This document shows, piece after piece, positions 1 through 64,000 of a DNA stretch of 64,000 nucleotides (the stretch's first letter is position 1; every line of letters begins with the position of its first letter). Location: NCBI RefSeq assembly GCF_002078355.1, contig NZ_CP015363.1, positions 1,240,001 to 1,304,000 on the forward strand. The letters are read 5' to 3'. This DNA comes from Ferroplasma acidiphilum (GTDB lineage: Archaea; Thermoplasmatota; Thermoplasmata; Thermoplasmatales; Thermoplasmataceae). Both the position numbers and the translations under genes were made by a program. The notes under the pieces were generated by a model. That model was not told where the DNA came from and searched no databases. It worked only from the letters and a program-made list of their open reading frames with translations.

Positions 1-89
1 ATCACGCGGTTATTTTGAAGAAGTAGATCGTAACTCAATGATTTCCCTAATTCTCCGGTTCCTGCAATAAGTATATTTTTTCCAGACAT
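1..89 (-). CDS. Rossmann-type nucleotide-binding protein, N-terminal fragment
   Basis: Reading the minus strand from an ATG at 89 gives 29 residues that run off the left edge. They begin MSGKNILIAGTGELGKSL, a first beta strand followed by a GxGxLG glycine loop as in NAD(P)- or sugar-nucleotide-binding Rossmann proteins such as epimerase/dehydratases or SDR reductases. Nothing beyond the dinucleotide loop is visible, so the enzyme cannot be named. It is divergent from the NfeD-like gene that follows, so the promoters of both lie in about 90-224. Confidence 0.55.
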   Translation of the reverse strand, partial: MSGKNILIAGTGELGKSLSYDLLLQNNRV

Positions 90-224
90 GTGGATACCAT
101 TAGCTACCATCTAAAATATATTGCGGTATAGAAATTTCCTCCGGTTATCATAGTACATTATGTATTGGCCGAAAATAATACCGGAATCTTAAGATTAATA
201 TATTATAATTATATTGATTTTTGC

Positions 225-530
225 ATGGGGCAGATAATAATAATTGGATACATTTTAGATACAATTGTAGCTTTTTTCATCGGAGCATGGTTTTCCCGAT
301 TCTGGTTAAGGCATCCATTCCGGAGAAAACCGGCCACAGGGAAAGATTCCCTTGTTGGAAAAACAGGAGAAATTAAGTTAACACTTAAAAATAATTTCTA
401 TGAAATTGCAGTAGACTCCCAGCTCTGGAGGGCTGTTCCGGATGATCCAGGTGAAACTTTTGAAAAGGGAGAAATTGCATATGTAAAGTCTGTGAGGGAC
501 CTTACACTGTACATTTCCAAAATTAAATAA
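225..530 (+). CDS. NfeD-like membrane protein
   Basis: Small membrane protein of about 101 residues. One hydrophobic helix (MGQIIIIGYILDTIVAFFIG) is followed by a short basic stretch and an OB-fold-like domain with the NfeD C-terminal pattern (LVGKTGEIK, LWRAV, KGEIAYVKSV). NfeD proteins are thought to work with stomatin/SPFH proteins in membrane quality control, but no SPFH gene is next to this one. A TTG 60 bases upstream (165) is in frame; I prefer the ATG at 225 because it opens directly into the membrane helix. The short form without the protease domain is the common archaeal type. Confidence 0.65.
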   Translation: MGQIIIIGYILDTIVAFFIGAWFSRFWLRHPFRRKPATGKDSLVGKTGEIKLTLKNNFYEIAVDSQLWRAVPDDPGETFEKGEIAYVKSVRDLTLYISKIK

Positions 531-558
531 TTATATACCTTTTAACACTTTGTTTATT

Positions 559-1050
559 ATGTATAAATATAATATTGGCGTAATTGGCGGTAGTTTTGCC
601 GATAAAAAATATTGCAACATAGCATATGAAGTTGGAAAAAAACTTGCAGAAAATAATTGTGCCGTTTTCTGTGGTGGAAAAGAAGGCATAATGGAATGCG
701 TATCCCATGGAGTGCATGACAGTAATGGGATGGTGGTAGGAATTCTTCCCGGGGAAAACAGGATGGAGGGCAATAGGTATCTTTCACTGGCTATCCCTAC
801 CGGAATAGGTTACATGAGAAATTTTTTAATTATAAGGGCATCGGATGCAATAATAGCCATAGAAGGTTATTCCGGGACTACTTCTGAAGCCGCATTTGCA
901 ATAACAGAAGGGAAAACGGTGGTATCCATAGGAGACCTGCAAATAAAAACAAAGAATACCGATGGAAAATTAGTTCATGAGAATAATCCGGAAAAAGCTG
1001 TAGAAATAGCTATACAGGAAGCAAAAAATTTTGTTGAAAAATTTCACTGA
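559..1050 (+). CDS. LOG-family / TIGR00725-type nucleotide-binding protein
   Basis: About 163 residues of a Rossmann-like fold with the LOG/lysine-decarboxylase-like pattern: IGVIGGSF at the N terminus, CGGKEGIMECVSHG (the glycine-rich PGG loop region), MRNFLIIRASDAIIAIEGYSGTTSEA (the PGGxGTxxE-equivalent loop) and a final alternating strand/helix. The family includes a molybdenum-cofactor carrier and cytokinin-activating phosphoribohydrolases; the actual substrate here is unknown. Start is the ATG at 559, about 25 bases after an AT-rich TATA-like stretch (530-541). It overlaps the 3' end of the convergent gene by 7 bases. Confidence 0.7.
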   Translation: MYKYNIGVIGGSFADKKYCNIAYEVGKKLAENNCAVFCGGKEGIMECVSHGVHDSNGMVVGILPGENRMEGNRYLSLAIPTGIGYMRNFLIIRASDAIIAIEGYSGTTSEAAFAITEGKTVVSIGDLQIKTKNTDGKLVHENNPEKAVEIAIQEAKNFVEKFH

Positions 1051-1562
1051 GTTTTATTTTTCATTAAATGTACCTTTGTGAGGTGTGATATCATGAATAT
1101 TACCAGGAAAATTCCTATTAAATACTCAACCAAGACATCACCCAGCAGGCCGAAACGTACACTGAACATCTTATACGGAGCAAGCAGATAATAAAGCAAT
1201 ATTATCCCTATTACAGCTATTATTACCAGTGTCAGTGCGGGTTTTAATGATCTCAGTTTTTTGAAATACAGAAGTGAGGGCAACACAATAAATATGATAC
1301 TTAATGGTAGTGCAATCTCACTGAATTCATTCCATTTTACATGTGCAATGCCCTTAATCTGTACAGAAGCAATTATTATAAGTATAATTCCAACTATGGC
1401 TATTCCAATTTCTATGTATAATTTAACATTTTTATCTGGCTTCACAGGTGTAGTTTTGACAGGCTCCCTGTTCTGTGTACCGGTTTCCTTATGGCCAGAA
1501 TTTTCAGTATCAGGGGAATAATTTTCTTCCGGATTTGGTTCAGCGCTATTTTCTTCCGTCAT
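1044..1562 (-). CDS. Membrane protein with acidic hydrophilic N terminus
   Basis: 172 residues, not assigned to a named family. Residues 1-45 are hydrophilic and rich in Glu, Pro, Thr and Asn (likely disordered). About four hydrophobic segments follow near residues 48-68, 82-100, 107-127 and 143-160. The C terminus ends in a short basic tail. No catalytic motif is visible. It is transcribed convergently with the LOG-like gene and divergently from the thiolase. The function is unknown. Confidence 0.6.
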   Translation of the reverse strand: MTEENSAEPNPEENYSPDTENSGHKETGTQNREPVKTTPVKPDKNVKLYIEIGIAIVGIILIIIASVQIKGIAHVKWNEFSEIALPLSIIFIVLPSLLYFKKLRSLKPALTLVIIAVIGIILLYYLLAPYKMFSVRFGLLGDVLVEYLIGIFLVIFMISHLTKVHLMKNKTQ

Positions 1563-1654
1563 TCAGTTAACATAAGTTTCCTGTTATTAAATTTTCCTAT
1601 ATTCGATAATAGCCGATGATAAAATAAATAAAGCCATGGCATATATGGAAAAAT

Positions 1655-2818
1655 ATGAAAGATGTGTATATTGTTTCAGCAAAACGTACACCTATAGGGA
1701 AATTTGGAAAATCCCTTGCAAAAATAAAGGCCACCGAACTCGGTGCTGCTGCTATTAAAGGTGTAATTCAGGATTCAGGTATAGACAAAGACCTTATTGA
1801 GGAGGTTATAATGGGAAACGTTATACAGGCTAATGTCGGGCAAAATCCGGCAGGCCAGGCGGCATTTTCTGCCGGACTCAAACCCGAGGTAACAAAAAAT
1901 ACAGTAAACGTTGTATGCGCATCCGGTATGCTCGCAACAGAGAATGCTGCAAGGGAAATTATGCTGGAAGAGCATGACATTATTGTTTCAGGAGGGTTTG
2001 AAAATATGAGCAACTCCCCGTTAATAATGCCTTCTGAATTCAGATGGGGGCCTAAACAGCTTTTGTATAAGAATCTCAAAATAGAAGATTCAATGCTTGT
2101 TGATGGCCTTGTTGATGCCATGTATGGTGAACATATGGGTGTATCAGCAGAGCGTTCGGCAAAAAAATACGGAATAACAAGAGACCAGACAGATGGATTT
2201 TCAGTAGAAAGCCAGAACAGGGCTATCAGGGCCACAGAATCAGGGGAGTTCGCTAAGGAAATTGTTAAACTGGACAACCTTCAGAAAGACGAGGGCATGA
2301 GGAAAACATCAATGGAAGACCTTGCGAAACTAAACCCTGCCTTTGACAGGAATGGGATACTCACTGCAGGAAGTTCTTCACAGTTGTCTGATGGGGCTTC
2401 AGCTCTTATTCTTGCCTCGGAAAAAGCTTTAAATGAATACGGATTAAAACCCATAGCAAAAATAACAGGATTCAGCTCAGCTTCACTTGATACAAGGGAT
2501 TTTGTAGAAGCTCCAATACCTGCAACCAGAAAGTTGCTGGAAAAACAGCACAAAAAAATCGATTATTACGATCTTGTGGAACATAATGAGGCTTTTTCGG
2601 TAGCATCCATTATTGTAAGGGACCAGCTGGGAGTCGACCCGGAGAGGTTTAATGTTAACGGCGGTGCCATTGCAATAGGTCATCCACTTGGAAACAGCGG
2701 CTCAAGGATAATTGTGACGTTGATCAATGCATTACAGAGCAGGCATATGAAAACAGGGCTTGCAACGATTTGCCATGGCGGCGGGGGAGGGCATACTCTT
2801 ACACTCGAATTGATATAA
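1655..2818 (+). CDS. Thiolase (acetyl-CoA C-acetyltransferase type)
   Basis: 387 residues, the normal length for a degradative or biosynthetic thiolase, acting on acetoacetyl-CoA or 3-ketoacyl-CoA in the cytoplasm. The nucleophile Cys88 lies in VVCASGM, His310 in EHNEAFSV, His343 in IAIGHPLGNSG, and Cys373 in ICHGGGGG, so the catalytic set is complete. The ATG at 1655 gives MKDVYIVSAKRTPIGKFG, the standard thiolase start. A TATA-like stretch (1621-1631) is about 25-30 bases upstream. The second thiolase at 4969 is a paralogue with different active-site surroundings. The window also has acyl-CoA dehydrogenase, CoA ligases and enoyl-CoA hydratases, so a beta-oxidation role is reasonable but chain length is unknown. 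Confidence 0.92.
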   Translation: MKDVYIVSAKRTPIGKFGKSLAKIKATELGAAAIKGVIQDSGIDKDLIEEVIMGNVIQANVGQNPAGQAAFSAGLKPEVTKNTVNVVCASGMLATENAAREIMLEEHDIIVSGGFENMSNSPLIMPSEFRWGPKQLLYKNLKIEDSMLVDGLVDAMYGEHMGVSAERSAKKYGITRDQTDGFSVESQNRAIRATESGEFAKEIVKLDNLQKDEGMRKTSMEDLAKLNPAFDRNGILTAGSSSQLSDGASALILASEKALNEYGLKPIAKITGFSSASLDTRDFVEAPIPATRKLLEKQHKKIDYYDLVEHNEAFSVASIIVRDQLGVDPERFNVNGGAIAIGHPLGNSGSRIIVTLINALQSRHMKTGLATICHGGGGGHTLTLELI

Positions 2819-2956
2819 TTATATAGTGATTATTATATAATTTTTATATGCACTTAACACAAAAAGGGAGAGATATAGCATCATTTAATTCTGGTCAATA
2901 ACAGATTCTATAGACTTAATTATCATATAAAAGTCATCCAGATTAGTTTTAATAAA

Positions 2957-2973
2957 TAGAGTGTCTCACATTT
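2957..2973 (+). repeat. Left terminal inverted repeat of the insertion sequence
   Basis: 17 bases, TAGAGTGTCTCACATTT, matching the reverse complement of 3939-3955 at 16 of 17 positions. It is preceded by the 8-bp target copy TTAATAAA. Confidence 0.92.
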
Positions 2974-3027
2974 CATAAAATATCAGACAGATGTCGAACA
3001 TTATTAACAAAAAAACAATAATGGGAT

Positions 3028-3939
3028 ATGCCCTCACAGCAAATCCCATTGATTATGGAAATCATAGATAATATTGTTTCGCCTGATGACAGGAAAAGAA
3101 AGTACACAGATAGACAGATATTGAAGGTGCTGATAGTTTTACAGATTTTCAATATATCTTATAGATCAGCCAGAATATTCCTCACCAACCATGAGGAATA
3201 TATAAGAATGGCTGGCCTTAACGAGATACCAAGCTTCCAGACCCTTTCAAGGAGAGCCAGGATGATAGACCTCCATGCAGTAAACAACAAAATTGCCTCA
3301 TTATATTCAATAGAATCAATAGCTGCAATAGATTCCTTTATGATCCATACATGCAAGCATTCAACAGCAATGAGGAGAAAGGCATGGAATAACTACAAAG
3401 ATCCTTTATCAGGATGGTCAAAGACAACTAAGGGATGGTCATATGGGAGAAAATGCCATATGGCAATTGATGTTGATTCTCTCATTATAATGGAATGGAT
3501 GGTAACAAAGGGAAATATGCATGATTCCCATGTGTCGCATGATATGGTGGATTCTGTTAGAGATTTCTCATATGTTCTTGCAGATTCAGCTTATGATGCA
3601 TCTGACATATACGATTATATATTTGAAAATACACATGCTCTACCTGTAATTGATACCAATAGGAGAAGAGGGATAGTAGATAATAGGTTGCCATTAAACA
3701 GGAAAATAGGAATTGATTTGAGAAAAGAATATTCTTCAATGTATCCTCTTAGATGGGAAATAGAACGTACTTTCAGCATACTTGAAGAGATTTTGAAAGC
3801 AGAGTATATATGGTACACTGTGAACAGGGACTATGATACTGCAATTGGATTAAAGACCATTGCATACAATCTAATGGTAATATCAAACATGGAACTGGGA
3901 GAAAAACCGAGGGAGATAATGAAAATCGTCAATTGTTAA
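3028..3939 (+). CDS. IS4-superfamily DDE transposase
   Basis: 303 residues. It has an N-terminal helical DNA-binding region (about 1-95) and a DDE nuclease domain: the first Asp in IAAIDSFMIH, the second in VLADSAYDASD, and the Glu in YPLRWEIERTFSILEE, where Y-x2-R-x3-E follows the IS4 signature (the usual Lys six residues later is Glu). It catalyses cut-and-paste movement of the surrounding element. The stop codon overlaps the right inverted repeat, as in many compact elements. The subfamily within IS4/IS5/IS982-like groups is not certain. Confidence 0.9.
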   Translation: MPSQQIPLIMEIIDNIVSPDDRKRKYTDRQILKVLIVLQIFNISYRSARIFLTNHEEYIRMAGLNEIPSFQTLSRRARMIDLHAVNNKIASLYSIESIAAIDSFMIHTCKHSTAMRRKAWNNYKDPLSGWSKTTKGWSYGRKCHMAIDVDSLIIMEWMVTKGNMHDSHVSHDMVDSVRDFSYVLADSAYDASDIYDYIFENTHALPVIDTNRRRGIVDNRLPLNRKIGIDLRKEYSSMYPLRWEIERTFSILEEILKAEYIWYTVNRDYDTAIGLKTIAYNLMVISNMELGEKPREIMKIVNC

Positions 3940-3955
3940 AATGTGAGACACCCTA
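3939..3955 (-). repeat. Right terminal inverted repeat of the insertion sequence
   Basis: 17 bases, AAATGTGAGACACCCTA, followed by the second copy of the 8-bp target TTAATAAA (3956-3963). One mismatch to the left repeat. Confidence 0.92.
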
Positions 3956-4307
3956 TTAATAAAATCATATGCCATACGGTTATCTATTTCGCCATATCCG
4001 TAAACCACAATATTTCTGAAATCCTTTAAATTTCGTATCCTTAGAGCTATATCCTCTGAAATAATATTTTTCGCCTTTAAATTATTTATTAGGTCAGTGT
4101 CATCGGAGGGTATGCCCAAATTAAAATCCGAATTAAAAATATAAAATATATCTATAAGATTTTCAATGGAATATTCAATACGCTTATAAATTCCATCTTT
4201 TATAATCCCGGACTCGTTAAACTTATCAAAAGTATCTGGCATATTTTCAATAACTAAATCAAGGCTTTGAACAATTTCATTTATCTTATTTTTGATTATA
4301 TCTTTCC

Positions 4308-4607
4308 TCATTTTATTTTCTCCAGTCCAATTGCATCGTAATAACCTCTTCTAAAATCTTCAAATTCCTCAATTGTATTTCTTGCTATCTCGTAAATAGA
4401 TTTATCTTTCATATACAATAATTTGCCATTCAATACGTCCTTTCTAATATACAGGGGCAAATCCTGAAAAATCTGCACATCGAATATATCATTTAAACCG
4501 GACAATATATTTAGCCTGAATTTCTGCCTTTCTTCAAGGGTATCATTATAATATATGCATAAATCAATATCGGATGCGTTATGGAACGTATTATTTGAAT
4601 ATGACCC
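4308..4607 (-). pseudogene. MNT-type nucleotidyltransferase antitoxin, 5'-truncated
   Basis: From 4607 the minus strand reads GSYSNNTFHNASDIDL, the GS-x10-DxD catalytic motif of minimal nucleotidyltransferases, continuing through FDVQIFQDLPLYIR to a stop at 4308, where it overlaps hepT by ATGA. The frame is blocked by TAG at 4608-4610 directly before the first Gly. The roughly 30 residues that normally precede this motif, with the start codon, are absent. MNT proteins neutralise HepT by AMPylation. An in-frame ATG at 4505 could express only the C-terminal 65 residues without the active site. I call it a decayed antitoxin gene. Confidence 0.85.
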
Positions 4608-4610
4608 CTA

Positions 4611-4968
4611 ATTCATTATAAAATAACTTTATTATTTCCATAAAATAATATTTGTTTGACCACGTCTGATATCATTTTATCAAAATTATACACATAAGAG
4701 TATAAATTTATAATGAAAAGATTTTTCCATTTTGCATCCCATAATTGCCATCACCAGTCGCATTTTACTTTGTGCTAGTATTTTCCAGCTGAAAGTTCTT
4801 AAGATAGTTGTATAGAAAATGTATCACCATATGCTGGAATGAAACAAAATCCTGTACAAACAGAAATAACAATATTTCAACAAAGGAATATTTATTAAAA
4901 TGTTGCTCATATGAGTACGATGTTTGAAGCATGCGTCATTGCAAATTTCAAACTCGATAGTGATTAAA
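4611..4968. other. Gene-free AT-rich stretch
   Basis: 358 bases without a supportable gene. The left part is where the missing 5' end and promoter of the mnt gene would be. Its sequence does not resemble the expected coding region, so that end was lost by deletion or rearrangement. A TATA-like segment near 4888-4900 and a GTGAT ribosome-site-like motif at 4960-4964 precede the second thiolase. I see no repeats or insertion-sequence ends. Confidence 0.5.
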
Positions 4969-6150
4969 ATGAAAGATGTTTATATAGCATATTATAAAAG
5001 AACTCCATTCTCCAGAGCAAAGCCCGATAATCCCTCCAAGGATGTATACAACGGAGTATCCATGGATGTTCTGCTCTCAAAGCTTATAAAAGATTCCCTG
5101 AGCACGGGAATAAATCCGGAAGAAATAGGGGATGTAATTACCGGATGCGCTATTCAAGCCGGCGAAAACTGGACATACGGAGGCAGGCACCAGACACTGC
5201 TTTCTGAATTGCCGGTGAGTGTGCCATCGATGGCAATTGACAGGGCCTGCTCATCTTCCCTGAATGCCACTGCAATAGGCGCAATGGAAATCCAGACAGA
5301 AAACTCTGACATAGTACTTGCCGGAGGAATGGAACACATGACACATGTGCCATTATATAATGATCCGTATGTAAAATATAATACCGAATTAATGGAAAAG
5401 CCAGAATACAAAAAATATGACATGGATGTCACATACCATGTTGGATTGACTGCCGAGAAACTGGCTGCAATTAATAATATTTCCAGGGAAGACATGGATA
5501 AATTTTCATTTGAATCGCAGAAACTAACTGGACATGCAATAGAAGAAGGGTTCTATAAGGACGAAATTTTACCGGTTACAGTAACGCATGATGGAAGTGT
5601 TAAAACAATCAATGCCGACCAGACTCCCAGACCAGAGAGTACACTGGAACAGATGGGGCAATTAAAACCGGCATTTAAGGAAAATGGAAGGGTGACTGCA
5701 GGTAATTCGCCGCCACTGAGTTCCGGTGCTTCCCTTCTCATGCTTATGTCCGGCGAAAAAATAAAAGAATATGGATTAAAGCCACTTGCAAGAGTAATAG
5801 ACTATGCCGCTGCCGGAGTAGACCCGACCATAATGGGCCATGGGCCGGTACCTGCAACTAACAAGTTGCTAAAGAAAAATAAACTTTCACCGGATAACAT
5901 AGATTACTGGGAAATCAACGAGGCATTTGCAGTTGTTGCATTGAATGCTATCAAGCACCTTAATTTAGACAGAAACCGGGTAAACATACATGGAGGGTCT
6001 ATAGCCATCGGGCATCCACTGGGTGCAACCGGTGCAAGAATAGCCGGAACACTTGCAAGGACACTTCAGGAAAAGAAGGGCAATCTTGGAGTTGCAACCT
6101 TATGTGTAGGTGGCGGGCAGGGATATTCGCTTTTGATAGAAAGAGTTTAA
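4969..6150 (+). CDS. Thiolase family protein, second paralogue
   Basis: 393 residues from the ATG at 4969, giving MKDVYIAYYKRTPFSR, parallel to the first thiolase. An upstream ATG-like start at 4924 adds 15 residues that no thiolase needs, so I reject it. The nucleophile Cys94 lies in DRACSSSLNA, NEAF in EINEAFAVV, GHPLGATG and the second catalytic Cys in LCVGGGQG are all present. It likely cleaves or forms 3-ketoacyl-CoA in the cytoplasm. It is not a recent duplicate of the gene at 1655, as the two diverge widely outside the active sites. The decayed toxin-antitoxin locus and IS lie between the two. Confidence 0.9.
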   Translation: MKDVYIAYYKRTPFSRAKPDNPSKDVYNGVSMDVLLSKLIKDSLSTGINPEEIGDVITGCAIQAGENWTYGGRHQTLLSELPVSVPSMAIDRACSSSLNATAIGAMEIQTENSDIVLAGGMEHMTHVPLYNDPYVKYNTELMEKPEYKKYDMDVTYHVGLTAEKLAAINNISREDMDKFSFESQKLTGHAIEEGFYKDEILPVTVTHDGSVKTINADQTPRPESTLEQMGQLKPAFKENGRVTAGNSPPLSSGASLLMLMSGEKIKEYGLKPLARVIDYAAAGVDPTIMGHGPVPATNKLLKKNKLSPDNIDYWEINEAFAVVALNAIKHLNLDRNRVNIHGGSIAIGHPLGATGARIAGTLARTLQEKKGNLGVATLCVGGGQGYSLLIERV

Positions 6151-6189
6151 AATTATTATGTGGTTGGATAATTTTTAGGTCTTCATTTT

Positions 6190-7209
6190 ATGTCCATAAT
6201 TACTATACCAGTAATAGTAGATTCTATACTTGATGGCTATTTCAACTATACTCTTCCAAGTACGTTGCTTGAAATTTCAGGAGTCATAATAGGCAGTGCT
6301 GCTACATTTATTTTGCTTATATTTATAGTGAAGAGTATAAAGCTCAAAAATAATTTTACAAATTCAAATACATACATGAAATTTGTTATATCTGGATTGG
6401 TAATGTCACTTTTTAGTTTCCTTTTTGCCTGGTCGATGGAAACAAAACTAATTTATATGAAAAATATATCTATAGAACGGCTAAAGGTCGCTTATTTTAT
6501 AGATTTTTACATGCTTGCTGTAGATGCTATAATCATCTTTAAATTGTTAAAAAATTATTTTATGTCAGTAGTGGAATATTTCTCATTATATTTCTATATC
6601 TCTTTGTTTTTATTTGGATTTATCACTGCAGATATTATTAATTTGAATAATTATTATCTGATAATATTCGGTGCAATTTCAATATATTTTTTGCTTAATT
6701 CAATTTTCACCAGTTTTCACTGTAAATTGAACTGGTTTAAAATAAATGGAAATGAATTTGCACTAATGGGAGTTCGCGGCATAAGTATGAATCCAGAATT
6801 TAAGGCAGGAGATTCAGTTATAATAAAGAGAATTAAAGCATTGGATGAGCTAAAAGTTGGTGATATTATAACTTACAAATCTTCAAATATTAACTCGCCT
6901 TTAAATGCTTCAGGGTATATAACCCATAGAATTTATGAGATTTCGGGCGATATAATAAGGACTAAGGGAGATAATAACATAGTAGTAGATTACATGAAAA
7001 TAAGATTAGATGACATAGTTGGCATCGCAGTGGCTAAAGTTGTTCACATTAACAGGAGAGCTACCGGTATAGAAATGATAGGCGATAATAGGAATAAAGA
7101 AGACCTGCCATTTTTTACCCCATTTAATATCAGTGCCCGTAAAAGTAGTCTATACTTTAACATATATTTCATTATTATATCGCTAATTCTGATTATAATA
7201 ATCTTATAA
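6190..7209 (+). CDS. Archaeal signal peptidase I (S26B) with a multi-helix N-terminal domain
   Basis: 339 residues. Residues about 1-180 form five or six hydrophobic helices. The catalytic region follows: Ser199 in VRGISMNP, His246 in GYITHRI (His in place of the bacterial Lys, as in archaeal and ER enzymes), and Asp261 in TKGDNN. A final helix spans about 320-338. Signal peptidase removes signal peptides on the outer face of the membrane, for example from the secreted proteins at 36512 and 49100. Typical archaeal enzymes are about 150-200 residues with one or two anchors, so the long N-terminal membrane domain is unusual. Codon use is AT-rich. Confidence 0.8.
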   Translation: MSIITIPVIVDSILDGYFNYTLPSTLLEISGVIIGSAATFILLIFIVKSIKLKNNFTNSNTYMKFVISGLVMSLFSFLFAWSMETKLIYMKNISIERLKVAYFIDFYMLAVDAIIIFKLLKNYFMSVVEYFSLYFYISLFLFGFITADIINLNNYYLIIFGAISIYFLLNSIFTSFHCKLNWFKINGNEFALMGVRGISMNPEFKAGDSVIIKRIKALDELKVGDIITYKSSNINSPLNASGYITHRIYEISGDIIRTKGDNNIVVDYMKIRLDDIVGIAVAKVVHINRRATGIEMIGDNRNKEDLPFFTPFNISARKSSLYFNIYFIIISLILIIIIL

Positions 7210-7445
7210 GCGGAATATTGCTTATGTGGTATCGTATCATCTTTTCTATAATACGCCATCAGGGTTCATGTATACCGGCACACATAGATTGGAGCACTAT
7301 ACATCCTGAGCCATATGCAAATAGAAATATTTTAATTGTCACGTAATCTATTGGCTTCTGTACACCTAAAACTACCTAATATATTATAAAAAATAATATG
7401 GATTTATTATAATTTTATTTTAGCAATTTTCTGTGCATTAAAAAT

Positions 7446-7697
7446 TTATAATTTTTTCAGAACATCTAAATAATCTACTAAATCCTCATAATCTCTTATG
7501 AGGTGGAGTATATCTATTCCCAGTGCTTCCATCATTGTCAAAGCAAGTGAAAGGTTTTCCTCGTTCTCCTCTGATAATTTCTGATTATTCAATTTATCAT
7601 AAATCTCATTAAAGTTTTTTTCTGCAGTTTGCCTGAAATTATCCAGTTGTTCCGTTATATTATCTTCAAGTTTTTTCATATCTTCTGTGCTATCCAT
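7446..7697 (-). CDS. Small acidic coiled-coil protein
   Basis: 83 residues, rich in Glu, Asp, Lys, Asn and Leu, with heptad-like spacing (KKLEDNITEQLDNFRQTAEKNF) indicating a coiled coil across most of the length. No known family is recognised. A TATA-like stretch (about 7711-7722 on the opposite strand) sits roughly 25 bases before the ATG, consistent with a leaderless transcript. It lies downstream of ilvD on the same strand with 35 bases between them. It could be an oligomerising adaptor; function unknown. Confidence 0.55.
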   Translation of the reverse strand: MDSTEDMKKLEDNITEQLDNFRQTAEKNFNEIYDKLNNQKLSEENEENLSLALTMMEALGIDILHLIRDYEDLVDYLDVLKKL

Positions 7698-7732
7698 TCA
7701 TAGGCATTGATAAAAAATATATAGTGTTTTGG

Positions 7733-9391
7733 TTATTGCATAACCGCGCCTTTCGACGAAGATGCTACAAGTTTCGCATACTGGTTTAATAATCCAGTTT
7801 CATATCTCAGGGGCGGTTTTTTCCATTCCTTCATCCTGCGAGTTATTTCATTCTCATCCACAAGGAGGTTAATTTTTCTGTTGGGTGCGTCTATTTCTAT
7901 CATATCGCCGTCCTTAACAATGGCGATTAAACCCCCGTCCATGGCTTCAGGAGCTATATGCCCTACCATTATTCCCCTTGTGGCGCCAGAGAACCTACCA
8001 TCTGTTATCAGGGCAACACTATCTCCAAGCCCTTCGCCTATAAGTTCCGATGTTACAGAAAGCATTTCCCTCATTCCAGGTCCGCCTTTTGGACCTTCAT
8101 ATCTTATCACAACTGTGTCTCCCGCCTTTATTTTTTTATCTTTTATGGCTTTAAAGGTTTCTTCCTCGGAATTAAATACCTTTGCCGGACCTTTATGGTA
8201 TTTTACCTTCGAAGCGGATGTCTTAAAAACTCCACCTTCTGTAGCCAGATTACCCTTGAGTATACTTATTCCACCATCAGGTTTGTATGGCTTATCAAAA
8301 TCAGATATGACATCCCCGGTTGTGTAAATTTTTATATCCTTAAGATTTTCCTTTACTGTTTTTCCCGTAACGGTAAGCTGATCCCCATCTATCAGGCCAT
8401 GGTCCATAAGCACTTTCATCAGTACAGGAACCCCGCCGATGTTATTGAGGTCTGCCATTACATATTCTCCAGAGGGTTTCATATTCACTATTTCCGGAAC
8501 CTTTCTTGAAATTCTGTCGAAATCATCAAGATCCAGTTTTATTTTTGCTTCGTGTGCTATTGCCAGAAGATGCAGCACAGCATTGGTAGAACCCCCCGAT
8601 GCCATCAGGACTGTTATTGCATTATAAAATGATTCCTGCGTCAATATGTCCCTTGGCTTCAATCCGGTTTCTATGAGCTGCATTACAGCCTCACCTGTTT
8701 TATATGCAAATTTCTGCTTTGCGCCATCAACTGCGGGTGGAGAAGCGCTTCCCGGCAATGCAAGGCCCAGAACCTCTGTCATCATGGCCATTGTGTTTGC
8801 TGTATAAAGCCCGCCGCATGCACCGGCAGTTGGTACAGCATTTTCTTCCATCAGCTTGAAATCCTGCAATGTCATGGTGTTATTCATATATGCACCTACA
8901 GCTTCAAAAAGGTCTCCAACAGCTATGCGCTTGCCCTTATAGTAACCCGGTAACGTTGTGCCCGAATACATAACGATGGATGGTATATTCATCCTCGCCA
9001 TAGCCATCATCATTCCTGGAGAGGTCTTATCACAGCCGGATAGTGCCGCGAATCCGTCATATCCATGGGCATTTACTGTAAGCTCCACAGTATTGGCTAT
9101 AAGTTCACGGCTAACCAGTGAATACTTCATTCCTTCGGTTCCCATTGCAATTCCATCTATTACAACGGGTGTGGTAAATACCCTTGGAGTGCCTTCCCTG
9201 CTCCTTATTCCTTCCTTGGTATGGTTTGCAAGGGATAAAACATGTATATTGCATGGGCCAGCTTCATTCCATGCGGCTGCTACGCCTACCATGTAATTTT
9301 TGAGATCATTGTCGTTTAAACCCATAGCTTTCATGAATGCCCTATTGGGGGCCCTTTCCGGACCACTATATGTTAAATCAGAACGTTTCAT
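7733..9391 (-). CDS. ilvD: Dihydroxy-acid dehydratase
   Basis: 552 residues, normal length. The enzyme dehydrates 2,3-dihydroxy-3-methylbutanoate and the 3-methylpentanoate homologue, the third shared step to valine, leucine and isoleucine. Characteristic segments are [17 protein letters not shown] (iron-sulfur Cys), [13 protein letters not shown] (iron-sulfur Cys), [17 protein letters not shown] and the C-terminal GLLNQYA. It is divergent from ilvBNC with a 320-base shared regulatory region, so the four genes form a complete set for the common pathway steps apart from the aminotransferase. Confidence 0.96.
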
Positions 9392-9711
9392 TTTTAAATG
9401 AAAGCCAATATATTATTTAACATTTTTTAATAGATTTTTAAAAATTGGGATAAAGTACAGGTTCAAAGAGCATGGAAAAACAAATAATTAAATAGTATGA
9501 AGTATTTGAAGATATTACCTTAATTATAATATTGTTACCATGTTAAATACGGCTGTCTGTGACTAGCAGTGTGGCAATAACTTAAATTAAGGCATAGGTG
9601 AGAAATGTGAAAAGTGTGAGCAGGTTTATCTAACATCTGTGGCGGAGTTTTTAATCGCAGATTTTGTAATAGCTGGTTATTGAGTTTTAGATTTTTAAAA
9701 GGGTGTTCCTG
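9392..9711. promoter_or_regulatory. Divergent ilvD / ilvBNC intergenic region with a long imperfect hairpin
   Basis: No gene is visible. A large inverted repeat occupies 9518-9592: an 8-bp perfect outer stem (CCTTAATT with AATTAAGG) followed by an imperfect inner stem (ATTGTTACCA with TGTGGCAAT and neighbouring bases) around a small loop. It lies about 120 bases before ilvB and could be an RNA leader structure or an operator-like site. Short open frames here (for example from 9540) are only a few codons and lack runs of branched-chain codons, so I do not call an attenuator. Confidence 0.45.
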
Positions 9712-11401
9712 TTGATAGGTTCTAAGTTGCTTGTGGATTCCCTGAAAAGAGAGGGTACTAAAAGTATATTTGGAATACCGGGCCTGTACAACATGCCCAT
9801 GTATGATTCCCTTATCGAAGATATAGAATCAGGGGAACTACGGCATATACTGATGAGGCATGAGCAGGCTGCAGCACATGCAGCGGATGGATATGCAAGG
9901 GCTACCGGAAATGTTGGGGTATGTACGGCTACAGCAGGCCCGGGAGTCACAAATATAGTAACAGGGTTAATAACAGCATACCAGGATTCCTCTCCAGTGG
10001 TAGCTATCACAGGAGCGGTAAACCGGAATGCCATGGGGAAATTGTCTTTCCAGGAATCTGATACACTTGGCGTGTCATTCCCTGTAACAAAGTATGCTGT
10101 AGAGGTTAAAACTATCGAAGAAATACCCGTATGGGTAAGGAATGCCTTCTATATTGCCTCAACCGGGCGGCCAGGGCCCGTGGTAGTTGATATCCCAAGG
10201 GATATCCAGATGGAAAATATAGAGAAAGTTGAGGAACCTGGCAAAGTCAATGTGCATTACAAACCATTCGGTACCGTTATAAACATGGATAAGGTCAGGG
10301 AAATGGCGACCAATCTCTTAAAGGCAGAAAAACCGGTTATCCTTGTTGGCAATGGCGTTACATGGGCCAACGCAACAGAGGAGGTATTGAAACTATCAGA
10401 ATTCTTAGGATGCCCTGTTGTATCAACATTGCCAGGAAAATCCGCTGTTCCAGCTGATTATCCACTTTACGTGGGTGCCATGGGGTACTATGGCAGGGCG
10501 GAAGCAAGCATGGTCGCTCTGGAGTCTGATCTTCTCCTGGCTATAGGTGCCCGGTTCAGTGACAGGACGTTTACATCCTATGAAGAAATGAATGATACAA
10601 AGAAAATATTTATGGCAATAAACCTTGACCCCACGGATTTTACCAAAGGGATAAAACCTGATGTGTCCATGGCAGGTAATGCAAAAGTCCTGGTAAATGA
10701 ACTTCTGAAAGCTCTGTCAAAGATGTCGCGTAATGGTACCAGATACGCATGGAACAGGAGAATAAACGAATTGAAAGAATACTATTCCCAGTTTTCCCAT
10801 CCTCCAGATGACGGGCATATGAGGCCATGGAAGATATTGAAAACCCTCAGGGAGTCTCTTCCAAGGGATGCAATACTGACTACGGGAGTAGGGCAGCATC
10901 AGATGTGGGCAGAAACACACTGGGAAAATCTTGAGCCAAGGTCTTTCTTTTCTTCGACAGGAATGGGAACTATGGGGTTCGGGCTTCCCTGTGCAATTGG
11001 TGCCAAGGTTGGGAAACCTGAAAAAGTTGTGGTTGATTATGATGGCGATGGTTCTTTCATGATGACGGGAAATAATCTTGCAACCGCTGTTGATGAAAAC
11101 ATACCTGTAATAGCAGTGGTTAACGATAACAGGACACTGGGGCTGGTAAGGCAGGTTCAGGATATGTTCCAGAGCAAGCGGATAGTAGGTGTGGATTATG
11201 GCAATTCACCGGATATACTCAAATATGCAGAGTCCTTCGGTGCCGATGCCTTTGATGCAAACAATTACTCCGATATATCGGAATTTATAGGGAAAGCAAT
11301 ACGGGATAATGTCCCCGCTGTAATACGTGTGCCGGTAGATAAGGAAGAACTTGCACTTCCGACGCTACCACCAGGTGGAAAATTAAGGGAGGTGATAGTG
11401 A

Positions 11402-12719
<1,318 letters not shown>

Positions 12720-12728
12720 TTTTCTTTT

Positions 12729-13073
12729 TTATATTATAAACAGAAGGAGCAGTATTGCCATTCCTATTATTATGGCGGTAAATACAAAAAGTTCTGTCGT
12801 CCTTGAATAATATTTATTATTGTCTATATCCTTTTCATTGGAATAATATTCATAGAAGCCATATCCAATGGTTATAATCCCGACAATTATCATAACCTCC
12901 CCGGCAATTAATGAGGTGCTGAAGGATGAGGTTGGCTTATTCTCAAGGGCGTGCAGGAATATAACAAATTTTGCTATTACAAACCCGAAACCCATTAATG
13001 AGATGCCTGTCCTCATCCATGCCAGAAATGTTCGTTTGTTGGCAAAATGATCTGTATCGGATGACATTCTCAT
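12729..13073 (-). CDS. DUF202 membrane protein
   Basis: 114 residues with three membrane helices (about 20-42, 55-78, 92-113). The conserved N-terminal signature ANKRTFLAWMRTGISLMGFGFVIAKF is the DUF202/YidH hallmark. The function of the family is unknown. The 3' end faces ilvC with 9 bases between. Two starts are possible (13073 and, 6 bases inside, 13067); the first is listed. Confidence 0.8.
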   Translation of the reverse strand: MRMSSDTDHFANKRTFLAWMRTGISLMGFGFVIAKFVIFLHALENKPTSSFSTSLIAGEVMIIVGIITIGYGFYEYYSNEKDIDNNKYYSRTTELFVFTAIIIGMAILLLLFII

Positions 13074-13101
13074 TACATAACACTGGATGATATAACATTT
13101 A

Positions 13102-13335
13102 TTATAAATTTTTTAATGAATCCTGTTCACTATCATTGCTGGGGAAAAGCCCTTCAGAGAGATTTGCTTCCTTTAAATAATCAAACAGGTTATAGTATAT
13201 CTTCCTTTTTTTGCCTAACATATTGAATGTTTTAAAATTAAAGCAGAGTGAACATGCTGTAATACTGGATTCAAGAAAATAGCATTTTCCTGCCCTGTTA
13301 AAAACACATTCCTGTTCTATGCTTCCATCTGCCAT
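13102..13335 (-). CDS. Small Cys-containing protein of unknown function
   Basis: 77 residues. Cys10, Cys18, Cys28 and Cys31 (CVF, CYF, CSLC) could hold a zinc ion or an iron-sulfur cluster in the first 35 residues; a basic segment follows (GKKRKIYYNLFDYLK) and then an acidic tail. No family recognised. It lies downstream of pyrK on the same strand with a 36-base gap and its own TATA-like sequence is not obvious, so it may be the last gene of the pyr operon. Confidence 0.5.
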   Translation of the reverse strand: MADGSIEQECVFNRAGKCYFLESSITACSLCFNFKTFNMLGKKRKIYYNLFDYLKEANLSEGLFPSNDSEQDSLKNL

Positions 13336-13371
13336 GTATCATTATAATTGTACAGGGTTATTAAATATTTT

Positions 13372-14115
13372 CTAAACAGATACACGTTTGCCTGAGGACG
13401 TAAGTTTTGTCCTTCCGAATTCGTCCATAGATTTCAATTTCTCAATGGAAAATACAGGGCCGTCACGGCATACCTGGAATCCATTTATGGAACAGGAATC
13501 ACACAGCCCTATGCCGCATTTCATTGACCTTTCCAGGGAAAACTGGCAATTCACTTTCATGCCCTTAAGGTAATTTAACACCGAAAACATCATAATTTCG
13601 GGGCCACAGACATAGACCATATCAAAACTTTCAATATCAAGTCCATCCATTGCTGTTGCTACAAAGCCTTTCTTTCCCATAGACCCGTCATCTGTAACAA
13701 TATGCAGCTTTTCCTTTTTAAATTTAGAACTGAAAAGTATGTCATTCCCTGTTTTCCCTGAAATTATTCCTGTTGTATCTTCATCAATCAAAGGTATCAG
13801 GGATGCAATTCCGCTTCCAGCACCTATTAGCAGTTTTTTCCCCTGAACTACATCATAGCCATTACCATAAATCCCATCATAAAATAATTTATCACCGGGT
13901 TTCAATCCCGCAAGATATGCAGAAGCTTCTCCGTATATCTTTACTGTAATACTCTTTATCTGTGAAACAGATGAAAAAGATAATGGTATATAGTTAATAC
14001 GGGGAGCCCATGCCATGATAAATTGCCCGGGCTTTATTTTTATATCATCCTCAAAAGTCAGGGTGTTTACATCCCGTGATTCCCTTATGTTCTCTTTAAT
14101 TGTGAAATATTTCAT
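13372..14115 (-). CDS. pyrK: Dihydroorotate dehydrogenase electron-transfer subunit
   Basis: 247 residues. FAD/NAD reductase of the ferredoxin-NADP reductase class: FAD-binding near APRINYIPLSFSS, NAD-binding GAGSGIASLIPL and VYVCGPEIMM, then a C-terminal [2Fe-2S] site with four Cys (KCGIGLCDSC and VCRDGP). It passes electrons from the PyrD flavin to NAD. It overlaps pyrD by 4 bases (ATGA) and is co-transcribed with it. Confidence 0.9.
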   Translation of the reverse strand: MKYFTIKENIRESRDVNTLTFEDDIKIKPGQFIMAWAPRINYIPLSFSSVSQIKSITVKIYGEASAYLAGLKPGDKLFYDGIYGNGYDVVQGKKLLIGAGSGIASLIPLIDEDTTGIISGKTGNDILFSSKFKKEKLHIVTDDGSMGKKGFVATAMDGLDIESFDMVYVCGPEIMMFSVLNYLKGMKVNCQFSLERSMKCGIGLCDSCSINGFQVCRDGPVFSIEKLKSMDEFGRTKLTSSGKRVSV

Positions 14116-15008
14116 TCTATGGCCACCCCCACAAGTTCCTCAATATTATCTATTGAATTTGCCTCCATGTATGATTCCAGTTCCTTTGTTAGATTTGCAA
14201 ATATTCCAATTCCTGCCTGTGAAATTGCTGACCCTATCTGCACTGCCGATGCACCAGCCATAATATATTCCAGTGCATCCTCGAAATTATTAATGCCACC
14301 CACACCTATAATAGTTTTTCCTGTTTCCTTTTTAACTTCGTATACGTATCTGATGCCAACAGGTTTTATAGATTTCCCACTGAGACCGCCATATATATTG
14401 CTCAACACAGCTTTCCCTGTATTTATATCAATTTTCATTGCCTTTATAGTATTTATAAGTACATATCCATCAGCCTTTCCAGCAGCAATTGCCTGTTCCA
14501 GCATGTCAGAGGTATTCGGCGATAGTTTTGCATATACAGGTATATTAATCCGGGATTTTACCGCTGACACTATTGCAGAAACAAGTTCCGGGTCTGAGCC
14601 GACTTCCGTCCCATATCCTTTTACATGGGGGCATGAAAGGTTAAGCTCAACTGCTGATGCGCCATATGCCTGCATTTTTCCTGCTAACATTGCAAATTCT
14701 TCTGGGGTTTGCCCGAATATACTTCCTATTACAGGTTTGCCAGAAGATGTGGCTATTTTTATTTCCTGCCCGTAATTTTCTATGCCTGGATTTGAAAGCC
14801 CGATTGCATTGATTACAGAACGGCCATCGCTGTAAATTACAGGAGGGTCAAAACCTTTTCTTTCTTCGGAACCGATAGATTTGGTAACTGCGGCTCCGGC
14901 ACCATTTTCGAGAATTCTTTTTATAGTGTAGCCATTTGCGTCAAGTATTCCTGAAGCAAGGATAAAGGGGTTGCCCGCACCTATGCCTATATCTGGCTTT
15001 AATTTCAT
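14112..15008 (-). CDS. pyrD: Dihydroorotate dehydrogenase, class 1B catalytic subunit
   Basis: 298 residues, TIM barrel with FMN. It oxidises dihydroorotate to orotate in pyrimidine synthesis. The catalytic Cys is in ELNLSCPHVKGYG, typical of class 1; other hallmarks are NPFILASGILD, GNP-like GLSNPGIE, VYAKLSPN and the FMN phosphate site GVGGINNFEDALEYIMAGASAVQIG. Co-occurrence with pyrK makes it the NAD-dependent 1B type. No other pyr genes are in the window. Confidence 0.94.
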   Translation of the reverse strand: MKLKPDIGIGAGNPFILASGILDANGYTIKRILENGAGAAVTKSIGSEERKGFDPPVIYSDGRSVINAIGLSNPGIENYGQEIKIATSSGKPVIGSIFGQTPEEFAMLAGKMQAYGASAVELNLSCPHVKGYGTEVGSDPELVSAIVSAVKSRINIPVYAKLSPNTSDMLEQAIAAGKADGYVLINTIKAMKIDINTGKAVLSNIYGGLSGKSIKPVGIRYVYEVKKETGKTIIGVGGINNFEDALEYIMAGASAVQIGSAISQAGIGIFANLTKELESYMEANSIDNIEELVGVAIE

Positions 15009-15044
15009 ATATATTCAGTATTTATTCTTTATATCTAAATTATT

Positions 15045-15533
15045 CTAATCCATCAAATCTGGTGGAAAATTCTGTAGCTGGACTGAGTTTTTAATTGGAA
15101 ATCCCCTGGCACTATAGGCGAGTGTGTATGGTAGCATTATTTCCTTATCCGTGAGATACATATTCCCGCCTTTTTCTGCAAAATAAATACATGTGTCTAT
15201 ATACCGGTATTTCATGGCAATATTCTGGGTAAATTCCAGATACTTTGCTATGCGCTTAAATGTAAGATTGTTGTTTACAACAACCACAGAAGCACCATTT
15301 ATTATGGTATCCATGAGATCACTTTCTGTTTCCGGGTAATTCATTACTGTCAGTTCGAAAAATTTCGCAAGTTCCTCATATAGTTTTAGATTTAAGTACC
15401 TGTTTTTCAATGCATCGTAATCTATCACAAATATTAAATCAACCTTTAACTGCAGAATCTGGTATATGTTTTCATAATTTGCTACCTTTCTGTCCTTAAT
15501 TGTTACGCAGTACACGCCATAATATGATACCAA
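15045..15533 (-). CDS. Uncharacterised protein, possibly HisA-like TIM-barrel fragment
   Basis: 162 residues. MVSYYGVYCVTIKDRKVANYENIYQIL and LIFVIDYDALKNRYLNLKLYEELAKFF recall the HisA-like/DUF family related to phosphoribosylformimino isomerase: an Asp-containing strand, then LYEELA. ASVVVVNNNLTFKRIAKYLEF would be a later strand/helix. It is too short for a complete eight-fold barrel. It is upstream of pyrD on the same strand with a 36-base gap, so could be the first gene of that operon. Function unknown and family weakly supported. Confidence 0.5.
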   Translation of the reverse strand: MVSYYGVYCVTIKDRKVANYENIYQILQLKVDLIFVIDYDALKNRYLNLKLYEELAKFFELTVMNYPETESDLMDTIINGASVVVVNNNLTFKRIAKYLEFTQNIAMKYRYIDTCIYFAEKGGNMYLTDKEIMLPYTLAYSARGFPIKNSVQLQNFPPDLMD

Positions 15534-15696
15534 ACAATATTAATATTTTTGTCAGAGTCCAGATTTTAAGTTTAAATTCAACATAGAACAGGTACAGTGG
15601 CAAAATAGATAAAAATAAAATATCCAGCTATATAATTGAGAAACGTAAAGGTACTTAACAATGAAACTTTATTTCCGGGGCAATGTATAAATGGAT

Positions 15697-16371
15697 TTAA
15701 AAATAATCACGTATATTTTCCATTGTTTCGTTATCACCGGGAACTGAAAACAAAACGCCTTTAAGACTGTATTTATTAAGTGTGTCCATGTAGATAGCCA
15801 GATCCTCCAGATCCACAGAAGTCTGGTTTATCTTATTCAGTATGTTTGCATTTTTTTTAGTTTTTACTATAATATATGGAATTAGCCTTGATGTGCCCAG
15901 GTTTTCCAGCATGGAAGGGTTATCCATGTTTATTACAAGAAAAATATTTGATTTTAGCTGCATTCTCTGGAGAATCTCATTCAATGGCTTTTTAAAGCTT
16001 AGGATAAGCCCGGATTCTACGCCACGGTGTATGGCAAGCTTCATTGCATATGATGAACTAACTTCATTGAATTCTTTCCCGAATTTTGGAGTATCCCCCT
16101 GCGTAAATATAATTGATGCGTTTATTGCTTTAGATGCGGTTATTATAGACCTCACTTTTAACTCATTTATGTCCTTGAGCCTCTGGTTTATTATAATGTC
16201 TTTTCCTGGAAATTTCTGCCTTATAATATAGCCTATAACTTCCGGTGGCATTGTAGGATACCCCAGTGGGTTGTCAGGTATATTAAACCCATCAAATGAT
16301 TCCAGAGCATCAATGGCGTCGTTTATATTATTCAGATTCTTTGAAGGGTATATTTCGGCATATGTTTTCAT
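15697..16371 (-). CDS. MetF-like (methylenetetrahydrofolate reductase-related) protein
   Basis: 224 residues. FDGFNIPDNPLG, GYIIRQKFPGKDIIINQRLKDINELKVRSIITASKAI and IIFTQGD match in order the strand/helix pattern of the FAD-binding MetF barrel (INI-DNP, RD-N, LTGD). It is shorter than a full MetF (about 280-300) and lacks a confident catalytic Glu. It may be a folate- or flavin-binding relative; the reaction is unknown. It is a single gene flanked by AT-rich gaps of 160 bases. Confidence 0.55.
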   Translation of the reverse strand: MKTYAEIYPSKNLNNINDAIDALESFDGFNIPDNPLGYPTMPPEVIGYIIRQKFPGKDIIINQRLKDINELKVRSIITASKAINASIIFTQGDTPKFGKEFNEVSSSYAMKLAIHRGVESGLILSFKKPLNEILQRMQLKSNIFLVINMDNPSMLENLGTSRLIPYIIVKTKKNANILNKINQTSVDLEDLAIYMDTLNKYSLKGVLFSVPGDNETMENIRDYF

Positions 16372-16534
16372 CTATTGTGCTAGCAATTATTAAATAAAGA
16401 GTTTGTTATTGCCTTTTAAAATATGTGGAACCATTAATTTTAAATTACCATGATTAATTAATTTTTAAGGCAAATAAACTTTATTTTCCAGTGTGCCTGT
16501 GTTATTTTTTATAGTATAATTAAATAACACATCT

Positions 16535-17500
16535 ATGAGAGAAGAATTCAGTTATGGAACTGTCGTATACTCTAAATTCAATAATGAATATAAATATCTA
16601 TTGCTCAAAAGGGAAGAGGGTTGGCTTGACTTCCCCAAAGGGCATATTGAAAAAGGAGAAGATGGAGTAAAAGCGGCATTAAGGGAGACATGTGAGGAAT
16701 CCGGCGTGTGTTTGCAGCCGGGAAATCTTGTCCCTGGTTTCTATTACAATATTGATTATTTTTTTACATATAAGGGAACTAAAATTCTAAAACATGTTGG
16801 CATGTATCTTTCCGAAATTTCACCTGATACAACAGTAAAAGTATCAAATGAACACCGTGGTTATGTATGGCTAAACTATCAGGAGGCAATGGAGGCGCTC
16901 AGATTCGGCAATCAGAAAGGCTTGCTTGAATATACAAGCACGTATATTGAAAAATTAGACAGGATGCGTGTCCTGAATAAAGAGTATGGTGAAATTTACA
17001 GAGGCAGGAAATGGGATTTAAGCACCGTTTTTGTTCCGGGAGAAGGAAATTTAAATGCTGCAATATTTATTGTAGGCCAGGCACCGGGAAGAAATGAGGA
17101 TATAATGAAAAAACCATTCGTTGGAAGAAGCGGCAAACTTCTTGAAAGCCTTATAACTGATGAATTGCACACGGATCGCGAGTCTCTCTATATCACCAGT
17201 GTAGTTCAATTCTTTCCTCCGGAAAACAGGGCACCATCTGATGAGGAAATAGCCCTTTGCCTTCCTTATCTTATGAAACAGATTGAAATAGTCAATCCTG
17301 CAATAATTGTCCTGCTAGGTGCAGTTGCTGCCCGTACACTGGCGCAGGTTAAAAGCATAATGAAAGAACATGGAAAGCTGTTTATGGATAAATATTATGT
17401 AACCCTGCATCCTGCCGCTGCCCTGCGGAATCCAGCAAATATAGAGATCATGAGATCTGATTTCAGGGCTCTGGAGAAGATTGTCAACGGGCGGGAATGA
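16535..17500 (+). CDS. Nudix hydrolase fused to a family 4-like uracil-DNA glycosylase
   Basis: 321 residues in two domains. Residues 1-140 are a Nudix hydrolase of the diadenosine-tetraphosphatase-like type, with an intact Nudix box at 36-58 (GHIEKGED, ALRETCEESGV). Residues 160-318 match family 4/5 uracil-DNA glycosylases: GEGN, IVGQAPGRNED (motif 1, 179-189), KPFVGRSGKLL, VVQFFPPENRAPSDEE, and HPAAA at 292-296 (motif 2). Family 4 enzymes carry a [4Fe-4S] cluster on four Cys; here the N-terminal pair is absent, the third position reads Phe (VVQFFPP), and only Cys242 remains. It may join nucleotide-pool cleaning with uracil removal, though glycosylase activity is unproven. TATA-like sequence (16508-16528) precedes the ATG. 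Confidence 0.85.
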   Translation: MREEFSYGTVVYSKFNNEYKYLLLKREEGWLDFPKGHIEKGEDGVKAALRETCEESGVCLQPGNLVPGFYYNIDYFFTYKGTKILKHVGMYLSEISPDTTVKVSNEHRGYVWLNYQEAMEALRFGNQKGLLEYTSTYIEKLDRMRVLNKEYGEIYRGRKWDLSTVFVPGEGNLNAAIFIVGQAPGRNEDIMKKPFVGRSGKLLESLITDELHTDRESLYITSVVQFFPPENRAPSDEEIALCLPYLMKQIEIVNPAIIVLLGAVAARTLAQVKSIMKEHGKLFMDKYYVTLHPAAALRNPANIEIMRSDFRALEKIVNGRE

Positions 17501-18695
17501 ACCGGGTTTCTTTTCCAGTTCCAGCATACAGCAATGATCCGGCAAATCCGGCTATGTATACAGCAAGAATAAAATAGGCGTATGTTGAAATACTGGCGTT
17601 TATAAGGGCAAATATAAATATTATATACAGAACGTAGCCGGCAGACCTGATAATTCCTATTCCACGCCCACGGTATTTGCTGATAAAATTTTCAGGTTCA
17701 AGCAATTCTCTGGCTGCCCAGCCAATTTCCCCGAATATGGAACTGATAGCCAGCATCAATAACAGAAGGTATAAATTTGCTATAATTGAGTTTAAAAATA
17801 TTATAATAACTGCCCAGGAAATCAGAAGCCCTGAAAACCCTGTAATGGCTATAGATTTCCTTTTGCTTTTTCCCAGATAGTAGCCACCTATTACTCCCGT
17901 TAAAGATTCTGCAAGAACGGAAAAGAATATAATCAGCCCTGTATCTTCAGGAAAATGGAATGGGCCAATTACAAGATCTGAAAATGCAAATCCCACTATT
18001 ATTGCCATCCCCATAAATGTAAGCGCCAGGAATTTCAATGTGTTTCTGGGAGTAATTTCAAGTTTTTCATTTAATTTTTTGCTAAGATTCCATAGCCCGC
18101 TTTCTTCCATGTGGTACCTGGCAAATAGGGCTGCTCCACCTGCTATAATTGCAATAGCTATCAGCAGGATCTTCTGTGTTATCACGGATGAAGGGTATAC
18201 AAGAAAAAGCCCGGATATTGCAGTAACACCAATGTTTGCCATATTTGAGGACTCTACAATTGCAAACCCCCTGCTTTTTAATGGAAGGTATTCTATCAGT
18301 ATTGCCAGTGAGAGTGTTTCATCTCCACCAAGCCCGAACTCCGCAATAAATACAAATATTATAAGTGCGATGTAATTGTAGGATGCGCCGATTCCTATAA
18401 GGCCAGCGACTGTTATGCCCATAGTCAGAAGGAAGATATTTTTCCTCCCCAGGCGGTCCGAGATATAACCCATGGACATATTCCCAGCAAGCAGGCCGGC
18501 AGGTGCAGCACCGATAATATAATAATATGAAAATTGCGGGACAAAATACCATGTTGTTATCAATGGTGCTATTGCCAGTGTAACTCCCCACATAAAAAAT
18601 GATATTGATACTGTAAAGAAAATAATCCAGTGCTTACTGTTCCATGGCATTCTGCTTATTTTTTCTGATAGGTGTATATTTTCTAAATCTTTCAT
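17484..18695 (-). CDS. MFS transporter, probable thiamine uptake (ThiT1-like)
   Basis: 403 residues with about twelve membrane helices and the MFS loop signature GYISDRLGRKNIF between helices 2 and 3. Helices 1-6 and 7-12 are separated by a basic loop near residue 200. A TPP riboswitch directly upstream makes uptake of thiamine or a precursor the likely role; MFS carriers with THI elements were described in Thermoplasma species in earlier comparative work. The ATG at 18695 is 6 bases after the riboswitch, and the 3' end overlaps the Nudix-UDG gene by 17 bases on the other strand. Confidence 0.85.
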   Translation of the reverse strand: MKDLENIHLSEKISRMPWNSKHWIIFFTVSISFFMWGVTLAIAPLITTWYFVPQFSYYYIIGAAPAGLLAGNMSMGYISDRLGRKNIFLLTMGITVAGLIGIGASYNYIALIIFVFIAEFGLGGDETLSLAILIEYLPLKSRGFAIVESSNMANIGVTAISGLFLVYPSSVITQKILLIAIAIIAGGAALFARYHMEESGLWNLSKKLNEKLEITPRNTLKFLALTFMGMAIIVGFAFSDLVIGPFHFPEDTGLIIFFSVLAESLTGVIGGYYLGKSKRKSIAITGFSGLLISWAVIIIFLNSIIANLYLLLLMLAISSIFGEIGWAARELLEPENFISKYRGRGIGIIRSAGYVLYIIFIFALINASISTYAYFILAVYIAGFAGSLLYAGTGKETRFIPAR

Positions 18696-18699
18696 CCAA

Positions 18700-18772
18700 T
18701 CCCTCCGCCGGTACTGGCCGGATCAGGTTCCCGGGGTCGATCCCTATCCTCTCAGCTATAATAGCTCCCCCT
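18700..18772 (-). promoter_or_regulatory. TPP (THI-box) riboswitch
   Basis: Read on the minus strand, 18772 to 18700 shows the TPP aptamer in order: GGGGGAGC, the conserved GCTGAGA, GACCC, GAACCTGATC, and CCGGCGGAGGGA at the 3' side. All invariant blocks of the THI element are there. The 3' block contains GGAGGGA, which sits 6-7 bases before the ATG of the MFS gene and is therefore also the ribosome-binding site. Ligand binding would hide it, so control of translation initiation is the likely mechanism. I cannot exclude an effect on transcription. Confidence 0.95.
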
Positions 18773-18883
18773 GGATATTTAACAGGCTATTTTCAAGCAA
18801 TATTTAAATTTTGCCCGGTAGAAATTTATCAGCTCTATTTTGCATATAAATGATGGGGCCGGATTCTATGGAAAATTGGAGGG

Positions 18884-19408
18884 TCAGACTATTAATTTCA
18901 ATTCATAACCTGCAATTGTTACTATAATTCCCACAATTACCATTACCACTATCCAGAATTTTGCCCTGCCTGCAGTTGTTTTGCTTATGAACAGCCCAAG
19001 CACGGCCAGTGATAAATATGAAAGGAATAATGGAATTTCAATATTATTTCTAACGATAAGTGATGAAGATAAGGGTATTAAAGCTCCAAGGAAACCGAAA
19101 AAAGCTGCGATTAATGCCCCCAGAAGTGATTCAACAAATATTTCTATGCCAAGATGCCCCTTTAAAAGGTAATCCGTAGATTTAAGGTTCAATTGCAGTG
19201 CTGTCCTGTGCAGTTCCTCATTCAAACCTGCATACTGTGCGATAAAATAACTGAAGGCTCCTGCAAAAGATGAGCCAAATGATATCCTGAAGGCCTGGAA
19301 AAGATCGATACTGCTCTTTCCTATTATCCCACCTGAGGCAAGTATCAATGCAGTTATAATTCCATCGGAAAGCCCGATACTAACAGGGAATATATATTTT
19401 TTATTCAT
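18884..19408 (-). CDS. VIT1/CCC1-like membrane transporter
   Basis: 174 residues, five predicted helices. GLSDGIITALILASGGIIG is the VIT/CCC1 helix-1 signature (Asp, Gly and Thr-rich); the second helix has SFAGAFSYFIAQY. VIT proteins move Fe2+ or Mn2+ across membranes, but the long cytoplasmic metal-binding domain of eukaryotic VIT1 is replaced by a short loop. The substrate here is unknown; metal handling would suit an iron-rich acidic habitat. It overlaps the DUF211 gene by 4 bases. Confidence 0.7.
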   Translation of the reverse strand: MNKKYIFPVSIGLSDGIITALILASGGIIGKSSIDLFQAFRISFGSSFAGAFSYFIAQYAGLNEELHRTALQLNLKSTDYLLKGHLGIEIFVESLLGALIAAFFGFLGALIPLSSSLIVRNNIEIPLFLSYLSLAVLGLFISKTTAGRAKFWIVVMVIVGIIVTIAGYELKLIV

Positions 19409-19671
19409 TTTACTATGTGTTTTCCCGTGATAACTTCGTCAATAGAATGTATAGCGCACCCCATATCTTCTATCACTTTTATGAGATAATTATAATTAAT
19501 ATTTATTCCCTCTACCGTGATGCTGGTACCCATGGTTTCCATGTCCATTTCAGTAACCGTAATTTTCACGGCATCTACTCCCGGCACGTCTTCGATGGAA
19601 CCGGCAAGTTCAGTCAGTGTTGGCCTATTCAATCCTTTGTCTACATCCAGTAAAATTCTCCTCAGATTCAT
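19405..19671 (-). CDS. DUF211 protein
   Basis: 88 residues, an archaeal ferredoxin-like fold seen by NLRRILLDVDKGLNRPTLTELA and VDAVKITVTEMDMETMGTSITVEG, all hallmarks of DUF211. Known structures are small oligomeric proteins of unknown role. The overlap with the VIT-like gene (ATGA) indicates coupled translation, so it may be a regulatory or metal-sensing partner of that transporter. TATA-like region near 19690-19705 precedes it. Confidence 0.85.
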   Translation of the reverse strand: MNLRRILLDVDKGLNRPTLTELAGSIEDVPGVDAVKITVTEMDMETMGTSITVEGININYNYLIKVIEDMGCAIHSIDEVITGKHIVK

Positions 19672-19869
19672 ATATATTTCAAACCTCGAAGCATTTCAGC
19701 CATGGGCTTCATTCTTCTCTATTTAAATCAACTATTAAATTATGATTTATTAACCTTTTGCAATTTTAAATATATTTTTGCAGAAAATTATACCTGCTCT
19801 ATGCAATCATAACTTAACCATAGCAAATTTGCGGCATATATTTTTATATTAAATTGCATATCAAATTTA

Positions 19870-20970
19870 ATGATTGCCATAACATTTGTGATACCTTCCA
19901 GCCTGGATTACAATGGCGGGATAGAGAAGACTATAGCCCGCTATAATTCTTATACTACAGATGATTTCAAAAAAATAGTGCTTCAGGGTGTTCCCGGGGG
20001 TAACAATAAAGATGTTTATGGCATAAATTCTGTCTATTCAAAACTTATCATATCCACATCAGGTAAGTTAAATTTTCTCGTAAGGGCAATGGCACCTTTT
20101 ATTTTAAAATTTGATAGGCTCTTAAACTACAGGGTTATAAGAAACATTGAAAACAACTCACAGGTAATTTACCTTACAAACGATGATTATTATTATTTAT
20201 TTGCACACGGAAAATTTTTTGTCTGGAGTGAGCATGGGAACATACCATCCAGTTATACAGGGATTAAACCGCTAAATAATGCAATATATGCATTGATTAA
20301 GGATAAGCTCATATTCAGGAAAATCAAAGCAATGCACCTCATAAACTGCTATAACATGAATCTGGCCCCATTCAAAAATACCTTCTGTGTCCCCAATGGA
20401 GTTGACACTTCACATTTCTTTCCATCCGAAAGGGCCCATAGTTCAATTCGCCTCCTATTCGTTGGAAGGCTGGAAAAATCAAAGGGAATAGATAAAATCG
20501 TTAACGTATTTAAACAGAATCTTCTAAATATTGAATTCACAGTTGTGGGGTCAGGTGAACTGGAATCACTTTTTTCAACACCGGTTAAAAATGTAAATTA
20601 TGTAAAAAACCCGGACAATGAAAAGCTTGCAGAAATATACAGGAACTCGGATGCTTTCATTTTCCCCTCTATGCTGGAGAATTTTGGAAATGTGGTACTG
20701 GAAGCTCTATCATCAGGGCTCTATGTTATAGGGTCAGAATCATTGAGGCCGCGATTTGATGATATTGAAAAAATGAATTTTCTTGAATATATAGAAAGCA
20801 CAGAAAGTGCAATACTGAAATCACTGGAAGATCTGGATAGGAAAATCGAATACACGGGAAAATATGAAAACAGGATTAAAATGCACAATTATATTGCGGG
20901 CAAATATGGATGGGACGTTGTGCTGCCACAGTTTTATAATAAAATGAAGAATGCCTATTATAGTGAATGA
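19870..20970 (+). CDS. Glycosyltransferase family 4
   Basis: 366 residues, GT-B fold. N-terminal domain: VIPSSLDYNGGIEKTIARY (the GG acceptor loop) and HGKFFVWSEHGN. C-terminal nucleotide-sugar domain: LLFVGRLEKSKGIDKIV and ENFGNVVLEALSSG (the E-x7-E motif). It transfers a sugar from a nucleotide donor, probably to a glycolipid or surface glycan. A TATA-like box at 19842-19856 lies about 25 bases before the ATG, so the transcript is probably leaderless. Monocistronic. Confidence 0.88.
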   Translation: MIAITFVIPSSLDYNGGIEKTIARYNSYTTDDFKKIVLQGVPGGNNKDVYGINSVYSKLIISTSGKLNFLVRAMAPFILKFDRLLNYRVIRNIENNSQVIYLTNDDYYYLFAHGKFFVWSEHGNIPSSYTGIKPLNNAIYALIKDKLIFRKIKAMHLINCYNMNLAPFKNTFCVPNGVDTSHFFPSERAHSSIRLLFVGRLEKSKGIDKIVNVFKQNLLNIEFTVVGSGELESLFSTPVKNVNYVKNPDNEKLAEIYRNSDAFIFPSMLENFGNVVLEALSSGLYVIGSESLRPRFDDIEKMNFLEYIESTESAILKSLEDLDRKIEYTGKYENRIKMHNYIAGKYGWDVVLPQFYNKMKNAYYSE

Positions 20971-21052
20971 TATGCGCTTGCAGAGAATATTTAACTCTAT
21001 CATTGAAATTTAAAAAACTAAAAATTTTATATTATATTGAAATTGAACCATT

Positions 21053-21727
21053 ATGGCAACAGAAATTATATGGCACGGACATGCTGGATTCTCAATAAAG
21101 AATGCTGTTAACATACTTGTTGACCCGTTCTTCAGTGGAAACCCGCTGAGCAGCGAGGATGTTAATAGTATTAAAGCTGATCTGATACTCGTTACCCACG
21201 GTCATTTTGACCATGCAGGGGATGCTGTAACAATAGCTAAAAAAAATGGTTGCCCTATTGTATGTTCTTTTGAGCTTTCTGAAATTATTAAAAAGGAAAA
21301 TGTTGAAACAATAGACATTAATCCCGGAGGCACAATAGAATATAATGGTGTGAAGGCAACTGCGGTTCCGGCAATACACTCATCAAGTTACAATGGCGCA
21401 TATGCCGGTGAAGCAATGGGATTTATTATCGATAATGGTGATCTAAAAATATACCATGCGGGCGATACCACATTTTTTAAAGATATGGAACTCATAGGAG
21501 AAATTTACCATCCAGATGTTGCAATGCTGCCCATTGGCGGCCACTATACAATGGATGTGGATGGGGCAATAGAAGCACTGAAACTTCTTAAAGTAAAAAA
21601 TGCGATACCTATGCATTATAACACATTCCCTCCGATTAAGGCAGATGCTTCAGAATTTCAGAAGAAAGCGGAAAGGAGTGGTATTAAGGCAATAGTTCCG
21701 GAGATCGCAAGGCCTTTCAAGCTATAA
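21053..21727 (+). CDS. UPF0173-type metallo-beta-lactamase-fold hydrolase
   Basis: 224 residues. Metal ligands are in THGHFDHAGD (HxHxDH), IHSS, HAGDTT and the last His in AIPMHYNTFPP. The start MATEIIWHGHAGFSI and GDTTFFKDMELIG are signature positions of the UPF0173/YtkL group. It is a cytoplasmic two-metal hydrolase with unknown natural substrate. It is 82 bases downstream of the glycosyltransferase with its own TATA-like stretch, and convergent with the VirB4-like gene. Confidence 0.88.
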   Translation: MATEIIWHGHAGFSIKNAVNILVDPFFSGNPLSSEDVNSIKADLILVTHGHFDHAGDAVTIAKKNGCPIVCSFELSEIIKKENVETIDINPGGTIEYNGVKATAVPAIHSSSYNGAYAGEAMGFIIDNGDLKIYHAGDTTFFKDMELIGEIYHPDVAMLPIGGHYTMDVDGAIEALKLLKVKNAIPMHYNTFPPIKADASEFQKKAERSGIKAIVPEIARPFKL

Positions 21728-21751
21728 AAATCCAATAAAACAGCAATATTT

Positions 21752-23794
21752 TTATTTTTCCTCAGATATTTTTACTTTTCTTATTAGCGATCCTGTTGAA
21801 TAAAAGCATTCCGAATAGGTGGAATAACTCCCGCCCGCAAGGCCCGATGGATCAATTTCATAGCCAAGGAACATACTGCTTTTAATCTTTCCGTGTTGCC
21901 TGAATATAAAATAGTTTATAGAATTCATAAGTATGGATTCTGAATAGTTATTCATATAATAATCATTTATATTCTGTGTTACCGTTATGAGAGAAGTCCG
22001 GAAGTGCCTGGAATTTCTGGCAAGCATATCTATAATCTCGGCCTCCCGGGAGTTTCTAAGAAATAGGTGGCTTTCATCCATAACAACTATTTTCTCTCCC
22101 TCCTCTTTTTCAACTGTAGAAATTATATAGCTGAATACCAGATCGAAGAACGCATCACGGATTTCTGCATTTTTATGCCCGAACCTGAATACTGTAAAAT
22201 TTCCTTCAAGTTTTACAGGTGTTTTGAATGGCATACTGTAAACAGCTCCCTGTGTACTTTTATTTCCAGAATAGCCCAGCCTGATTTCAGAAATCAATTC
22301 ATTGAACGTGGCAACACCGGATTTTGACATTAATCCTGTTAAAATTCCGGTTATATTGTTTTCACCTATGCCTGTCAGTTTTGCTATGGCGGTTGATATA
22401 ATATTTGCCATTTCCGGTGTTTCAATCATAAAATCTACATAGTCCCCAAGAGATAGGTCTATCACGTGCCCGTAAGAGTATTCTCCTAGCGGGTCAATGA
22501 CATAAACCTTCGCATTCCGATTCTGATCCAGCAATTTTTTTGCAAAATAAGATTTTCCGGAACCTGTTTCGCCTGTTATGGCAATATTATATGAATTGCC
22601 CATGAATGGCTGGAAGTAAAATGGCTTCCCGGTTATTGCATTGATTCCAAGTGGTTCCGCTGCCCGATCTGGAATAGGCGTAAATGAACATGGGAAGAGT
22701 TCTGATATTGAAGCAGAATCCAGCATATATTTAATGCCCTGCCCCTGCAGTTCAAGTGGATTGAATGAATTCCTGTTAAAATAATTGAAAGTTTTTAACC
22801 TGAATCCTGCAGATTCCATTGTTTTTTTGAATGTTTCGGCATTAGAGCGGAGAATAGCCGGGTGCTCTGATATTACAGAGAACCTCACCGAAGCATTATA
22901 TAGCTTCTCTTTCCCTGACATATATTCCAGTGCAGAGATCTGTTTTTTTATAAGCCCGGCGTAATGCCCTGTTTTTGTATAAACTATTTCTGCTTTCCTG
23001 GACGCCAGAAGCCTTTTAACCTGCATCTCATGGTTCTTAATCCGGTTGATTTCCATGTTAATTTCAACCGTAAAACCCATTTTTTCAATAAGGGTTTGAT
23101 AAAAGAAATCCTGGGAATAATCTGTATCTAGCAGATCAAAGTATGCCATGTAAAACCCGCCGGCACCTATATATTTTAACTCCGGGTTTACATTTGCAGG
23201 AAATATTGATTTAATTGTATTTTCATCATCAACAGCTTTTCCATGCAGGGCAGTGTTTGAAACGATAGCAGATATGTTTCTTTTCAATAAATCCATGGAT
23301 GTTTCAATGGCTGATCCATGTGTTTTTAATATAACAAAAGTTCTGTAATAATTTTTGCCGTTGTAAACTTTCGTTTTTGTTATGATATTTGCACTGCAAT
23401 CCAGATTATCGATTACATTCATTATGGCCCTTATATGGTTTGGTTTCTGGCTATCTGTATATAATTCTCGATTTTCTATTTCCACTGCTGAAAATATATC
23501 CTGCCCCAGGATGCAGAATAAAAACCCATTGCGGACAAATTTTATATTATGCCCTGCTACCCCGTGAAAATAGAGTTTTCTCAGTTTATAAATGTTTGAG
23601 AAGTCAAATTTAATGTATGCCATAAACCCGAAATATATTGCAACGGCAGAAATAGTGACAGGCAATGATATGGTGAAAAGTATTGCCGCCATGGATACTC
23701 CAGAAAGTATGATAACAAATTTCTCCACAGGCATTCCGTATATGTATGATTTAAAATTATAAACGTTTGAAGGAATTTTAATGTATACCACCAT
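21752..23794 (-). CDS. VirB3(PrgI)-VirB4 fusion ATPase of a Ced/Ted-like DNA-transfer system
   Basis: 680 residues from the ATG at 23794. Residues 1-77 resemble PrgI/VirB3: MVVYIKIPSNVYNFKSYIYG, then a hydrophobic hairpin (about 23-62) and a basic helix (IYKLRKLYF). A VirB4-type N domain and the ATPase follow: Walker A GETGSGKS at 408-415, DPLGEY, Walker B VVMDESH at 570-576, and RHFRTSLITVTQN (sensor/arginine region). VirB4 and CedB-type motors energise pilus assembly or DNA passage in the membrane. An upstream start at 23863 would make it overlap the previous gene by 86 bases; 23794 gives 17 bases and the expected PrgI start. Confidence 0.85.
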   Translation of the reverse strand: MVVYIKIPSNVYNFKSYIYGMPVEKFVIILSGVSMAAILFTISLPVTISAVAIYFGFMAYIKFDFSNIYKLRKLYFHGVAGHNIKFVRNGFLFCILGQDIFSAVEIENRELYTDSQKPNHIRAIMNVIDNLDCSANIITKTKVYNGKNYYRTFVILKTHGSAIETSMDLLKRNISAIVSNTALHGKAVDDENTIKSIFPANVNPELKYIGAGGFYMAYFDLLDTDYSQDFFYQTLIEKMGFTVEINMEINRIKNHEMQVKRLLASRKAEIVYTKTGHYAGLIKKQISALEYMSGKEKLYNASVRFSVISEHPAILRSNAETFKKTMESAGFRLKTFNYFNRNSFNPLELQGQGIKYMLDSASISELFPCSFTPIPDRAAEPLGINAITGKPFYFQPFMGNSYNIAITGETGSGKSYFAKKLLDQNRNAKVYVIDPLGEYSYGHVIDLSLGDYVDFMIETPEMANIISTAIAKLTGIGENNITGILTGLMSKSGVATFNELISEIRLGYSGNKSTQGAVYSMPFKTPVKLEGNFTVFRFGHKNAEIRDAFFDLVFSYIISTVEKEEGEKIVVMDESHLFLRNSREAEIIDMLARNSRHFRTSLITVTQNINDYYMNNYSESILMNSINYFIFRQHGKIKSSMFLGYEIDPSGLAGGSYSTYSECFYSTGSLIRKVKISEEK

Positions 23795-24701
23795 TTTCGT
23801 CGATAATTCCAGGTATCCGGCTTTCTGATGTATCCGGATCAATGCCGAAATTAATTCCTCCATTCAGCACAGAAACAGGATTTATATCGCCAATTCCGGA
23901 GGAGATTTCAGTTACAGCCGCATCTGCGTTAAGAAAATTCATAGTTCCCTGGAAATACCTGTACATTTCGGTAACAAAGAACAATGGTGCAGTTGCAGCT
24001 ACATAAATCAATCCAATTTCAAGAAATGGATTATTGAATAGGCCTATAAGATAAAGAATAATTATGGTAAAAAAAGGGAAAAATGCAAGTTCAAAGAAAA
24101 TCCTGTACAGTTTTAGTATTTGCTTTTCGCTGCCCGGGATAATCAACAGTAAAGATGCTGCCGGCATAAGCAGAATAAAGAACAGAATTAGGGCCTGCCT
24201 GATTATAAGTATGCCGAAAAGGAGCATAATTGCCATGACAAATGTTCCGGTAAATAGAATTGATATAAGGCTATTTGAGAAAGACAGCCCGGAAAATTCC
24301 AGTCCGTACCAGCTTGTTTTTAACGAATATATATTATTATAAAATACCAGGGAAATACTGATAAATAACATGGATATTCTGTAGGATGCTTCAAAAAGTA
24401 TGATGGCGGCGAATGTTTTTATTAAAAATTTAGCGGGCGGATATGGCTTTATAAATGAGTTGTATACAAGCATAACTAGGGCAGAAATTGTTATTATTCC
24501 CAGAATAACGTCTGAATAAACATTATAAAAAAGATAGTTATAGAAATTAATGAATGGGGAATTCCCCTTTATAAACTGTTCATAGGAATATTCCGGGTTA
24601 AGTCCGTATTTTACCATCATATGCCATAGCAATTCTATTGAAGGTCGAGAGAGGTCTATTATAGCCTTTACAATTTCCTGGAAAATTGAGGTATAGGTCA
24701 T
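23778..24701 (-). CDS. VirB6/TrbL/CedA-like polytopic membrane channel
   Basis: 307 residues. Six membrane helices: about 62-81, 92-120, 140-164, 167-189, 200-220 and 225-245. The central LIIRQALILFFILLMPAASLLLIIPGSEK is like the VirB6/TrbL core (helix, Pro-rich turn, then a charged kink before the next helix). The last 55 residues are hydrophilic. In Ced and Ted systems this protein forms the membrane pore. Its first 50 residues hold an amphipathic region. It overlaps both neighbours (4 and 17 bases), so all three genes form one coupled operon. Homology is inferred from topology and position. Confidence 0.72.
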   Translation of the reverse strand: MTYTSIFQEIVKAIIDLSRPSIELLWHMMVKYGLNPEYSYEQFIKGNSPFINFYNYLFYNVYSDVILGIITISALVMLVYNSFIKPYPPAKFLIKTFAAIILFEASYRISMLFISISLVFYNNIYSLKTSWYGLEFSGLSFSNSLISILFTGTFVMAIMLLFGILIIRQALILFFILLMPAASLLLIIPGSEKQILKLYRIFFELAFFPFFTIIILYLIGLFNNPFLEIGLIYVAATAPLFFVTEMYRYFQGTMNFLNADAAVTEISSGIGDINPVSVLNGGINFGIDPDTSESRIPGIIDENGGIH

Positions 24702-24955
24702 ACTTTACCGGTAACTACATAATTGAAAACGGTAAATAATATGCCGCTGATTGCCATAATAAATATTACTGTGCCTATAGCAGCATTCTTAAGCCGTTCC
24801 CTTGCCATTATTTTTTTGTTCTCATCAGTACTGAAGAAGTTTAGTGCAATCGGTATCCACAGGAGAGTAATAAGAACTGCAGATACTGATATAACTATAT
24901 CATCTATTCTTCCCATCATTGCATTGATTGATGCAATGGCGTAGTCAATTAACAT
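24698..24955 (-). CDS. VirB2/TrbC/CedA1-like pilin-type protein
   Basis: 85 residues. Two hydrophobic helices (about 20-41 and 60-81) separated by a basic loop (ENKKIMARERLKNAA) give the topology of VirB2-type T4SS pilins and of CedA1. There is no cleavable leader; in the pilin family the helices form the fibre packed with lipid. ATG at 24955 is preceded by an AT-rich region (24960-24985) that holds a likely TATA box. It is the first gene of the operon. A pilus function is inference. Confidence 0.65.
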   Translation of the reverse strand: MLIDYAIASINAMMGRIDDIVISVSAVLITLLWIPIALNFFSTDENKKIMARERLKNAAIGTVIFIMAISGILFTVFNYVVTGKV

Positions 24956-25004
24956 TTTTGGTAATAATACGAAAATATAAAATAATAACGGAAAAAAACA
25001 TGTA

Positions 25005-25790
25005 TCAGAAAAGCTTTTTTTGCCTGTCCATCAGCATATTACCGGATGCAGGCAACCCGAGTTCCTGCCTGATAAATTTGATGGTATCCGGCGATAAGCC
25101 CTCATAATGGTTGTTTGCATATATGAAAACTGTACCCTGGCCTGAATCCTGCTTTTTAATTTTTCCAATCCATTGTTCAATTTCTCTGTGCCTGTTTATT
25201 CTTATTTCCCCAAGGTCTTTCTTTTCAAGCGATTTGTTCCCTAGAAAGCGCACATAAAGGTTTTCAGTGGTTTTAATTTCAGGTGTTTTTATATAATCCA
25301 GGACCGACCATACCATTGTTATTCCTGATTTCCGGAGGATTCCATAGACTTCATCTATGAACCACGAAGGATGCCTGAATTCAATAGCATATTTGATATT
25401 GTTGGGAAGCAGCTCTATAAAGTTCTCCAGAACACCAGTATTAATTGGAAAGTCCGGAGGCAGCTGGATAAGCACAGTGCCAAGCCTGTTATTTAACAAG
25501 GATATGTTTTTCATGAAATAGGCAAGATCGTCCTCACATCTCTCAAGGCGTGACTCATGTGTTATTTTACGTGGCATTTTAGGGGAAAAAAGGAAGTTCT
25601 CAGGTACAGATGAAGCCCATTTTTCCACTGTTTCACTATTCTGTGCTGCATAGAACGTAGAATCTATTTCCACAGTGTCAAATATTCTGGCATAGTCCCT
25701 GAGGTAGTTAGATGGAGATTCAGAGTAATCATAAATTTTTCCTTTCCAGAAATCATAGCTCCAGCCCGAGCATCCTGTACGGTAAATCAT
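25005..25790 (-). CDS. DUF72 (YecE-like) protein
   Basis: 261 residues of a TIM-barrel fold. Hallmarks are IYRTGCSGWSY at the start, FDTVEIDSTFY, LFSPKMPRKITHESRL, LIQLPPDF, AIEFRHPSW and FIYANNHYEGLSP. The family is widespread but its activity is unknown; a nuclease or sugar-isomerase-like role has been suggested only by structure. It lies 49 bases upstream of the Ced/Ted-like operon on the same strand, with no strong link. Confidence 0.88.
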   Translation of the reverse strand: MIYRTGCSGWSYDFWKGKIYDYSESPSNYLRDYARIFDTVEIDSTFYAAQNSETVEKWASSVPENFLFSPKMPRKITHESRLERCEDDLAYFMKNISLLNNRLGTVLIQLPPDFPINTGVLENFIELLPNNIKYAIEFRHPSWFIDEVYGILRKSGITMVWSVLDYIKTPEIKTTENLYVRFLGNKSLEKKDLGEIRINRHREIEQWIGKIKKQDSGQGTVFIYANNHYEGLSPDTIKFIRQELGLPASGNMLMDRQKKLF

Positions 25791-25839
25791 GGATAATGTA
25801 ATTGGATAACAATAAATAATAATTCTTATCCCAATGGCA

Positions 25840-26634
25840 TTATATTTTTACATTCATATTGGTATAAAATGATACTTTTCTTGCATTTGTTTCCCCCGGT
25901 TTACCATTCTCATTTTCATATTCCTTTACAAACGAGGGTTTGCCGAATACTTTTACAGGGAGTTTATCCGTGGAATTAAAATTCATTAAATATTTGCCTT
26001 TAATGCTACCCAGAGTATTCCTCAACTCAATGAAATCACTTTCAAGAAAATTGTGCACATACCAGTCCTTTCCGGGATATGGAGGGTCCAGGTAAAAAAA
26101 TGTGTCCGGATCATTATATTTGTCTATAACTTCGCGGAAATCCATATTTTCTATTTTCATCTTCCTTATTTTTGATTCCGCCTTAAGAAGGTTGGATACA
26201 TTCTTTCTATATGTGCCGAAAAGTGATTTGTCTTTCTTTCCATAGCTATTGCCCATTCCCCCGAAACCGGTGTTAAAATTAAAAAAAATTGAAAAAGCCT
26301 TTTCAATCTCTGGATTTCCCGTATCCATAACTATTCTACCATCATAATAGTCAAAAAACATTTTTCTGTCCCGTGCCACGGCATCGGCTGCCCTGTAAAG
26401 CTGCGAAAAGTTATTTTTAAGTGAATTAAATAATATAAAAAGTTCCCTGTTAAGGTCATTGTATACCTCAATCCCGGCATGGATATTGATGATCACAGAA
26501 CCTGAACCGGAAAACACGTCAACAAACCTGGTGCATTGTGATATGTCAAACAACCGCTGTATTTCACCTACTATGGCAGTTTTCGATCCAGGGTATTTCA
26601 TTATTCTCAACATATGAGATTTAATGTTATGCAC
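25840..26634 (-). CDS. D12-class adenine-specific DNA methyltransferase (Dam-like)
   Basis: 264 residues. SAM motif I is FVDVFSGSGSVII, the N-terminal signature MKYPGSKTAIVGEI, and the catalytic DPPY in FFYLDPPYPGK. It transfers methyl to N6 of adenine. No restriction endonuclease is adjacent, so it is probably an orphan methylase used for marking or control. Several starts are possible: 26634, 26613 (MLRIMKYPGSK) and 26601 (MKYPGSK). It is next to the putative DNA-transfer operon, with the DUF72 gene between. Confidence 0.88.
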   Translation of the reverse strand: MHNIKSHMLRIMKYPGSKTAIVGEIQRLFDISQCTRFVDVFSGSGSVIINIHAGIEVYNDLNRELFILFNSLKNNFSQLYRAADAVARDRKMFFDYYDGRIVMDTGNPEIEKAFSIFFNFNTGFGGMGNSYGKKDKSLFGTYRKNVSNLLKAESKIRKMKIENMDFREVIDKYNDPDTFFYLDPPYPGKDWYVHNFLESDFIELRNTLGSIKGKYLMNFNSTDKLPVKVFGKPSFVKEYENENGKPGETNARKVSFYTNMNVKI

Positions 26635-26738
26635 ATCTCGTATTTAATTTATGGTAGTACTGGCATGCCAGCAGAGACAAAATCCTGGAAAAAGAAGTAA
26701 TAGCCACATCAATGGTTTTATATATAAATTGCAGTTGT

Positions 26739-28391
26739 ATGAATATGGATGATACATATTCTTTTCTATCCAGCATATATGGAAAAAACCATTATGATAT
26801 TGATAAGCCATTCCAGGAAATACTTGAATTTTATATGGGAAAGCATCTAAATCTCAGCCCGCTGGGAGCATATGCCGGGAAAGACCTGTATGAAACTACA
26901 GATTATATAGACAAAGTTTCACAGCCATTGCAGAAGATGTGGAGTATAGACGGAAAAAGGATAGATAGCATACTGATTAGCCCGATGGAAAAGCATGTCC
27001 TTGACAAATTGATACGTGAGTATGGCATAAGCAGGCCATATTTTCATGGGAAATCTATAATGGAGCACTACGCGATGGGGTATCTGGTAGCAGACCCCGG
27101 CATATACTGCATACTCACACTTACACACCAGACAGCATATGCCATACATAAATATGCACCGGACTTCCAGAAGGATTATGTTCCCGGACTGATAGGTGAT
27201 ACTAAAGATACATTGCTCGGTGCAACATGGTTTACAGAGATTCAGGGAGGCAGTGATCTCGGAGCAAATAAAACCAGGGCTGAATCAGGAAATGGCCTCT
27301 GGTACCTTACAGGCGATAAATATTTTGCAAGCAATGCCGGCCTTGCAGATGTTGCACTTACATCTGCATTTCATGGAGACAATCATGGAGCTAAAGGATT
27401 ATCATTATTTCTGATTCCCAGAAAGAACAATGATGGTGAATTGAATTACCGGCTCAGGAGACTCAAAGAAAAAAGCGCTACTAAAAGTGTTCCCTCAGGG
27501 GAGGTTGAGCTTGATAGTTCCGAAGCGTATATGATAGGTGATGCTGGGAAAGCAATATACTATATAACTGAGGATTTAATGGTATCAAGGCTAGACAACG
27601 CTGCGGCAGCCTGTGGGATAGCTAGAAAGGCGTACCTTGAAGCCTATTATTATACGGGGAAAAGAAAGACTTTTGGTAAACTGCTTATTGAACATCCGGG
27701 AATAGTAAAGGATTTGCTGGATATGGAGGTGCTGCTGGAAGGGTCTATAGCACTTACGTTTAAATCCATTGAACTATTCAACAATTCCATAAATTCAAAG
27801 CCGCCTTACGATGATGAATATAATTATACAAGGCTTATGACACATATAGTGAAAAACATTACAGCAGATTCATCAGCGAGAGTTACGCAGATGGCAACAG
27901 AACTACATGGGGGAATAGGATTCCTCTCTGAATTTCCAGTGGAAAGATGGCACAGGGAGGCACTTATAACACCCATATGGGAAGGTGCAAGCAATATTCA
28001 GGCACTTGATATGCTTGAGGCCATAATGAGAAAGAAGGCACACATAAAATTGCTCTCAGACTTTAAGAACATTCTATCTGAAATCAGGGAAGAGACGGCT
28101 ACTGCAGAATCATGCTACAATTCATTGAAAAACAGTATAGATAATTTATTATCTATGGGAGTAGAGGAAGCACAATTCCATGCAAAATATAGCATGGAAG
28201 TTATGGGACATTCCATGGCGGCTATTCTATTAATCCATATAGGGAATAAAACCGGGAACAATGATTTTGTAAAGGCAGGATCATTATACGCCAGAAGGTT
28301 TGTAAAGAAAGAGGATTATGAAAGCAATGCTATCGGGCAAGCCCATGGAATCATCCATATAGATGGTGCGGAGAGGTCCTTGAAAAATTAG
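26739..28391 (+). CDS. Acyl-CoA dehydrogenase, AidB-like
   Basis: About 550 residues, longer than classic acyl-CoA dehydrogenases (about 380) as in the AidB group. Motifs: ATWFTEIQGGSDLGANKT (FAD/substrate loop), YLTGDKYFASNAGLAD, SRLDNAAAACGIARKAYLEA and ATELHGGIGFLSEFPVERWHREALITPIWEGASNIQ (C-terminal helical domain). It oxidises an acyl-CoA thioester with FAD; AidB proteins can instead bind DNA, so substrate is uncertain. The TATA-like box at 26716-26727 is 25 bases before ATG 26739, suggesting a leaderless start. The acyl-CoA synthetase gene is 8 bases downstream. Confidence 0.86.
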   Translation: MNMDDTYSFLSSIYGKNHYDIDKPFQEILEFYMGKHLNLSPLGAYAGKDLYETTDYIDKVSQPLQKMWSIDGKRIDSILISPMEKHVLDKLIREYGISRPYFHGKSIMEHYAMGYLVADPGIYCILTLTHQTAYAIHKYAPDFQKDYVPGLIGDTKDTLLGATWFTEIQGGSDLGANKTRAESGNGLWYLTGDKYFASNAGLADVALTSAFHGDNHGAKGLSLFLIPRKNNDGELNYRLRRLKEKSATKSVPSGEVELDSSEAYMIGDAGKAIYYITEDLMVSRLDNAAAACGIARKAYLEAYYYTGKRKTFGKLLIEHPGIVKDLLDMEVLLEGSIALTFKSIELFNNSINSKPPYDDEYNYTRLMTHIVKNITADSSARVTQMATELHGGIGFLSEFPVERWHREALITPIWEGASNIQALDMLEAIMRKKAHIKLLSDFKNILSEIREETATAESCYNSLKNSIDNLLSMGVEEAQFHAKYSMEVMGHSMAAILLIHIGNKTGNNDFVKAGSLYARRFVKKEDYESNAIGQAHGIIHIDGAERSLKN

Positions 28392-28399
28392 GTGGTAAA

Positions 28400-29911
28400 A
28401 TGGGCAATGGATTTACAGTTATCAATATAATGAAGAGAGCTTCATCCCTTTTTCCGGAAAAGAAAGTTATATCTGGCAGCAGAAGTATTACATACAGAGA
28501 CCTGTTTGAAAAGGTTTTGCGCCTGTCAACGTCCATGAACAAAATGGGCATTTCGAAAGGAACAGTGATTGCAGTTGCTGATTATAATTCAATAGAGTTT
28601 ATGGAGTTATTGTTTGCCTCCAGCCTTACAGGTTCAATCATATATCCCGTAAATATAAAACTTCCATGGAATATGGCAATGGAAACGGTAAAAGAATCAG
28701 GGGCGGAATATGTATTTGCATCGAAAGAGTTTATGAATGCAGGCATATACAAAGGATTCCGCGACGACCATATAGTATCGCTGTCTGAAAATGGAGATTA
28801 TATCAAATTCCATGACCTGCTTACAAGTGATTTGCACAGGGAGGAGAAAACCACCGGAAACGATAATTATTCCATATTATTTACTTCTGGAACAACGGGA
28901 AAACCCAAGGAAGTGCTGTATACAAACGAAAAATCTGTAAACGGTGCATTAAGTATTCTCTACCAGCTTGGATTGTTTAATACACCCGCTAAATTAACTT
29001 CCAGTGATACTATATTATCTCTTATCCCATTTTACCACATATGGTCATGGGGGTCTGCTTTTCATGCTGCGTATCTGGGTGCAGATTATATAATCACCGG
29101 AAAGTATAATCCGGAGAATGTCCTGGATGCAATAAAAGAGAATAAGGCAACGTGGATAAATGCTGTACCAACAATGGTTTATGACCTCTTATCCCATGAT
29201 AGGGAAAACAGGCTGGATGGAATAAAAATGTTAATAGGCGGTTCCCCTATAAGCAAAAATTTGGCGGAAAAGTTAAATGCAAATGGGATTAAATTTTCAA
29301 CAATATATGGTGGAACCGATATGCTTGCCACATCTATTTCACTTGGGAGGCCGGATCAGCATGAATCTTTAAGGTCTGTAACATATCCTGTTCCAATGGT
29401 AAGTGCCACAGTCAGGGATAATACAGGGAATATACTGGAAAACGGAACAATAGGAGAGTTGTGGATTAATGCCCCATGGCTTCCGGAAAAATACCTTAAT
29501 AGGCCAGAAAATCATGATTATGAAAACGGGTGGTTCAAGACAGGTGATGTTGGTGAAATGACACCCGATGGTGGAATAAAAATCCTGGACCGTGTGAAGG
29601 ACGTGGTTAAAAGTGGTGGAGAATGGATCCCAACGTCGATCATAGAATCCCTGATATCTGAGTTTCCAGGAATAGAAATAGTGGCTGTTACCGCCATAGC
29701 TGATGAGAAATGGGGAGAAAGGCCCATTGCATGGGTCAAAGCTTCGGAAGATATTGAAATTGAAGAGATCAGGCAATTTATGGAAACTCACGCCTCAAAT
29801 GGAAATATTAACAAGTGGTGGATTCCGGTTGAGTTTATTATCATAGAAGAAATGCCTATGACCAGTGTTGGAAAAATAGACAAAGCAAAGCTCAGGGAAA
29901 TGAAAAAATAA
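28400..29911 (+). CDS. AMP-forming acyl-CoA synthetase
   Basis: 503 residues of the adenylate-forming superfamily. P-loop SILFTSGTTGKPKEV, TIYGGTDML (A5-equivalent), WFKTGDVGE and the C-terminal Lys in MTSVGKIDKAKL are all present. It activates a carboxylic acid with ATP and CoA. The ATG at 28400 follows GGTGGTAAA, a good ribosome site. It shares an operon with the AidB-like dehydrogenase, so the two probably act on the same acid; chain length cannot be read. Confidence 0.9.
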   Translation: MGNGFTVINIMKRASSLFPEKKVISGSRSITYRDLFEKVLRLSTSMNKMGISKGTVIAVADYNSIEFMELLFASSLTGSIIYPVNIKLPWNMAMETVKESGAEYVFASKEFMNAGIYKGFRDDHIVSLSENGDYIKFHDLLTSDLHREEKTTGNDNYSILFTSGTTGKPKEVLYTNEKSVNGALSILYQLGLFNTPAKLTSSDTILSLIPFYHIWSWGSAFHAAYLGADYIITGKYNPENVLDAIKENKATWINAVPTMVYDLLSHDRENRLDGIKMLIGGSPISKNLAEKLNANGIKFSTIYGGTDMLATSISLGRPDQHESLRSVTYPVPMVSATVRDNTGNILENGTIGELWINAPWLPEKYLNRPENHDYENGWFKTGDVGEMTPDGGIKILDRVKDVVKSGGEWIPTSIIESLISEFPGIEIVAVTAIADEKWGERPIAWVKASEDIEIEEIRQFMETHASNGNINKWWIPVEFIIIEEMPMTSVGKIDKAKLREMKK

Positions 29912-29913
29912 TT

Positions 29914-31077
29914 TCAAAATGTTAATTTTATAAAGGGGATTATGAGTGTAATAATTGAAATTGCGGCAACAGCAGTGAATGCCAGAGCAAAATTTCCATA
30001 TATTGAGAACATGAATCCCATAAGGAGGGGGGAAACCGTACCGCCTACCTGTGAACTGAAATTCAGTATGCTGCTGGATGAGGCAAGATTGGCATCACTC
30101 CCGCTAAAGTCAGATGCCATTCCCATTGAAGGGCCTGCATAGAGACCATAAAACATTCCGGACAGGAATGATATAATAAAAATAGCAGAAACAGGAGCGT
30201 AGTTTATATAAATTATTGTAACTGCAAGGGCGACTACTGGCAATACAGATACTATGGATTTTCCATGCTTCATCCTTCTTGAGATCATCCCGCCCAGGGG
30301 AGATGTGATAATTCCACCTGCGGCAGGAATCCACGCATATAAGTATGCGCTGGAATATGGCACAATATGGTCGAATACAATAAATGTGGTGAAAAGTGTT
30401 ATAAATCCTATATATAAAAACCCTGCAGAAAATCTAATCATGGCTACATAAATTATCTTTCTATCAATTTTTCCATGCTTTGCCAGTTTATTATGTTCCG
30501 GCTCCCTTAAAAATACAATGTTCAGTATTGTTGCAATAATAAGTATTGACAGAATAACAATGAATGCAAAATGGAAACCTATAGAAAGTGTGCGGAGTAT
30601 AAGGTATTCCCCCAGTGATGCTCCTATAAAAAATCCCGTCTGGTATATTCCTACAAAGGTTGCCCTGCTGGATTGTGGAAGCCATTTCTGTATAACTGAA
30701 GTGTCAGAAAGGTATACTGTTGCAGAGAAGCTTCCAAGCAATATCTGTATAATGAAAATGCCTGTATAGGAGTCTATAAAAAAGTAGAATAATGAAAATG
30801 ACAGAACCATCAAAATAAATGATATTTTAGCGACCTTTGATACACCCACACGGTCCGAAATCATTCCGGCAGGAATCTGGAATACCGTGTAACCAAGCCA
30901 GTATGCAGTTATCAGTAAGGAACCAAGATATACAGATATATTAAGGGATGATACCAGCAGGGGTATAAGTACAGGAATAAAAAATCGCAATGTTGAATTC
31001 ATTGAAAATGACATTATTGAGGAGCCAAGAATTCCGCTGTAATGCCTGTTATTTCCACCAGTGATATTGAATGCCAT
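29914..31077 (-). CDS. MFS transporter
   Basis: 387 residues, about twelve helices in two halves, with an MFS loop (QIPAGMISDRVGVSKV) after helix 2 and SPLGGMISRRMKHGKS in the second half. Substrate not determinable; organic-anion or sugar carriers have similar patterns. It is convergent with the acyl-CoA synthetase (2-base gap) and divergent from the MBL-fold gene. Confidence 0.85.
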   Translation of the reverse strand: MAFNITGGNNRHYSGILGSSIMSFSMNSTLRFFIPVLIPLLVSSLNISVYLGSLLITAYWLGYTVFQIPAGMISDRVGVSKVAKISFILMVLSFSLFYFFIDSYTGIFIIQILLGSFSATVYLSDTSVIQKWLPQSSRATFVGIYQTGFFIGASLGEYLILRTLSIGFHFAFIVILSILIIATILNIVFLREPEHNKLAKHGKIDRKIIYVAMIRFSAGFLYIGFITLFTTFIVFDHIVPYSSAYLYAWIPAAGGIITSPLGGMISRRMKHGKSIVSVLPVVALAVTIIYINYAPVSAIFIISFLSGMFYGLYAGPSMGMASDFSGSDANLASSSSILNFSSQVGGTVSPLLMGFMFSIYGNFALAFTAVAAISIITLIIPFIKLTF

Positions 31078-31218
31078 CTCGTTTGTAATTTATAAACACT
31101 AATTAATATTTTACCAATAAACGGCAATCCTGACTTGCCTGCAGGAGTGAAAATATGCCCATAAAAGGTTTTATGTTCCACTGGAAATTATTAATTAGAC
31201 AGTTTATAATGAGCTATA

Positions 31219-32187
31219 ATGAATTCTATTCAGAAAATAGAGGTCCCCATAGAGATCAGGGCACTGAAAACTGCCAATGTATACAGTATTAATGGAGATT
31301 ATAACTACATTGTTGATACCGGCATGTCCGAAAATGGATACAGGCAGATTGCGAATACTATTGACCTTTCACGTATAGATATGTGTATAATTTCACATCT
31401 GCATATAGACCATATAGGCGGGGCCCTTTATCTGGAAAAAAATCATAACATACCTGTATATATATCAAAAAATGACTATGATACAATTAAAAATATGGTA
31501 GACAACAGGCAGGAATATTTCAGTGAATACAGAAATTTAATGATATCTAATGGTGTGCCAGAAGAGTTATTCAGTAATATAACAGAAGGAAATCCTGTCA
31601 TGAAATTTATGGACTATTATGCATCATTGAACCTGAACATAATAGGCAATATGGCTATGAAAGATACAGATATCATAGATGTCCCAGGGCACTCGCCCGG
31701 TTCTGTTGCTATATACCTGAAAGATATCCGTGCAATGGTTACAGGCGACCATGTACTTAAAAATATATCTCCAAATATTAGTGTTTACAGAAATAATGTA
31801 GACTACCTTGGAATGTATATTGAAAGCCTCAAAAAAATTCAAAATTATGATACTGAAATTGCATATCCGGGGCATAGGGACACTTTTACCAATTTTGCAG
31901 AGAGGATTGATCAGATCATCCAGCATCACGAAAAGAGGATGTATAAAATATCCTTAGAATTAAACACCTGGAAAAATGCCTTTGAGCTAGCATCCTCCAT
32001 AGCATGGAGCAGGGGGCGCAAAATGGATGATATGAACAACATGGAGAAAAATTTTGCTATACTTGAAACCGTTGCGCATCTGGTACATATGGAAAGAACA
32101 GGCAAGATAGATTCAAAATATTCCGGAGAAACGATTTTATATCATTCTATTGCCGGGCAATTTCCACCAAACCAACAGGTGGATTAA
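31219..32187 (+). CDS. MBL-fold metallo-hydrolase
   Basis: 322 residues. Ligands HLHIDHIGG (HxHxDH), DVPGHSPGS, VTGDHVL and YPGHRD form a two-metal centre as in glyoxalase II- or RNase Z-type hydrolases. Residues about 225-310 form an extra helical C-terminal domain that is seen in thioesterase-like MBL proteins. Substrate not known. A TATA-like region (31190-31207) precedes the ATG. Confidence 0.87.
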   Translation: MNSIQKIEVPIEIRALKTANVYSINGDYNYIVDTGMSENGYRQIANTIDLSRIDMCIISHLHIDHIGGALYLEKNHNIPVYISKNDYDTIKNMVDNRQEYFSEYRNLMISNGVPEELFSNITEGNPVMKFMDYYASLNLNIIGNMAMKDTDIIDVPGHSPGSVAIYLKDIRAMVTGDHVLKNISPNISVYRNNVDYLGMYIESLKKIQNYDTEIAYPGHRDTFTNFAERIDQIIQHHEKRMYKISLELNTWKNAFELASSIAWSRGRKMDDMNNMEKNFAILETVAHLVHMERTGKIDSKYSGETILYHSIAGQFPPNQQVD

Positions 32188-32490
32188 CCTCTTATAGTTT
32201 AATCCATATATATGCCAGGAATCATCATAATTCGAAGGCATTGGAATAGCAGGAGATTATTATTAATTATAGAATATGTTTATATATATGTAATTCCAGT
32301 TTAATTCAAATTGCTACTATAATCCGTGCAACGTCGCAATTCATAAAGATAAATTACACAGTAAAATTTTTATCTGCTATATCCAGCACATTATCCAGTT
32401 ATCTCTATAATTATAAAATATGTTTCGTAAATTTCATATTTATGAATTATGTGTAACAAAAAATTTTTTATGTTTTAAAGTTATTATAAA
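32188..32490. other. AT-rich intergenic region
   Basis: 303 bases with no coding evidence. A short palindrome TTCATA-TT-TATGAA (32433-32446) lies about 45 bases before the next start, and an AT-rich run (32459-32482) provides a TATA-like sequence for that gene. The palindrome could be an operator but six-base arms in such AT-rich DNA can occur by chance. Confidence 0.35.
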
Positions 32491-32856
32491 ATGATAAAAA
32501 TGGAAGATATAGTGACAATTGCAAAAATGGATAGTGAAAAGAGAAAAGAAACAATGATGAAATTATTCAGTGATATGTTTAAAGAAGACGATTCCAAAAA
32601 GGTAGAAATGATGAAAAATTTAATCACAGCTATGAACAAGACGGATGATGCCACATATATAGGGCTTTGCACCACAAATATCAGCATTGCATCTGGCATG
32701 GAGGACGACGAGTTGAAAGCATTTGTGGCTTTAAGAATGAAAGCAAATTCAGAACTCCCGGCTGATATTAGAACAAGGGATCTAAATATGATCCAGTCTG
32801 CAATGGGTAAGGTACCCTCATCTGTCTCTCAAAGACTTGCTAAATTTATGGCATAA
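32491..32856 (+). CDS. Hypothetical Met- and Lys-rich helical protein
   Basis: 121 residues, helical throughout by composition. The N half is rich in Met, Lys and Glu (MDSEKRKETMMKLFSDMFKEDDSKKVEMMKNL), the C half in Met and small residues (MIQSAMGKVPSSVSQRLAKFMA). No membrane helix, motif or known family. Standing alone between long AT-rich gaps, it has its own promoter-like region. Function unknown; perhaps lineage-specific. Confidence 0.55.
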   Translation: MIKMEDIVTIAKMDSEKRKETMMKLFSDMFKEDDSKKVEMMKNLITAMNKTDDATYIGLCTTNISIASGMEDDELKAFVALRMKANSELPADIRTRDLNMIQSAMGKVPSSVSQRLAKFMA

Positions 32857-33164
32857 TAAGCCAGCAATTTTTTTATATATTTGCTATCATTTTATAATAT
32901 TGCTCTGGACCTGCCATATAATACAGAAATTAGATCACTTCTTTATAATATTGATTTTGGTTATCCGGCCGGTCTCCATGCATTTATCCTCATAAATCGG
33001 TGCATAAAAATTATATTTCTGCCGCACCATTAATTTTAAAGATGGAGAGGAATACAAAATAATTATTTTTCAAACTTTATATAATTGTAACAGTAATTTC
33101 CAAAACATTTAAAAGCAGTAATTAATAGAGATATGTCTTATAAATAAGTATATACGATTTATGA

Positions 33165-33330
33165 ATATATATGACGACGTAAGACTATAGGCAACCCGGC
33201 CTTTAATGGGCTCCGGATATAGCATATTGCGTGTCACATTGCAATGACCATCCGATCAGGGGCTGGGCTTCGAATTCCCCGTGGGTCAGGAAATTATGAA
33301 ACGTGATTAATATCCGTTAAACCGGGGAAA
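33165..33330 (+). ncRNA. Candidate structured RNA in a GC-rich intergenic island
   Basis: 33185-33295 is clearly richer in GC than the surrounding intergenic DNA, a known mark of structured RNA in AT-rich archaeal genomes. It folds by eye into three hairpins: GCAA(33191)...TTGC(33230) enclosing CCGG/CCGG with CC/GG inside; GTCA/TGAC around CATTGCAA; and GACC/GGTC enclosing GGGG/CCCC around a TTCGAA-bearing loop. A TATA-like box (33138-33149) lies 20-27 bases before the proposed start. A C/D, H/ACA, tRNA, SRP or RNase P identity is not supported. Strand is inferred from the TATA box and T-rich end at 33333-33345. Confidence 0.4.
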
Positions 33331-33370
33331 AGTTTTAAATTGTTTTAAGAATTAAAAAAATATTGGTGGA

Positions 33371-33748
33371 TTAAATTACCTGCTCTACTATTTGCTTATA
33401 TAACATTTTCAGTTTTTCAATTGCATCCGTGGATTCACGTATTGCATATACTTTCAAAAATTCTTCCGGGTCTTTATACAGGATATAAACATCGCTATTT
33501 GTTGAATAGATTAATAATTTCGATGGGAGCTCTATGCCGATTTCGGGGTTTTCTTTCATCAATAATGTGCCTACCACCGGAGAACCAAATAATATTAAAG
33601 TTTCATTTTGCATTTCTAATCCTGCGTTATCAGCATTTTTTCTGTGGTCTACTATAGAGAATACCGTTATACCCTTCGATTTAATGAAATCAGTGGCTAG
33701 TTTCACAGTCTCTTCGAATGTGTGTACACTTTTGTATTTTAGAAACAT
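33371..33748 (-). CDS. DUF302 protein
   Basis: 125 residues. It has the DUF302 pattern SVHTFEETVKLATDFIKSKGITVFSIVDHRKNAD (the KGI-VF-IVDH core), ETLILFGSPVVGTLLMKENPEIGIELPSKLLIY and VYILYKDPEE. It is a small soluble dimer-forming protein of unknown biochemical role. It is single, with promoter-like sequence on the 33750-33800 side. Confidence 0.85.
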   Translation of the reverse strand: MFLKYKSVHTFEETVKLATDFIKSKGITVFSIVDHRKNADNAGLEMQNETLILFGSPVVGTLLMKENPEIGIELPSKLLIYSTNSDVYILYKDPEEFLKVYAIRESTDAIEKLKMLYKQIVEQVI

Positions 33749-33863
33749 AAGGTATTATTATTAATAGATATAAATATTTATTTGAATTATTGCACAGAAT
33801 ACATGTTTTTATTCCCGCTATAGAAGCCATAAAAATATAAATTGTATTATTGCATATTGAACT

Positions 33864-34199
33864 ATGACATGGAGAAAAATATTGGGAATAAAAGCTCTGG
33901 AAAACTCAGGCAACCATGTGTCAATTAATCTTGGAGATGGCAAAGTAGTTTTCATAACAAAGCAAAATGGAAAGCTGTACGGTATCAATGGAATATGTTC
34001 CCACCTTAAATGTATTCTCGGCAATGTGTCTGAAGATGGCAAACATGTTGTATGCCCATGCCACAATGCAAAGTTTGAACTTGATACCGGAAAGATGGTT
34101 GAGCCTCCGTTTATAGCACCCCAGACCCCGATGGAAAAATACACACTGGAAACATACAATCTGAGGGAAGAGGGCAACTTTATTGAAATTGAAGAGTAA
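33864..34199 (+). CDS. Rieske [2Fe-2S] ferredoxin
   Basis: 111 residues. Ligands Cys45 and His47 (CSHLKC) and Cys64 and His67 (CPCH) form the mixed Cys2-His2 cluster; a further Cys at 50 and 66 would be available for a disulfide as in membrane Rieske proteins, but there is no membrane helix. It is a soluble electron carrier, possibly for an oxygenase or reductase. The gene is next to but divergent from DUF302, and convergent with the enoyl-CoA hydratase. Confidence 0.9.
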   Translation: MTWRKILGIKALENSGNHVSINLGDGKVVFITKQNGKLYGINGICSHLKCILGNVSEDGKHVVCPCHNAKFELDTGKMVEPPFIAPQTPMEKYTLETYNLREEGNFIEIEE

Positions 34200-34241
34200 C
34201 CATATACCAGAAAAGTATCAGATAAACAATGAAAATTAAAA

Positions 34242-34991
34242 TTATTTTTCTTTCTTTTTTATAAAATTATTTATTCTGTCTTTCGTTTCTTCCCCGGAAA
34301 ATAAAATACCGAATAATGCAGCCTCATAATCCAGGTTAGTTTTAATATGTGACGATGAAGTATTGTTTACCGCACGTTTTGCCAGTTTTACAGTATTTTC
34401 AGGTTTGGTATTGATTATTTGCCCTAGTCTTGTAGCTTCTTCCAGTGCATTGCCTGCCAGAATGTCTACAAGCCCGAACTCATATGCAGTCTGTGCATTT
34501 AACCGTGCACCGGTCAGTATCATATACAGTGCCCGATTTCTTCCAACCACATGTGGGAGTATTACATTGCCGCCTGCACCTGCGTTTATGCCCAGCCCGA
34601 TTTCTGGCTGGCTTAACTGGGCATCGTTGCTGCATACTCTTATATCAGTTGAAAGTGAAAGTTCAAGCCCGCCGCCAAATACGTATCCATTTAAAAATGA
34701 TATTACCGGCCATGTGTATTCCCGGAAATAAAGTGCGAGTTCATTCAATTTCCTGTGAAATTCATAGGCTTCTGATGGATCCAGCTCCGGAAATTGCAAT
34801 ACATCTGCTCCTGCTGAGAAATTCTTTTTTCCACCAATTACAATTGACCTGCATGTGCTTTCCATATCAGATAATGCACTGGAGATGTCATTTATCATTT
34901 CAACGGTAATGGTATTCAGGTGGTCTTCCCTATCAAAATAAATGAAACCCGTGCCATTTTCCTCTTCTGTTTTTATGGTTTTATATGGCAT
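34242..34991 (-). CDS. Enoyl-CoA hydratase/isomerase family protein
   Basis: 249 residues of the crotonase fold. Oxyanion-hole residues fall in KKNFSAGADVLQF and LNGYVFGGGLELSLSTDIR; a Glu in QPEIGLGINAGAGGN occupies the catalytic position of hydratases. It hydrates 2-enoyl-CoA or a related compound in beta-oxidation. A second homologue is at 50740. ATG at 34991 with a TATA-like stretch near 35010. Confidence 0.88.
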   Translation of the reverse strand: MPYKTIKTEEENGTGFIYFDREDHLNTITVEMINDISSALSDMESTCRSIVIGGKKNFSAGADVLQFPELDPSEAYEFHRKLNELALYFREYTWPVISFLNGYVFGGGLELSLSTDIRVCSNDAQLSQPEIGLGINAGAGGNVILPHVVGRNRALYMILTGARLNAQTAYEFGLVDILAGNALEEATRLGQIINTKPENTVKLAKRAVNNTSSSHIKTNLDYEAALFGILFSGEETKDRINNFIKKKEK

Positions 34992-35058
34992 AGTTATATA
35001 ACATAGCCATTTAAATAAAGATTTGGGAGTGCTGATAATATATTTATACTAGTTAGAC

Positions 35059-36525
35059 ATGTCTAATAAGACATATATGGAGAATATTGATAAGGGTGAT
35101 ATTACAAGAATAGTGGCCCTGATGGCGTTTGCAGGGACGTTGATTGTTTATGTGGAAACAATGATTGTTCCGGCTATTCCTGTATTTATCACTTTTTTTA
35201 ATACCACATATAACAATGTCTCATGGATTCTCACTGCTTACCTTATTACAGGTACAGTAGCTGCAGGGATATTCGGAAAACTTGGTGATGTGTTCGGTAA
35301 AAGAAAAGTGTTTTTAATTCTTTCATTAATTTATGCAATTTCTGTTTCAATGGGGGGATTTGCTACAAGCCTTGATGAGTTAATAGCTATAAGGATAATT
35401 CAGGGCATTGGATTTGGCATGTACCCTCTGGCTTACGCAATAATCAATGATGTCGTCCCGAGGTCGAGGCTTGCCCTTGCACAGGGATTAATGAGTGCAA
35501 CCTTTGCTGTAGGTGCCGGCATGGCTCTGGTTATCGGAGCATATATTACAGAAGCCTATAGCTGGCAGTGGTCCTATCACGCAATTGCCCCTGTTGCCTT
35601 TGCATTATTCATATTATCTTATTTCTTCCTGAAAGACAACACCGCGCCTGCAAAGGAAAAAATAGACTTTGCCGGGGTCGCAATAATGGCATCAGGGCTG
35701 GTAATGCTCATATTCGGATTGTCGGAGGGAAATACCTATGGATGGCTCTCCCCTCTCATATTATTTTCATTCATATTTTCCATTGCTGCATTTTACGCAT
35801 TTATAAAATATGAACTTGCAAGCAGGTATGCGTTCATAGATATGCATTTATTGAAACGCAGGAATATATTAATAGCAAATTTTGTCGGGCTACTCACCAT
35901 GGCAGGCATGTATTTCCTGTTTTTTACTGTTCCAACATTGCTTCAGGACCCTGCCCCCTCCGGATTTGGAAAATCTATTTTCACATCGGGCCTGATTATG
36001 CTTCCTGCAACAATCCTTGCAATGGTATTTGCTCCTGTTGCCGCCAGGGTCACCGATGCCCGTGGCCCTAAAATTTCCATATTAATCGGCCTTTCAGTCA
36101 GTTTTATAGCTTTTATACTTTTGATCCTGGACAGATCAACTATCCTGGATATCATAGAAGCCGCAACAGTCCTGGGTACCGGTTTTTCCTTTGTCCTGGT
36201 GGGCATCATTAATCTTCTATTGATATCAACACCGAAATCAAAATCCGGAGAAGCAACAGGCATGAACACAGTATTCAGGGAACTTGGAATGACAATAGCG
36301 CCTGCATTGGGCGGAACATATGAAACAATGTATTCAGTCAGGGTAATAATAGGATTAATACCCTACAGATTCAATGGATTGCCGTTTATTCCAATTACCT
36401 ATGGATTCCCATCCGCTACAGCCTATAATTTTACCTACATCACAGGTATAATATTCCTCCTGTTTGCAGTGCTGCTAACAACCCTTATAGTGGAGAAAAA
36501 AGGTGATAATAATGAAAATGTATAA
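35059..36525 (+). CDS. DHA2-family MFS multidrug exporter
   Basis: 488 residues with about fourteen membrane helices, as in EmrB/QacA proton-coupled exporters. The loop after helix 2 reads GKLGDVFGKRKVF and helix 5 has motif C-like GAGMALVIGAYI. Substrate unknown. It overlaps the next gene by 14 bases (start at 36512), and a PadR regulator follows, a common arrangement for drug-responsive export operons. TATA-like sequence at 35038-35048 lies close to the start. Confidence 0.88.
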   Translation: MSNKTYMENIDKGDITRIVALMAFAGTLIVYVETMIVPAIPVFITFFNTTYNNVSWILTAYLITGTVAAGIFGKLGDVFGKRKVFLILSLIYAISVSMGGFATSLDELIAIRIIQGIGFGMYPLAYAIINDVVPRSRLALAQGLMSATFAVGAGMALVIGAYITEAYSWQWSYHAIAPVAFALFILSYFFLKDNTAPAKEKIDFAGVAIMASGLVMLIFGLSEGNTYGWLSPLILFSFIFSIAAFYAFIKYELASRYAFIDMHLLKRRNILIANFVGLLTMAGMYFLFFTVPTLLQDPAPSGFGKSIFTSGLIMLPATILAMVFAPVAARVTDARGPKISILIGLSVSFIAFILLILDRSTILDIIEAATVLGTGFSFVLVGIINLLLISTPKSKSGEATGMNTVFRELGMTIAPALGGTYETMYSVRVIIGLIPYRFNGLPFIPITYGFPSATAYNFTYITGIIFLLFAVLLTTLIVEKKGDNNENV

Positions 36526-37870
36526 AAAATTAATAACTGGATTTATAGTTTTATCTATGGTAATGCTTGCTATCGGCGCATCTGGATTAATGTCCTCAGG
36601 AGATGCAATACACAATAAAACTGCACCGGCAACGGTTGCAAACAATGAGCTTACAGTAACTTCTGTATCATGGTTTGCTCCTAATTCAACTGAATTGCCA
36701 TCACCTGGAAGCAATGGCATACCACTTTATGTCACATTTGAATCCTACACAGATATTGAAAATGCTAATGTGTCCATGAATCTGTCCGCCTATAAATCAC
36801 CATTTACATATGCTTACATAAACGGCCCGGACAAAAACGTGCGTACATACAATCGGATTCCAGAAATTCAGGCGGGGCACTCATATATGATAATGCAGCT
36901 GGTTAATATAAGTAAAAACGCCAGTGGATCTTTCTATGATGAAAACATAAGCTATAATAATTCCACAATGTCAGGGAACACAGTGTTCACAATTCCTGTT
37001 GGGAAACCGGATGTAAGCGTGATATCGTATACTACAAATCCACCGGTAATCTATCAGAACGAGAAATTCATTAAATTAACAATTTATACAGAAAATACAG
37101 GTACATCTGCGATGAAGAATGTGAATTTCAATATAACGTCCATGGATTACAAGGTTGTATCACCGGGAAATTATTCAATTGCATACTATCCTGCCGGAAC
37201 GTTGATGAATTTCACATTTTATATAAATGCTAAAAATGTTACGGGGACAATTCCTGTATATTTCCATATTAACAATGTAGTTTATACCATCAATACATAT
37301 ATACATGGAAGTGAAGAGAAAAGTTTAACAGTGGCTGTGGAAAATAAGAACCTGGTTTCCGATACAAAAAAACAGCTTCTGACATTTTATCTGAACAATA
37401 CGGGGAATAAGGTATATAGAGACCTTGAGATACATATGCTTTCGCCCGGTGTTTTATCCATACACGTATCATCATCAAATCCACTTGGTGCGCTTACTGC
37501 AAATAATGTAACATTTGCACAGCTCCAACCAGGGCAGAGCATTAAGGTAACCTACATAATAGATACATCTACCTCCGCTGCCGGAACTTATCCTGTGCAG
37601 TTGCTTGTAGAATATCATTTCAATAATACTGCAGAAACGTTCAATAAAGTGTACACTTACAACCAGAAAATTGTTCCTACAACAACACAGCAAATAAGCA
37701 ACACATTGACTGAACCGCTATATGCGGGCATGGCGGCACTTATAATTATCATTCTTGGTGCAATAGGGGCAGCAGTGCTGCACACAGGAAAGAAAAACAG
37801 GAAATCGAAAAATGCTGGCAGTAAAAAAGCTAAAGAGAAAAATAATAATGGTTCCGGGAAGAAACCATAA
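36512..37870 (+). CDS. Secreted, C-terminally anchored protein with repeated beta domains
   Basis: 452 residues. N-terminal signal helix (MYKKLITGFIVLSMVMLAIGA), then an extracellular region rich in Asn, Thr and Ser with many N-x-S/T sites (glycoprotein-like). Two beta-sandwich segments resemble NEW3/CARDB-like domains: VSVISYTTNPPVIYQNEKFIKLTIYTENTGT and LTFYLNNTGNKVYRDLEIHM. A membrane helix (about 405-425) and a basic cytoplasmic tail close it. The ATG at 36512 follows GGTGAT. Translation coupled to the MFS exporter suggests an accessory surface part of that exporter, as an adaptor would be, but this is inference. Confidence 0.7.
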   Translation: MKMYKKLITGFIVLSMVMLAIGASGLMSSGDAIHNKTAPATVANNELTVTSVSWFAPNSTELPSPGSNGIPLYVTFESYTDIENANVSMNLSAYKSPFTYAYINGPDKNVRTYNRIPEIQAGHSYMIMQLVNISKNASGSFYDENISYNNSTMSGNTVFTIPVGKPDVSVISYTTNPPVIYQNEKFIKLTIYTENTGTSAMKNVNFNITSMDYKVVSPGNYSIAYYPAGTLMNFTFYINAKNVTGTIPVYFHINNVVYTINTYIHGSEEKSLTVAVENKNLVSDTKKQLLTFYLNNTGNKVYRDLEIHMLSPGVLSIHVSSSNPLGALTANNVTFAQLQPGQSIKVTYIIDTSTSAAGTYPVQLLVEYHFNNTAETFNKVYTYNQKIVPTTTQQISNTLTEPLYAGMAALIIIILGAIGAAVLHTGKKNRKSKNAGSKKAKEKNNNGSGKKP

Positions 37871-37899
37871 ATATTTAAATATCCTGGAAATTGGTTTAT

Positions 37900-38397
37900 A
37901 TGAACGATTATTCCCTTAGAATACTTTACATCCTGAACCTTGAAGATATGACAGGGTACGGCCTTTCCAGAAAACTCTATAATTCTGCAACGGGAAAAAA
38001 TATCTCAAACGGAGCACTGATTCCGGTATTAAACAGGTTGTTATCGGATAATTTCATAGATTTTTCCGTTAGAAATGGGAAGAAATATTATCATTTAACA
38101 GAAAAAGGGAAAAAATTTGTGGGAAATGTTCTAGACCTCAATGAGGAAGTACGGGACCAGGCAATTTTTGATGCCATTGACCGTGAATTTCCATATATAA
38201 ATGTGTTTACAGATGTTGAGGATTACACATTATTAAAAAATATTATAAAGGATATAGGGCATCCAATAATAGAGATAATCCGCCAGGCATTCTACCTGGG
38301 AAAGAAGAACGATCAGGAAGGAATAGAGCTAATAAAAACTATGATGGATGAATTGCTTGAACGTGCCAAAGAAAGAAATTTACGCAACAATAAATAA
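37900..38397 (+). CDS. PadR-family transcriptional regulator
   Basis: 165 residues. The N-terminal winged helix shows the PadR signature: MNDYSLRILYILNLEDMTGYGLSRKL, SNGALIPVLNRLLSDNFI, NGKKYYHLTEKGKKFV. A C-terminal helical dimerisation arm follows. It probably represses the upstream exporter gene pair. A TATA-like run at 37869-37880 lies 20-30 bases before the ATG, so the gene also has its own leaderless promoter. Confidence 0.86.
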   Translation: MNDYSLRILYILNLEDMTGYGLSRKLYNSATGKNISNGALIPVLNRLLSDNFIDFSVRNGKKYYHLTEKGKKFVGNVLDLNEEVRDQAIFDAIDREFPYINVFTDVEDYTLLKNIIKDIGHPIIEIIRQAFYLGKKNDQEGIELIKTMMDELLERAKERNLRNNK

Positions 38398-38614
38398 TAT
38401 GGTGTTTCTTGCTATCTGGAAGTCTTAGGCGATATAAATGTAAACAGATATAGTTGGGTTCCATAACATTCTGTTTAAAGGCAGGATAAAGTACATAACA
38501 ACTACAGAGAAATAAATTTAGTTAGACCTCCATCGATTTCGCTGCTTAACTTAATCACCAGTGAAAAATTGCGGGTGCAGGCACCTATTAACAATTATTA
38601 AATATAATTTCAAT

Positions 38615-38815
38615 ATGGCAATCCATATGGACGAATACAGGACAACGAAGATATGCCCACAATGCGGATCACTGAGAATTAACTGGATTGCAGGGGGCAT
38701 CGCAGGGCCAGTATACAAATGCGAGGAATGCAATTATGTTGGTGTTTTCGTACTTGAAGTCAAGCTTAAAGACCTGGAAAAATTCCAGAAAGAAATAAGG
38801 GAAGGAAAGAAGTAG
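38615..38815 (+). CDS. Small zinc-ribbon protein
   Basis: 66 residues. Two CxxC knuckles (CPQCGS and CEECNY) 21 residues apart make a zinc ribbon; the C-terminal part is a Lys/Glu-rich helix (KLKDLEKFQKEIREGKK). Starts at 38615 or 38627 (MDEYRTTK) are both possible; a TATA-like box near 38597-38607 favours the second if leaderless. It is 8 bases upstream of cbiJ, so likely in the cobalamin operon. Role unknown, possibly nucleic-acid binding. Confidence 0.6.
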   Translation: MAIHMDEYRTTKICPQCGSLRINWIAGGIAGPVYKCEECNYVGVFVLEVKLKDLEKFQKEIREGKK

Positions 38816-38823
38816 GGGAATAT

Positions 38824-39576
38824 ATGATTTTGCTTCTTGATGGAACTTCTGACTCAAGGAAACTGGGTTCAGAACTTGTATCTGATGGCTATTCGATAAT
38901 AGCCACTGCAACCACAGAGGAAGGTGCAGAAAAGTTAAAAAAGGAAAATATTCAGGCAATTCAAGGAAAACTTGATTATGAAACCATTATTTCAAAATGC
39001 AGGGAACTTTATATAAATGCCATAATAGATGGGTCACACCCATATGCAGATGCAATGCATGAAAATGCAATAAATGCATCCATAAAACTTGGAATTCCAC
39101 TTATCAGATTTGAAAGGGAAATGGTGAAAATAAAAAGTAACAGGATCATATACGCAGATAATTATGAAAAAGCTGTGGCTCTCGCCGGAAAAATAGGCAA
39201 AAATATTTTTGTGACCACCGGGGTAAGAAATATAGCAAATTATAAGGGGCTTCTTGAGAGCCATAATGTCTATTTCCGCGTTCTTCCTGACCCGGATGGA
39301 ATAAAAGCATTAATTGATATGGGTGTAAGAAGAGCCAGTATTGTTGCAATGGAGGGAAACTTTACAGAAAGCCTTGACAGGGCAATAATGGAATATTATG
39401 GAATTGACACAGTTATTACAAAGGATAGTGGCTTCAATGCTGAACCCAAAATTCTGGCAGCCCTTTCCCTTGGAATTAATATAATAATTATTTCCAGGAA
39501 AAACTATAGCTGGGAGAATACAGGGCATACAACATTAGAAATAACAAAGATTTTAAATCATTATGGAATAAAATAG
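38824..39576 (+). CDS. cbiJ: Cobalt-precorrin-6A reductase
   Basis: 250 residues, CobK/CbiJ family. MILLLDGTSDSRKLGSEL, DGSHPYADAMHENAI, PLIRFERE and VTTGVRN are typical. It reduces one double bond of cobalt-precorrin-6A with NADPH in the anaerobic pathway. It is followed by cbiC 3 bases after its stop and cbiD overlaps that, so the three are one operon. Confidence 0.9.
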   Translation: MILLLDGTSDSRKLGSELVSDGYSIIATATTEEGAEKLKKENIQAIQGKLDYETIISKCRELYINAIIDGSHPYADAMHENAINASIKLGIPLIRFEREMVKIKSNRIIYADNYEKAVALAGKIGKNIFVTTGVRNIANYKGLLESHNVYFRVLPDPDGIKALIDMGVRRASIVAMEGNFTESLDRAIMEYYGIDTVITKDSGFNAEPKILAALSLGINIIIISRKNYSWENTGHTTLEITKILNHYGIK

Positions 39577-39579
39577 AAT

Positions 39580-40179
39580 ATGTCCAGTACTCTTAGCCCG
39601 GCAGAAATTTACAGAAGGAGCTTTACCTTTATAAAGGAAAAGATGGGGCTTGACAACTCCCTTAAATCCAGTATAATTACCCGTGTTGTGCATGCCACTG
39701 CAGATTTTGAAATTGGAAAATCCATGGTATTCTCATCATCATTTGAGGATTCTTTATCTGCAATTGAGAATGGAACTATGGTCATTGCAGATATAAATAT
39801 GGTTATGTCCGGAATTTCAAGATATAACAATAAAAAATGCTACATTGGGGATAAAGATATTGCAATGGAAGCAAAACGTACCGGAATTTCAAGGTCGTAC
39901 CTGTCTATGTCCAGAGCCTGCAGGGATAATCCTGAAGCCGTATATGTTATAGGCGATGCTCCCACTGCACTGGAAGCATTGATTGATTCCATTGATGCTG
40001 GCATATGCTTTCCCAGGCTTGTTATCGGTGTTCCGGTGGGATTTGTCTCCGCCCTTGAAATGAAATCCAGATTGCTGGCATTTCAGGGAAACTTTATTAC
40101 AAATTTAAGCAATAAGGGGGGGTCTGCAGTGGCAGCTTCCATATTTAATGCAATGGTCGTGTATTTACATGTATATTGA
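39580..40179 (+). CDS. cbiC: Cobalt-precorrin-8 methylmutase
   Basis: 199 residues. VHATADFEIGKSMVFSS, ADINMVMSGIS, AVYVIGDAPTALEALI and the C-terminal GFVSALEMKSRL, GGSAVAASIFNAM mark the CobH/CbiC family. The conserved His in VVHATAD is the catalytic residue that moves methyl from C-11 to C-12, giving cobyrinate. Its last 11 bases overlap cbiD. Confidence 0.94.
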   Translation: MSSTLSPAEIYRRSFTFIKEKMGLDNSLKSSIITRVVHATADFEIGKSMVFSSSFEDSLSAIENGTMVIADINMVMSGISRYNNKKCYIGDKDIAMEAKRTGISRSYLSMSRACRDNPEAVYVIGDAPTALEALIDSIDAGICFPRLVIGVPVGFVSALEMKSRLLAFQGNFITNLSNKGGSAVAASIFNAMVVYLHVY

Positions 40180-41233
40180 AAATCCTGACAGGACAAACTT
40201 GAGGTACGGTTATACCACCGGAGCCTGTGCAACGGCTGCTACCAGGGCAGCATTGATCATGATGGTTACAGGGAAAACTGTTGATTATGTTGAGATTAAC
40301 CTGCCGGCTAAAAAAACTGCCCGCTTTTTAATTGAAAATCCCGAAATATATGAAAATTATTGCATAGCATCGGTAAAGAAAGATGGGGGGGATGACCCGG
40401 ACGTTACCACAGGCCTGTATATTTATTCCAGAGTTGAATATTCAGAAAAACCAGGTATAGAAATTACCGGTGGTAATGGTGTTGGAGTGGTAACCAAAGA
40501 GGGACTGCCAATAAAGCCCGGAAATCCAGCAATAAATCCTGTTCCGCTTAAAATGCTCCGTGCTGCAGCCACAGAAGTGCTGGAGTCCTATGGAATTCGA
40601 CATGGGCTGAAAATCACAATATCCGTGCCCGGTGGCGCTGAAGTAGCAAAGAAAACATGCAACCCTAAGCTTGGAATTCTTGGAGGAATTTCTATACTGG
40701 GCACCAGGGGCATAGTGATACCGTTCTCTGATTCTTCATGGAAAGCCTCAATAGTGCTGGGAATCAGGGTTGCTTCCCGCCTGGGTATGGATACTCTGGT
40801 TTTCAGTACCGGTGGAAGAAGTGACACTGCAGTCCATAAAATTTTCCAGGATTTTAAGGAAGAACAGTTCATAGAAATCGGTGATTTCCTTGGCTTTTCT
40901 GTAAAACGGGCGGTGGACACAGGAATCAGGAATCTTATAATTGCAGGAATGCCCGGAAAAATATCAAAACTGGCAGATAACAATATGGACCTTCATTCTT
41001 CAAAGAGTTCCGTCAATTTTGATTTTCTGGCATCTATCGGGAAAAAAATAGGATACCCGGATGAAATTATTTCCAGAATAAGCCATGCAAATACTGTATT
41101 GAATGTAATGGAGATAATAAACTATGATAGTATATTCCTGGATGCCATTAAGGAAAGATCCATAGAAAACATCAATCAAATTACAGGAAACAAAATTAAA
41201 GTAGATATAGAAATTATAAAAAATGAATATTGA
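40169..41233 (+). CDS. cbiD: Cobalt-precorrin-5B C1-methyltransferase
   Basis: 354 residues. The opening NLRYGYTTGACATAATRAAL and DGGDDPDVTTG, GGNGVGVVTKEGL, PGGAEVAKKT, FSTGGRSDTA and GDFLGF are all CbiD landmarks. It methylates C-1 of the corrin ring with SAM and is specific to the anaerobic route, so the organism makes B12 early-cobalt style if the other genes are elsewhere. I choose ATG 40169 because the in-frame upstream start (40148) lies deep in cbiC and adds no family sequence. Confidence 0.95.
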   Translation: MYIENPDRTNLRYGYTTGACATAATRAALIMMVTGKTVDYVEINLPAKKTARFLIENPEIYENYCIASVKKDGGDDPDVTTGLYIYSRVEYSEKPGIEITGGNGVGVVTKEGLPIKPGNPAINPVPLKMLRAAATEVLESYGIRHGLKITISVPGGAEVAKKTCNPKLGILGGISILGTRGIVIPFSDSSWKASIVLGIRVASRLGMDTLVFSTGGRSDTAVHKIFQDFKEEQFIEIGDFLGFSVKRAVDTGIRNLIIAGMPGKISKLADNNMDLHSSKSSVNFDFLASIGKKIGYPDEIISRISHANTVLNVMEIINYDSIFLDAIKERSIENINQITGNKIKVDIEIIKNEY

Positions 41234-41248
41234 TAATTTAAAAAAATA

Positions 41249-42943
41249 TTAGTATTCGCCCTCAACATCCACTTCTTTTGTGGTGTCAAGCAACGCATCA
41301 GCGGATATTAAAGCCTCTTTCGGTGCACTCTTTAATCCTATCACGAAGAATATTGCAGCATATATTGCAAGAACCACATAGTCAAATGGATATGCTATTA
41401 TGTTCAACCCTCCGGTTGGTGTTCCGCCTACATAGGAGAGGATTATCATTCCTGCTATGTATACAGGTATCCAAACAGAGTTGCGAATATTCAGTCCCAT
41501 AAAATGCTTTCTGCTGGCCTGGTATATGAATACAACTGAACCTGCAAGCACGGCGCCAAGTGCGTAAAGTGTTGTTGGGAATGTTGCCCAGTAGATTAAG
41601 AAAGTTGCAACTTCAAATGAGACAAAGGCCCATGCCATAGGGTGCGGGATTTTAAATGGCCTTTCCACATTTGGATACAATCTTCTCAGTACAGGAAGTG
41701 AAATTGATGCCACCGCAAAGTTTGCCACTGCCGCGACTACCACGAAATCAACGAGTGCATACCATGAAGGCAACGGAAGAAGGAATATAATTGCTAGGAC
41801 CAGTGCGAGTATCAATGCAAAGTAAGGTGCACCGTGTTTTGTTGTTTTTCTAAATCCTTTAGGCAGTGCATCCTCTTCTGAATACCCAAATATAATTCTG
41901 CTTGCTCCTGTCAGGTATACTCCAAGGGTGCCTCCAGGCGAGAATATGGCAAATAAGAAGAATACAACTACCATTCCACCAAGGAGGTCTGCTTCAGCTA
42001 CGGTCATTCCTGGAATTATATTAGCATGTATAATAGAGGAAAGTGGAGATCCCAGGGCCGCTACAAAACTCCAATCTCCTGTCTGTATTCCAAATCCTGC
42101 CCAGCTAACTGTCCCTACTATTACCACTGCCATTGCAATATATAAAAGTGATTGTACTGCCAGTACTGTTCCTATAATTTTAGGCATTGTCTTGCCCGGG
42201 TTTTTCACTTCCCCTGCCATATCAGCTACCTGCCTGTAACCGCCAAAGGAAAATAATATTCCAGAGGCAGGGATTGCGATGAATAAACCGCCAACTGATG
42301 GCATGAATCCAGCAAATCCTCCTGCACTGCTCGCTCCTACGAGGCCAGATGTGAAATTGCCCCAGTGCCATATAAACATTGGAAGTATTACGATAAACGC
42401 AACAACTACCCCAATCTTTACCCATGTTAGAACTTTATTGAATTTTCCGAATCTGGCAATGCCCACCATATTCAATGCAAAGAATCCCAGCAGAAGCAGA
42501 ATTGCCAGCAGTATTCCATAGCCTGTAAGGACTCCCGTTGTGGAATCATACAGGAATGGGAAATATAAAGATGCATATGTTGATACTGCAACAGCTTCTA
42601 TAGCAGGTATTGTTGCAGCCCAGATAAGAAGCCCCCAACCTGACATAAATCCTCCATATGAACCGTATGAGTAATATGCTACCCTTGCACTTATACCCGA
42701 TCTGGGAAACATTGCTGCATATTCAGCAAATGGAAGTGTTACCAGGATAATGAAAATCGCGGCAATAATCCATGATATTATAATTGCGGGGCCAGCATAT
42801 CCTGTTCCACCTGCAGCTGCGAATAGTATACCGGAACCTACTGCTCCGCCCACTCCAAACATAATGGCTTCATGTGTGCTCATTCCCCGTCTCATTCCAG
42901 TTTTGGTACGCTTTCCCAAAACTTTATTATCTACATCTTGCAT
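41249..42943 (-). CDS. APC-family amino acid permease
   Basis: 564 residues from ATG 42943, about twelve to thirteen helices. The first helix holds GVGGAVGSGILFAAAGG (APC motif), helix 6 region SFGGYRQVADMAGEVKNPGKTMPK. Amino-acid or polyamine uptake is expected. A longer start (43036) adds 31 residues with no permease resemblance. AT-rich region after 42943 contains a TATA-like box. Convergent with cbiD. Confidence 0.87.
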   Translation of the reverse strand: MQDVDNKVLGKRTKTGMRRGMSTHEAIMFGVGGAVGSGILFAAAGGTGYAGPAIIISWIIAAIFIILVTLPFAEYAAMFPRSGISARVAYYSYGSYGGFMSGWGLLIWAATIPAIEAVAVSTYASLYFPFLYDSTTGVLTGYGILLAILLLLGFFALNMVGIARFGKFNKVLTWVKIGVVVAFIVILPMFIWHWGNFTSGLVGASSAGGFAGFMPSVGGLFIAIPASGILFSFGGYRQVADMAGEVKNPGKTMPKIIGTVLAVQSLLYIAMAVVIVGTVSWAGFGIQTGDWSFVAALGSPLSSIIHANIIPGMTVAEADLLGGMVVVFFLFAIFSPGGTLGVYLTGASRIIFGYSEEDALPKGFRKTTKHGAPYFALILALVLAIIFLLPLPSWYALVDFVVVAAVANFAVASISLPVLRRLYPNVERPFKIPHPMAWAFVSFEVATFLIYWATFPTTLYALGAVLAGSVVFIYQASRKHFMGLNIRNSVWIPVYIAGMIILSYVGGTPTGGLNIIAYPFDYVVLAIYAAIFFVIGLKSAPKEALISADALLDTTKEVDVEGEY

Positions 42944-43192
42944 AACAATAGATACAGGGAGCTTATTTAATACTTTCGTCAAAATTATGAATTTCGTTAT
43001 TTTTTTTATAAAAATGAAATTAATTTCGACATACATAAAATCATTGATAAATACTCAAAGATTTTTTCATATAAAATTTACATATTTATACATTGTATCA
43101 TAGTATAGAGATAAATTTATTCTGCAAATAATTCGAAAGCCCATAATAGATATGAGTAATATTATTTATATAGTGTAAAAATATGAGTTATA

Positions 43193-43435
43193 ATGACCGT
43201 ATTAAGCCAGGCTGACTATGAGCGGTTTACGTGGAAACACCGAAAACTATTATTTTCCTATGGGGTAACGGTGATTATAATAAAAATCGCTACAGGATAT
43301 TTGAATCTGAAAATTGGCATAGGCCTAAATGATACTTTAACGGTACTTGCTATAGCCGGGTTCCTGTTCCTGGTTGAATTGGTCTTACTTTATAATTATA
43401 AAAAATCTATAGAAAAAATGAATAGGGAATTATAA
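43193..43435 (+). CDS. Small two-helix membrane protein
   Basis: 80 residues: a short N-terminal basic stretch (FTWKHRKLL), two membrane helices (about 20-36 and 44-66), and a basic tail. Family unknown. A TATA-like stretch (43160-43172) lies about 25 bases upstream. It is convergent with icd, 7 bases apart. Confidence 0.5.
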   Translation: MTVLSQADYERFTWKHRKLLFSYGVTVIIIKIATGYLNLKIGIGLNDTLTVLAIAGFLFLVELVLLYNYKKSIEKMNREL

Positions 43436-43442
43436 ATATGGC

Positions 43443-44621
43443 TTAAAGCCCATCTATAATTTTCACAAGCGAGTCACCAAATTCCTTTGTCCCCATTGCC
43501 GGAACATCAAAGAATTTAGCAAGGTCCTTTGTGACTTTCTTTGTCTCTATAGCTTCCCCTATAGCTTTTTCTATCACATCAAATGCTTCGTGCCAGTTCA
43601 GGTATTTAATCATAAGCTGCGCTCCTCTTATCAATCCCAGCGGGTCTGCTACATTCTGCCCTGCATATTTCGGTGCGGTTCCATGCACTGCTTCAAACAT
43701 TCCTGCATCGTCTCCAACATTTGCGCCGCCTAGAGTCCCGATATTTCCTATTAATGCACCTGCTGCATCAGAAATATAATCCCCATCTATATTTGGAGCT
43801 AATATCACTTCATAGTTTTCAGGCCTTGTTATTATCTGCTGGAACATATTATCAGCTATCATGTCATTTACAAGTATTTTACTTGAATCATCGGTTGATG
43901 TATAATTGCCGAATTCGTTTTGAAGGGTTTCGTATGCCCATTCCCTGAATGCACCTTCAGTATATTTCATTACATTTCCCTTATGCATTATGGTGATCTT
44001 CTTTTTGTTGTTTTCAATTGCAAATTTTGCAGCTGCCCTTGTGATTCTCTGGGTTTTATATTTGCTCATAGGCTTTATTCCAATTCCGGAATCATCGCTT
44101 ATATCAACCTGTAATTTGTCTTTGAAAAATTTTCTAATTTCAGCAGCCTCTTTGCTGTCATACTTATACTCAATTCCGGTGTAAAGGTCATCTGTATTTT
44201 CCCTGAATATGGTTAAATTTACATTTTCGGGGTGTTTGAGTGGGCTTTCTAAACCTTTCATAAAACTAACAGGCCTTATATTTGAATAAAGGTCGAGCAT
44301 AACTCTTATCCTTACATTGATTGACTTAAAACCAGTACCTATAGGTGTTCCAAGCGGCGATTTTAACAGTACACGGTATTGTTTTATTGCCTCCTGTGAT
44401 TCTTCCGGGAAACGATCATTTTTCTCTTTCAGTGCTTTGTCCCCTACAAGAATTTCTTTCCACTCTATTTTTTTATTTTTGTATGCCTTTTTAACTGCAG
44501 CATCCACAACTTTCCTCGTTACATCCATGATTTCTGGGCCTATGCCATCACCGTCTGTGTACAGAATTGTCGGATTATCGGGCACTTTCCACTTTCCATT
44601 TTCAAATGTTATTTTTGCCAT
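43443..44621 (-). CDS. icd: Isocitrate dehydrogenase (NADP type)
   Basis: 392 residues. LYTDGDGIGPEIM is the beta-decarboxylating dehydrogenase signature, SINVRIRVMLDLYSNIRPV the substrate loop with catalytic Arg residues, MHKGNVMKYTEGAF the Tyr/Lys region, and DGDYISDAAGALIGNIG the metal-binding Asp cluster. It oxidises isocitrate to 2-oxoglutarate in the citric acid cycle. Length and SxNxRxR pattern are of the NADP-dependent bacterial/archaeal subclass. Single gene. Confidence 0.95.
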   Translation of the reverse strand: MAKITFENGKWKVPDNPTILYTDGDGIGPEIMDVTRKVVDAAVKKAYKNKKIEWKEILVGDKALKEKNDRFPEESQEAIKQYRVLLKSPLGTPIGTGFKSINVRIRVMLDLYSNIRPVSFMKGLESPLKHPENVNLTIFRENTDDLYTGIEYKYDSKEAAEIRKFFKDKLQVDISDDSGIGIKPMSKYKTQRITRAAAKFAIENNKKKITIMHKGNVMKYTEGAFREWAYETLQNEFGNYTSTDDSSKILVNDMIADNMFQQIITRPENYEVILAPNIDGDYISDAAGALIGNIGTLGGANVGDDAGMFEAVHGTAPKYAGQNVADPLGLIRGAQLMIKYLNWHEAFDVIEKAIGEAIETKKVTKDLAKFFDVPAMGTKEFGDSLVKIIDGL

Positions 44622-44700
44622 AAAAACCTATGTATAATTATCATATGAATTATTAATATTTCTGTTATTACCAATCAGTTGAATTGCTTTAAACACATAC

Positions 44701-46065
44701 TCATTTTTTAATTTGTTGCCTGCTCCTGCCAAACAACCTTACTTTGCTATATCCTGGAATTATTTGTTTCGCTTTCCTGATGTAGCCTCCGGATTCCATG
44801 ACATGCTTTATGCCATAAATACCTGAAACCAGCGCCAGAACTGCAAGGCTTATTTCTATTGCATGAAGGCCAAGATAACTGATCGTAATGAATATTGTAG
44901 CCATGCCTATCAGTGGTATGATAAAAAAATACTTCTGTTCCCTCATATGTTTGGGATTTTCTCTTTTTACCTTTCTCCAGAGCATTATTGCTGAAAAATC
45001 TATTATTGAATATGCTATGAGCACGGATACATTTGACGCTTCTATTATTGTTGCAAAGCCAACAAAATAAACGAATAATAAGCTAATCGCCATAGAAAGC
45101 AATATGGAATAAAGAGGCGTCCCAAATTTATCTATCCTGCCGAAGGTACCGGGTATTTCCCTATCCCTTCCCATCGCGTAGAGCACCCTGCTGGTACCCA
45201 GTATGCCTGTTAATACTACACCGGCAGTTGCAGTGATTCCCCCTATAGCTACAATTATAAGAATATAGGGATTGTCCAAAACTGCTATTGCGGCTGAGAG
45301 GGGCGCTGAAGCTGATGCAAGATTGGATGATGGAATTAATCCTATTGCCACTACAGCTACAATAGAATAAAGGGCAGATGATATAATTATGGAAATGATA
45401 ATGGCTTTCGGTATATTTTTTTCAGGATTCTTAACTTCATCTCCAATAGTTGTTATCCGGGAAAATCCTGTAAAAGCGAAAAATATCAGGGCAGAACCCT
45501 CCATTATCCCGGTAAATCCGTGAGGGTCGAAATTAGAAAAATCTGTTAATTTAAAATAAAATAAGCCGGAAACTACAAAAATAATCAGTATTGCGATATT
45601 TATCCCGACAAGAATAGATAAGGTCTTTGCAGAATTCTTTATGCCAAGCATATTCAGGATTGCAAACATTATGATTATAGGAATTCCAAAAACTATGAGA
45701 TCTATATGAAGATGAAAAAGGGAGTTAATGTAACTGCCCGTGCTCAATGATACTGCTGAAATGGCAATCATATTGGAGAATGTCCACATTGTTCCGCCTA
45801 TAAATCCGGCCGATGGGGCAAATGATTCTTTTGCGTACTCATAAACGCCGCCTTCTTTGGATATGTGCTGGGCTATTTCAGAAAAACTCAGCCCCGTAAA
45901 TATAGCTATGATTGCTGAAACAAAGATAGAAATTATAATTGCCGGGCCGGCCTTCCCCGCAGCGATGCCTATAATTACGAATATACCTGCGCCAATTATC
46001 GCCCCTAAATTAATAATTATGGCTGACCGCAATCCAAGAATCCTTTTTAGGCCATATGTTTCCAT
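44701..46065 (-). CDS. APC-family amino acid permease
   Basis: 454 residues from ATG 46065 (METYGLKRILGLRSA). Twelve helices; helix 1 has NLGAIIGAGIFVIIGIAAG, helix 6 region TGFSRITTIGDEVKNPEKNIPKA. Amino-acid/proton symport is expected. An ATG 30 bases upstream (46095) is possible. Distinct from the APC gene at 41249 (little similarity outside motifs). Promoter-like sequence lies 46100-46150, shared with the divergent Cys-rich gene. Confidence 0.87.
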   Translation of the reverse strand: METYGLKRILGLRSAIIINLGAIIGAGIFVIIGIAAGKAGPAIIISIFVSAIIAIFTGLSFSEIAQHISKEGGVYEYAKESFAPSAGFIGGTMWTFSNMIAISAVSLSTGSYINSLFHLHIDLIVFGIPIIIMFAILNMLGIKNSAKTLSILVGINIAILIIFVVSGLFYFKLTDFSNFDPHGFTGIMEGSALIFFAFTGFSRITTIGDEVKNPEKNIPKAIIISIIISSALYSIVAVVAIGLIPSSNLASASAPLSAAIAVLDNPYILIIVAIGGITATAGVVLTGILGTSRVLYAMGRDREIPGTFGRIDKFGTPLYSILLSMAISLLFVYFVGFATIIEASNVSVLIAYSIIDFSAIMLWRKVKRENPKHMREQKYFFIIPLIGMATIFITISYLGLHAIEISLAVLALVSGIYGIKHVMESGGYIRKAKQIIPGYSKVRLFGRSRQQIKK

Positions 46066-46171
46066 GTAACGCAATATTGCCCTTTCATAAATCAATATGT
46101 TGATTCTAAGAGGTATTGTAATAGGGGTATAAGAGAGAAAAAATTTAATAATAAAGTCTAATTAATAACAC

Positions 46172-46324
46172 ATGTGCGAAGATTGTATGGATGAAAGCTG
46201 CAAATGCGATAGCTGTTATAATTACAGGCATTATTCTGCGTGCCCTGTGTGCGGGCATACAGTATTCCTTGACTGCTGCCAGGGATTTATAAAGCACAAA
46301 TATGATATGGATTTTAAGCTCTAG
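46172..46324 (+). CDS. 50-residue Cys-rich, likely metal-binding protein
   Basis: From ATG 46172 it starts MCEDCMDESCKCDSCYNY and ends in HKYDMDFKL. Nine Cys in 50 residues: CxxC at 2/5, Cys10, 12 and 15, CxxC at 24/27 with CPVCGH, and the pair 35/36 in DCCQGF. Two zinc knuckles or a cluster-carrying fold are plausible. A TATA-like stretch at 46138-46152 is about 25 bases upstream, supporting a leaderless real gene. It overlaps the convergent SRPBCC gene by 4 bases. Family not recognised. Confidence 0.7.
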   Translation: MCEDCMDESCKCDSCYNYRHYSACPVCGHTVFLDCCQGFIKHKYDMDFKL

Positions 46325-46719
46325 GATGATTCAAAATAATCCTTTATGCGCTTCAATGCGTCCTCCGTCCCCTGTTCAAAATGCCCCTGTAATTTGTTTG
46401 AGAATGCCCTCAGCATCGGTGAAAGTTTTATATTCCATACAGACACTATTTTTACAGGATCATTACCGTAGAGCTGCGTTGTTTTTTCTCCAGTGAATGG
46501 CCCTTTTAAGTAATTCTCACTTAATATGAAATTATCTTCATCTTCTTTGAGCTGCATTTTCCCCTTTCCAGGAAAGGCAAACTGTACCATATAGTAATTT
46601 CCTTCTTTTTCAATGCTTCTGGTGCCATGCCAGAATTCAGGAATTCTTTTATAGTCCTTTATAAGTTCCCAGATATCCTCTCTGTCCGAGTTGACCTCTA
46701 TTTCTTTTTTAAATTCCAT
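46321..46719 (-). CDS. SRPBCC (START/polyketide-cyclase-like) protein
   Basis: 132 residues. MEFKKEIEVNSDREDIWELIKDYKRIPEFWHGTRSIEKE is the usual SRPBCC opening (strand, then the V-x-DYx-P-W-like helix), with a long C-terminal helix FSNKLQGHFEQGTEDALKRIKDYF. The fold makes a hydrophobic pocket for a lipid or cofactor; ligand unknown. ATG at 46719 has a TATA-like stretch near 46730-46745. Confidence 0.75.
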   Translation of the reverse strand: MEFKKEIEVNSDREDIWELIKDYKRIPEFWHGTRSIEKEGNYYMVQFAFPGKGKMQLKEDEDNFILSENYLKGPFTGEKTTQLYGNDPVKIVSVWNIKLSPMLRAFSNKLQGHFEQGTEDALKRIKDYFESS

Positions 46720-46816
46720 GTGATGGGATGTATATAATATATATCAATTTTTACCGCACATATGTTTCAATGCCAACGCTTATATATACATATAAGGTTA
46801 TATTTTAGGTGATTTT

Positions 46817-48844
46817 TTGGAAAAAAGTGAAGAAAATGAAGATTTAATAACGATATATTCTACTATGATAAAGATCAGAAAATATGAAGAAAAATTGCGC
46901 GATATCTATCTCAGCGATAAAAAACCACTATTTAACATTGCAGCCGGGAAGATTCCCGGTGAAATGCATCTTTCGGCTGGCCAGGAACCGTCGGCTGCAT
47001 GGATGTCGGTTTTGCTAAGGAATGATGATTTTGTTTACAGCACACACAGGCCACACCATACTGCCATAGCTAAGGGAGTAGACCTGAACAGGATGACTGC
47101 GGAGATAATGGGAAAGCATGGTGGGTTAAGCAAAGGAAAAGGTGGGCATATGCATATTTTTGATAAAAAGGTTAATTTCGCCTGTGCCGGAATTGTAGGT
47201 TCATCTTTTCCCCCTGCACTTGGAGCAGCCCTGGCATCGAAACTCGATGGTAAAGACAGCATTGCAGTGGCATTTGGAGGTGATGGTTCATTAAACCAGG
47301 GTATGTTCCTTGAATCATTAAATCTTGCATCATTATGGAAACTTCCCGTAATTTTTGTAATAGAAAACAATGATTGGGCAATATCTGTGGAAACAAAGGA
47401 TTCTACACCCATTAAAAATGATGCTATAAGAGCCGATGGTTTTGGAATGCCAGGAGTTTATATAGAAAATAATGACCCTGTAAAAATGTATAAAGCGGCA
47501 GAAAAAGCTGTTAAGAGGGCAAGGAGCGGGGAAGGGCCTACCCTTATTGCTATTGATACATACAGGTACTACGGGCATTTCGAAGGTGATCCTGAAGTAT
47601 ACAGGCCAAAGAACCAGGTAAAGGAACTTCTTGCAAAAGACCCCATAAAGATAATGGAATCCGACCTGCTTAAGAAGGGCATTATCTCAAAGGACGAAGA
47701 CGACAGGATAAATAATTCGGCTATGGAAGAAATAAGCCAGGCATTTGCATTTGCAGAAGACAGCCCTCTTCCGGTGGGAAGCGACTCCATGGATGACGTG
47801 TATGCTCCTGTAGACTATTCAATAGAACCCACAACAAAGGGCAGAAAACTTCCGGTTTACATGGCAATTTCAGAGGCAATATCCCAGGAGATGGAGGGAA
47901 ATAAAGATGTACTTTATATGGGTGAAGATGTGGGAAAATATGGCGGAATTTTTGGGGCAACAACCGGCCTGTTTAAAAAATTTGGGGCTGAACGTATAAG
48001 GGACACTCCAATAAGCGAATCAGCATTTATTGGCTCGGCTGCTGGACTCGCTGCTGCCGGGAAGCGACCTATAGTTGAGCTGATGTTTTCAGATTTTGTC
48101 GGCGTAACACTTGACCCCATAATGAACCAGATAGCAAAAAACCATTATATGTCTGGCGGCACTGTAAATATGCCTGTTGTCATTACCACCGCTGTTGGAG
48201 GCGGCTATGGTGATGCAGCACAGCATTCGCAAACGTTGTATTCACTCTTCGGGCATCTTCCCGGGCTTAAGGTAGTGGTACCTTCAAACAGCTATGATGC
48301 AAAAGGGTTGATGGTATCTGCAATAAAAGATAACAACCCGGTTGTCTATATGTTTCATAAGGGGCTTCTGGGATTGCCATGGATGCCATATCCACAATCT
48401 ACAGTGACCGAAGTACCTGAGGAAGAATATACTGTCCCAATAGGAAAAGCCAGAATTGCCAGGGAAGGAAAAGACATAACAATAATCGGTATAGGCGCTA
48501 CGGTGCATATGGCAATGGAAGCTGCAATGGAGCTTGAAGAGAATGGAATTAACGCTGAAGTAATTGACCTGAGAAGCATAAAGCCGCTTGATACTGATAC
48601 TGTTATAAGGTCTGTCGGGAAAACCGGATCACTGCTTGTGGCTGATGAAGATTATGCTGCATTCGGGCTTGCATCGGAAATTACATCGGCTGTAAGCCAT
48701 GCCCTCTTCGGGAAACTTGATAAGGCTCCTGAAAGCATTGTATCCCCTGATGTGCCTGTGCCCTATAGCCAGCCAATGGAGAAATACTGGCTTCCGGACA
48801 CACAGAAAATTGTAAACAGAGTTATGGAGATGTTCAAAAAGTGA
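46817..48844 (+). CDS. 2-oxoacid dehydrogenase E1, alpha and beta fused
   Basis: 675 residues from a TTG start after AGGTGAT. Residues 1-335 are the E1 alpha part with the ThDP motif GDGSLNQG (155-162), HRPHHTAIA, KGGHMHIF and the loop YYGHFEGDPEVYR. Residues 343-675 are the E1 beta part: MGEDVGKYGGIFGATTGL, RIRDTPISE, GQ-like and the C-terminal domain. It decarboxylates a branched-chain or other 2-oxoacid and transfers the acyl group to lipoate. A fused E1 is unusual because E1 alpha and beta are usually separate genes. The following gene encodes a lipoyl domain, overlapping by 4 bases. Confidence 0.88.
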   Translation: MEKSEENEDLITIYSTMIKIRKYEEKLRDIYLSDKKPLFNIAAGKIPGEMHLSAGQEPSAAWMSVLLRNDDFVYSTHRPHHTAIAKGVDLNRMTAEIMGKHGGLSKGKGGHMHIFDKKVNFACAGIVGSSFPPALGAALASKLDGKDSIAVAFGGDGSLNQGMFLESLNLASLWKLPVIFVIENNDWAISVETKDSTPIKNDAIRADGFGMPGVYIENNDPVKMYKAAEKAVKRARSGEGPTLIAIDTYRYYGHFEGDPEVYRPKNQVKELLAKDPIKIMESDLLKKGIISKDEDDRINNSAMEEISQAFAFAEDSPLPVGSDSMDDVYAPVDYSIEPTTKGRKLPVYMAISEAISQEMEGNKDVLYMGEDVGKYGGIFGATTGLFKKFGAERIRDTPISESAFIGSAAGLAAAGKRPIVELMFSDFVGVTLDPIMNQIAKNHYMSGGTVNMPVVITTAVGGGYGDAAQHSQTLYSLFGHLPGLKVVVPSNSYDAKGLMVSAIKDNNPVVYMFHKGLLGLPWMPYPQSTVTEVPEEEYTVPIGKARIAREGKDITIIGIGATVHMAMEAAMELEENGINAEVIDLRSIKPLDTDTVIRSVGKTGSLLVADEDYAAFGLASEITSAVSHALFGKLDKAPESIVSPDVPVPYSQPMEKYWLPDTQKIVNRVMEMFKK

Positions 48845-49077
48845 TAATAAAAGTTCCGGAATTGTGGGATGTCCAGGGCCTTGGAAAAGCTATAATAACA
48901 CAGTGGTATGTAAAAGTTGGGGATTCTATAAAGGAAGATACCCCGGTATGCCAGATTATGGCGGGCAAAGTAACCGTTGAAGTTGAAGGAAAGGCAAAAG
49001 GTAAAGTGACAAAAATTTTTAGGGATATCAACGCAGAGATAGTTCCCGGAGATGATCTGCTGGAAGTTGAAACATAA
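48841..49077 (+). CDS. Stand-alone lipoyl-domain protein
   Basis: 78 residues, a whole biotinyl/lipoyl barrel with nothing after it. Residue pattern: VPELW near the start, WYVKVGDSIKEDTPVCQI, then Lys43 in AGKVTVEV at the hairpin turn that carries the cofactor (usually DKA), GKV, and a closing VPGDDLLEVE. It has no E2 catalytic or subunit-binding domain. It would carry acyl groups for the E1 protein upstream, with an unlinked E2 or another acceptor. GTG start overlaps E1 by 4 bases. Confidence 0.85.
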   Translation: MIIKVPELWDVQGLGKAIITQWYVKVGDSIKEDTPVCQIMAGKVTVEVEGKAKGKVTKIFRDINAEIVPGDDLLEVET

Positions 49078-49099
49078 AAATTATTTGATCAAAATATTA

Positions 49100-50644
49100 T
49101 TATTTTTTATTATGCTCTGACCTTATTGCGGCGATTGCAATTAGAGCAACAATTCCAATTATTACAATAGTTATAATTATTTTATAATCCTGTATATAAT
49201 TATACAATGTTACAGGGGAGGGATTCTGTACGAAGGTTATATTTATACTGTTATCTGCACCATTTACGGTAAAATTGCCTGAGCCACCTGTTATTGAATA
49301 ACCGGCTACCGAAGGAATGGTATAATTATACGTGCCGTTGTACAGAACGAATGTAATGTTATTGCCAGTTGAATACAGTGCATTACCATTGACCTGCACG
49401 CCCCATTCAGTACCGGCAGCCAAACCCTTCTCTGTAAAGGTAACATTGTATGATGGGCCGGAGGTATAACTATAATATCCTCCAGCCGATAAAGTATAAT
49501 TCCTGCTATAAACTGGCTGCCCGTATTTGGAAAATAATGTAAAGTTATACGTTCCGGGATTTAGGGTTAAATTTAGATATTGCCCCGTAAAATTATATCT
49601 GCTTCCATTTAACTTTATATAAGTATTCTTAACAGTACTCTTAAAGTTAAATACCGCCACATTGCTTGAATTATACAATTCGCCGGGGGTAGTATTTCCT
49701 GTTTCTATGTGTGCCATGGGAATCATGGATGCAGAATTATAGGATACCGATACATTACAAACGCCTTCTGCCGTATCGCTTCCGTGGTTGTAAGCGTTGG
49801 ATACAGCCTGGTAATTATGCCCGTTCCAGTATTCAAGGCCCATTGTAAGATTTGCCTGTATAACTCTGGTATTGGTTGAGTTTCCCGGACCGCCCAGAAT
49901 TAAGCCCGCATCAGCATATAAATTATTGGGAAGAAGGTTTTGCCCGTTAACTATGAACCCGTAGTTGTGGGACACACTGGAAGCGAAGGTGAAATTTAAG
50001 GTATCATAGGTTTTCCATCCATTTCCATCATTATACTCCATATATATGTGTGGGTATCCGCTTGCTGTATAGGATACGCTTCTCAGCTTGATATTGCTAT
50101 AACTGAAAGACCTGAATGTGCCGTTATCGGATGCAAAATAGTAAAGGTGCGCGGAACTGCTGTTCATTAATGTCCCATTGCCATGCATTGTACTGTTATG
50201 CATTTCTGCATTTGTAGATGTAAAATTCCAGACATTGTCTACAAACACCACCTGCCGATTGGAAGTGTTCAGCACAGCCACATTTTGAACCCAGTAATAA
50301 TAGGTAGAATTCCCGTTTTGAAAGCTATAAATCAAATTTAACTGTATTCCCATATTATCAGGGCAAATGGAAATAGACGCATTGTAGGTTTTTAAATCTG
50401 TGATGTTGACAATACCTGTGAATGCTGTTGAATTGAAGGAACTGGAGGTTCCACCGGGCCCAATTCCATAATCAGCAATGCCCATAGGAGCCGGTTCTTT
50501 TGAATAATGGTACTCTGGATTTACCGTGGCTGGCGAAACACCCGGATTGTTTAAATGTGCATTAGTGCCATTGTTCATGTAAATCCCACCATATACAGAG
50601 AGAACCATAATAATTGAAATGAAAACAATAGCGAATTTATTCAT
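49100..50644 (-). CDS. Thermopsin-family (A5) acid protease, membrane-anchored
   Basis: 514 residues. Signal helix 1-20, then KEPAPMGIADYGIG, SFNSTAFTGIVNI, YWVQNVAVLNTS, VDNVWNFTST, YNDGNGWKTYDTL, LGGPGNSTN and YWNGHNYQAVSNAYNHGSDTAEG, all thermopsin signatures. A beta-domain with the motif VTFTEKGLAAGTEWGVQVNG (often seen in secreted proteins of this order) precedes a C-terminal helix (about 483-507) that anchors it. The many N-x-S/T sites suggest glycosylation. It likely digests external protein at low pH and supplies the permeases. AT-rich region 50650-50700 holds its promoter. Confidence 0.9.
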   Translation of the reverse strand: MNKFAIVFISIIMVLSVYGGIYMNNGTNAHLNNPGVSPATVNPEYHYSKEPAPMGIADYGIGPGGTSSSFNSTAFTGIVNITDLKTYNASISICPDNMGIQLNLIYSFQNGNSTYYYWVQNVAVLNTSNRQVVFVDNVWNFTSTNAEMHNSTMHGNGTLMNSSSAHLYYFASDNGTFRSFSYSNIKLRSVSYTASGYPHIYMEYNDGNGWKTYDTLNFTFASSVSHNYGFIVNGQNLLPNNLYADAGLILGGPGNSTNTRVIQANLTMGLEYWNGHNYQAVSNAYNHGSDTAEGVCNVSVSYNSASMIPMAHIETGNTTPGELYNSSNVAVFNFKSTVKNTYIKLNGSRYNFTGQYLNLTLNPGTYNFTLFSKYGQPVYSRNYTLSAGGYYSYTSGPSYNVTFTEKGLAAGTEWGVQVNGNALYSTGNNITFVLYNGTYNYTIPSVAGYSITGGSGNFTVNGADNSINITFVQNPSPVTLYNYIQDYKIIITIVIIGIVALIAIAAIRSEHNKK

Positions 50645-50739
50645 TAGTTTAATAATATACCAGAATATAAAAGGCTTTTTAAAACTCTATATTTTTCGAA
50701 ATAGTTAAATTAATATTAAATTCTTTATGTTGAATATTT

Positions 50740-51507
50740 ATGGGTGAAATAAATATTAAAAAGCATGGGCATATAACTATTATTTCCATAAACAGGTATA
50801 ACCGTAGAAATGCTGTGGATTATAAAACTTCAAAGATGCTTGAGAATGCTTTTCTTGATTTTAATATAGATACTGAACAGCACATAGCCATTATTACAGG
50901 TGAAAATGGCATATTTTCTGCAGGTGCTGACCTGAACGATGCAAAGGCAATGTCTCAGGAAGTTCTCGGGGAAAACGGGCCTATGGGCTTTACGAGAATG
51001 AAAATTGTAAAACCTGTAATAGCTGCAATATCAGGGTATTGCGTAGCCGGAGGGCTTGAAATGGCACTGACAGCTGATATAAGGATTGCTGATGCTGATT
51101 CAATGATTGGATTTCTGGAAAGGCGCTTCGGGGTGCCATTGATAGATGGTGGGACTCAGAGGCTTCCATTGATAATAGGCATGGGTAGGGCACTGGACAT
51201 GATTTTAACCGGCAAGCTGGTATCTGCTGATGAGGCAAAGTCTATAGGGCTTGTAAACTACGTAACAGAACATGGAAAAAGCCTTGATAAAGCCATGGAA
51301 ATAGCAAAACTTATGGATTCGTATCCTGCCGTTACAATGCTGAACGATCGTTTAGCCCTGCTTGAAGGGTTATCTAGGCCTCTTTGCGAGGGATTGAGAA
51401 TAGAAGCAGAATATGGGAAGAAAACCATAGATAGTGGAATAGTTGAAGATGGTGCGCAAAAGTTTATTGCAGGTAACGGAAGGCACGGAAAAATAGATAA
51501 ATTGTAA
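50740..51507 (+). CDS. Enoyl-CoA hydratase/isomerase family protein
   Basis: 255 residues, crotonase fold. FSAGADLNDAK (oxyanion hole), AISGYCVAGGLEMALTADIRIAD and LERRFGVPLIDGGTQRLPLIIG are typical, the last with Gly-rich loop; the catalytic Glu positions are not both clear. The N-terminal NRYNRRNAVDYKTSKML is common in the family. Paralogue of 34242. Role in fatty or aromatic acyl-CoA turnover likely. Confidence 0.87.
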   Translation: MGEINIKKHGHITIISINRYNRRNAVDYKTSKMLENAFLDFNIDTEQHIAIITGENGIFSAGADLNDAKAMSQEVLGENGPMGFTRMKIVKPVIAAISGYCVAGGLEMALTADIRIADADSMIGFLERRFGVPLIDGGTQRLPLIIGMGRALDMILTGKLVSADEAKSIGLVNYVTEHGKSLDKAMEIAKLMDSYPAVTMLNDRLALLEGLSRPLCEGLRIEAEYGKKTIDSGIVEDGAQKFIAGNGRHGKIDKL

Positions 51508-51587
51508 AAAATGATATATTGATATAGCACTGGAAACCCGGGAAGTTCAGAATAGTATACGGGACATGGCGCTATAAATAGCCGCAG

Positions 51588-53045
51588 TTACTTTTCCAGT
51601 TTATCATTGATCCCTGAGGCAAATTTCGCCAGATCGATACTTGAAGAGTAATCATATGACCTGCAGAGTTCCATAGTACTTGCCTCAATGGAACCTTCTG
51701 CATGAATCATTCCTGCCAGATAGAGGCTCCCCAGAGACGATATAAATTCTCTTAGTGTCTGGAATAGCCTTACACGTTCCATTGTTTCTTCTTTCTTTCT
51801 TCCTGCAAGGTATTTCATCAGAGAGGATTTCTCATTGCTATTTTCAAAATCCTCGTAGGAAGGCATAGTAGCAACCAGCCCTCCGGCTATGTCAACTATA
51901 TTCTTTACAACATCAGTATAATTCTCGTTTGCGAATAATTTTCCCACATTTGTAAAGATTATATCCGGTATTGCAAGAGAAGCCTGCTTATCATATGTAC
52001 AGCTATATGAGGAAGCTATAGCTGTTGCCTTTAATGTCTCCTTATAGCTTATAAGCACTGCAAGGTTTCTCCTTATGTTTGATTTATCATCAACTCCATT
52101 ATATGAAGCTAGCAGTTTACCTGTGCCAATGAGGAAATCTGCCATTGCAGCCCTGTAAGATATTGCAGTGAATCTGTGGAAAGTGGGGAACATCATGGCC
52201 AGGAGCCCTGCAAAATCATATTCACCATTCAAAAATACGCGCTCCATTGGAATGAATACGTTGTCGAATATTGTTATGGTTTCAACTTCTATATTTTCCC
52301 TGCCTATCACCGACAGGGAATCATCCATTGTTGTTTCAGTTTCTTTCAGGGGGCGGGCAATCATAGTAATCCCCTTGGTGTTTGCAGGTACGGCAAAAGC
52401 AACAGCGTAATCTTTATCAGCTTCTGTCATGTTTCTCGTAGGAATCACTACAATTTCATTTGATGCTATGGATTGGGTTGTATGTGCCTTGGCTCCTGAA
52501 ACATATATTCCATTTTTATCCCTCTTTACTATGTGTACGTACATGTCCGGGTCTTCCTGTTCCGATGGCCTTAATGAGCGATTCCCCTTCATGTCGGTCT
52601 GTGCCAGCGAAAGGCTCAGGTCTTTTTCAACTACATACCTGTAAAAGGCCATTACCCGGTTATAATAATCTGTTTTATATTTACTGTCTATCCTCCTGGA
52701 AACATACATAAGGGCAAAAAGGGCATCTGACCCGATGGCTTTTACTATGTTGAATTGCCCCCTGCCAAGCCTGGTAGTTTCATATATTAATTTATGCCGT
52801 ACAACCAGGTCTTCCGTATTCTGCGGTATTTTATAGAATATACTTGCCTTTCCCGATTTTTTGTCTGTAAAACACATTATATTTTCATATTTGCTGTCCT
52901 GCTGAAGCCGGTAGATGCCGGATGCATGGCTGACAGGAACTCCAAGGGCAGGATGTGCAGCCACATTTTCCACACTCTTTCCACGGTAATATACAGCTCT
53001 TCCATCATTGAGGCTATTCTTATAGCTTTCCACACTCATTAACAT
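51588..53045 (-). CDS. HpaB / 4-hydroxybutyryl-CoA dehydratase-family flavoprotein
   Basis: 485 residues. The fold is that of flavin-dependent 4-hydroxyphenylacetate 3-monooxygenases and 4-hydroxybutyryl-CoA dehydratases. From memory, the dehydratase needs three Cys and a His for its [4Fe-4S] cluster. In this protein the equivalent N-terminal Cys positions read Asn and Ala (about 99-103, in FNIVKAIGSDAL), and the FHR segment keeps the His but has Tyr where the third Cys should be. A cluster is therefore unlikely, which points to a monooxygenase-like or new activity. Start at 53045 or 53039 (MSVESYK). Convergent with the enoyl-CoA hydratase, divergent from a CoA ligase. Confidence 0.75.
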   Translation of the reverse strand: MLMSVESYKNSLNDGRAVYYRGKSVENVAAHPALGVPVSHASGIYRLQQDSKYENIMCFTDKKSGKASIFYKIPQNTEDLVVRHKLIYETTRLGRGQFNIVKAIGSDALFALMYVSRRIDSKYKTDYYNRVMAFYRYVVEKDLSLSLAQTDMKGNRSLRPSEQEDPDMYVHIVKRDKNGIYVSGAKAHTTQSIASNEIVVIPTRNMTEADKDYAVAFAVPANTKGITMIARPLKETETTMDDSLSVIGRENIEVETITIFDNVFIPMERVFLNGEYDFAGLLAMMFPTFHRFTAISYRAAMADFLIGTGKLLASYNGVDDKSNIRRNLAVLISYKETLKATAIASSYSCTYDKQASLAIPDIIFTNVGKLFANENYTDVVKNIVDIAGGLVATMPSYEDFENSNEKSSLMKYLAGRKKEETMERVRLFQTLREFISSLGSLYLAGMIHAEGSIEASTMELCRSYDYSSSIDLAKFASGINDKLEK

Positions 53046-53209
53046 AATAATTTATAATGATGCCTTATTTAATTTTATCCGGGGAAACTATAGTCTATTA
53101 AAATGATATATATCTTATAATAATGTTTTTGCAGCCAGCAGGTATCATACCTATTTTTCATTTACAGGAAGAGCGTCAGATTTAAATATAGTTTAATTTT
53201 ATAATAACC

Positions 53210-54847
53210 ATGGAAAAAAAGAAATGGTTTGATATCTGGCCCTACTATCTACCTTTTACAATAGATTATCCTGAAATGGACATATGGGAAATGCTGGAAA
53301 GCCCATCCAGATTATACGGGAATAAAAATGCATTGGTATATTATGGAAATAGAATAAAATACAGGGAGCTATGGCAGAACGTAAAAAATCTTTCTACATA
53401 TATAAAAATGATGGGGTTTGGAAAAGGAGATAGAATCGGAATAATGATGCAGAATTCCCCCCAGTTTATAATTTCATTTTTTGCCATATCAAGATCCGGA
53501 GCCACAATTGTTTTGATGAGCCCGGCACTGGATATGGAAACTGCAGAGTATATTGCAAGAGATACGAATTTAAAAATGGTAATTACCACGGCTGAACTTT
53601 TAAAGGTGCCATGGGACCTCCATGAAAAATTCAATATTCCTGTAATATGCGGCCTGCTCAAGGATTACATTAAAGAGCTCGATATCCCTGTTCCCGAATT
53701 TGTACTTTCTGATCTGGATATAAGAGGCGTACCATGGAGCGAAGCGGTGGAAAATCGCCCTGATGCCGGGCATGTTGAGTCGGGGGCTGACGCCGAGGCA
53801 TTGATAGCATATACATCAGGTACAACAGGAATTCCTAAGGGATGTGTCCATACAAACAGATCGGTGATATCCAATGCAATAGGAGCTTCCATATGGAGGA
53901 GGCTTACTTCGTCGGCAATTGAGCTGGGAGCAGCACCATTTTTCCACGTTACAGGGCTCTCATTTTCGATGCTGTCTCCAGTGTACTCCGGCGCAACAAT
54001 TGCAATATTAACAAGATGGAATAGCGAGGCGGCAATAGAAGCAATTGAAAAATACAGGGTAACCCATTTTGTATCTGTAGCCCCGATGATAGTTGACCTG
54101 CTGAACCAGAAGAACCTTGAAAATAGAGATTTCTCCTCCATGCGTTTTATCGGTGGCGGGGGTGCAGCAATGCCAGAAATCCTTGCAGAGAAGATGGAAG
54201 ATTTATTTCATATTCCTTTTGTAGAAGGCTATGGAATGACAGAAACCATGGGACAAACACACATAAATCCGCCGGAACACAGGAAATTGCAGTGCATTGG
54301 AATACCGCAATTTGGCTATGATGCAAAAATAATTTCCACAGAAACCGGAACCCCTGTAGAGGAAGGCACAGGCGAGATAGTGGTCAGGGGGCCAAGCCTG
54401 TTCACCGGATATTTAAATAAGCCACTTGATACCATGCAGGCTTTTGTAGATATCGATGGGCAAAAATACCTGAGAACCGGAGATATTGGATATATGGACA
54501 ATGAAGGCTCATTTTTTGTTGTTGACAGGCTAAAAAGAATGATAAACCGTGCGGGCTTCAAAGTGTGGCCAGCCCAGGTGGATAGCTTAATGCTAAAACA
54601 TCCGGATATACTGGAAGCCTGTGTGGTCGGCACGCCTGATCCAAGAAATGGAGAAGAGGTCAAGGCTTATGTTGTTCTTAGGGAGCCAGGAAGAAACAAG
54701 AAAATCTCTGAAATGGAAATAGTTGAATGGGCTAAAAAGGAAATAGGTGGTTATAAATATCCAAGAATAGTTGAATTCATAGAATCGTTGCCGAAAACTG
54801 CAACGGGTAAAGTTGACTGGAGAAAACTCCAGGAGAGGGAAAAATAA
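53210..54847 (+). CDS. AMP-forming acyl-CoA synthetase
   Basis: 545 residues. Motifs: ALIAYTSGTTGIPKGCVHTN (P-loop), EGYGMTETMG, YLRTGDIGYM, DRLKRMINRAGFKVWP (hinge) and KTATGKVDWRKL (catalytic Lys). Close to medium- or long-chain acyl-CoA ligases. A TATA-like region (53180-53195) precedes ATG 53210. The exact acid is unknown; it is divergent from the HpaB-like gene and may act with it. Confidence 0.9.
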   Translation: MEKKKWFDIWPYYLPFTIDYPEMDIWEMLESPSRLYGNKNALVYYGNRIKYRELWQNVKNLSTYIKMMGFGKGDRIGIMMQNSPQFIISFFAISRSGATIVLMSPALDMETAEYIARDTNLKMVITTAELLKVPWDLHEKFNIPVICGLLKDYIKELDIPVPEFVLSDLDIRGVPWSEAVENRPDAGHVESGADAEALIAYTSGTTGIPKGCVHTNRSVISNAIGASIWRRLTSSAIELGAAPFFHVTGLSFSMLSPVYSGATIAILTRWNSEAAIEAIEKYRVTHFVSVAPMIVDLLNQKNLENRDFSSMRFIGGGGAAMPEILAEKMEDLFHIPFVEGYGMTETMGQTHINPPEHRKLQCIGIPQFGYDAKIISTETGTPVEEGTGEIVVRGPSLFTGYLNKPLDTMQAFVDIDGQKYLRTGDIGYMDNEGSFFVVDRLKRMINRAGFKVWPAQVDSLMLKHPDILEACVVGTPDPRNGEEVKAYVVLREPGRNKKISEMEIVEWAKKEIGGYKYPRIVEFIESLPKTATGKVDWRKLQEREK

Positions 54848-54854
54848 ATTAAAA

Positions 54855-56303
54855 TTATTTATCTCCTGAGTTGGTTTCAACTGAAGCTGCCTTCTTCTTT
54901 CTTGCCACGGTCATATATGACATGAGGGCCCCCATAACCAGAACAATCATGGAAACAAGAAGGGCGTAATGCAACCCTACTATGAACTTGCTGGATAACC
55001 CGCCCTGAAGTTTGTCAACGCCGAGGAAGACTTCGAATGTAACATACCGTGGAACTGTGGATGCAGCTACTGTAATGGCAATGACATAGCTCATCAATGT
55101 GCCTATATTTGTAAGCGTCCTCAACAACCCGGAAGAGGATCCATAAAGCTGTTTCGGCGAATTGGACATGACAGAGCTTGTGTTTGATGGCCAGAACATG
55201 GACCCGCCAAACCCGGTTATTATAGACCCTGCTATTACCACATATATCGGTGTCGATACGCCAAGGAACAGGTAAACAACTATTCCTGCGGCCATTAATA
55301 ATATGCCTGTTCCGGCAAGCATCCCTGGTGCAATCCTGTCTGAAAGCTTGCCCATCTTAGGTGACAGAAAACTGGATAGAAGATAGCCTGGAACCAGAAC
55401 CAGGGAAGCGTAAAATGGTGTCAATCCCCTTACGCCCTGCAAATACATTATAAGAATAAAAATTACTGATAAAAAGCCTATTGCCTGGAGTGTAGCAGCA
55501 GCAAGGGACATGGATAATTTTCTGTTCTGGAAAACCCGTGTATCTATAACAGGGCTCTTTGAGCGTTTTTCAAGAATGGCAAAGGGAATTATTATTATAA
55601 GCCCTATTATTACCAGTGCAAGATTAAAATAATTTGCGCCAACTGAAGCCACCTCAATGGCACCATATGATATGAGCCCCAGCATGGCCACAATTAAAGC
55701 CGTTCCTGTATAATCAATCTTTGTACTGGATTTTTTATTATCTTTTATGTACTTTGATGCTATGTAAAACCCTATGAGGCCTATTGGCACATTTATATAA
55801 AATATATATCTCCATCCTATGAAAGTGGTTATAATTCCACCAAGGACAATTCCAAGGACCCCGCCGATGCTCCATCCCATGCTGGTAATGCCAAATGCCC
55901 TACCCCTTTCACGGGCTGGAAAATAATCTGCAATTATGGCGTTGCTGTTAGCCTGAAGCAGTACTGCGCCGAATCCCTGTATTATACGTGAAAAAATGAG
56001 GAAGTCAATAGTAGGGGAGGCTCCTGACATTGCTGAACCTATTATAAAAATGATAAACCCTACATTAAATATCCTGCCTCTTCCAAATATATCGCCTAGC
56101 TTGCCCATCTGTGTTGTCAATGTAGCCAGAACAAGAAGATACACCAGTATAACCCATATGGTATTAATAAAAGGGGCATGGAGGTCAACTGTAAGTGTGG
56201 GCAATGCCAGTATAACTATTGTTGTATCTATTGCCGACATCAACATTCCTATTAAAACACTGACAAGAATATACGTACGTTTTTTATCCTCTACTTTATC
56301 CAT
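54855..56303 (-). CDS. DHA2-family MFS transporter (EmrB-like)
   Basis: 482 residues with fourteen helices. Helix 1: LIGMLMSAIDTTIVILALPTL (motif D1), loop QMGKLGDIFGRGRIF, helix 5 motif C-like GWSIGGVLGIVLGGII. Probably exports drugs or metabolites in exchange for protons. Homologue of 35059. ATG at 56303 with an AT-rich upstream region. Convergent with the acyl-CoA synthetase, 7 bases apart. Confidence 0.88.
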   Translation of the reverse strand: MDKVEDKKRTYILVSVLIGMLMSAIDTTIVILALPTLTVDLHAPFINTIWVILVYLLVLATLTTQMGKLGDIFGRGRIFNVGFIIFIIGSAMSGASPTIDFLIFSRIIQGFGAVLLQANSNAIIADYFPARERGRAFGITSMGWSIGGVLGIVLGGIITTFIGWRYIFYINVPIGLIGFYIASKYIKDNKKSSTKIDYTGTALIVAMLGLISYGAIEVASVGANYFNLALVIIGLIIIIPFAILEKRSKSPVIDTRVFQNRKLSMSLAAATLQAIGFLSVIFILIMYLQGVRGLTPFYASLVLVPGYLLSSFLSPKMGKLSDRIAPGMLAGTGILLMAAGIVVYLFLGVSTPIYVVIAGSIITGFGGSMFWPSNTSSVMSNSPKQLYGSSSGLLRTLTNIGTLMSYVIAITVAASTVPRYVTFEVFLGVDKLQGGLSSKFIVGLHYALLVSMIVLVMGALMSYMTVARKKKAASVETNSGDK

Positions 56304-56399
56304 CTTATTATCACTTCTTGCAGTCGGGTCACTGCAGCGGGAGTGCCAATCCCTGTTTAAATAGGCTTATGAAACAGAACGGTGATTTATACATGAAAT

Positions 56400-56954
56400 T
56401 TAAGGGTTTTGTAAACTGTAATGAAAAACTAGATCGCTTAATTCTGCGTATGGATTTTTCGACTTTTCATTCCGCATGCCTGAAATATCAAGCTTGCCCA
56501 TTGTATTCAGGATTTTCATTTTATTTGCCCTTAGAATTATATTCCTGCATACTGAATCATGCCCCCTTTGCATGTGCACTCCTGCTGCACACAGTAGAAT
56601 AATGTATTGATAGGTCAGTTTTTCTATTCCGGAGCTGTTCTTCCAGTTATTTTCCAGTACCTCATGTGCCTCCCAGTAGCGCTCACCTTCCATAAGGTAT
56701 ACTGCAAAATCGAATGACCTTATTTCCTGAAGATAATTTATATCAGAGGTAAAAAAATATTTTCCCATGGCATTTGTTGTATATTTATTGATATTCAGGA
56801 AATAAGAAAGTTCTACCATGCCATTCTCTACCCTTAAATCATACACGAATGGATCATTTTCTTTTAATTTCATGAATAAGGAGTCTCTCTTAAGCCTGTC
56901 CATGCGCATATTATATATGTTAATATATCTTCCCGGATTCCAGTATTCCTGCAT
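56400..56954 (-). CDS. DUF309 protein
   Basis: 184 residues from ATG 56954 (MQEYWNPGRYINIYNM). The C-terminal half is the DUF309 domain with FAVYLMEGERYWEAHEVLENNWKNS and QYIILLCAAGVHMQRGH, containing the His/Glu residues seen in the family. Start chosen because AGGTAAT precedes it and it lies 14 bases after the dinB stop; the upstream in-frame start at 56993 would overlap dinB. Function unknown. Confidence 0.75.
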   Translation of the reverse strand: MQEYWNPGRYINIYNMRMDRLKRDSLFMKLKENDPFVYDLRVENGMVELSYFLNINKYTTNAMGKYFFTSDINYLQEIRSFDFAVYLMEGERYWEAHEVLENNWKNSSGIEKLTYQYIILLCAAGVHMQRGHDSVCRNIILRANKMKILNTMGKLDISGMRNEKSKNPYAELSDLVFHYSLQNP

Positions 56955-56967
56955 ATTACCTATCCCC

Positions 56968-58020
56968 TCAGAAGAAATTATCAAGGCTTTCATTTGAGCT
57001 CATTTTTCCAATCCTTACGCCTATACGCCTTAATTTTCTGCTGTCTGCTTCCAGTATTTTTCCCATTAAGCCGGTGGCAATACCGTATGCGCTCTCCAGG
57101 CTTATCCTTCCGCCTGTATAAGAGCGGGAAACAATATTAAGGTCTTCCATTATCCCGATAGCAGATATCTCGCCCGGAAGCCCTGGCGCTTTGCTGAATG
57201 CGGAATCAACGGCTTTCCGGAGCAGTGGCATTATTATATTTGTGTCCCTTGTGTTTTCCGGGAGTGTTATATAACGCCCGTAATTTTTTCTTATTCTTTC
57301 TTCAACAGGGCTATTATAACGGTTCTCAGCGATTTCAACCAGATAATTATATCTGGCATTGCCAAGTATTTCTATCATTGCCTGGCGGTTTGCACCAAGT
57401 ATATCTTTCAAATATTTTATGCCAGCATCGTTTAATTTTTTTGACAGGATCGATCCGATGCCGGGTATTTTTTTTACCTCCAGGGTATTGAGAAATTCCT
57501 CAACCATTGATTCGTCGATATATTTTAACCCATCAGGTTTCGCCATGTCACCGAGAATCTTTGCTATGGCCTTATTAATTGATATACCTGCGGAAACTTT
57601 CATACCGTATTCTTTGAATATCTCTTCCTTTATTTCTTCTCCAAGTTTAACTGCATCCTGGAACGTAGTGCACTCACCGGTTACATCCAGGTAAGCTTCG
57701 TCAATACTGGCTATTTCCATTTTGTCTGAATAGGTTGATATTGTATTCATAACCCTGTCTGAAAATTCCTTATAAAAATCCTTCCTGATAGGTATGAATA
57801 CAGCTTTATCCTTTCCTATATTCATTGCCTGTGGCAAAGGCATGCCAGATTTAATTCCAATGGACCTTGCAATATAATTGGATGTGGCGACAGCTCCGCT
57901 ATTTTCTGTTCTGCCGGAATAAACGCATACTACCACAGGCTTATCCTTTATAGACGGATCCATTATTTCCTCCACCTGTGCATAAAAATAATCAAAATCA
58001 ATGAATATGATGAAGGGCAT
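56968..58020 (-). CDS. dinB: DNA polymerase IV (Y-family translesion polymerase)
   Basis: 350 residues. FIDFDYFYAQVEE (first metal site), VVVCVYSGRTENSGAVATSNYIAR and MEIASIDEAYLDVTGE (SIDE catalytic box) mark the palm; ETFIPY-like helix-hairpin-helix KIPGIGSILSKKLNDAG the thumb; the little finger covers the C-terminal 110 residues. The C-terminal FDKLL-like end ESLDNFF resembles a PCNA-binding peptide. It copies damaged DNA with low fidelity. Upstream of DUF309 on the same strand, 13 bases apart. Confidence 0.93.
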   Translation of the reverse strand: MPFIIFIDFDYFYAQVEEIMDPSIKDKPVVVCVYSGRTENSGAVATSNYIARSIGIKSGMPLPQAMNIGKDKAVFIPIRKDFYKEFSDRVMNTISTYSDKMEIASIDEAYLDVTGECTTFQDAVKLGEEIKEEIFKEYGMKVSAGISINKAIAKILGDMAKPDGLKYIDESMVEEFLNTLEVKKIPGIGSILSKKLNDAGIKYLKDILGANRQAMIEILGNARYNYLVEIAENRYNSPVEERIRKNYGRYITLPENTRDTNIIMPLLRKAVDSAFSKAPGLPGEISAIGIMEDLNIVSRSYTGGRISLESAYGIATGLMGKILEADSRKLRRIGVRIGKMSSNESLDNFF

Positions 58021-58065
58021 AAATATTATATGAATACTTTGAATTTAATTTTTGCCATTTAATAT

Positions 58066-59283
58066 TCAAAGTACAAGTGAATTCATCCCGGGTTCTCCAG
58101 AATCGCGTGTCATATCCTTTATCCTGTTGTATATCTCCAGGGAGATTGTAGCCTTGTCTGCGTTCTCTATTTCTTCTTTCCTGCCCTTTGAAATAATTGT
58201 GTAATCGTTTTTAGTATCCCCGAATGGCTTTTTATCAAAGCTGTTAAGCACCACCATATCTGGATCTGATTTCTCAAATTTCTTGCTATTATAGGATTTT
58301 TCGCTTTCAAGATTAAACAGAACAAGCACTGCACCCAGAGCCATTTGCCTTATCCTGTCCCTGACTTTAGGGCGTGGTGTTAAAACCAGGTTCTGATCTG
58401 CCCCGCTATCAAGTTTTGTTTTGCTTTCCTTCATGTCAAAATCCATTAATGCCATGGGCATAATTATGTAATCATATTTATTCACGCTGATATATGTGTT
58501 TATTTCTACAATTATATCACGGAGATTGTATTTTTCCATATATGTTGCATAGCCGGGAATGTTATATTCGGAATTTCCTACATAGGTAATTATTGAGGCA
58601 CCGAGCCTGAAAGCATTTCGGGCCAGCCAGTAGCCTGTATATCCCGATGACCTGTTTGTGATTACCCTTACAGGATCAATTGCCAGCTCGCTCCTGCCTG
58701 AAATTATCAGAACATTCTTGCCATTCAGGGCATTGCCATAAATAGACCTGCAAACGTAATCAATTATCCGGTCATTGTCTGCTATCTTTGCCTTTGTTTC
58801 ATCGAATTCCGGATCAACAACCAGAACTCCGAGTTTTTTTAATTTCTCAATATTTTCCTTATTGACAGGATTTTCAAACATATCCCTGTGCATTGCAGGC
58901 ACAACAACTATTTTATTTCCATGGCCCAGTGCATAGGAAAAAAATAGGGAAGGGATGCTATCGGATATCCCATTGGCCATTTTTCCTATGGTATTATATG
59001 ATGCAGGTGCCACAAGGAGTATTGTATTTTCATCAAACATTGATATATGTTCTATATTTCCTGTTATTTGAGTAACCACAGGATTTCCGGTAGCCCATTC
59101 CATTATTGTTTGCCCTATCATGGAAACAGCCTGCTGGCTCATTGCAGATACAACAGAAGCACCTTCACGCTTGAGGTCTCTTATAAGGTCAGGAATACGG
59201 TATATGGAAATGCTTGCAGAACTTGCTATTATGATTTTTTTGCCGGATAGCATATTCTCAAAATGTGATTCTATGTAATTCAT
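58066..59283 (-). CDS. coaBC: CoaBC: phosphopantothenoylcysteine decarboxylase/synthetase
   Basis: 405 residues. N domain (CoaC): SGKKIIIASSASISIYRIPDLI, ILLVAPASYNTIGKMANGISDS (FMN) and VVPAMHRDMFENP. C domain (CoaB): VLIISGRSELAIDPVRVITNRSSG and YIIMPMALMDFDM. It makes 4'-phosphopantetheine from phosphopantothenate and Cys for CoA. An internal ATG at 59250 (MLSGKK) is an alternative start. Usually its catalytic His and Cys are conserved; the expected His is not clear in my reading. Confidence 0.88.
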   Translation of the reverse strand: MNYIESHFENMLSGKKIIIASSASISIYRIPDLIRDLKREGASVVSAMSQQAVSMIGQTIMEWATGNPVVTQITGNIEHISMFDENTILLVAPASYNTIGKMANGISDSIPSLFFSYALGHGNKIVVVPAMHRDMFENPVNKENIEKLKKLGVLVVDPEFDETKAKIADNDRIIDYVCRSIYGNALNGKNVLIISGRSELAIDPVRVITNRSSGYTGYWLARNAFRLGASIITYVGNSEYNIPGYATYMEKYNLRDIIVEINTYISVNKYDYIIMPMALMDFDMKESKTKLDSGADQNLVLTPRPKVRDRIRQMALGAVLVLFNLESEKSYNSKKFEKSDPDMVVLNSFDKKPFGDTKNDYTIISKGRKEEIENADKATISLEIYNRIKDMTRDSGEPGMNSLVL

Positions 59284-59542
59284 ATTTTTAATAGTATTTC
59301 ATGTTTTATATCTTTTATCTATTCATATTATTGATTTTATCACGGAATATTACTGAAATCAAAGGATTTTATTGTGTATATACCTGTGGCATAATTATGC
59401 TTAAATTATCCCGGTGTATCGTTAAAATATTGCCATTAAATGGCCTATTCATATTCTAAAGAATTAATTTTTCCGGATTAAATATTGCTGTTATTTAGTG
59501 GTAAAAGGAAAATGTTTTAAATTAATAAAGCATTAATTAGTT

Positions 59543-60256
59543 ATGGAAGCTAATCCAGAACATATTATGAAAACTGCAAATATGCTTAAAATCCTTGGGC
59601 TGTCGTCCTATGAAGCACAGGCCTTTGCCTCATTAGTATATCATGGTGTGGCAAACGCTGATACTATTGCGGATACGGCCGGGATTCCCAGAACTTCTGC
59701 ATATAAAGTAATGGAATCGCTTGTTTCACGGGGGTTTGCCAGGGAAACAGAGGGGCGCCCCAGAATGTTTAAACCTGAAGATATGGGGAAAATCAGGGAA
59801 AACTTCATAAACAGCGTCAACAAACTGTTTGATGATTTGAGGGAACTGCAGGACGTGCTTCCATCCAAGGGAGACCCGCAACTTGTTTTCACAATTTATG
59901 GAAGGTCAAAGGTAATGAATAAAATGGCCGAGATGTTCGATTTGACAGAGCGTGAAATTCTTATTGCAACACCGAGAATAAGGGAAATAAGGAGTGAGTT
60001 AAAGAAAAATATCGATAATGCCCTTAAAAGGGGTGTAAAAGTGGTTTTTATTACACCGCCGAATAAGAGGGTTCCGCACAACACAGAGGTGCATAGAAAA
60101 GAAGGGCTCATAGCAACAGATGTTGCAAGCGACGATTCACGTGCAATGCTGGCAGGAGCGGATCTGGATGCCTGCGGTTACACCGATAACCCTATACTCT
60201 CCCTGCACGTACTGCAATTTATTAACATGATGATGAATGATGAAGTCAAAATGTGA
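59543..60256 (+). CDS. TrmB-family transcriptional regulator
   Basis: 237 residues. Winged helix LGLSSYEAQAFASLVYHGVANADTIADTAGIPRTSAYKVMESLVSRGFARE, then a coiled coil (NKLFDDLRELQDVL) and the TrmB/PLD-like domain (EILIATPRIREI). It is likely a sugar- or metabolite-responsive repressor. It is 5' to nfo, overlapping by 20 bases. TATA-like AT-rich run (59515-59528) precedes ATG 59543. Confidence 0.87.
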   Translation: MEANPEHIMKTANMLKILGLSSYEAQAFASLVYHGVANADTIADTAGIPRTSAYKVMESLVSRGFARETEGRPRMFKPEDMGKIRENFINSVNKLFDDLRELQDVLPSKGDPQLVFTIYGRSKVMNKMAEMFDLTEREILIATPRIREIRSELKKNIDNALKRGVKVVFITPPNKRVPHNTEVHRKEGLIATDVASDDSRAMLAGADLDACGYTDNPILSLHVLQFINMMMNDEVKM

Positions 60257-61088
60257 TTTTGGTGATTTTGATAAATTAGTTGGAGGGCATGTATCAATAG
60301 CAGGAAGTATCGGGCTTTCACCGGAGAGGGCTGCTGCCTTTGGGTTCAATACATTCCAGATATTTGTTAAAAGCAACCTCCAGTGGAAATATAAGCCTGT
60401 TACTGAAGAAGAGGTGGAAAATTTCAGGGATGGAGTAAAGAAATTCCATATGGCAAAACCGGTTGTACACGCCACATATCTTTTAAACCTCGGTTCAGAA
60501 AACCGCGAACTGGTTGAGAAGTCTATGGATGACATAAAATATGAGATAGAGGTATGCAATAGAATTGGAGTTGACAGGCTGGTACTGCACCCAGGTTCCA
60601 ATAGCAACAGGGAGATTGCATTAAATTCGATTATGGAATTGTTAAATTCACTGGAAACAGGAAATGTGACAATGCTTATAGAAAATTCATCTGGCAAAGG
60701 AAACACGGTTCCAGCAACATCGGAAGAGATGGGAAAAATGCTGGATTTGTCAAAAAATAAGATAGGCATATGCCTGGATACATGCCATTTCTTTGCTGGG
60801 GGTTATGATTTGAAAAATGGCTACAAAGAATCTATTGATTCACTGAGATCCAATGGTATTACAGGCCATATAGGCGCATTGCATATCAATGATTCAATGT
60901 TTGATATTGGCTCTAAAAAAGACAGGCACGAAAATATTGGGAATGGATACATAGGAGATGCTGGATTTTCAAACATAATAAATGACAGGACATTCAATAA
61001 TATACCTATGATTATGGAAACTCCCGGTGGAGATGAACATTATTCAGGAAATATGGAAAAATTGAAGAGCTTGCTGGTGGTGCAATGA
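60237..61088 (+). CDS. nfo: Endonuclease IV (AP endonuclease)
   Basis: 283 residues of the Nfo TIM barrel. GGHVSIAGSIGLSPERAAAFGFNTFQIFVKS, VVHATYLLNLGS, RLVLHPGSN, MLIENSSGKG, GICLDTCHFFAGGYD, ALHINDSM and PMIMETPGG carry the zinc ligands (His, Glu, His, Asp, His, His, Asp, Glu). It cuts abasic DNA made by glycosylases such as the Nudix-UDG protein and UDGs elsewhere. Its start lies inside trmB and it overlaps DUF1015 by 4 bases. Confidence 0.95.
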   Translation: MMKSKCDFGDFDKLVGGHVSIAGSIGLSPERAAAFGFNTFQIFVKSNLQWKYKPVTEEEVENFRDGVKKFHMAKPVVHATYLLNLGSENRELVEKSMDDIKYEIEVCNRIGVDRLVLHPGSNSNREIALNSIMELLNSLETGNVTMLIENSSGKGNTVPATSEEMGKMLDLSKNKIGICLDTCHFFAGGYDLKNGYKESIDSLRSNGITGHIGALHINDSMFDIGSKKDRHENIGNGYIGDAGFSNIINDRTFNNIPMIMETPGGDEHYSGNMEKLKSLLVVQ

Positions 61089-62245
61089 ATATTAAAGAAT
61101 TCAAACCGTATATATTCTCAGGAAACATAGTAGATTCAGTATCGCCTCCATTCGACACAATAACAATTGAACAGGAAAAAAAGCTCCGGGCTGCAAAGTA
61201 TAACATTACAGCATTAAGCCTTCCGGAGTATGGAAATTCCAGTTTAACACCGGAAAAACTCATCAAAAAATGGATTGGCGATAATGTTATCTACCCTTAC
61301 GGGAAAGATATTATAATAATATTGAAACAGGTATTTTACATTAATAAGGAAATTATTACAAGGTACGGCATCATATCGCTTGCGGAAATAGATAGTAGCC
61401 TGAAAGCACATGAAAGTACATTTGAAAAACAGGTTCTGGAAAGAAAAAATGTAATGATCTCACTGAACGGGGAGCCGGAGCCAATTTTCATTGTTGTGCC
61501 AGATAATGGGTTTGATAAAATGGTCAGGAGATTTGCCAGCAACCTTGAGGAAAAATTCAAATTTGAGGAGCCGAGTGGAGTGGAAAATTATGTTTATTTT
61601 CTGGAAGACCAGGAAAAAATAGAAAAACTGAAAGATTCCATAAAGAATGACCAGGGGATAGTTGCGGATGGGCACCACCGTACACAGGCAATAAAGGATT
61701 TAAAAAAGGAAACAGGAGACAGTTTCTGGAATTATGCCATGGCATATATAACTTCAATATATGACAATGGATTAATGATTGGTGGAGTAGACAGGCTTGT
61801 CTACAGGACCAACTTTGAGGAGAATATCCCTAAAATAGAAAATTTATTTGACGTAACTGTTGAACGTACAATAGTGGAAGATAATAATATTCGTGTTTAT
61901 AGCAGGGGGCTTTTCTATAAGCTTGTACCTAAAAAATATGCAATTGACCAGGTAATGGATAGCAAGTATGAAGTATCCACTGAAATAGTAAATAAGATAT
62001 TATTCGGGGAAGTGCTGGGAATTAACAAAAGTAACATGCAAACAAAAATAGGGTATATATATAATACCACAGATGCCATAAATGCGGTGGATATGCATGA
62101 ATGCGACTTTGCCATTATAATACCGCCATGGCAGAAGGATGTTTTCCTGAAAATGGCTCTGGATGGCGTAATATTCCCGCAGAAATCAACATATTTTTAT
62201 CCAAAAATCCCATCAGGAATTGCTATTTACCTCAAGCCATCGTAG
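61085..62245 (+). CDS. DUF1015 protein overlapping a tRNA gene
   Basis: 386 residues. KEFKPYIFS, IVDSVSPPFDTITIEQ, GIVADGHHRTQAIKDL (the HHR signature) and NAVDMHECDFAIIIPPW are DUF1015 features; the HHR motif recalls ParB-like kinases but the activity is unknown. Its final two codons and stop (Pro-Ser-stop) are made by the first ten bases of tRNA-Thr at 62236. In a typical genome such coding-tRNA overlap is rare. It is the last gene of the trmB-nfo-DUF1015 run, with ATGA overlap to nfo. Confidence 0.88.
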   Translation: MNIKEFKPYIFSGNIVDSVSPPFDTITIEQEKKLRAAKYNITALSLPEYGNSSLTPEKLIKKWIGDNVIYPYGKDIIIILKQVFYINKEIITRYGIISLAEIDSSLKAHESTFEKQVLERKNVMISLNGEPEPIFIVVPDNGFDKMVRRFASNLEEKFKFEEPSGVENYVYFLEDQEKIEKLKDSIKNDQGIVADGHHRTQAIKDLKKETGDSFWNYAMAYITSIYDNGLMIGGVDRLVYRTNFEENIPKIENLFDVTVERTIVEDNNIRVYSRGLFYKLVPKKYAIDQVMDSKYEVSTEIVNKILFGEVLGINKSNMQTKIGYIYNTTDAINAVDMHECDFAIIIPPWQKDVFLKMALDGVIFPQKSTYFYPKIPSGIAIYLKPS

Positions 62246-62308
62246 CTCAGCAGGAAGAGTGGCTGATTCGTAATCAGCAGGTCGCGAGTTCAAATCTCGC
62301 CGATGGCT
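62236..62308 (+). tRNA. tRNA-Thr (anticodon CGT)
   Basis: A full cloverleaf: acceptor GCCATCG paired with CGATGGC, D arm GCTC...GAGT, anticodon stem GCTGA/TCAGC around loop TTCGTAA (anticodon CGT, reading ACG), variable AGGTC, T arm GCGAG/CTCGC with loop TTCAAAT, and discriminator T. CCA is not encoded. Its 5' ten bases lie inside the DUF1015 gene, and its 3' 45 bases are repeated at 63837-63881. The introns often found in archaeal tRNAs are absent. Confidence 0.96.
62264..62308 (+). repeat. Left attachment-site copy (3' part of tRNA-Thr)
   Basis: This 45-base stretch, from the anticodon arm to the discriminator, matches 63837-63881 at 44 of 45 positions (A at 62303, G at 63876). The two copies are 1573 bases apart. 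It is the usual target of archaeal tyrosine integrases: the element lies downstream and the intact tRNA is kept. Confidence 0.9.
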
Positions 62309-62757
62309 AATCAACATATTAGTGAGTTTTTTGTATATTGCACTGTATTATTTTTGATATGATTGATAATTTTACTTTCCTTTAAACTTCCTTATGCAAT
62401 ACCATTCGTATCTTTACTATTTTCAATCTAATCACATTGAATTACTTTGTGATTTTTCCCGTAAAGAGTCTTACCTAATACATAGCCCACAAATTTTTTT
62501 AATTTTCTCCACATTTATGATTATCAGAACGTCTGTTTAAATGAGATTCCCCACCATCATATATAATCCTTATTTTCTATCTTGTAAAATCTCCATGCTA
62601 TGACAATATATATAAACATATTTGAATATTATTATATTGAAAACATGTGAAATCCTCGTTTTTACGCCGTGTAAAAGTGTTCACAACATAAATACATTGC
62701 ATGATTGTATGCTTCGTGTTTAAAAATACGAAGCAACATTTTTAAGGAATAATTATC
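62309..62757. other. Left end of the tRNA-bounded segment, no gene
   Basis: 449 AT-rich bases without a supportable gene on either strand. No integrase fragment is visible next to the tRNA copy. Only a 7-bp hairpin (62711-62734) is recognisable; it is listed separately. Confidence 0.4.
62711..62734 (-). terminator. Hairpin after the small membrane protein gene
   Basis: GCTTCGT and ACGAAGC form a perfect 7-bp stem with a 10-base loop, about 24 bases beyond the stop of the minus-strand gene at 62758. It could end that transcript or protect its 3' end. Archaea do not need hairpins for termination, so this is tentative. Confidence 0.3.
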
Positions 62758-63099
62758 TCATCCTACAACATTTTTTGTATGACTGCGTATTTTATCAAAG
62801 GAGAGTATCACACAAATTATTGCAATTACAATCAATATAATACCTGGTAGTGTTGATTCCACAAATGGCATTGGTGTATATGCAATACCATGAATTTGTG
62901 CATATTGTTTATTACCAGGGACAAACATTACATCCATTGCTAAAATATACACTATGCCAATTATAAATCCAAAACCAGCCGCTGCCCTTAACTTACTTTG
63001 AATTCCATCACTTTCAATCTCTATAAGAAGAAAGGTCAAAAATAACACACCAATTCCTCCTACCATCCAAGCTATATCGATTGCACTCATTTCTTGCAC
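62758..63099 (-). CDS. Membrane protein of the tRNA-bounded segment
   Basis: 113 residues, three or four helices (about 7-27, 38-58, 83-104). Its N-terminal part MQEMSAIDIAWMVGGIGVLFLTFLLIEIES and GFGFIIGIVYILAMDVMFVP show no known motif. Starts at 63099 or 63090. It lies in the segment bounded by tRNA-Thr repeats, so it may be accessory DNA. Function unknown. Confidence 0.5.
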   Translation of the reverse strand: MQEMSAIDIAWMVGGIGVLFLTFLLIEIESDGIQSKLRAAAGFGFIIGIVYILAMDVMFVPGNKQYAQIHGIAYTPMPFVESTLPGIILIVIAIICVILSFDKIRSHTKNVVG

Positions 63100-63483
63100 C
63101 CTCTAATTAGCAAATTGCTATAGTTATTTATTCCATAATGCATTTTATATCTATCCAAATATTATCTTGATAGATATAAACCTTATGTAAATAGATAAAA
63201 ACATAGTTTTTTATCTTATAAAGAAACCATATAGTAATCTTCTTCATAACATGTCTATATCGCAATAAATTTTTATGTGATTTCTAATGAAAAACCTTAT
63301 GAAGGTATATTTACATAGCAATTTTAATAAAATTACAATGCATTAATTGTATTAAATAATGCAAAGACGCATTCGCATAATAGTAATTCTGGGATGTGTA
63401 AACTGTATAAAGCAATGGTAAGGTTTATTTGATTAATGCATATTGATGTGTATATCGAGTAGATTTGATAACGAAGTGAATAA
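63100..63483. other. AT-rich non-coding stretch with inverted and direct repeats
   Basis: 384 bases. It has a perfect 10-bp inverted repeat, TATATCTATC (63146-63155) and GATAGATATA (63169-63178), and repeated short words such as AACCTTATG and TAGATA. It could hold the promoters of the flanking genes or a replication origin of an integrated element. Neither is proven. Confidence 0.35.
63146..63178. repeat. Perfect 10-bp inverted repeat in the tRNA-bounded segment
   Basis: TATATCTATC, 13-base spacer, GATAGATATA. It lies 47 bases upstream of the minus-strand membrane protein start. An operator or origin element is possible. Confidence 0.4.
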
Positions 63484-63660
63484 ATGGCCAGAAGAATAAG
63501 AAATATAAAGAGAGATATGTCAGATGGATTTAATATAAAACAGAGATCGAAACTTAAACCTGAGCTTGTTGGGTCGAAAAGAACCATTACACTCAAGGGT
63601 CCAATACTTAATGTTGCCAAGACAAATTATTACAGGGTAGTAAACGAAAGAAAATCTTAA
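63484..63660 (+). CDS. 58-residue basic protein
   Basis: From ATG 63484 it starts MARRIRNIKRDMSDGFNIKQ and ends RVVNERKS. About one quarter of residues are Lys or Arg, mostly in the first 50, and it has no acidic clusters, which suits a nucleic-acid-binding peptide. No family recognised. An opposing 95-codon frame on the other strand exists but looks like a shadow. Located inside the tRNA-bounded segment. Confidence 0.4.
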   Translation: MARRIRNIKRDMSDGFNIKQRSKLKPELVGSKRTITLKGPILNVAKTNYYRVVNERKS

Positions 63661-63836
63661 ATAAACATCAGGCAACACAAATAATCAGTAGTGAAATAAA
63701 CCGATGCTTAAAGCGCGAGTTGCATGGGTGATTAACGAATTGCAATATGTGTAATAGTGGGTCGACACAGTTTCATACCCATAATCCACATGTTTTCCCT
63801 TACTCAATTTTGCCTGTCCATACAAGTATCTAATTG

Positions 63837-63881
63837 TGATTCGTAATCAGCAGGTCGCGAGTTCAAATCTCGCCGGTGGCT
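63837..63881 (+). repeat. Right attachment-site copy (partial tRNA-Thr)
   Basis: Second copy of the tRNA-Thr 3' half (positions matching 62264-62308, one mismatch at 63876). The 5' half of the tRNA is missing, so this is not a working gene but the remnant left at the far side of an insertion. Upstream bases (63831-63836) do not match the tRNA. Confidence 0.9.
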
Positions 63882-63923
63882 TACCACTAAAAGGTTAAAT
63901 CCTTCTGTATCCATAGGATAGTA

Positions 63924-64000
63924 ATGGCAATATATGGAGTAGAACGAGATACAAAATCAGAGCGTGTAAGATTAACACAGAAGCCAGGGATGGTGAGAAA
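63924..64000 (+). CDS. Protein fragment at right edge
   Basis: An open frame from ATG 63924 gives MAIYGVERDTKSERVRLTQK and continues to the edge (25 complete codons). Too little is present to name a family. It lies just outside the right tRNA repeat, so it could be chromosomal or part of a larger nested element. Confidence 0.3.
   Translation, partial: MAIYGVERDTKSERVRLTQKPGMVR

Follow-up and report, generated by a model that had tools for sequence, protein, structure and literature searches.

In the open literature searched for this work, Ced and Ted of Crenarchaeota are the only type IV secretion systems (T4SS) described as domesticated for DNA exchange. Both are built around a chromosomal set of VirB2, VirB6 and VirB4 without a relaxase (PMC9905601). 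The Ced system of Sulfolobales (CedA, CedA1, CedA2, CedB, CedD and CedE) imports DNA (PMC9905601, PMC11868833). In Thermoproteales, VirB4 takes the place of CedB/CedD (PMC11868833). Among bacteria, the VirB4 clade of Patescibacteria falls inside the MPF_FATA class (PMC12102498). Within the Thermoplasmataceae, Golyshina et al. (2016) counted, for Cuniculiplasma divulgatum, a VirB4 together with a multipass protein and small membrane proteins among the T4SS components (PMC5155288). These genes are probably the same cluster as the one described here; that listing assigns no pilin, VirB6 or VirB3, draws no link to Ced or Ted and offers no survey of the family. Our search returned no paper naming the pilin or the VirB6 of this cassette, showing its inheritance across the family or proposing a role in DNA exchange, and none proposing a DNA-transfer machine for Ferroplasma.

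The window, a stretch of 64,000 nucleotides, corresponds to bases 1240001-1304000 of the single-contig genome of Ferroplasma acidiphilum (1,826,943 bases). On its minus strand, positions 21752-24955 carry three overlapping genes, with the predicted products listed in the table. The first-pass annotation had placed three open reading frames here, each overlapping the next, and all three are indeed there, with overlaps of 4 bp between the pilin and VirB6 genes (24698-24701) and 17 bp between the VirB6 and ATPase genes (23778-23794). An alternative in-frame ATG at 23863 would extend the ATPase to 703 residues; in the family alignment, the shorter start is the better supported.

Table. Predicted features of the T4SS cassette of F. 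acidiphilum (positions in the window).
Feature	Position	Strand	Remarks
VirB2-type pilin	24698..24955	-	85 aa, 2 TM, two hydrophobic helices
VirB6-type polytopic membrane protein (translocation channel)	23778..24701	-	307 aa, 6 TM
VirB3-VirB4 fusion ATPase	21752..23794	-	680 aa
VirB3/PrgI-like two-helix segment, ATPase N-terminus	23525..23794	-	HMM-HMM match to Patescibacteria PrgI-like proteins
Walker A motif GETGSGKS of ATPase	22550..22573	-	Sequence; nearly invariant in family alignment
Walker B motif KIVVMDE of ATPase	22073..22093	-	Sequence; E574 invariant in family alignment

The cassette is flanked by ordinary chromosomal housekeeping genes. No transposase or integrase was present among the genes read around it, in agreement with the mobile-element ends having been reported missing. 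No tRNA end was found at the cassette, the sole tRNA of the window being at 62235, and no effector or immunity genes were seen alongside. Two genes of the window bear on DNA repair. One, at 16535-17500, joins a Nudix hydrolase to a uracil-DNA glycosylase (UDG) in a single 321-aa protein; the other, at 25840, codes for a D12 adenine methylase. Nearby repair genes had been noted before, but these two make a thin case: they do not adjoin the cassette outside the genus, and no conserved repair-gene neighbour appeared among the family loci read. Repair neighbours were therefore dropped as evidence.

The ATPase matched the AAA_10 and TraG P-loop families, both over the Pfam cut-off. Its best NCBIfam fits were VirB4/TraC models (mycoplasma ICE VirB4, 7.5e-23; TraC, 3.6e-20), with scores that fall short of the equivalog cut-offs of these models. 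The solved structure nearest to the family profile was Thermoanaerobacter VirB4 (4ag5, 2.9e-13). In HMM-HMM comparison, the N-terminus aligned with the PrgI/VirB3-like profile of Patescibacteria (probability 84.5, E 7e-6), and the gene is therefore read as a VirB3-VirB4 fusion. About half of the genera have the VirB3 part and the VirB4 N-domain as a gene of their own, of about 240 aa. From these matches, the gene is predicted to code for a full VirB4 ATPase with an N-terminal VirB3 part, as first proposed.

The 307-aa protein alone gave no relevant match in Pfam or NCBIfam, and neither did the VirB6-like proteins of the family taken singly; profile-profile comparison was therefore needed. Against the VirB6 groups of Patescibacteria, the family profile scored 58.6, 77.5, 95.0 and 97.6% (E down to 3e-12), and against VirB6-like proteins of other Thermoplasmata 96.2-99.0%, while 32 unrelated multi-pass membrane families used as controls reached at most 0.5%. 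Two of three Patescibacteria VirB6 proteins scanned passed the Pfam TrbL/VirB6 cut-off. A PDB sequence search with the family profile returned nothing meaningful. An AlphaFold model with a mean pLDDT of 77.9 and high values in the helices was also compared with 350,542 PDB chains, and ranks 1-5 were all chains of R388 TrwI/VirB6. Each of these fold matches is weak on its own (E 0.1-0.4, probability 0.51-0.77); the ranking is specific. Moreover, all family loci read have the gene between those for the pilin and VirB3-VirB4, as do several loci of DHVE2 and Patescibacteria. Profile, model and gene position thus all support the earlier reading of a six-helix VirB6/TrbL-like protein, which by eye is the weakest of the three assignments.

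The Pfam T4SS_pilin model was found in 25/25 members of the pilin family (best 1.2e-7), and the mycoplasma-ICE pilin model of NCBIfam in 23/25 (best 2.5e-7). The F. acidiphilum pilin alone reached 1.7e-4 and 22.0 bits against T4SS_pilin, under the Pfam cut-off of 26.6 bits. On these matches, the gene is predicted to encode a VirB2-type pilin, in line with the first proposal. The profile did not match the one Patescibacteria pilin compared; homology with the pilins of that group therefore rests on the common Pfam model. No solved pilin was found by PDB sequence search with the profile. The AlphaFold model of the pilin, a single straight helix (pTM 0.34) without PDB match, was discarded as evidence. 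Thus, a fold match for the two small proteins, suggested as a check by the first-pass annotation, was obtained for the VirB6-like protein, with weak E-values, and not for the pilin.

In T4SS loci of DHVE2/Aciduliprofundum, several consecutive proteins of 320-405 aa carry a C-terminal VirB2-type pilin domain. They begin with a signal-peptide-like segment, followed by a long, probably extracellular domain, Gly/Ser/Trp-rich in one case. Such pilins with built-in surface domains are seen in L063 (9426-15067; G006, Aciduliprofundum-like), L124 and L126.

Judged by these assignments, the cassette contains the parts of a minimal monoderm-type T4SS, namely VirB4, VirB6, VirB2 and VirB3/PrgI. It looks most like the machines of Patescibacteria and mycoplasma ICEs. 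A collection scan with the Aciduliprofundum-type VirB4 returned DHVE2 and Patescibacteria, the latter being the closest detectable relatives outside Thermoplasmata; no Crenarchaeota were among its matches. Patescibacteria share the VirB6, PrgI and pilin families found here, the order pilin - VirB6 - VirB3/PrgI - VirB4 in several loci, and a relaxase that is mostly absent. Their VirB3 and VirB4 N-domain are however separate genes, and many of their loci contain large extra proteins. The mycoplasma ICE machinery (Mbov_0395/0397 families) gave the best single NCBIfam conjugation matches of both the pilin family and the ATPase; unlike the cassette, it belongs to mobile elements and has a VirD4.

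Ced resembles the cassette in having a chromosomal pilin, channel and ATPase. Strict membership in Ced, as first considered, did not hold. The HMM search proposed for this purpose, with CedA model NF041796, gave no match in the F. acidiphilum genome at E 10 (the S. acidocaldarius control was positive) and none among 23 VirB6-like family members. The CedB model matched 8/13 ATPase family members weakly (best 1.1e-9), whereas VirB4 models fitted far better, up to 1.8e-30; in the F. acidiphilum genome it picked solely a 528-aa HerA-like ORF. The ATPase is thus a full VirB4 by these scores, not a CedB. Ced is also Ups-assisted through cell aggregation, whereas no type IV pilus ATPase for an Ups-like pilus was found here. 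Ted of Thermoproteales (TedA/B/C) has a chromosomal VirB2 pilin, VirB6 and VirB4, no relaxase and no described VirD4 (PMC9905601). The cassette likewise has chromosomal VirB2, VirB6 and VirB4 without a relaxase, a likeness in gene set, and Ted is set beside it by description. Ted belongs to another phylum, and its loci have HerA/ParA/Rad50 neighbours absent from the cassette, which is a compact operon of three genes whose VirB3 and VirB4 are fused. The cassette probably works like Ced and Ted.

No MOB relaxase (PF03432 family) was matched anywhere in the F. acidiphilum genome. VirD4/TraG-D was also absent from it (PF12696 and a family VirD4-like query), with only HerA being found; the relaxase and coupling ATPase had previously been reported missing from the vicinity. 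ComEC was likewise missing, and no type IV pilus ATPase passed the Pfam cut-off. With none of these four detectable, the cassette is read as a domesticated T4SS and not a mobile element. Indeed, the cassette showed none of the marks of a conjugative plasmid or ICE (PF03432 relaxase, VirD4, patchy distribution and element ends), and the relaxase or ICE border that would have contradicted the first proposal was not found, nor was any integrase or tRNA end in the surroundings read.

In 16/19 genera, one or more TrwB/TraG-like (VirD4-like) ATPases of 600-700 aa are encoded at a separate locus. No more than one membrane helix is predicted in them, and they have an extra C-terminal domain without a Pfam name. 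In those at L076 and L078-L085 (e.g. L083 628-2598), this C-terminal region is conserved, with an invariant PD...ExExSD...K, and by eye it resembles a PD-(D/E)XK nuclease. The protein could possibly combine a coupling protein with a nuclease replacing the relaxase. The three genera without it (g1, g2 and g13) form a single clade in both trees described below, so a single loss is likely; the cassette is intact in them.

A VirB4 match was obtained in 73/77 genomes of the family, in all 19/19 genera and in 10/10 genomes of the genus, so the range is much wider than one genome. Conservation of gene order in other Thermoplasmatales, which had been named as support for the proposal, was complete in the family: 37/37 loci read, representing 17 genera, kept pilin-VirB6-VirB4. 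The dN/dS values were 0.00-0.21 for all three genes and 0.00-0.06 for the pilin, and all three are under purifying selection. Because of this selection and the constant order, the cassette is no chance set of ORFs. In the phylum sample, strong matches were confined to the order itself and one other family of the class, plus one weak case. GC-rich genomes of another family of the class (f7; L112-L123) have VirB4-like genes, some of which stand beside a VirB3-like and a DNA methylase-like gene.

In most genera outside the Ferroplasma clade, the flanks are common, with a hotdog-fold, thioesterase-like gene upstream and, among others, a small convergent two-helix gene downstream. The latter (cluster c3) encodes a mostly two-helix membrane protein of 63-152 aa, directly after virB4 on the other strand at 23 loci (L042-L068), and is a near-constant convergent neighbour of the cassette in these genera. 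Within the Ferroplasma clade, the cassette occupies other chromosomal sites with flanks common to the species there, indicating that it moved as a unit. The tree of the three proteins agreed with that of an RpoB fragment in 17/33 splits and 17/27 strong ones. The six strong conflicts concern mainly two draft genomes, G079 and G108, together with where single genera are placed. L055 and L058, the cassettes of these drafts, group with those of other genera, against RpoB, which reflects either exchange of the entire cassette at the same site or misbinning of the contigs. No plasmid record covered 80% of the ATPase, and the VirB6-like protein matched none. Altogether, the cassette is chromosomal and vertically inherited in nearly all of the Thermoplasmataceae, in a family tree that is largely congruent, and the view that it is not a conjugative plasmid stands. 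The operon is a well-supported case of a domesticated minimal T4SS.

DNA exchange between relatives, with import, is the likeliest function, and we give it slightly better than even chances; what is carried, which way it moves and any tie to repair are inferred parts of that proposal. The pilin would form a thin conjugation-type pilus or a membrane conduit, and the VirB6-type protein, by homology, a membrane channel. The VirB3-VirB4 ATPase would dock at this channel, assemble the pilus and drive DNA over the membrane. Chromosomal DNA would thus pass between related cells into the cell running the machine, and might then serve recombinational repair. Import is proposed because Ced and Ted share the chromosomal, relaxase-free and VirD4-free gene set, and because Ced imports DNA. 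Ferroplasma populations recombine heavily (PMC2704941). Against import, sequence does not reveal which way transport runs, and the VirD4-like ATPase located elsewhere in most genera would suit an exporter too. The missing CedA match, the lack of conserved repair neighbours and of an aggregation pilus, and the weak VirB6 fold E-values also count against it.

The same machine could export DNA, acting as a donor-side release or mating channel that plasmids lacking their own channel might hijack. Bacterial conjugative VirB4/VirB6/VirB2 machines are exporters, the unlinked VirD4/TrwB-like ATPases would fit, and CedA1, CedE and Ups matter for export too in Saccharolobus (PMC11868833). However, although neither VirD4 nor relaxase was found in the F. 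acidiphilum genome, the cassette stays under purifying selection and is present in all ten genomes of the genus, and we regard export as unlikely. Slightly less probable still is protein secretion or an adhesive pilus with no DNA moved. T4SS are able to carry proteins, and the cassette could be the only pilus of F. acidiphilum because no other pilus ATPase rises above the Pfam cut-off; the long extracellular domains fused to the pilin domain in the DHVE2/Aciduliprofundum relatives would also suit adhesion. The pilin here is however a bare 85-aa unit, and the cassette is flanked by housekeeping genes, with no effector or immunity genes alongside. Finally, a remnant of an integrated conjugative element, decaying or merely resident, would account for gene families shared with such elements and for the different chromosomal places of the cassette among lineages of the genus. 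This is highly improbable given the near-universal distribution, intact order, low dN/dS and lack of an integrase, relaxase, tRNA end, plasmid record covering the cassette and plasmid match for VirB6. As a general account, a decaying ICE was rejected on the distribution, synteny and dN/dS of the cassette.

DNA exchange with import therefore remains our preferred reading, and the cassette is the best candidate yet for DNA swapping among Thermoplasmataceae. More tentatively, and at somewhat less than even chances, a DNA-exchange machine inherited across the family and independent of mobile elements and type IV pili might drive the extensive recombination of natural Ferroplasma populations, with genera outside the Ferroplasma clade perhaps feeding it through the unlinked VirD4-like ATPase. 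If true, this would be a family-wide, vertically inherited euryarchaeal counterpart of Ced and Ted, and the trait would extend further than has been assumed. Ferroplasma is a textbook example of recombination across whole populations (Tyson 2004, Eppley 2007; review, PMC2704941). The function of the cassette, plausible and at candidate stage, would bear on this well-known case. With three named candidate genes, in a genome without ComEC or a recognisable type IV pilus ATPase, the question of DNA transfer in Ferroplasma becomes directly testable.
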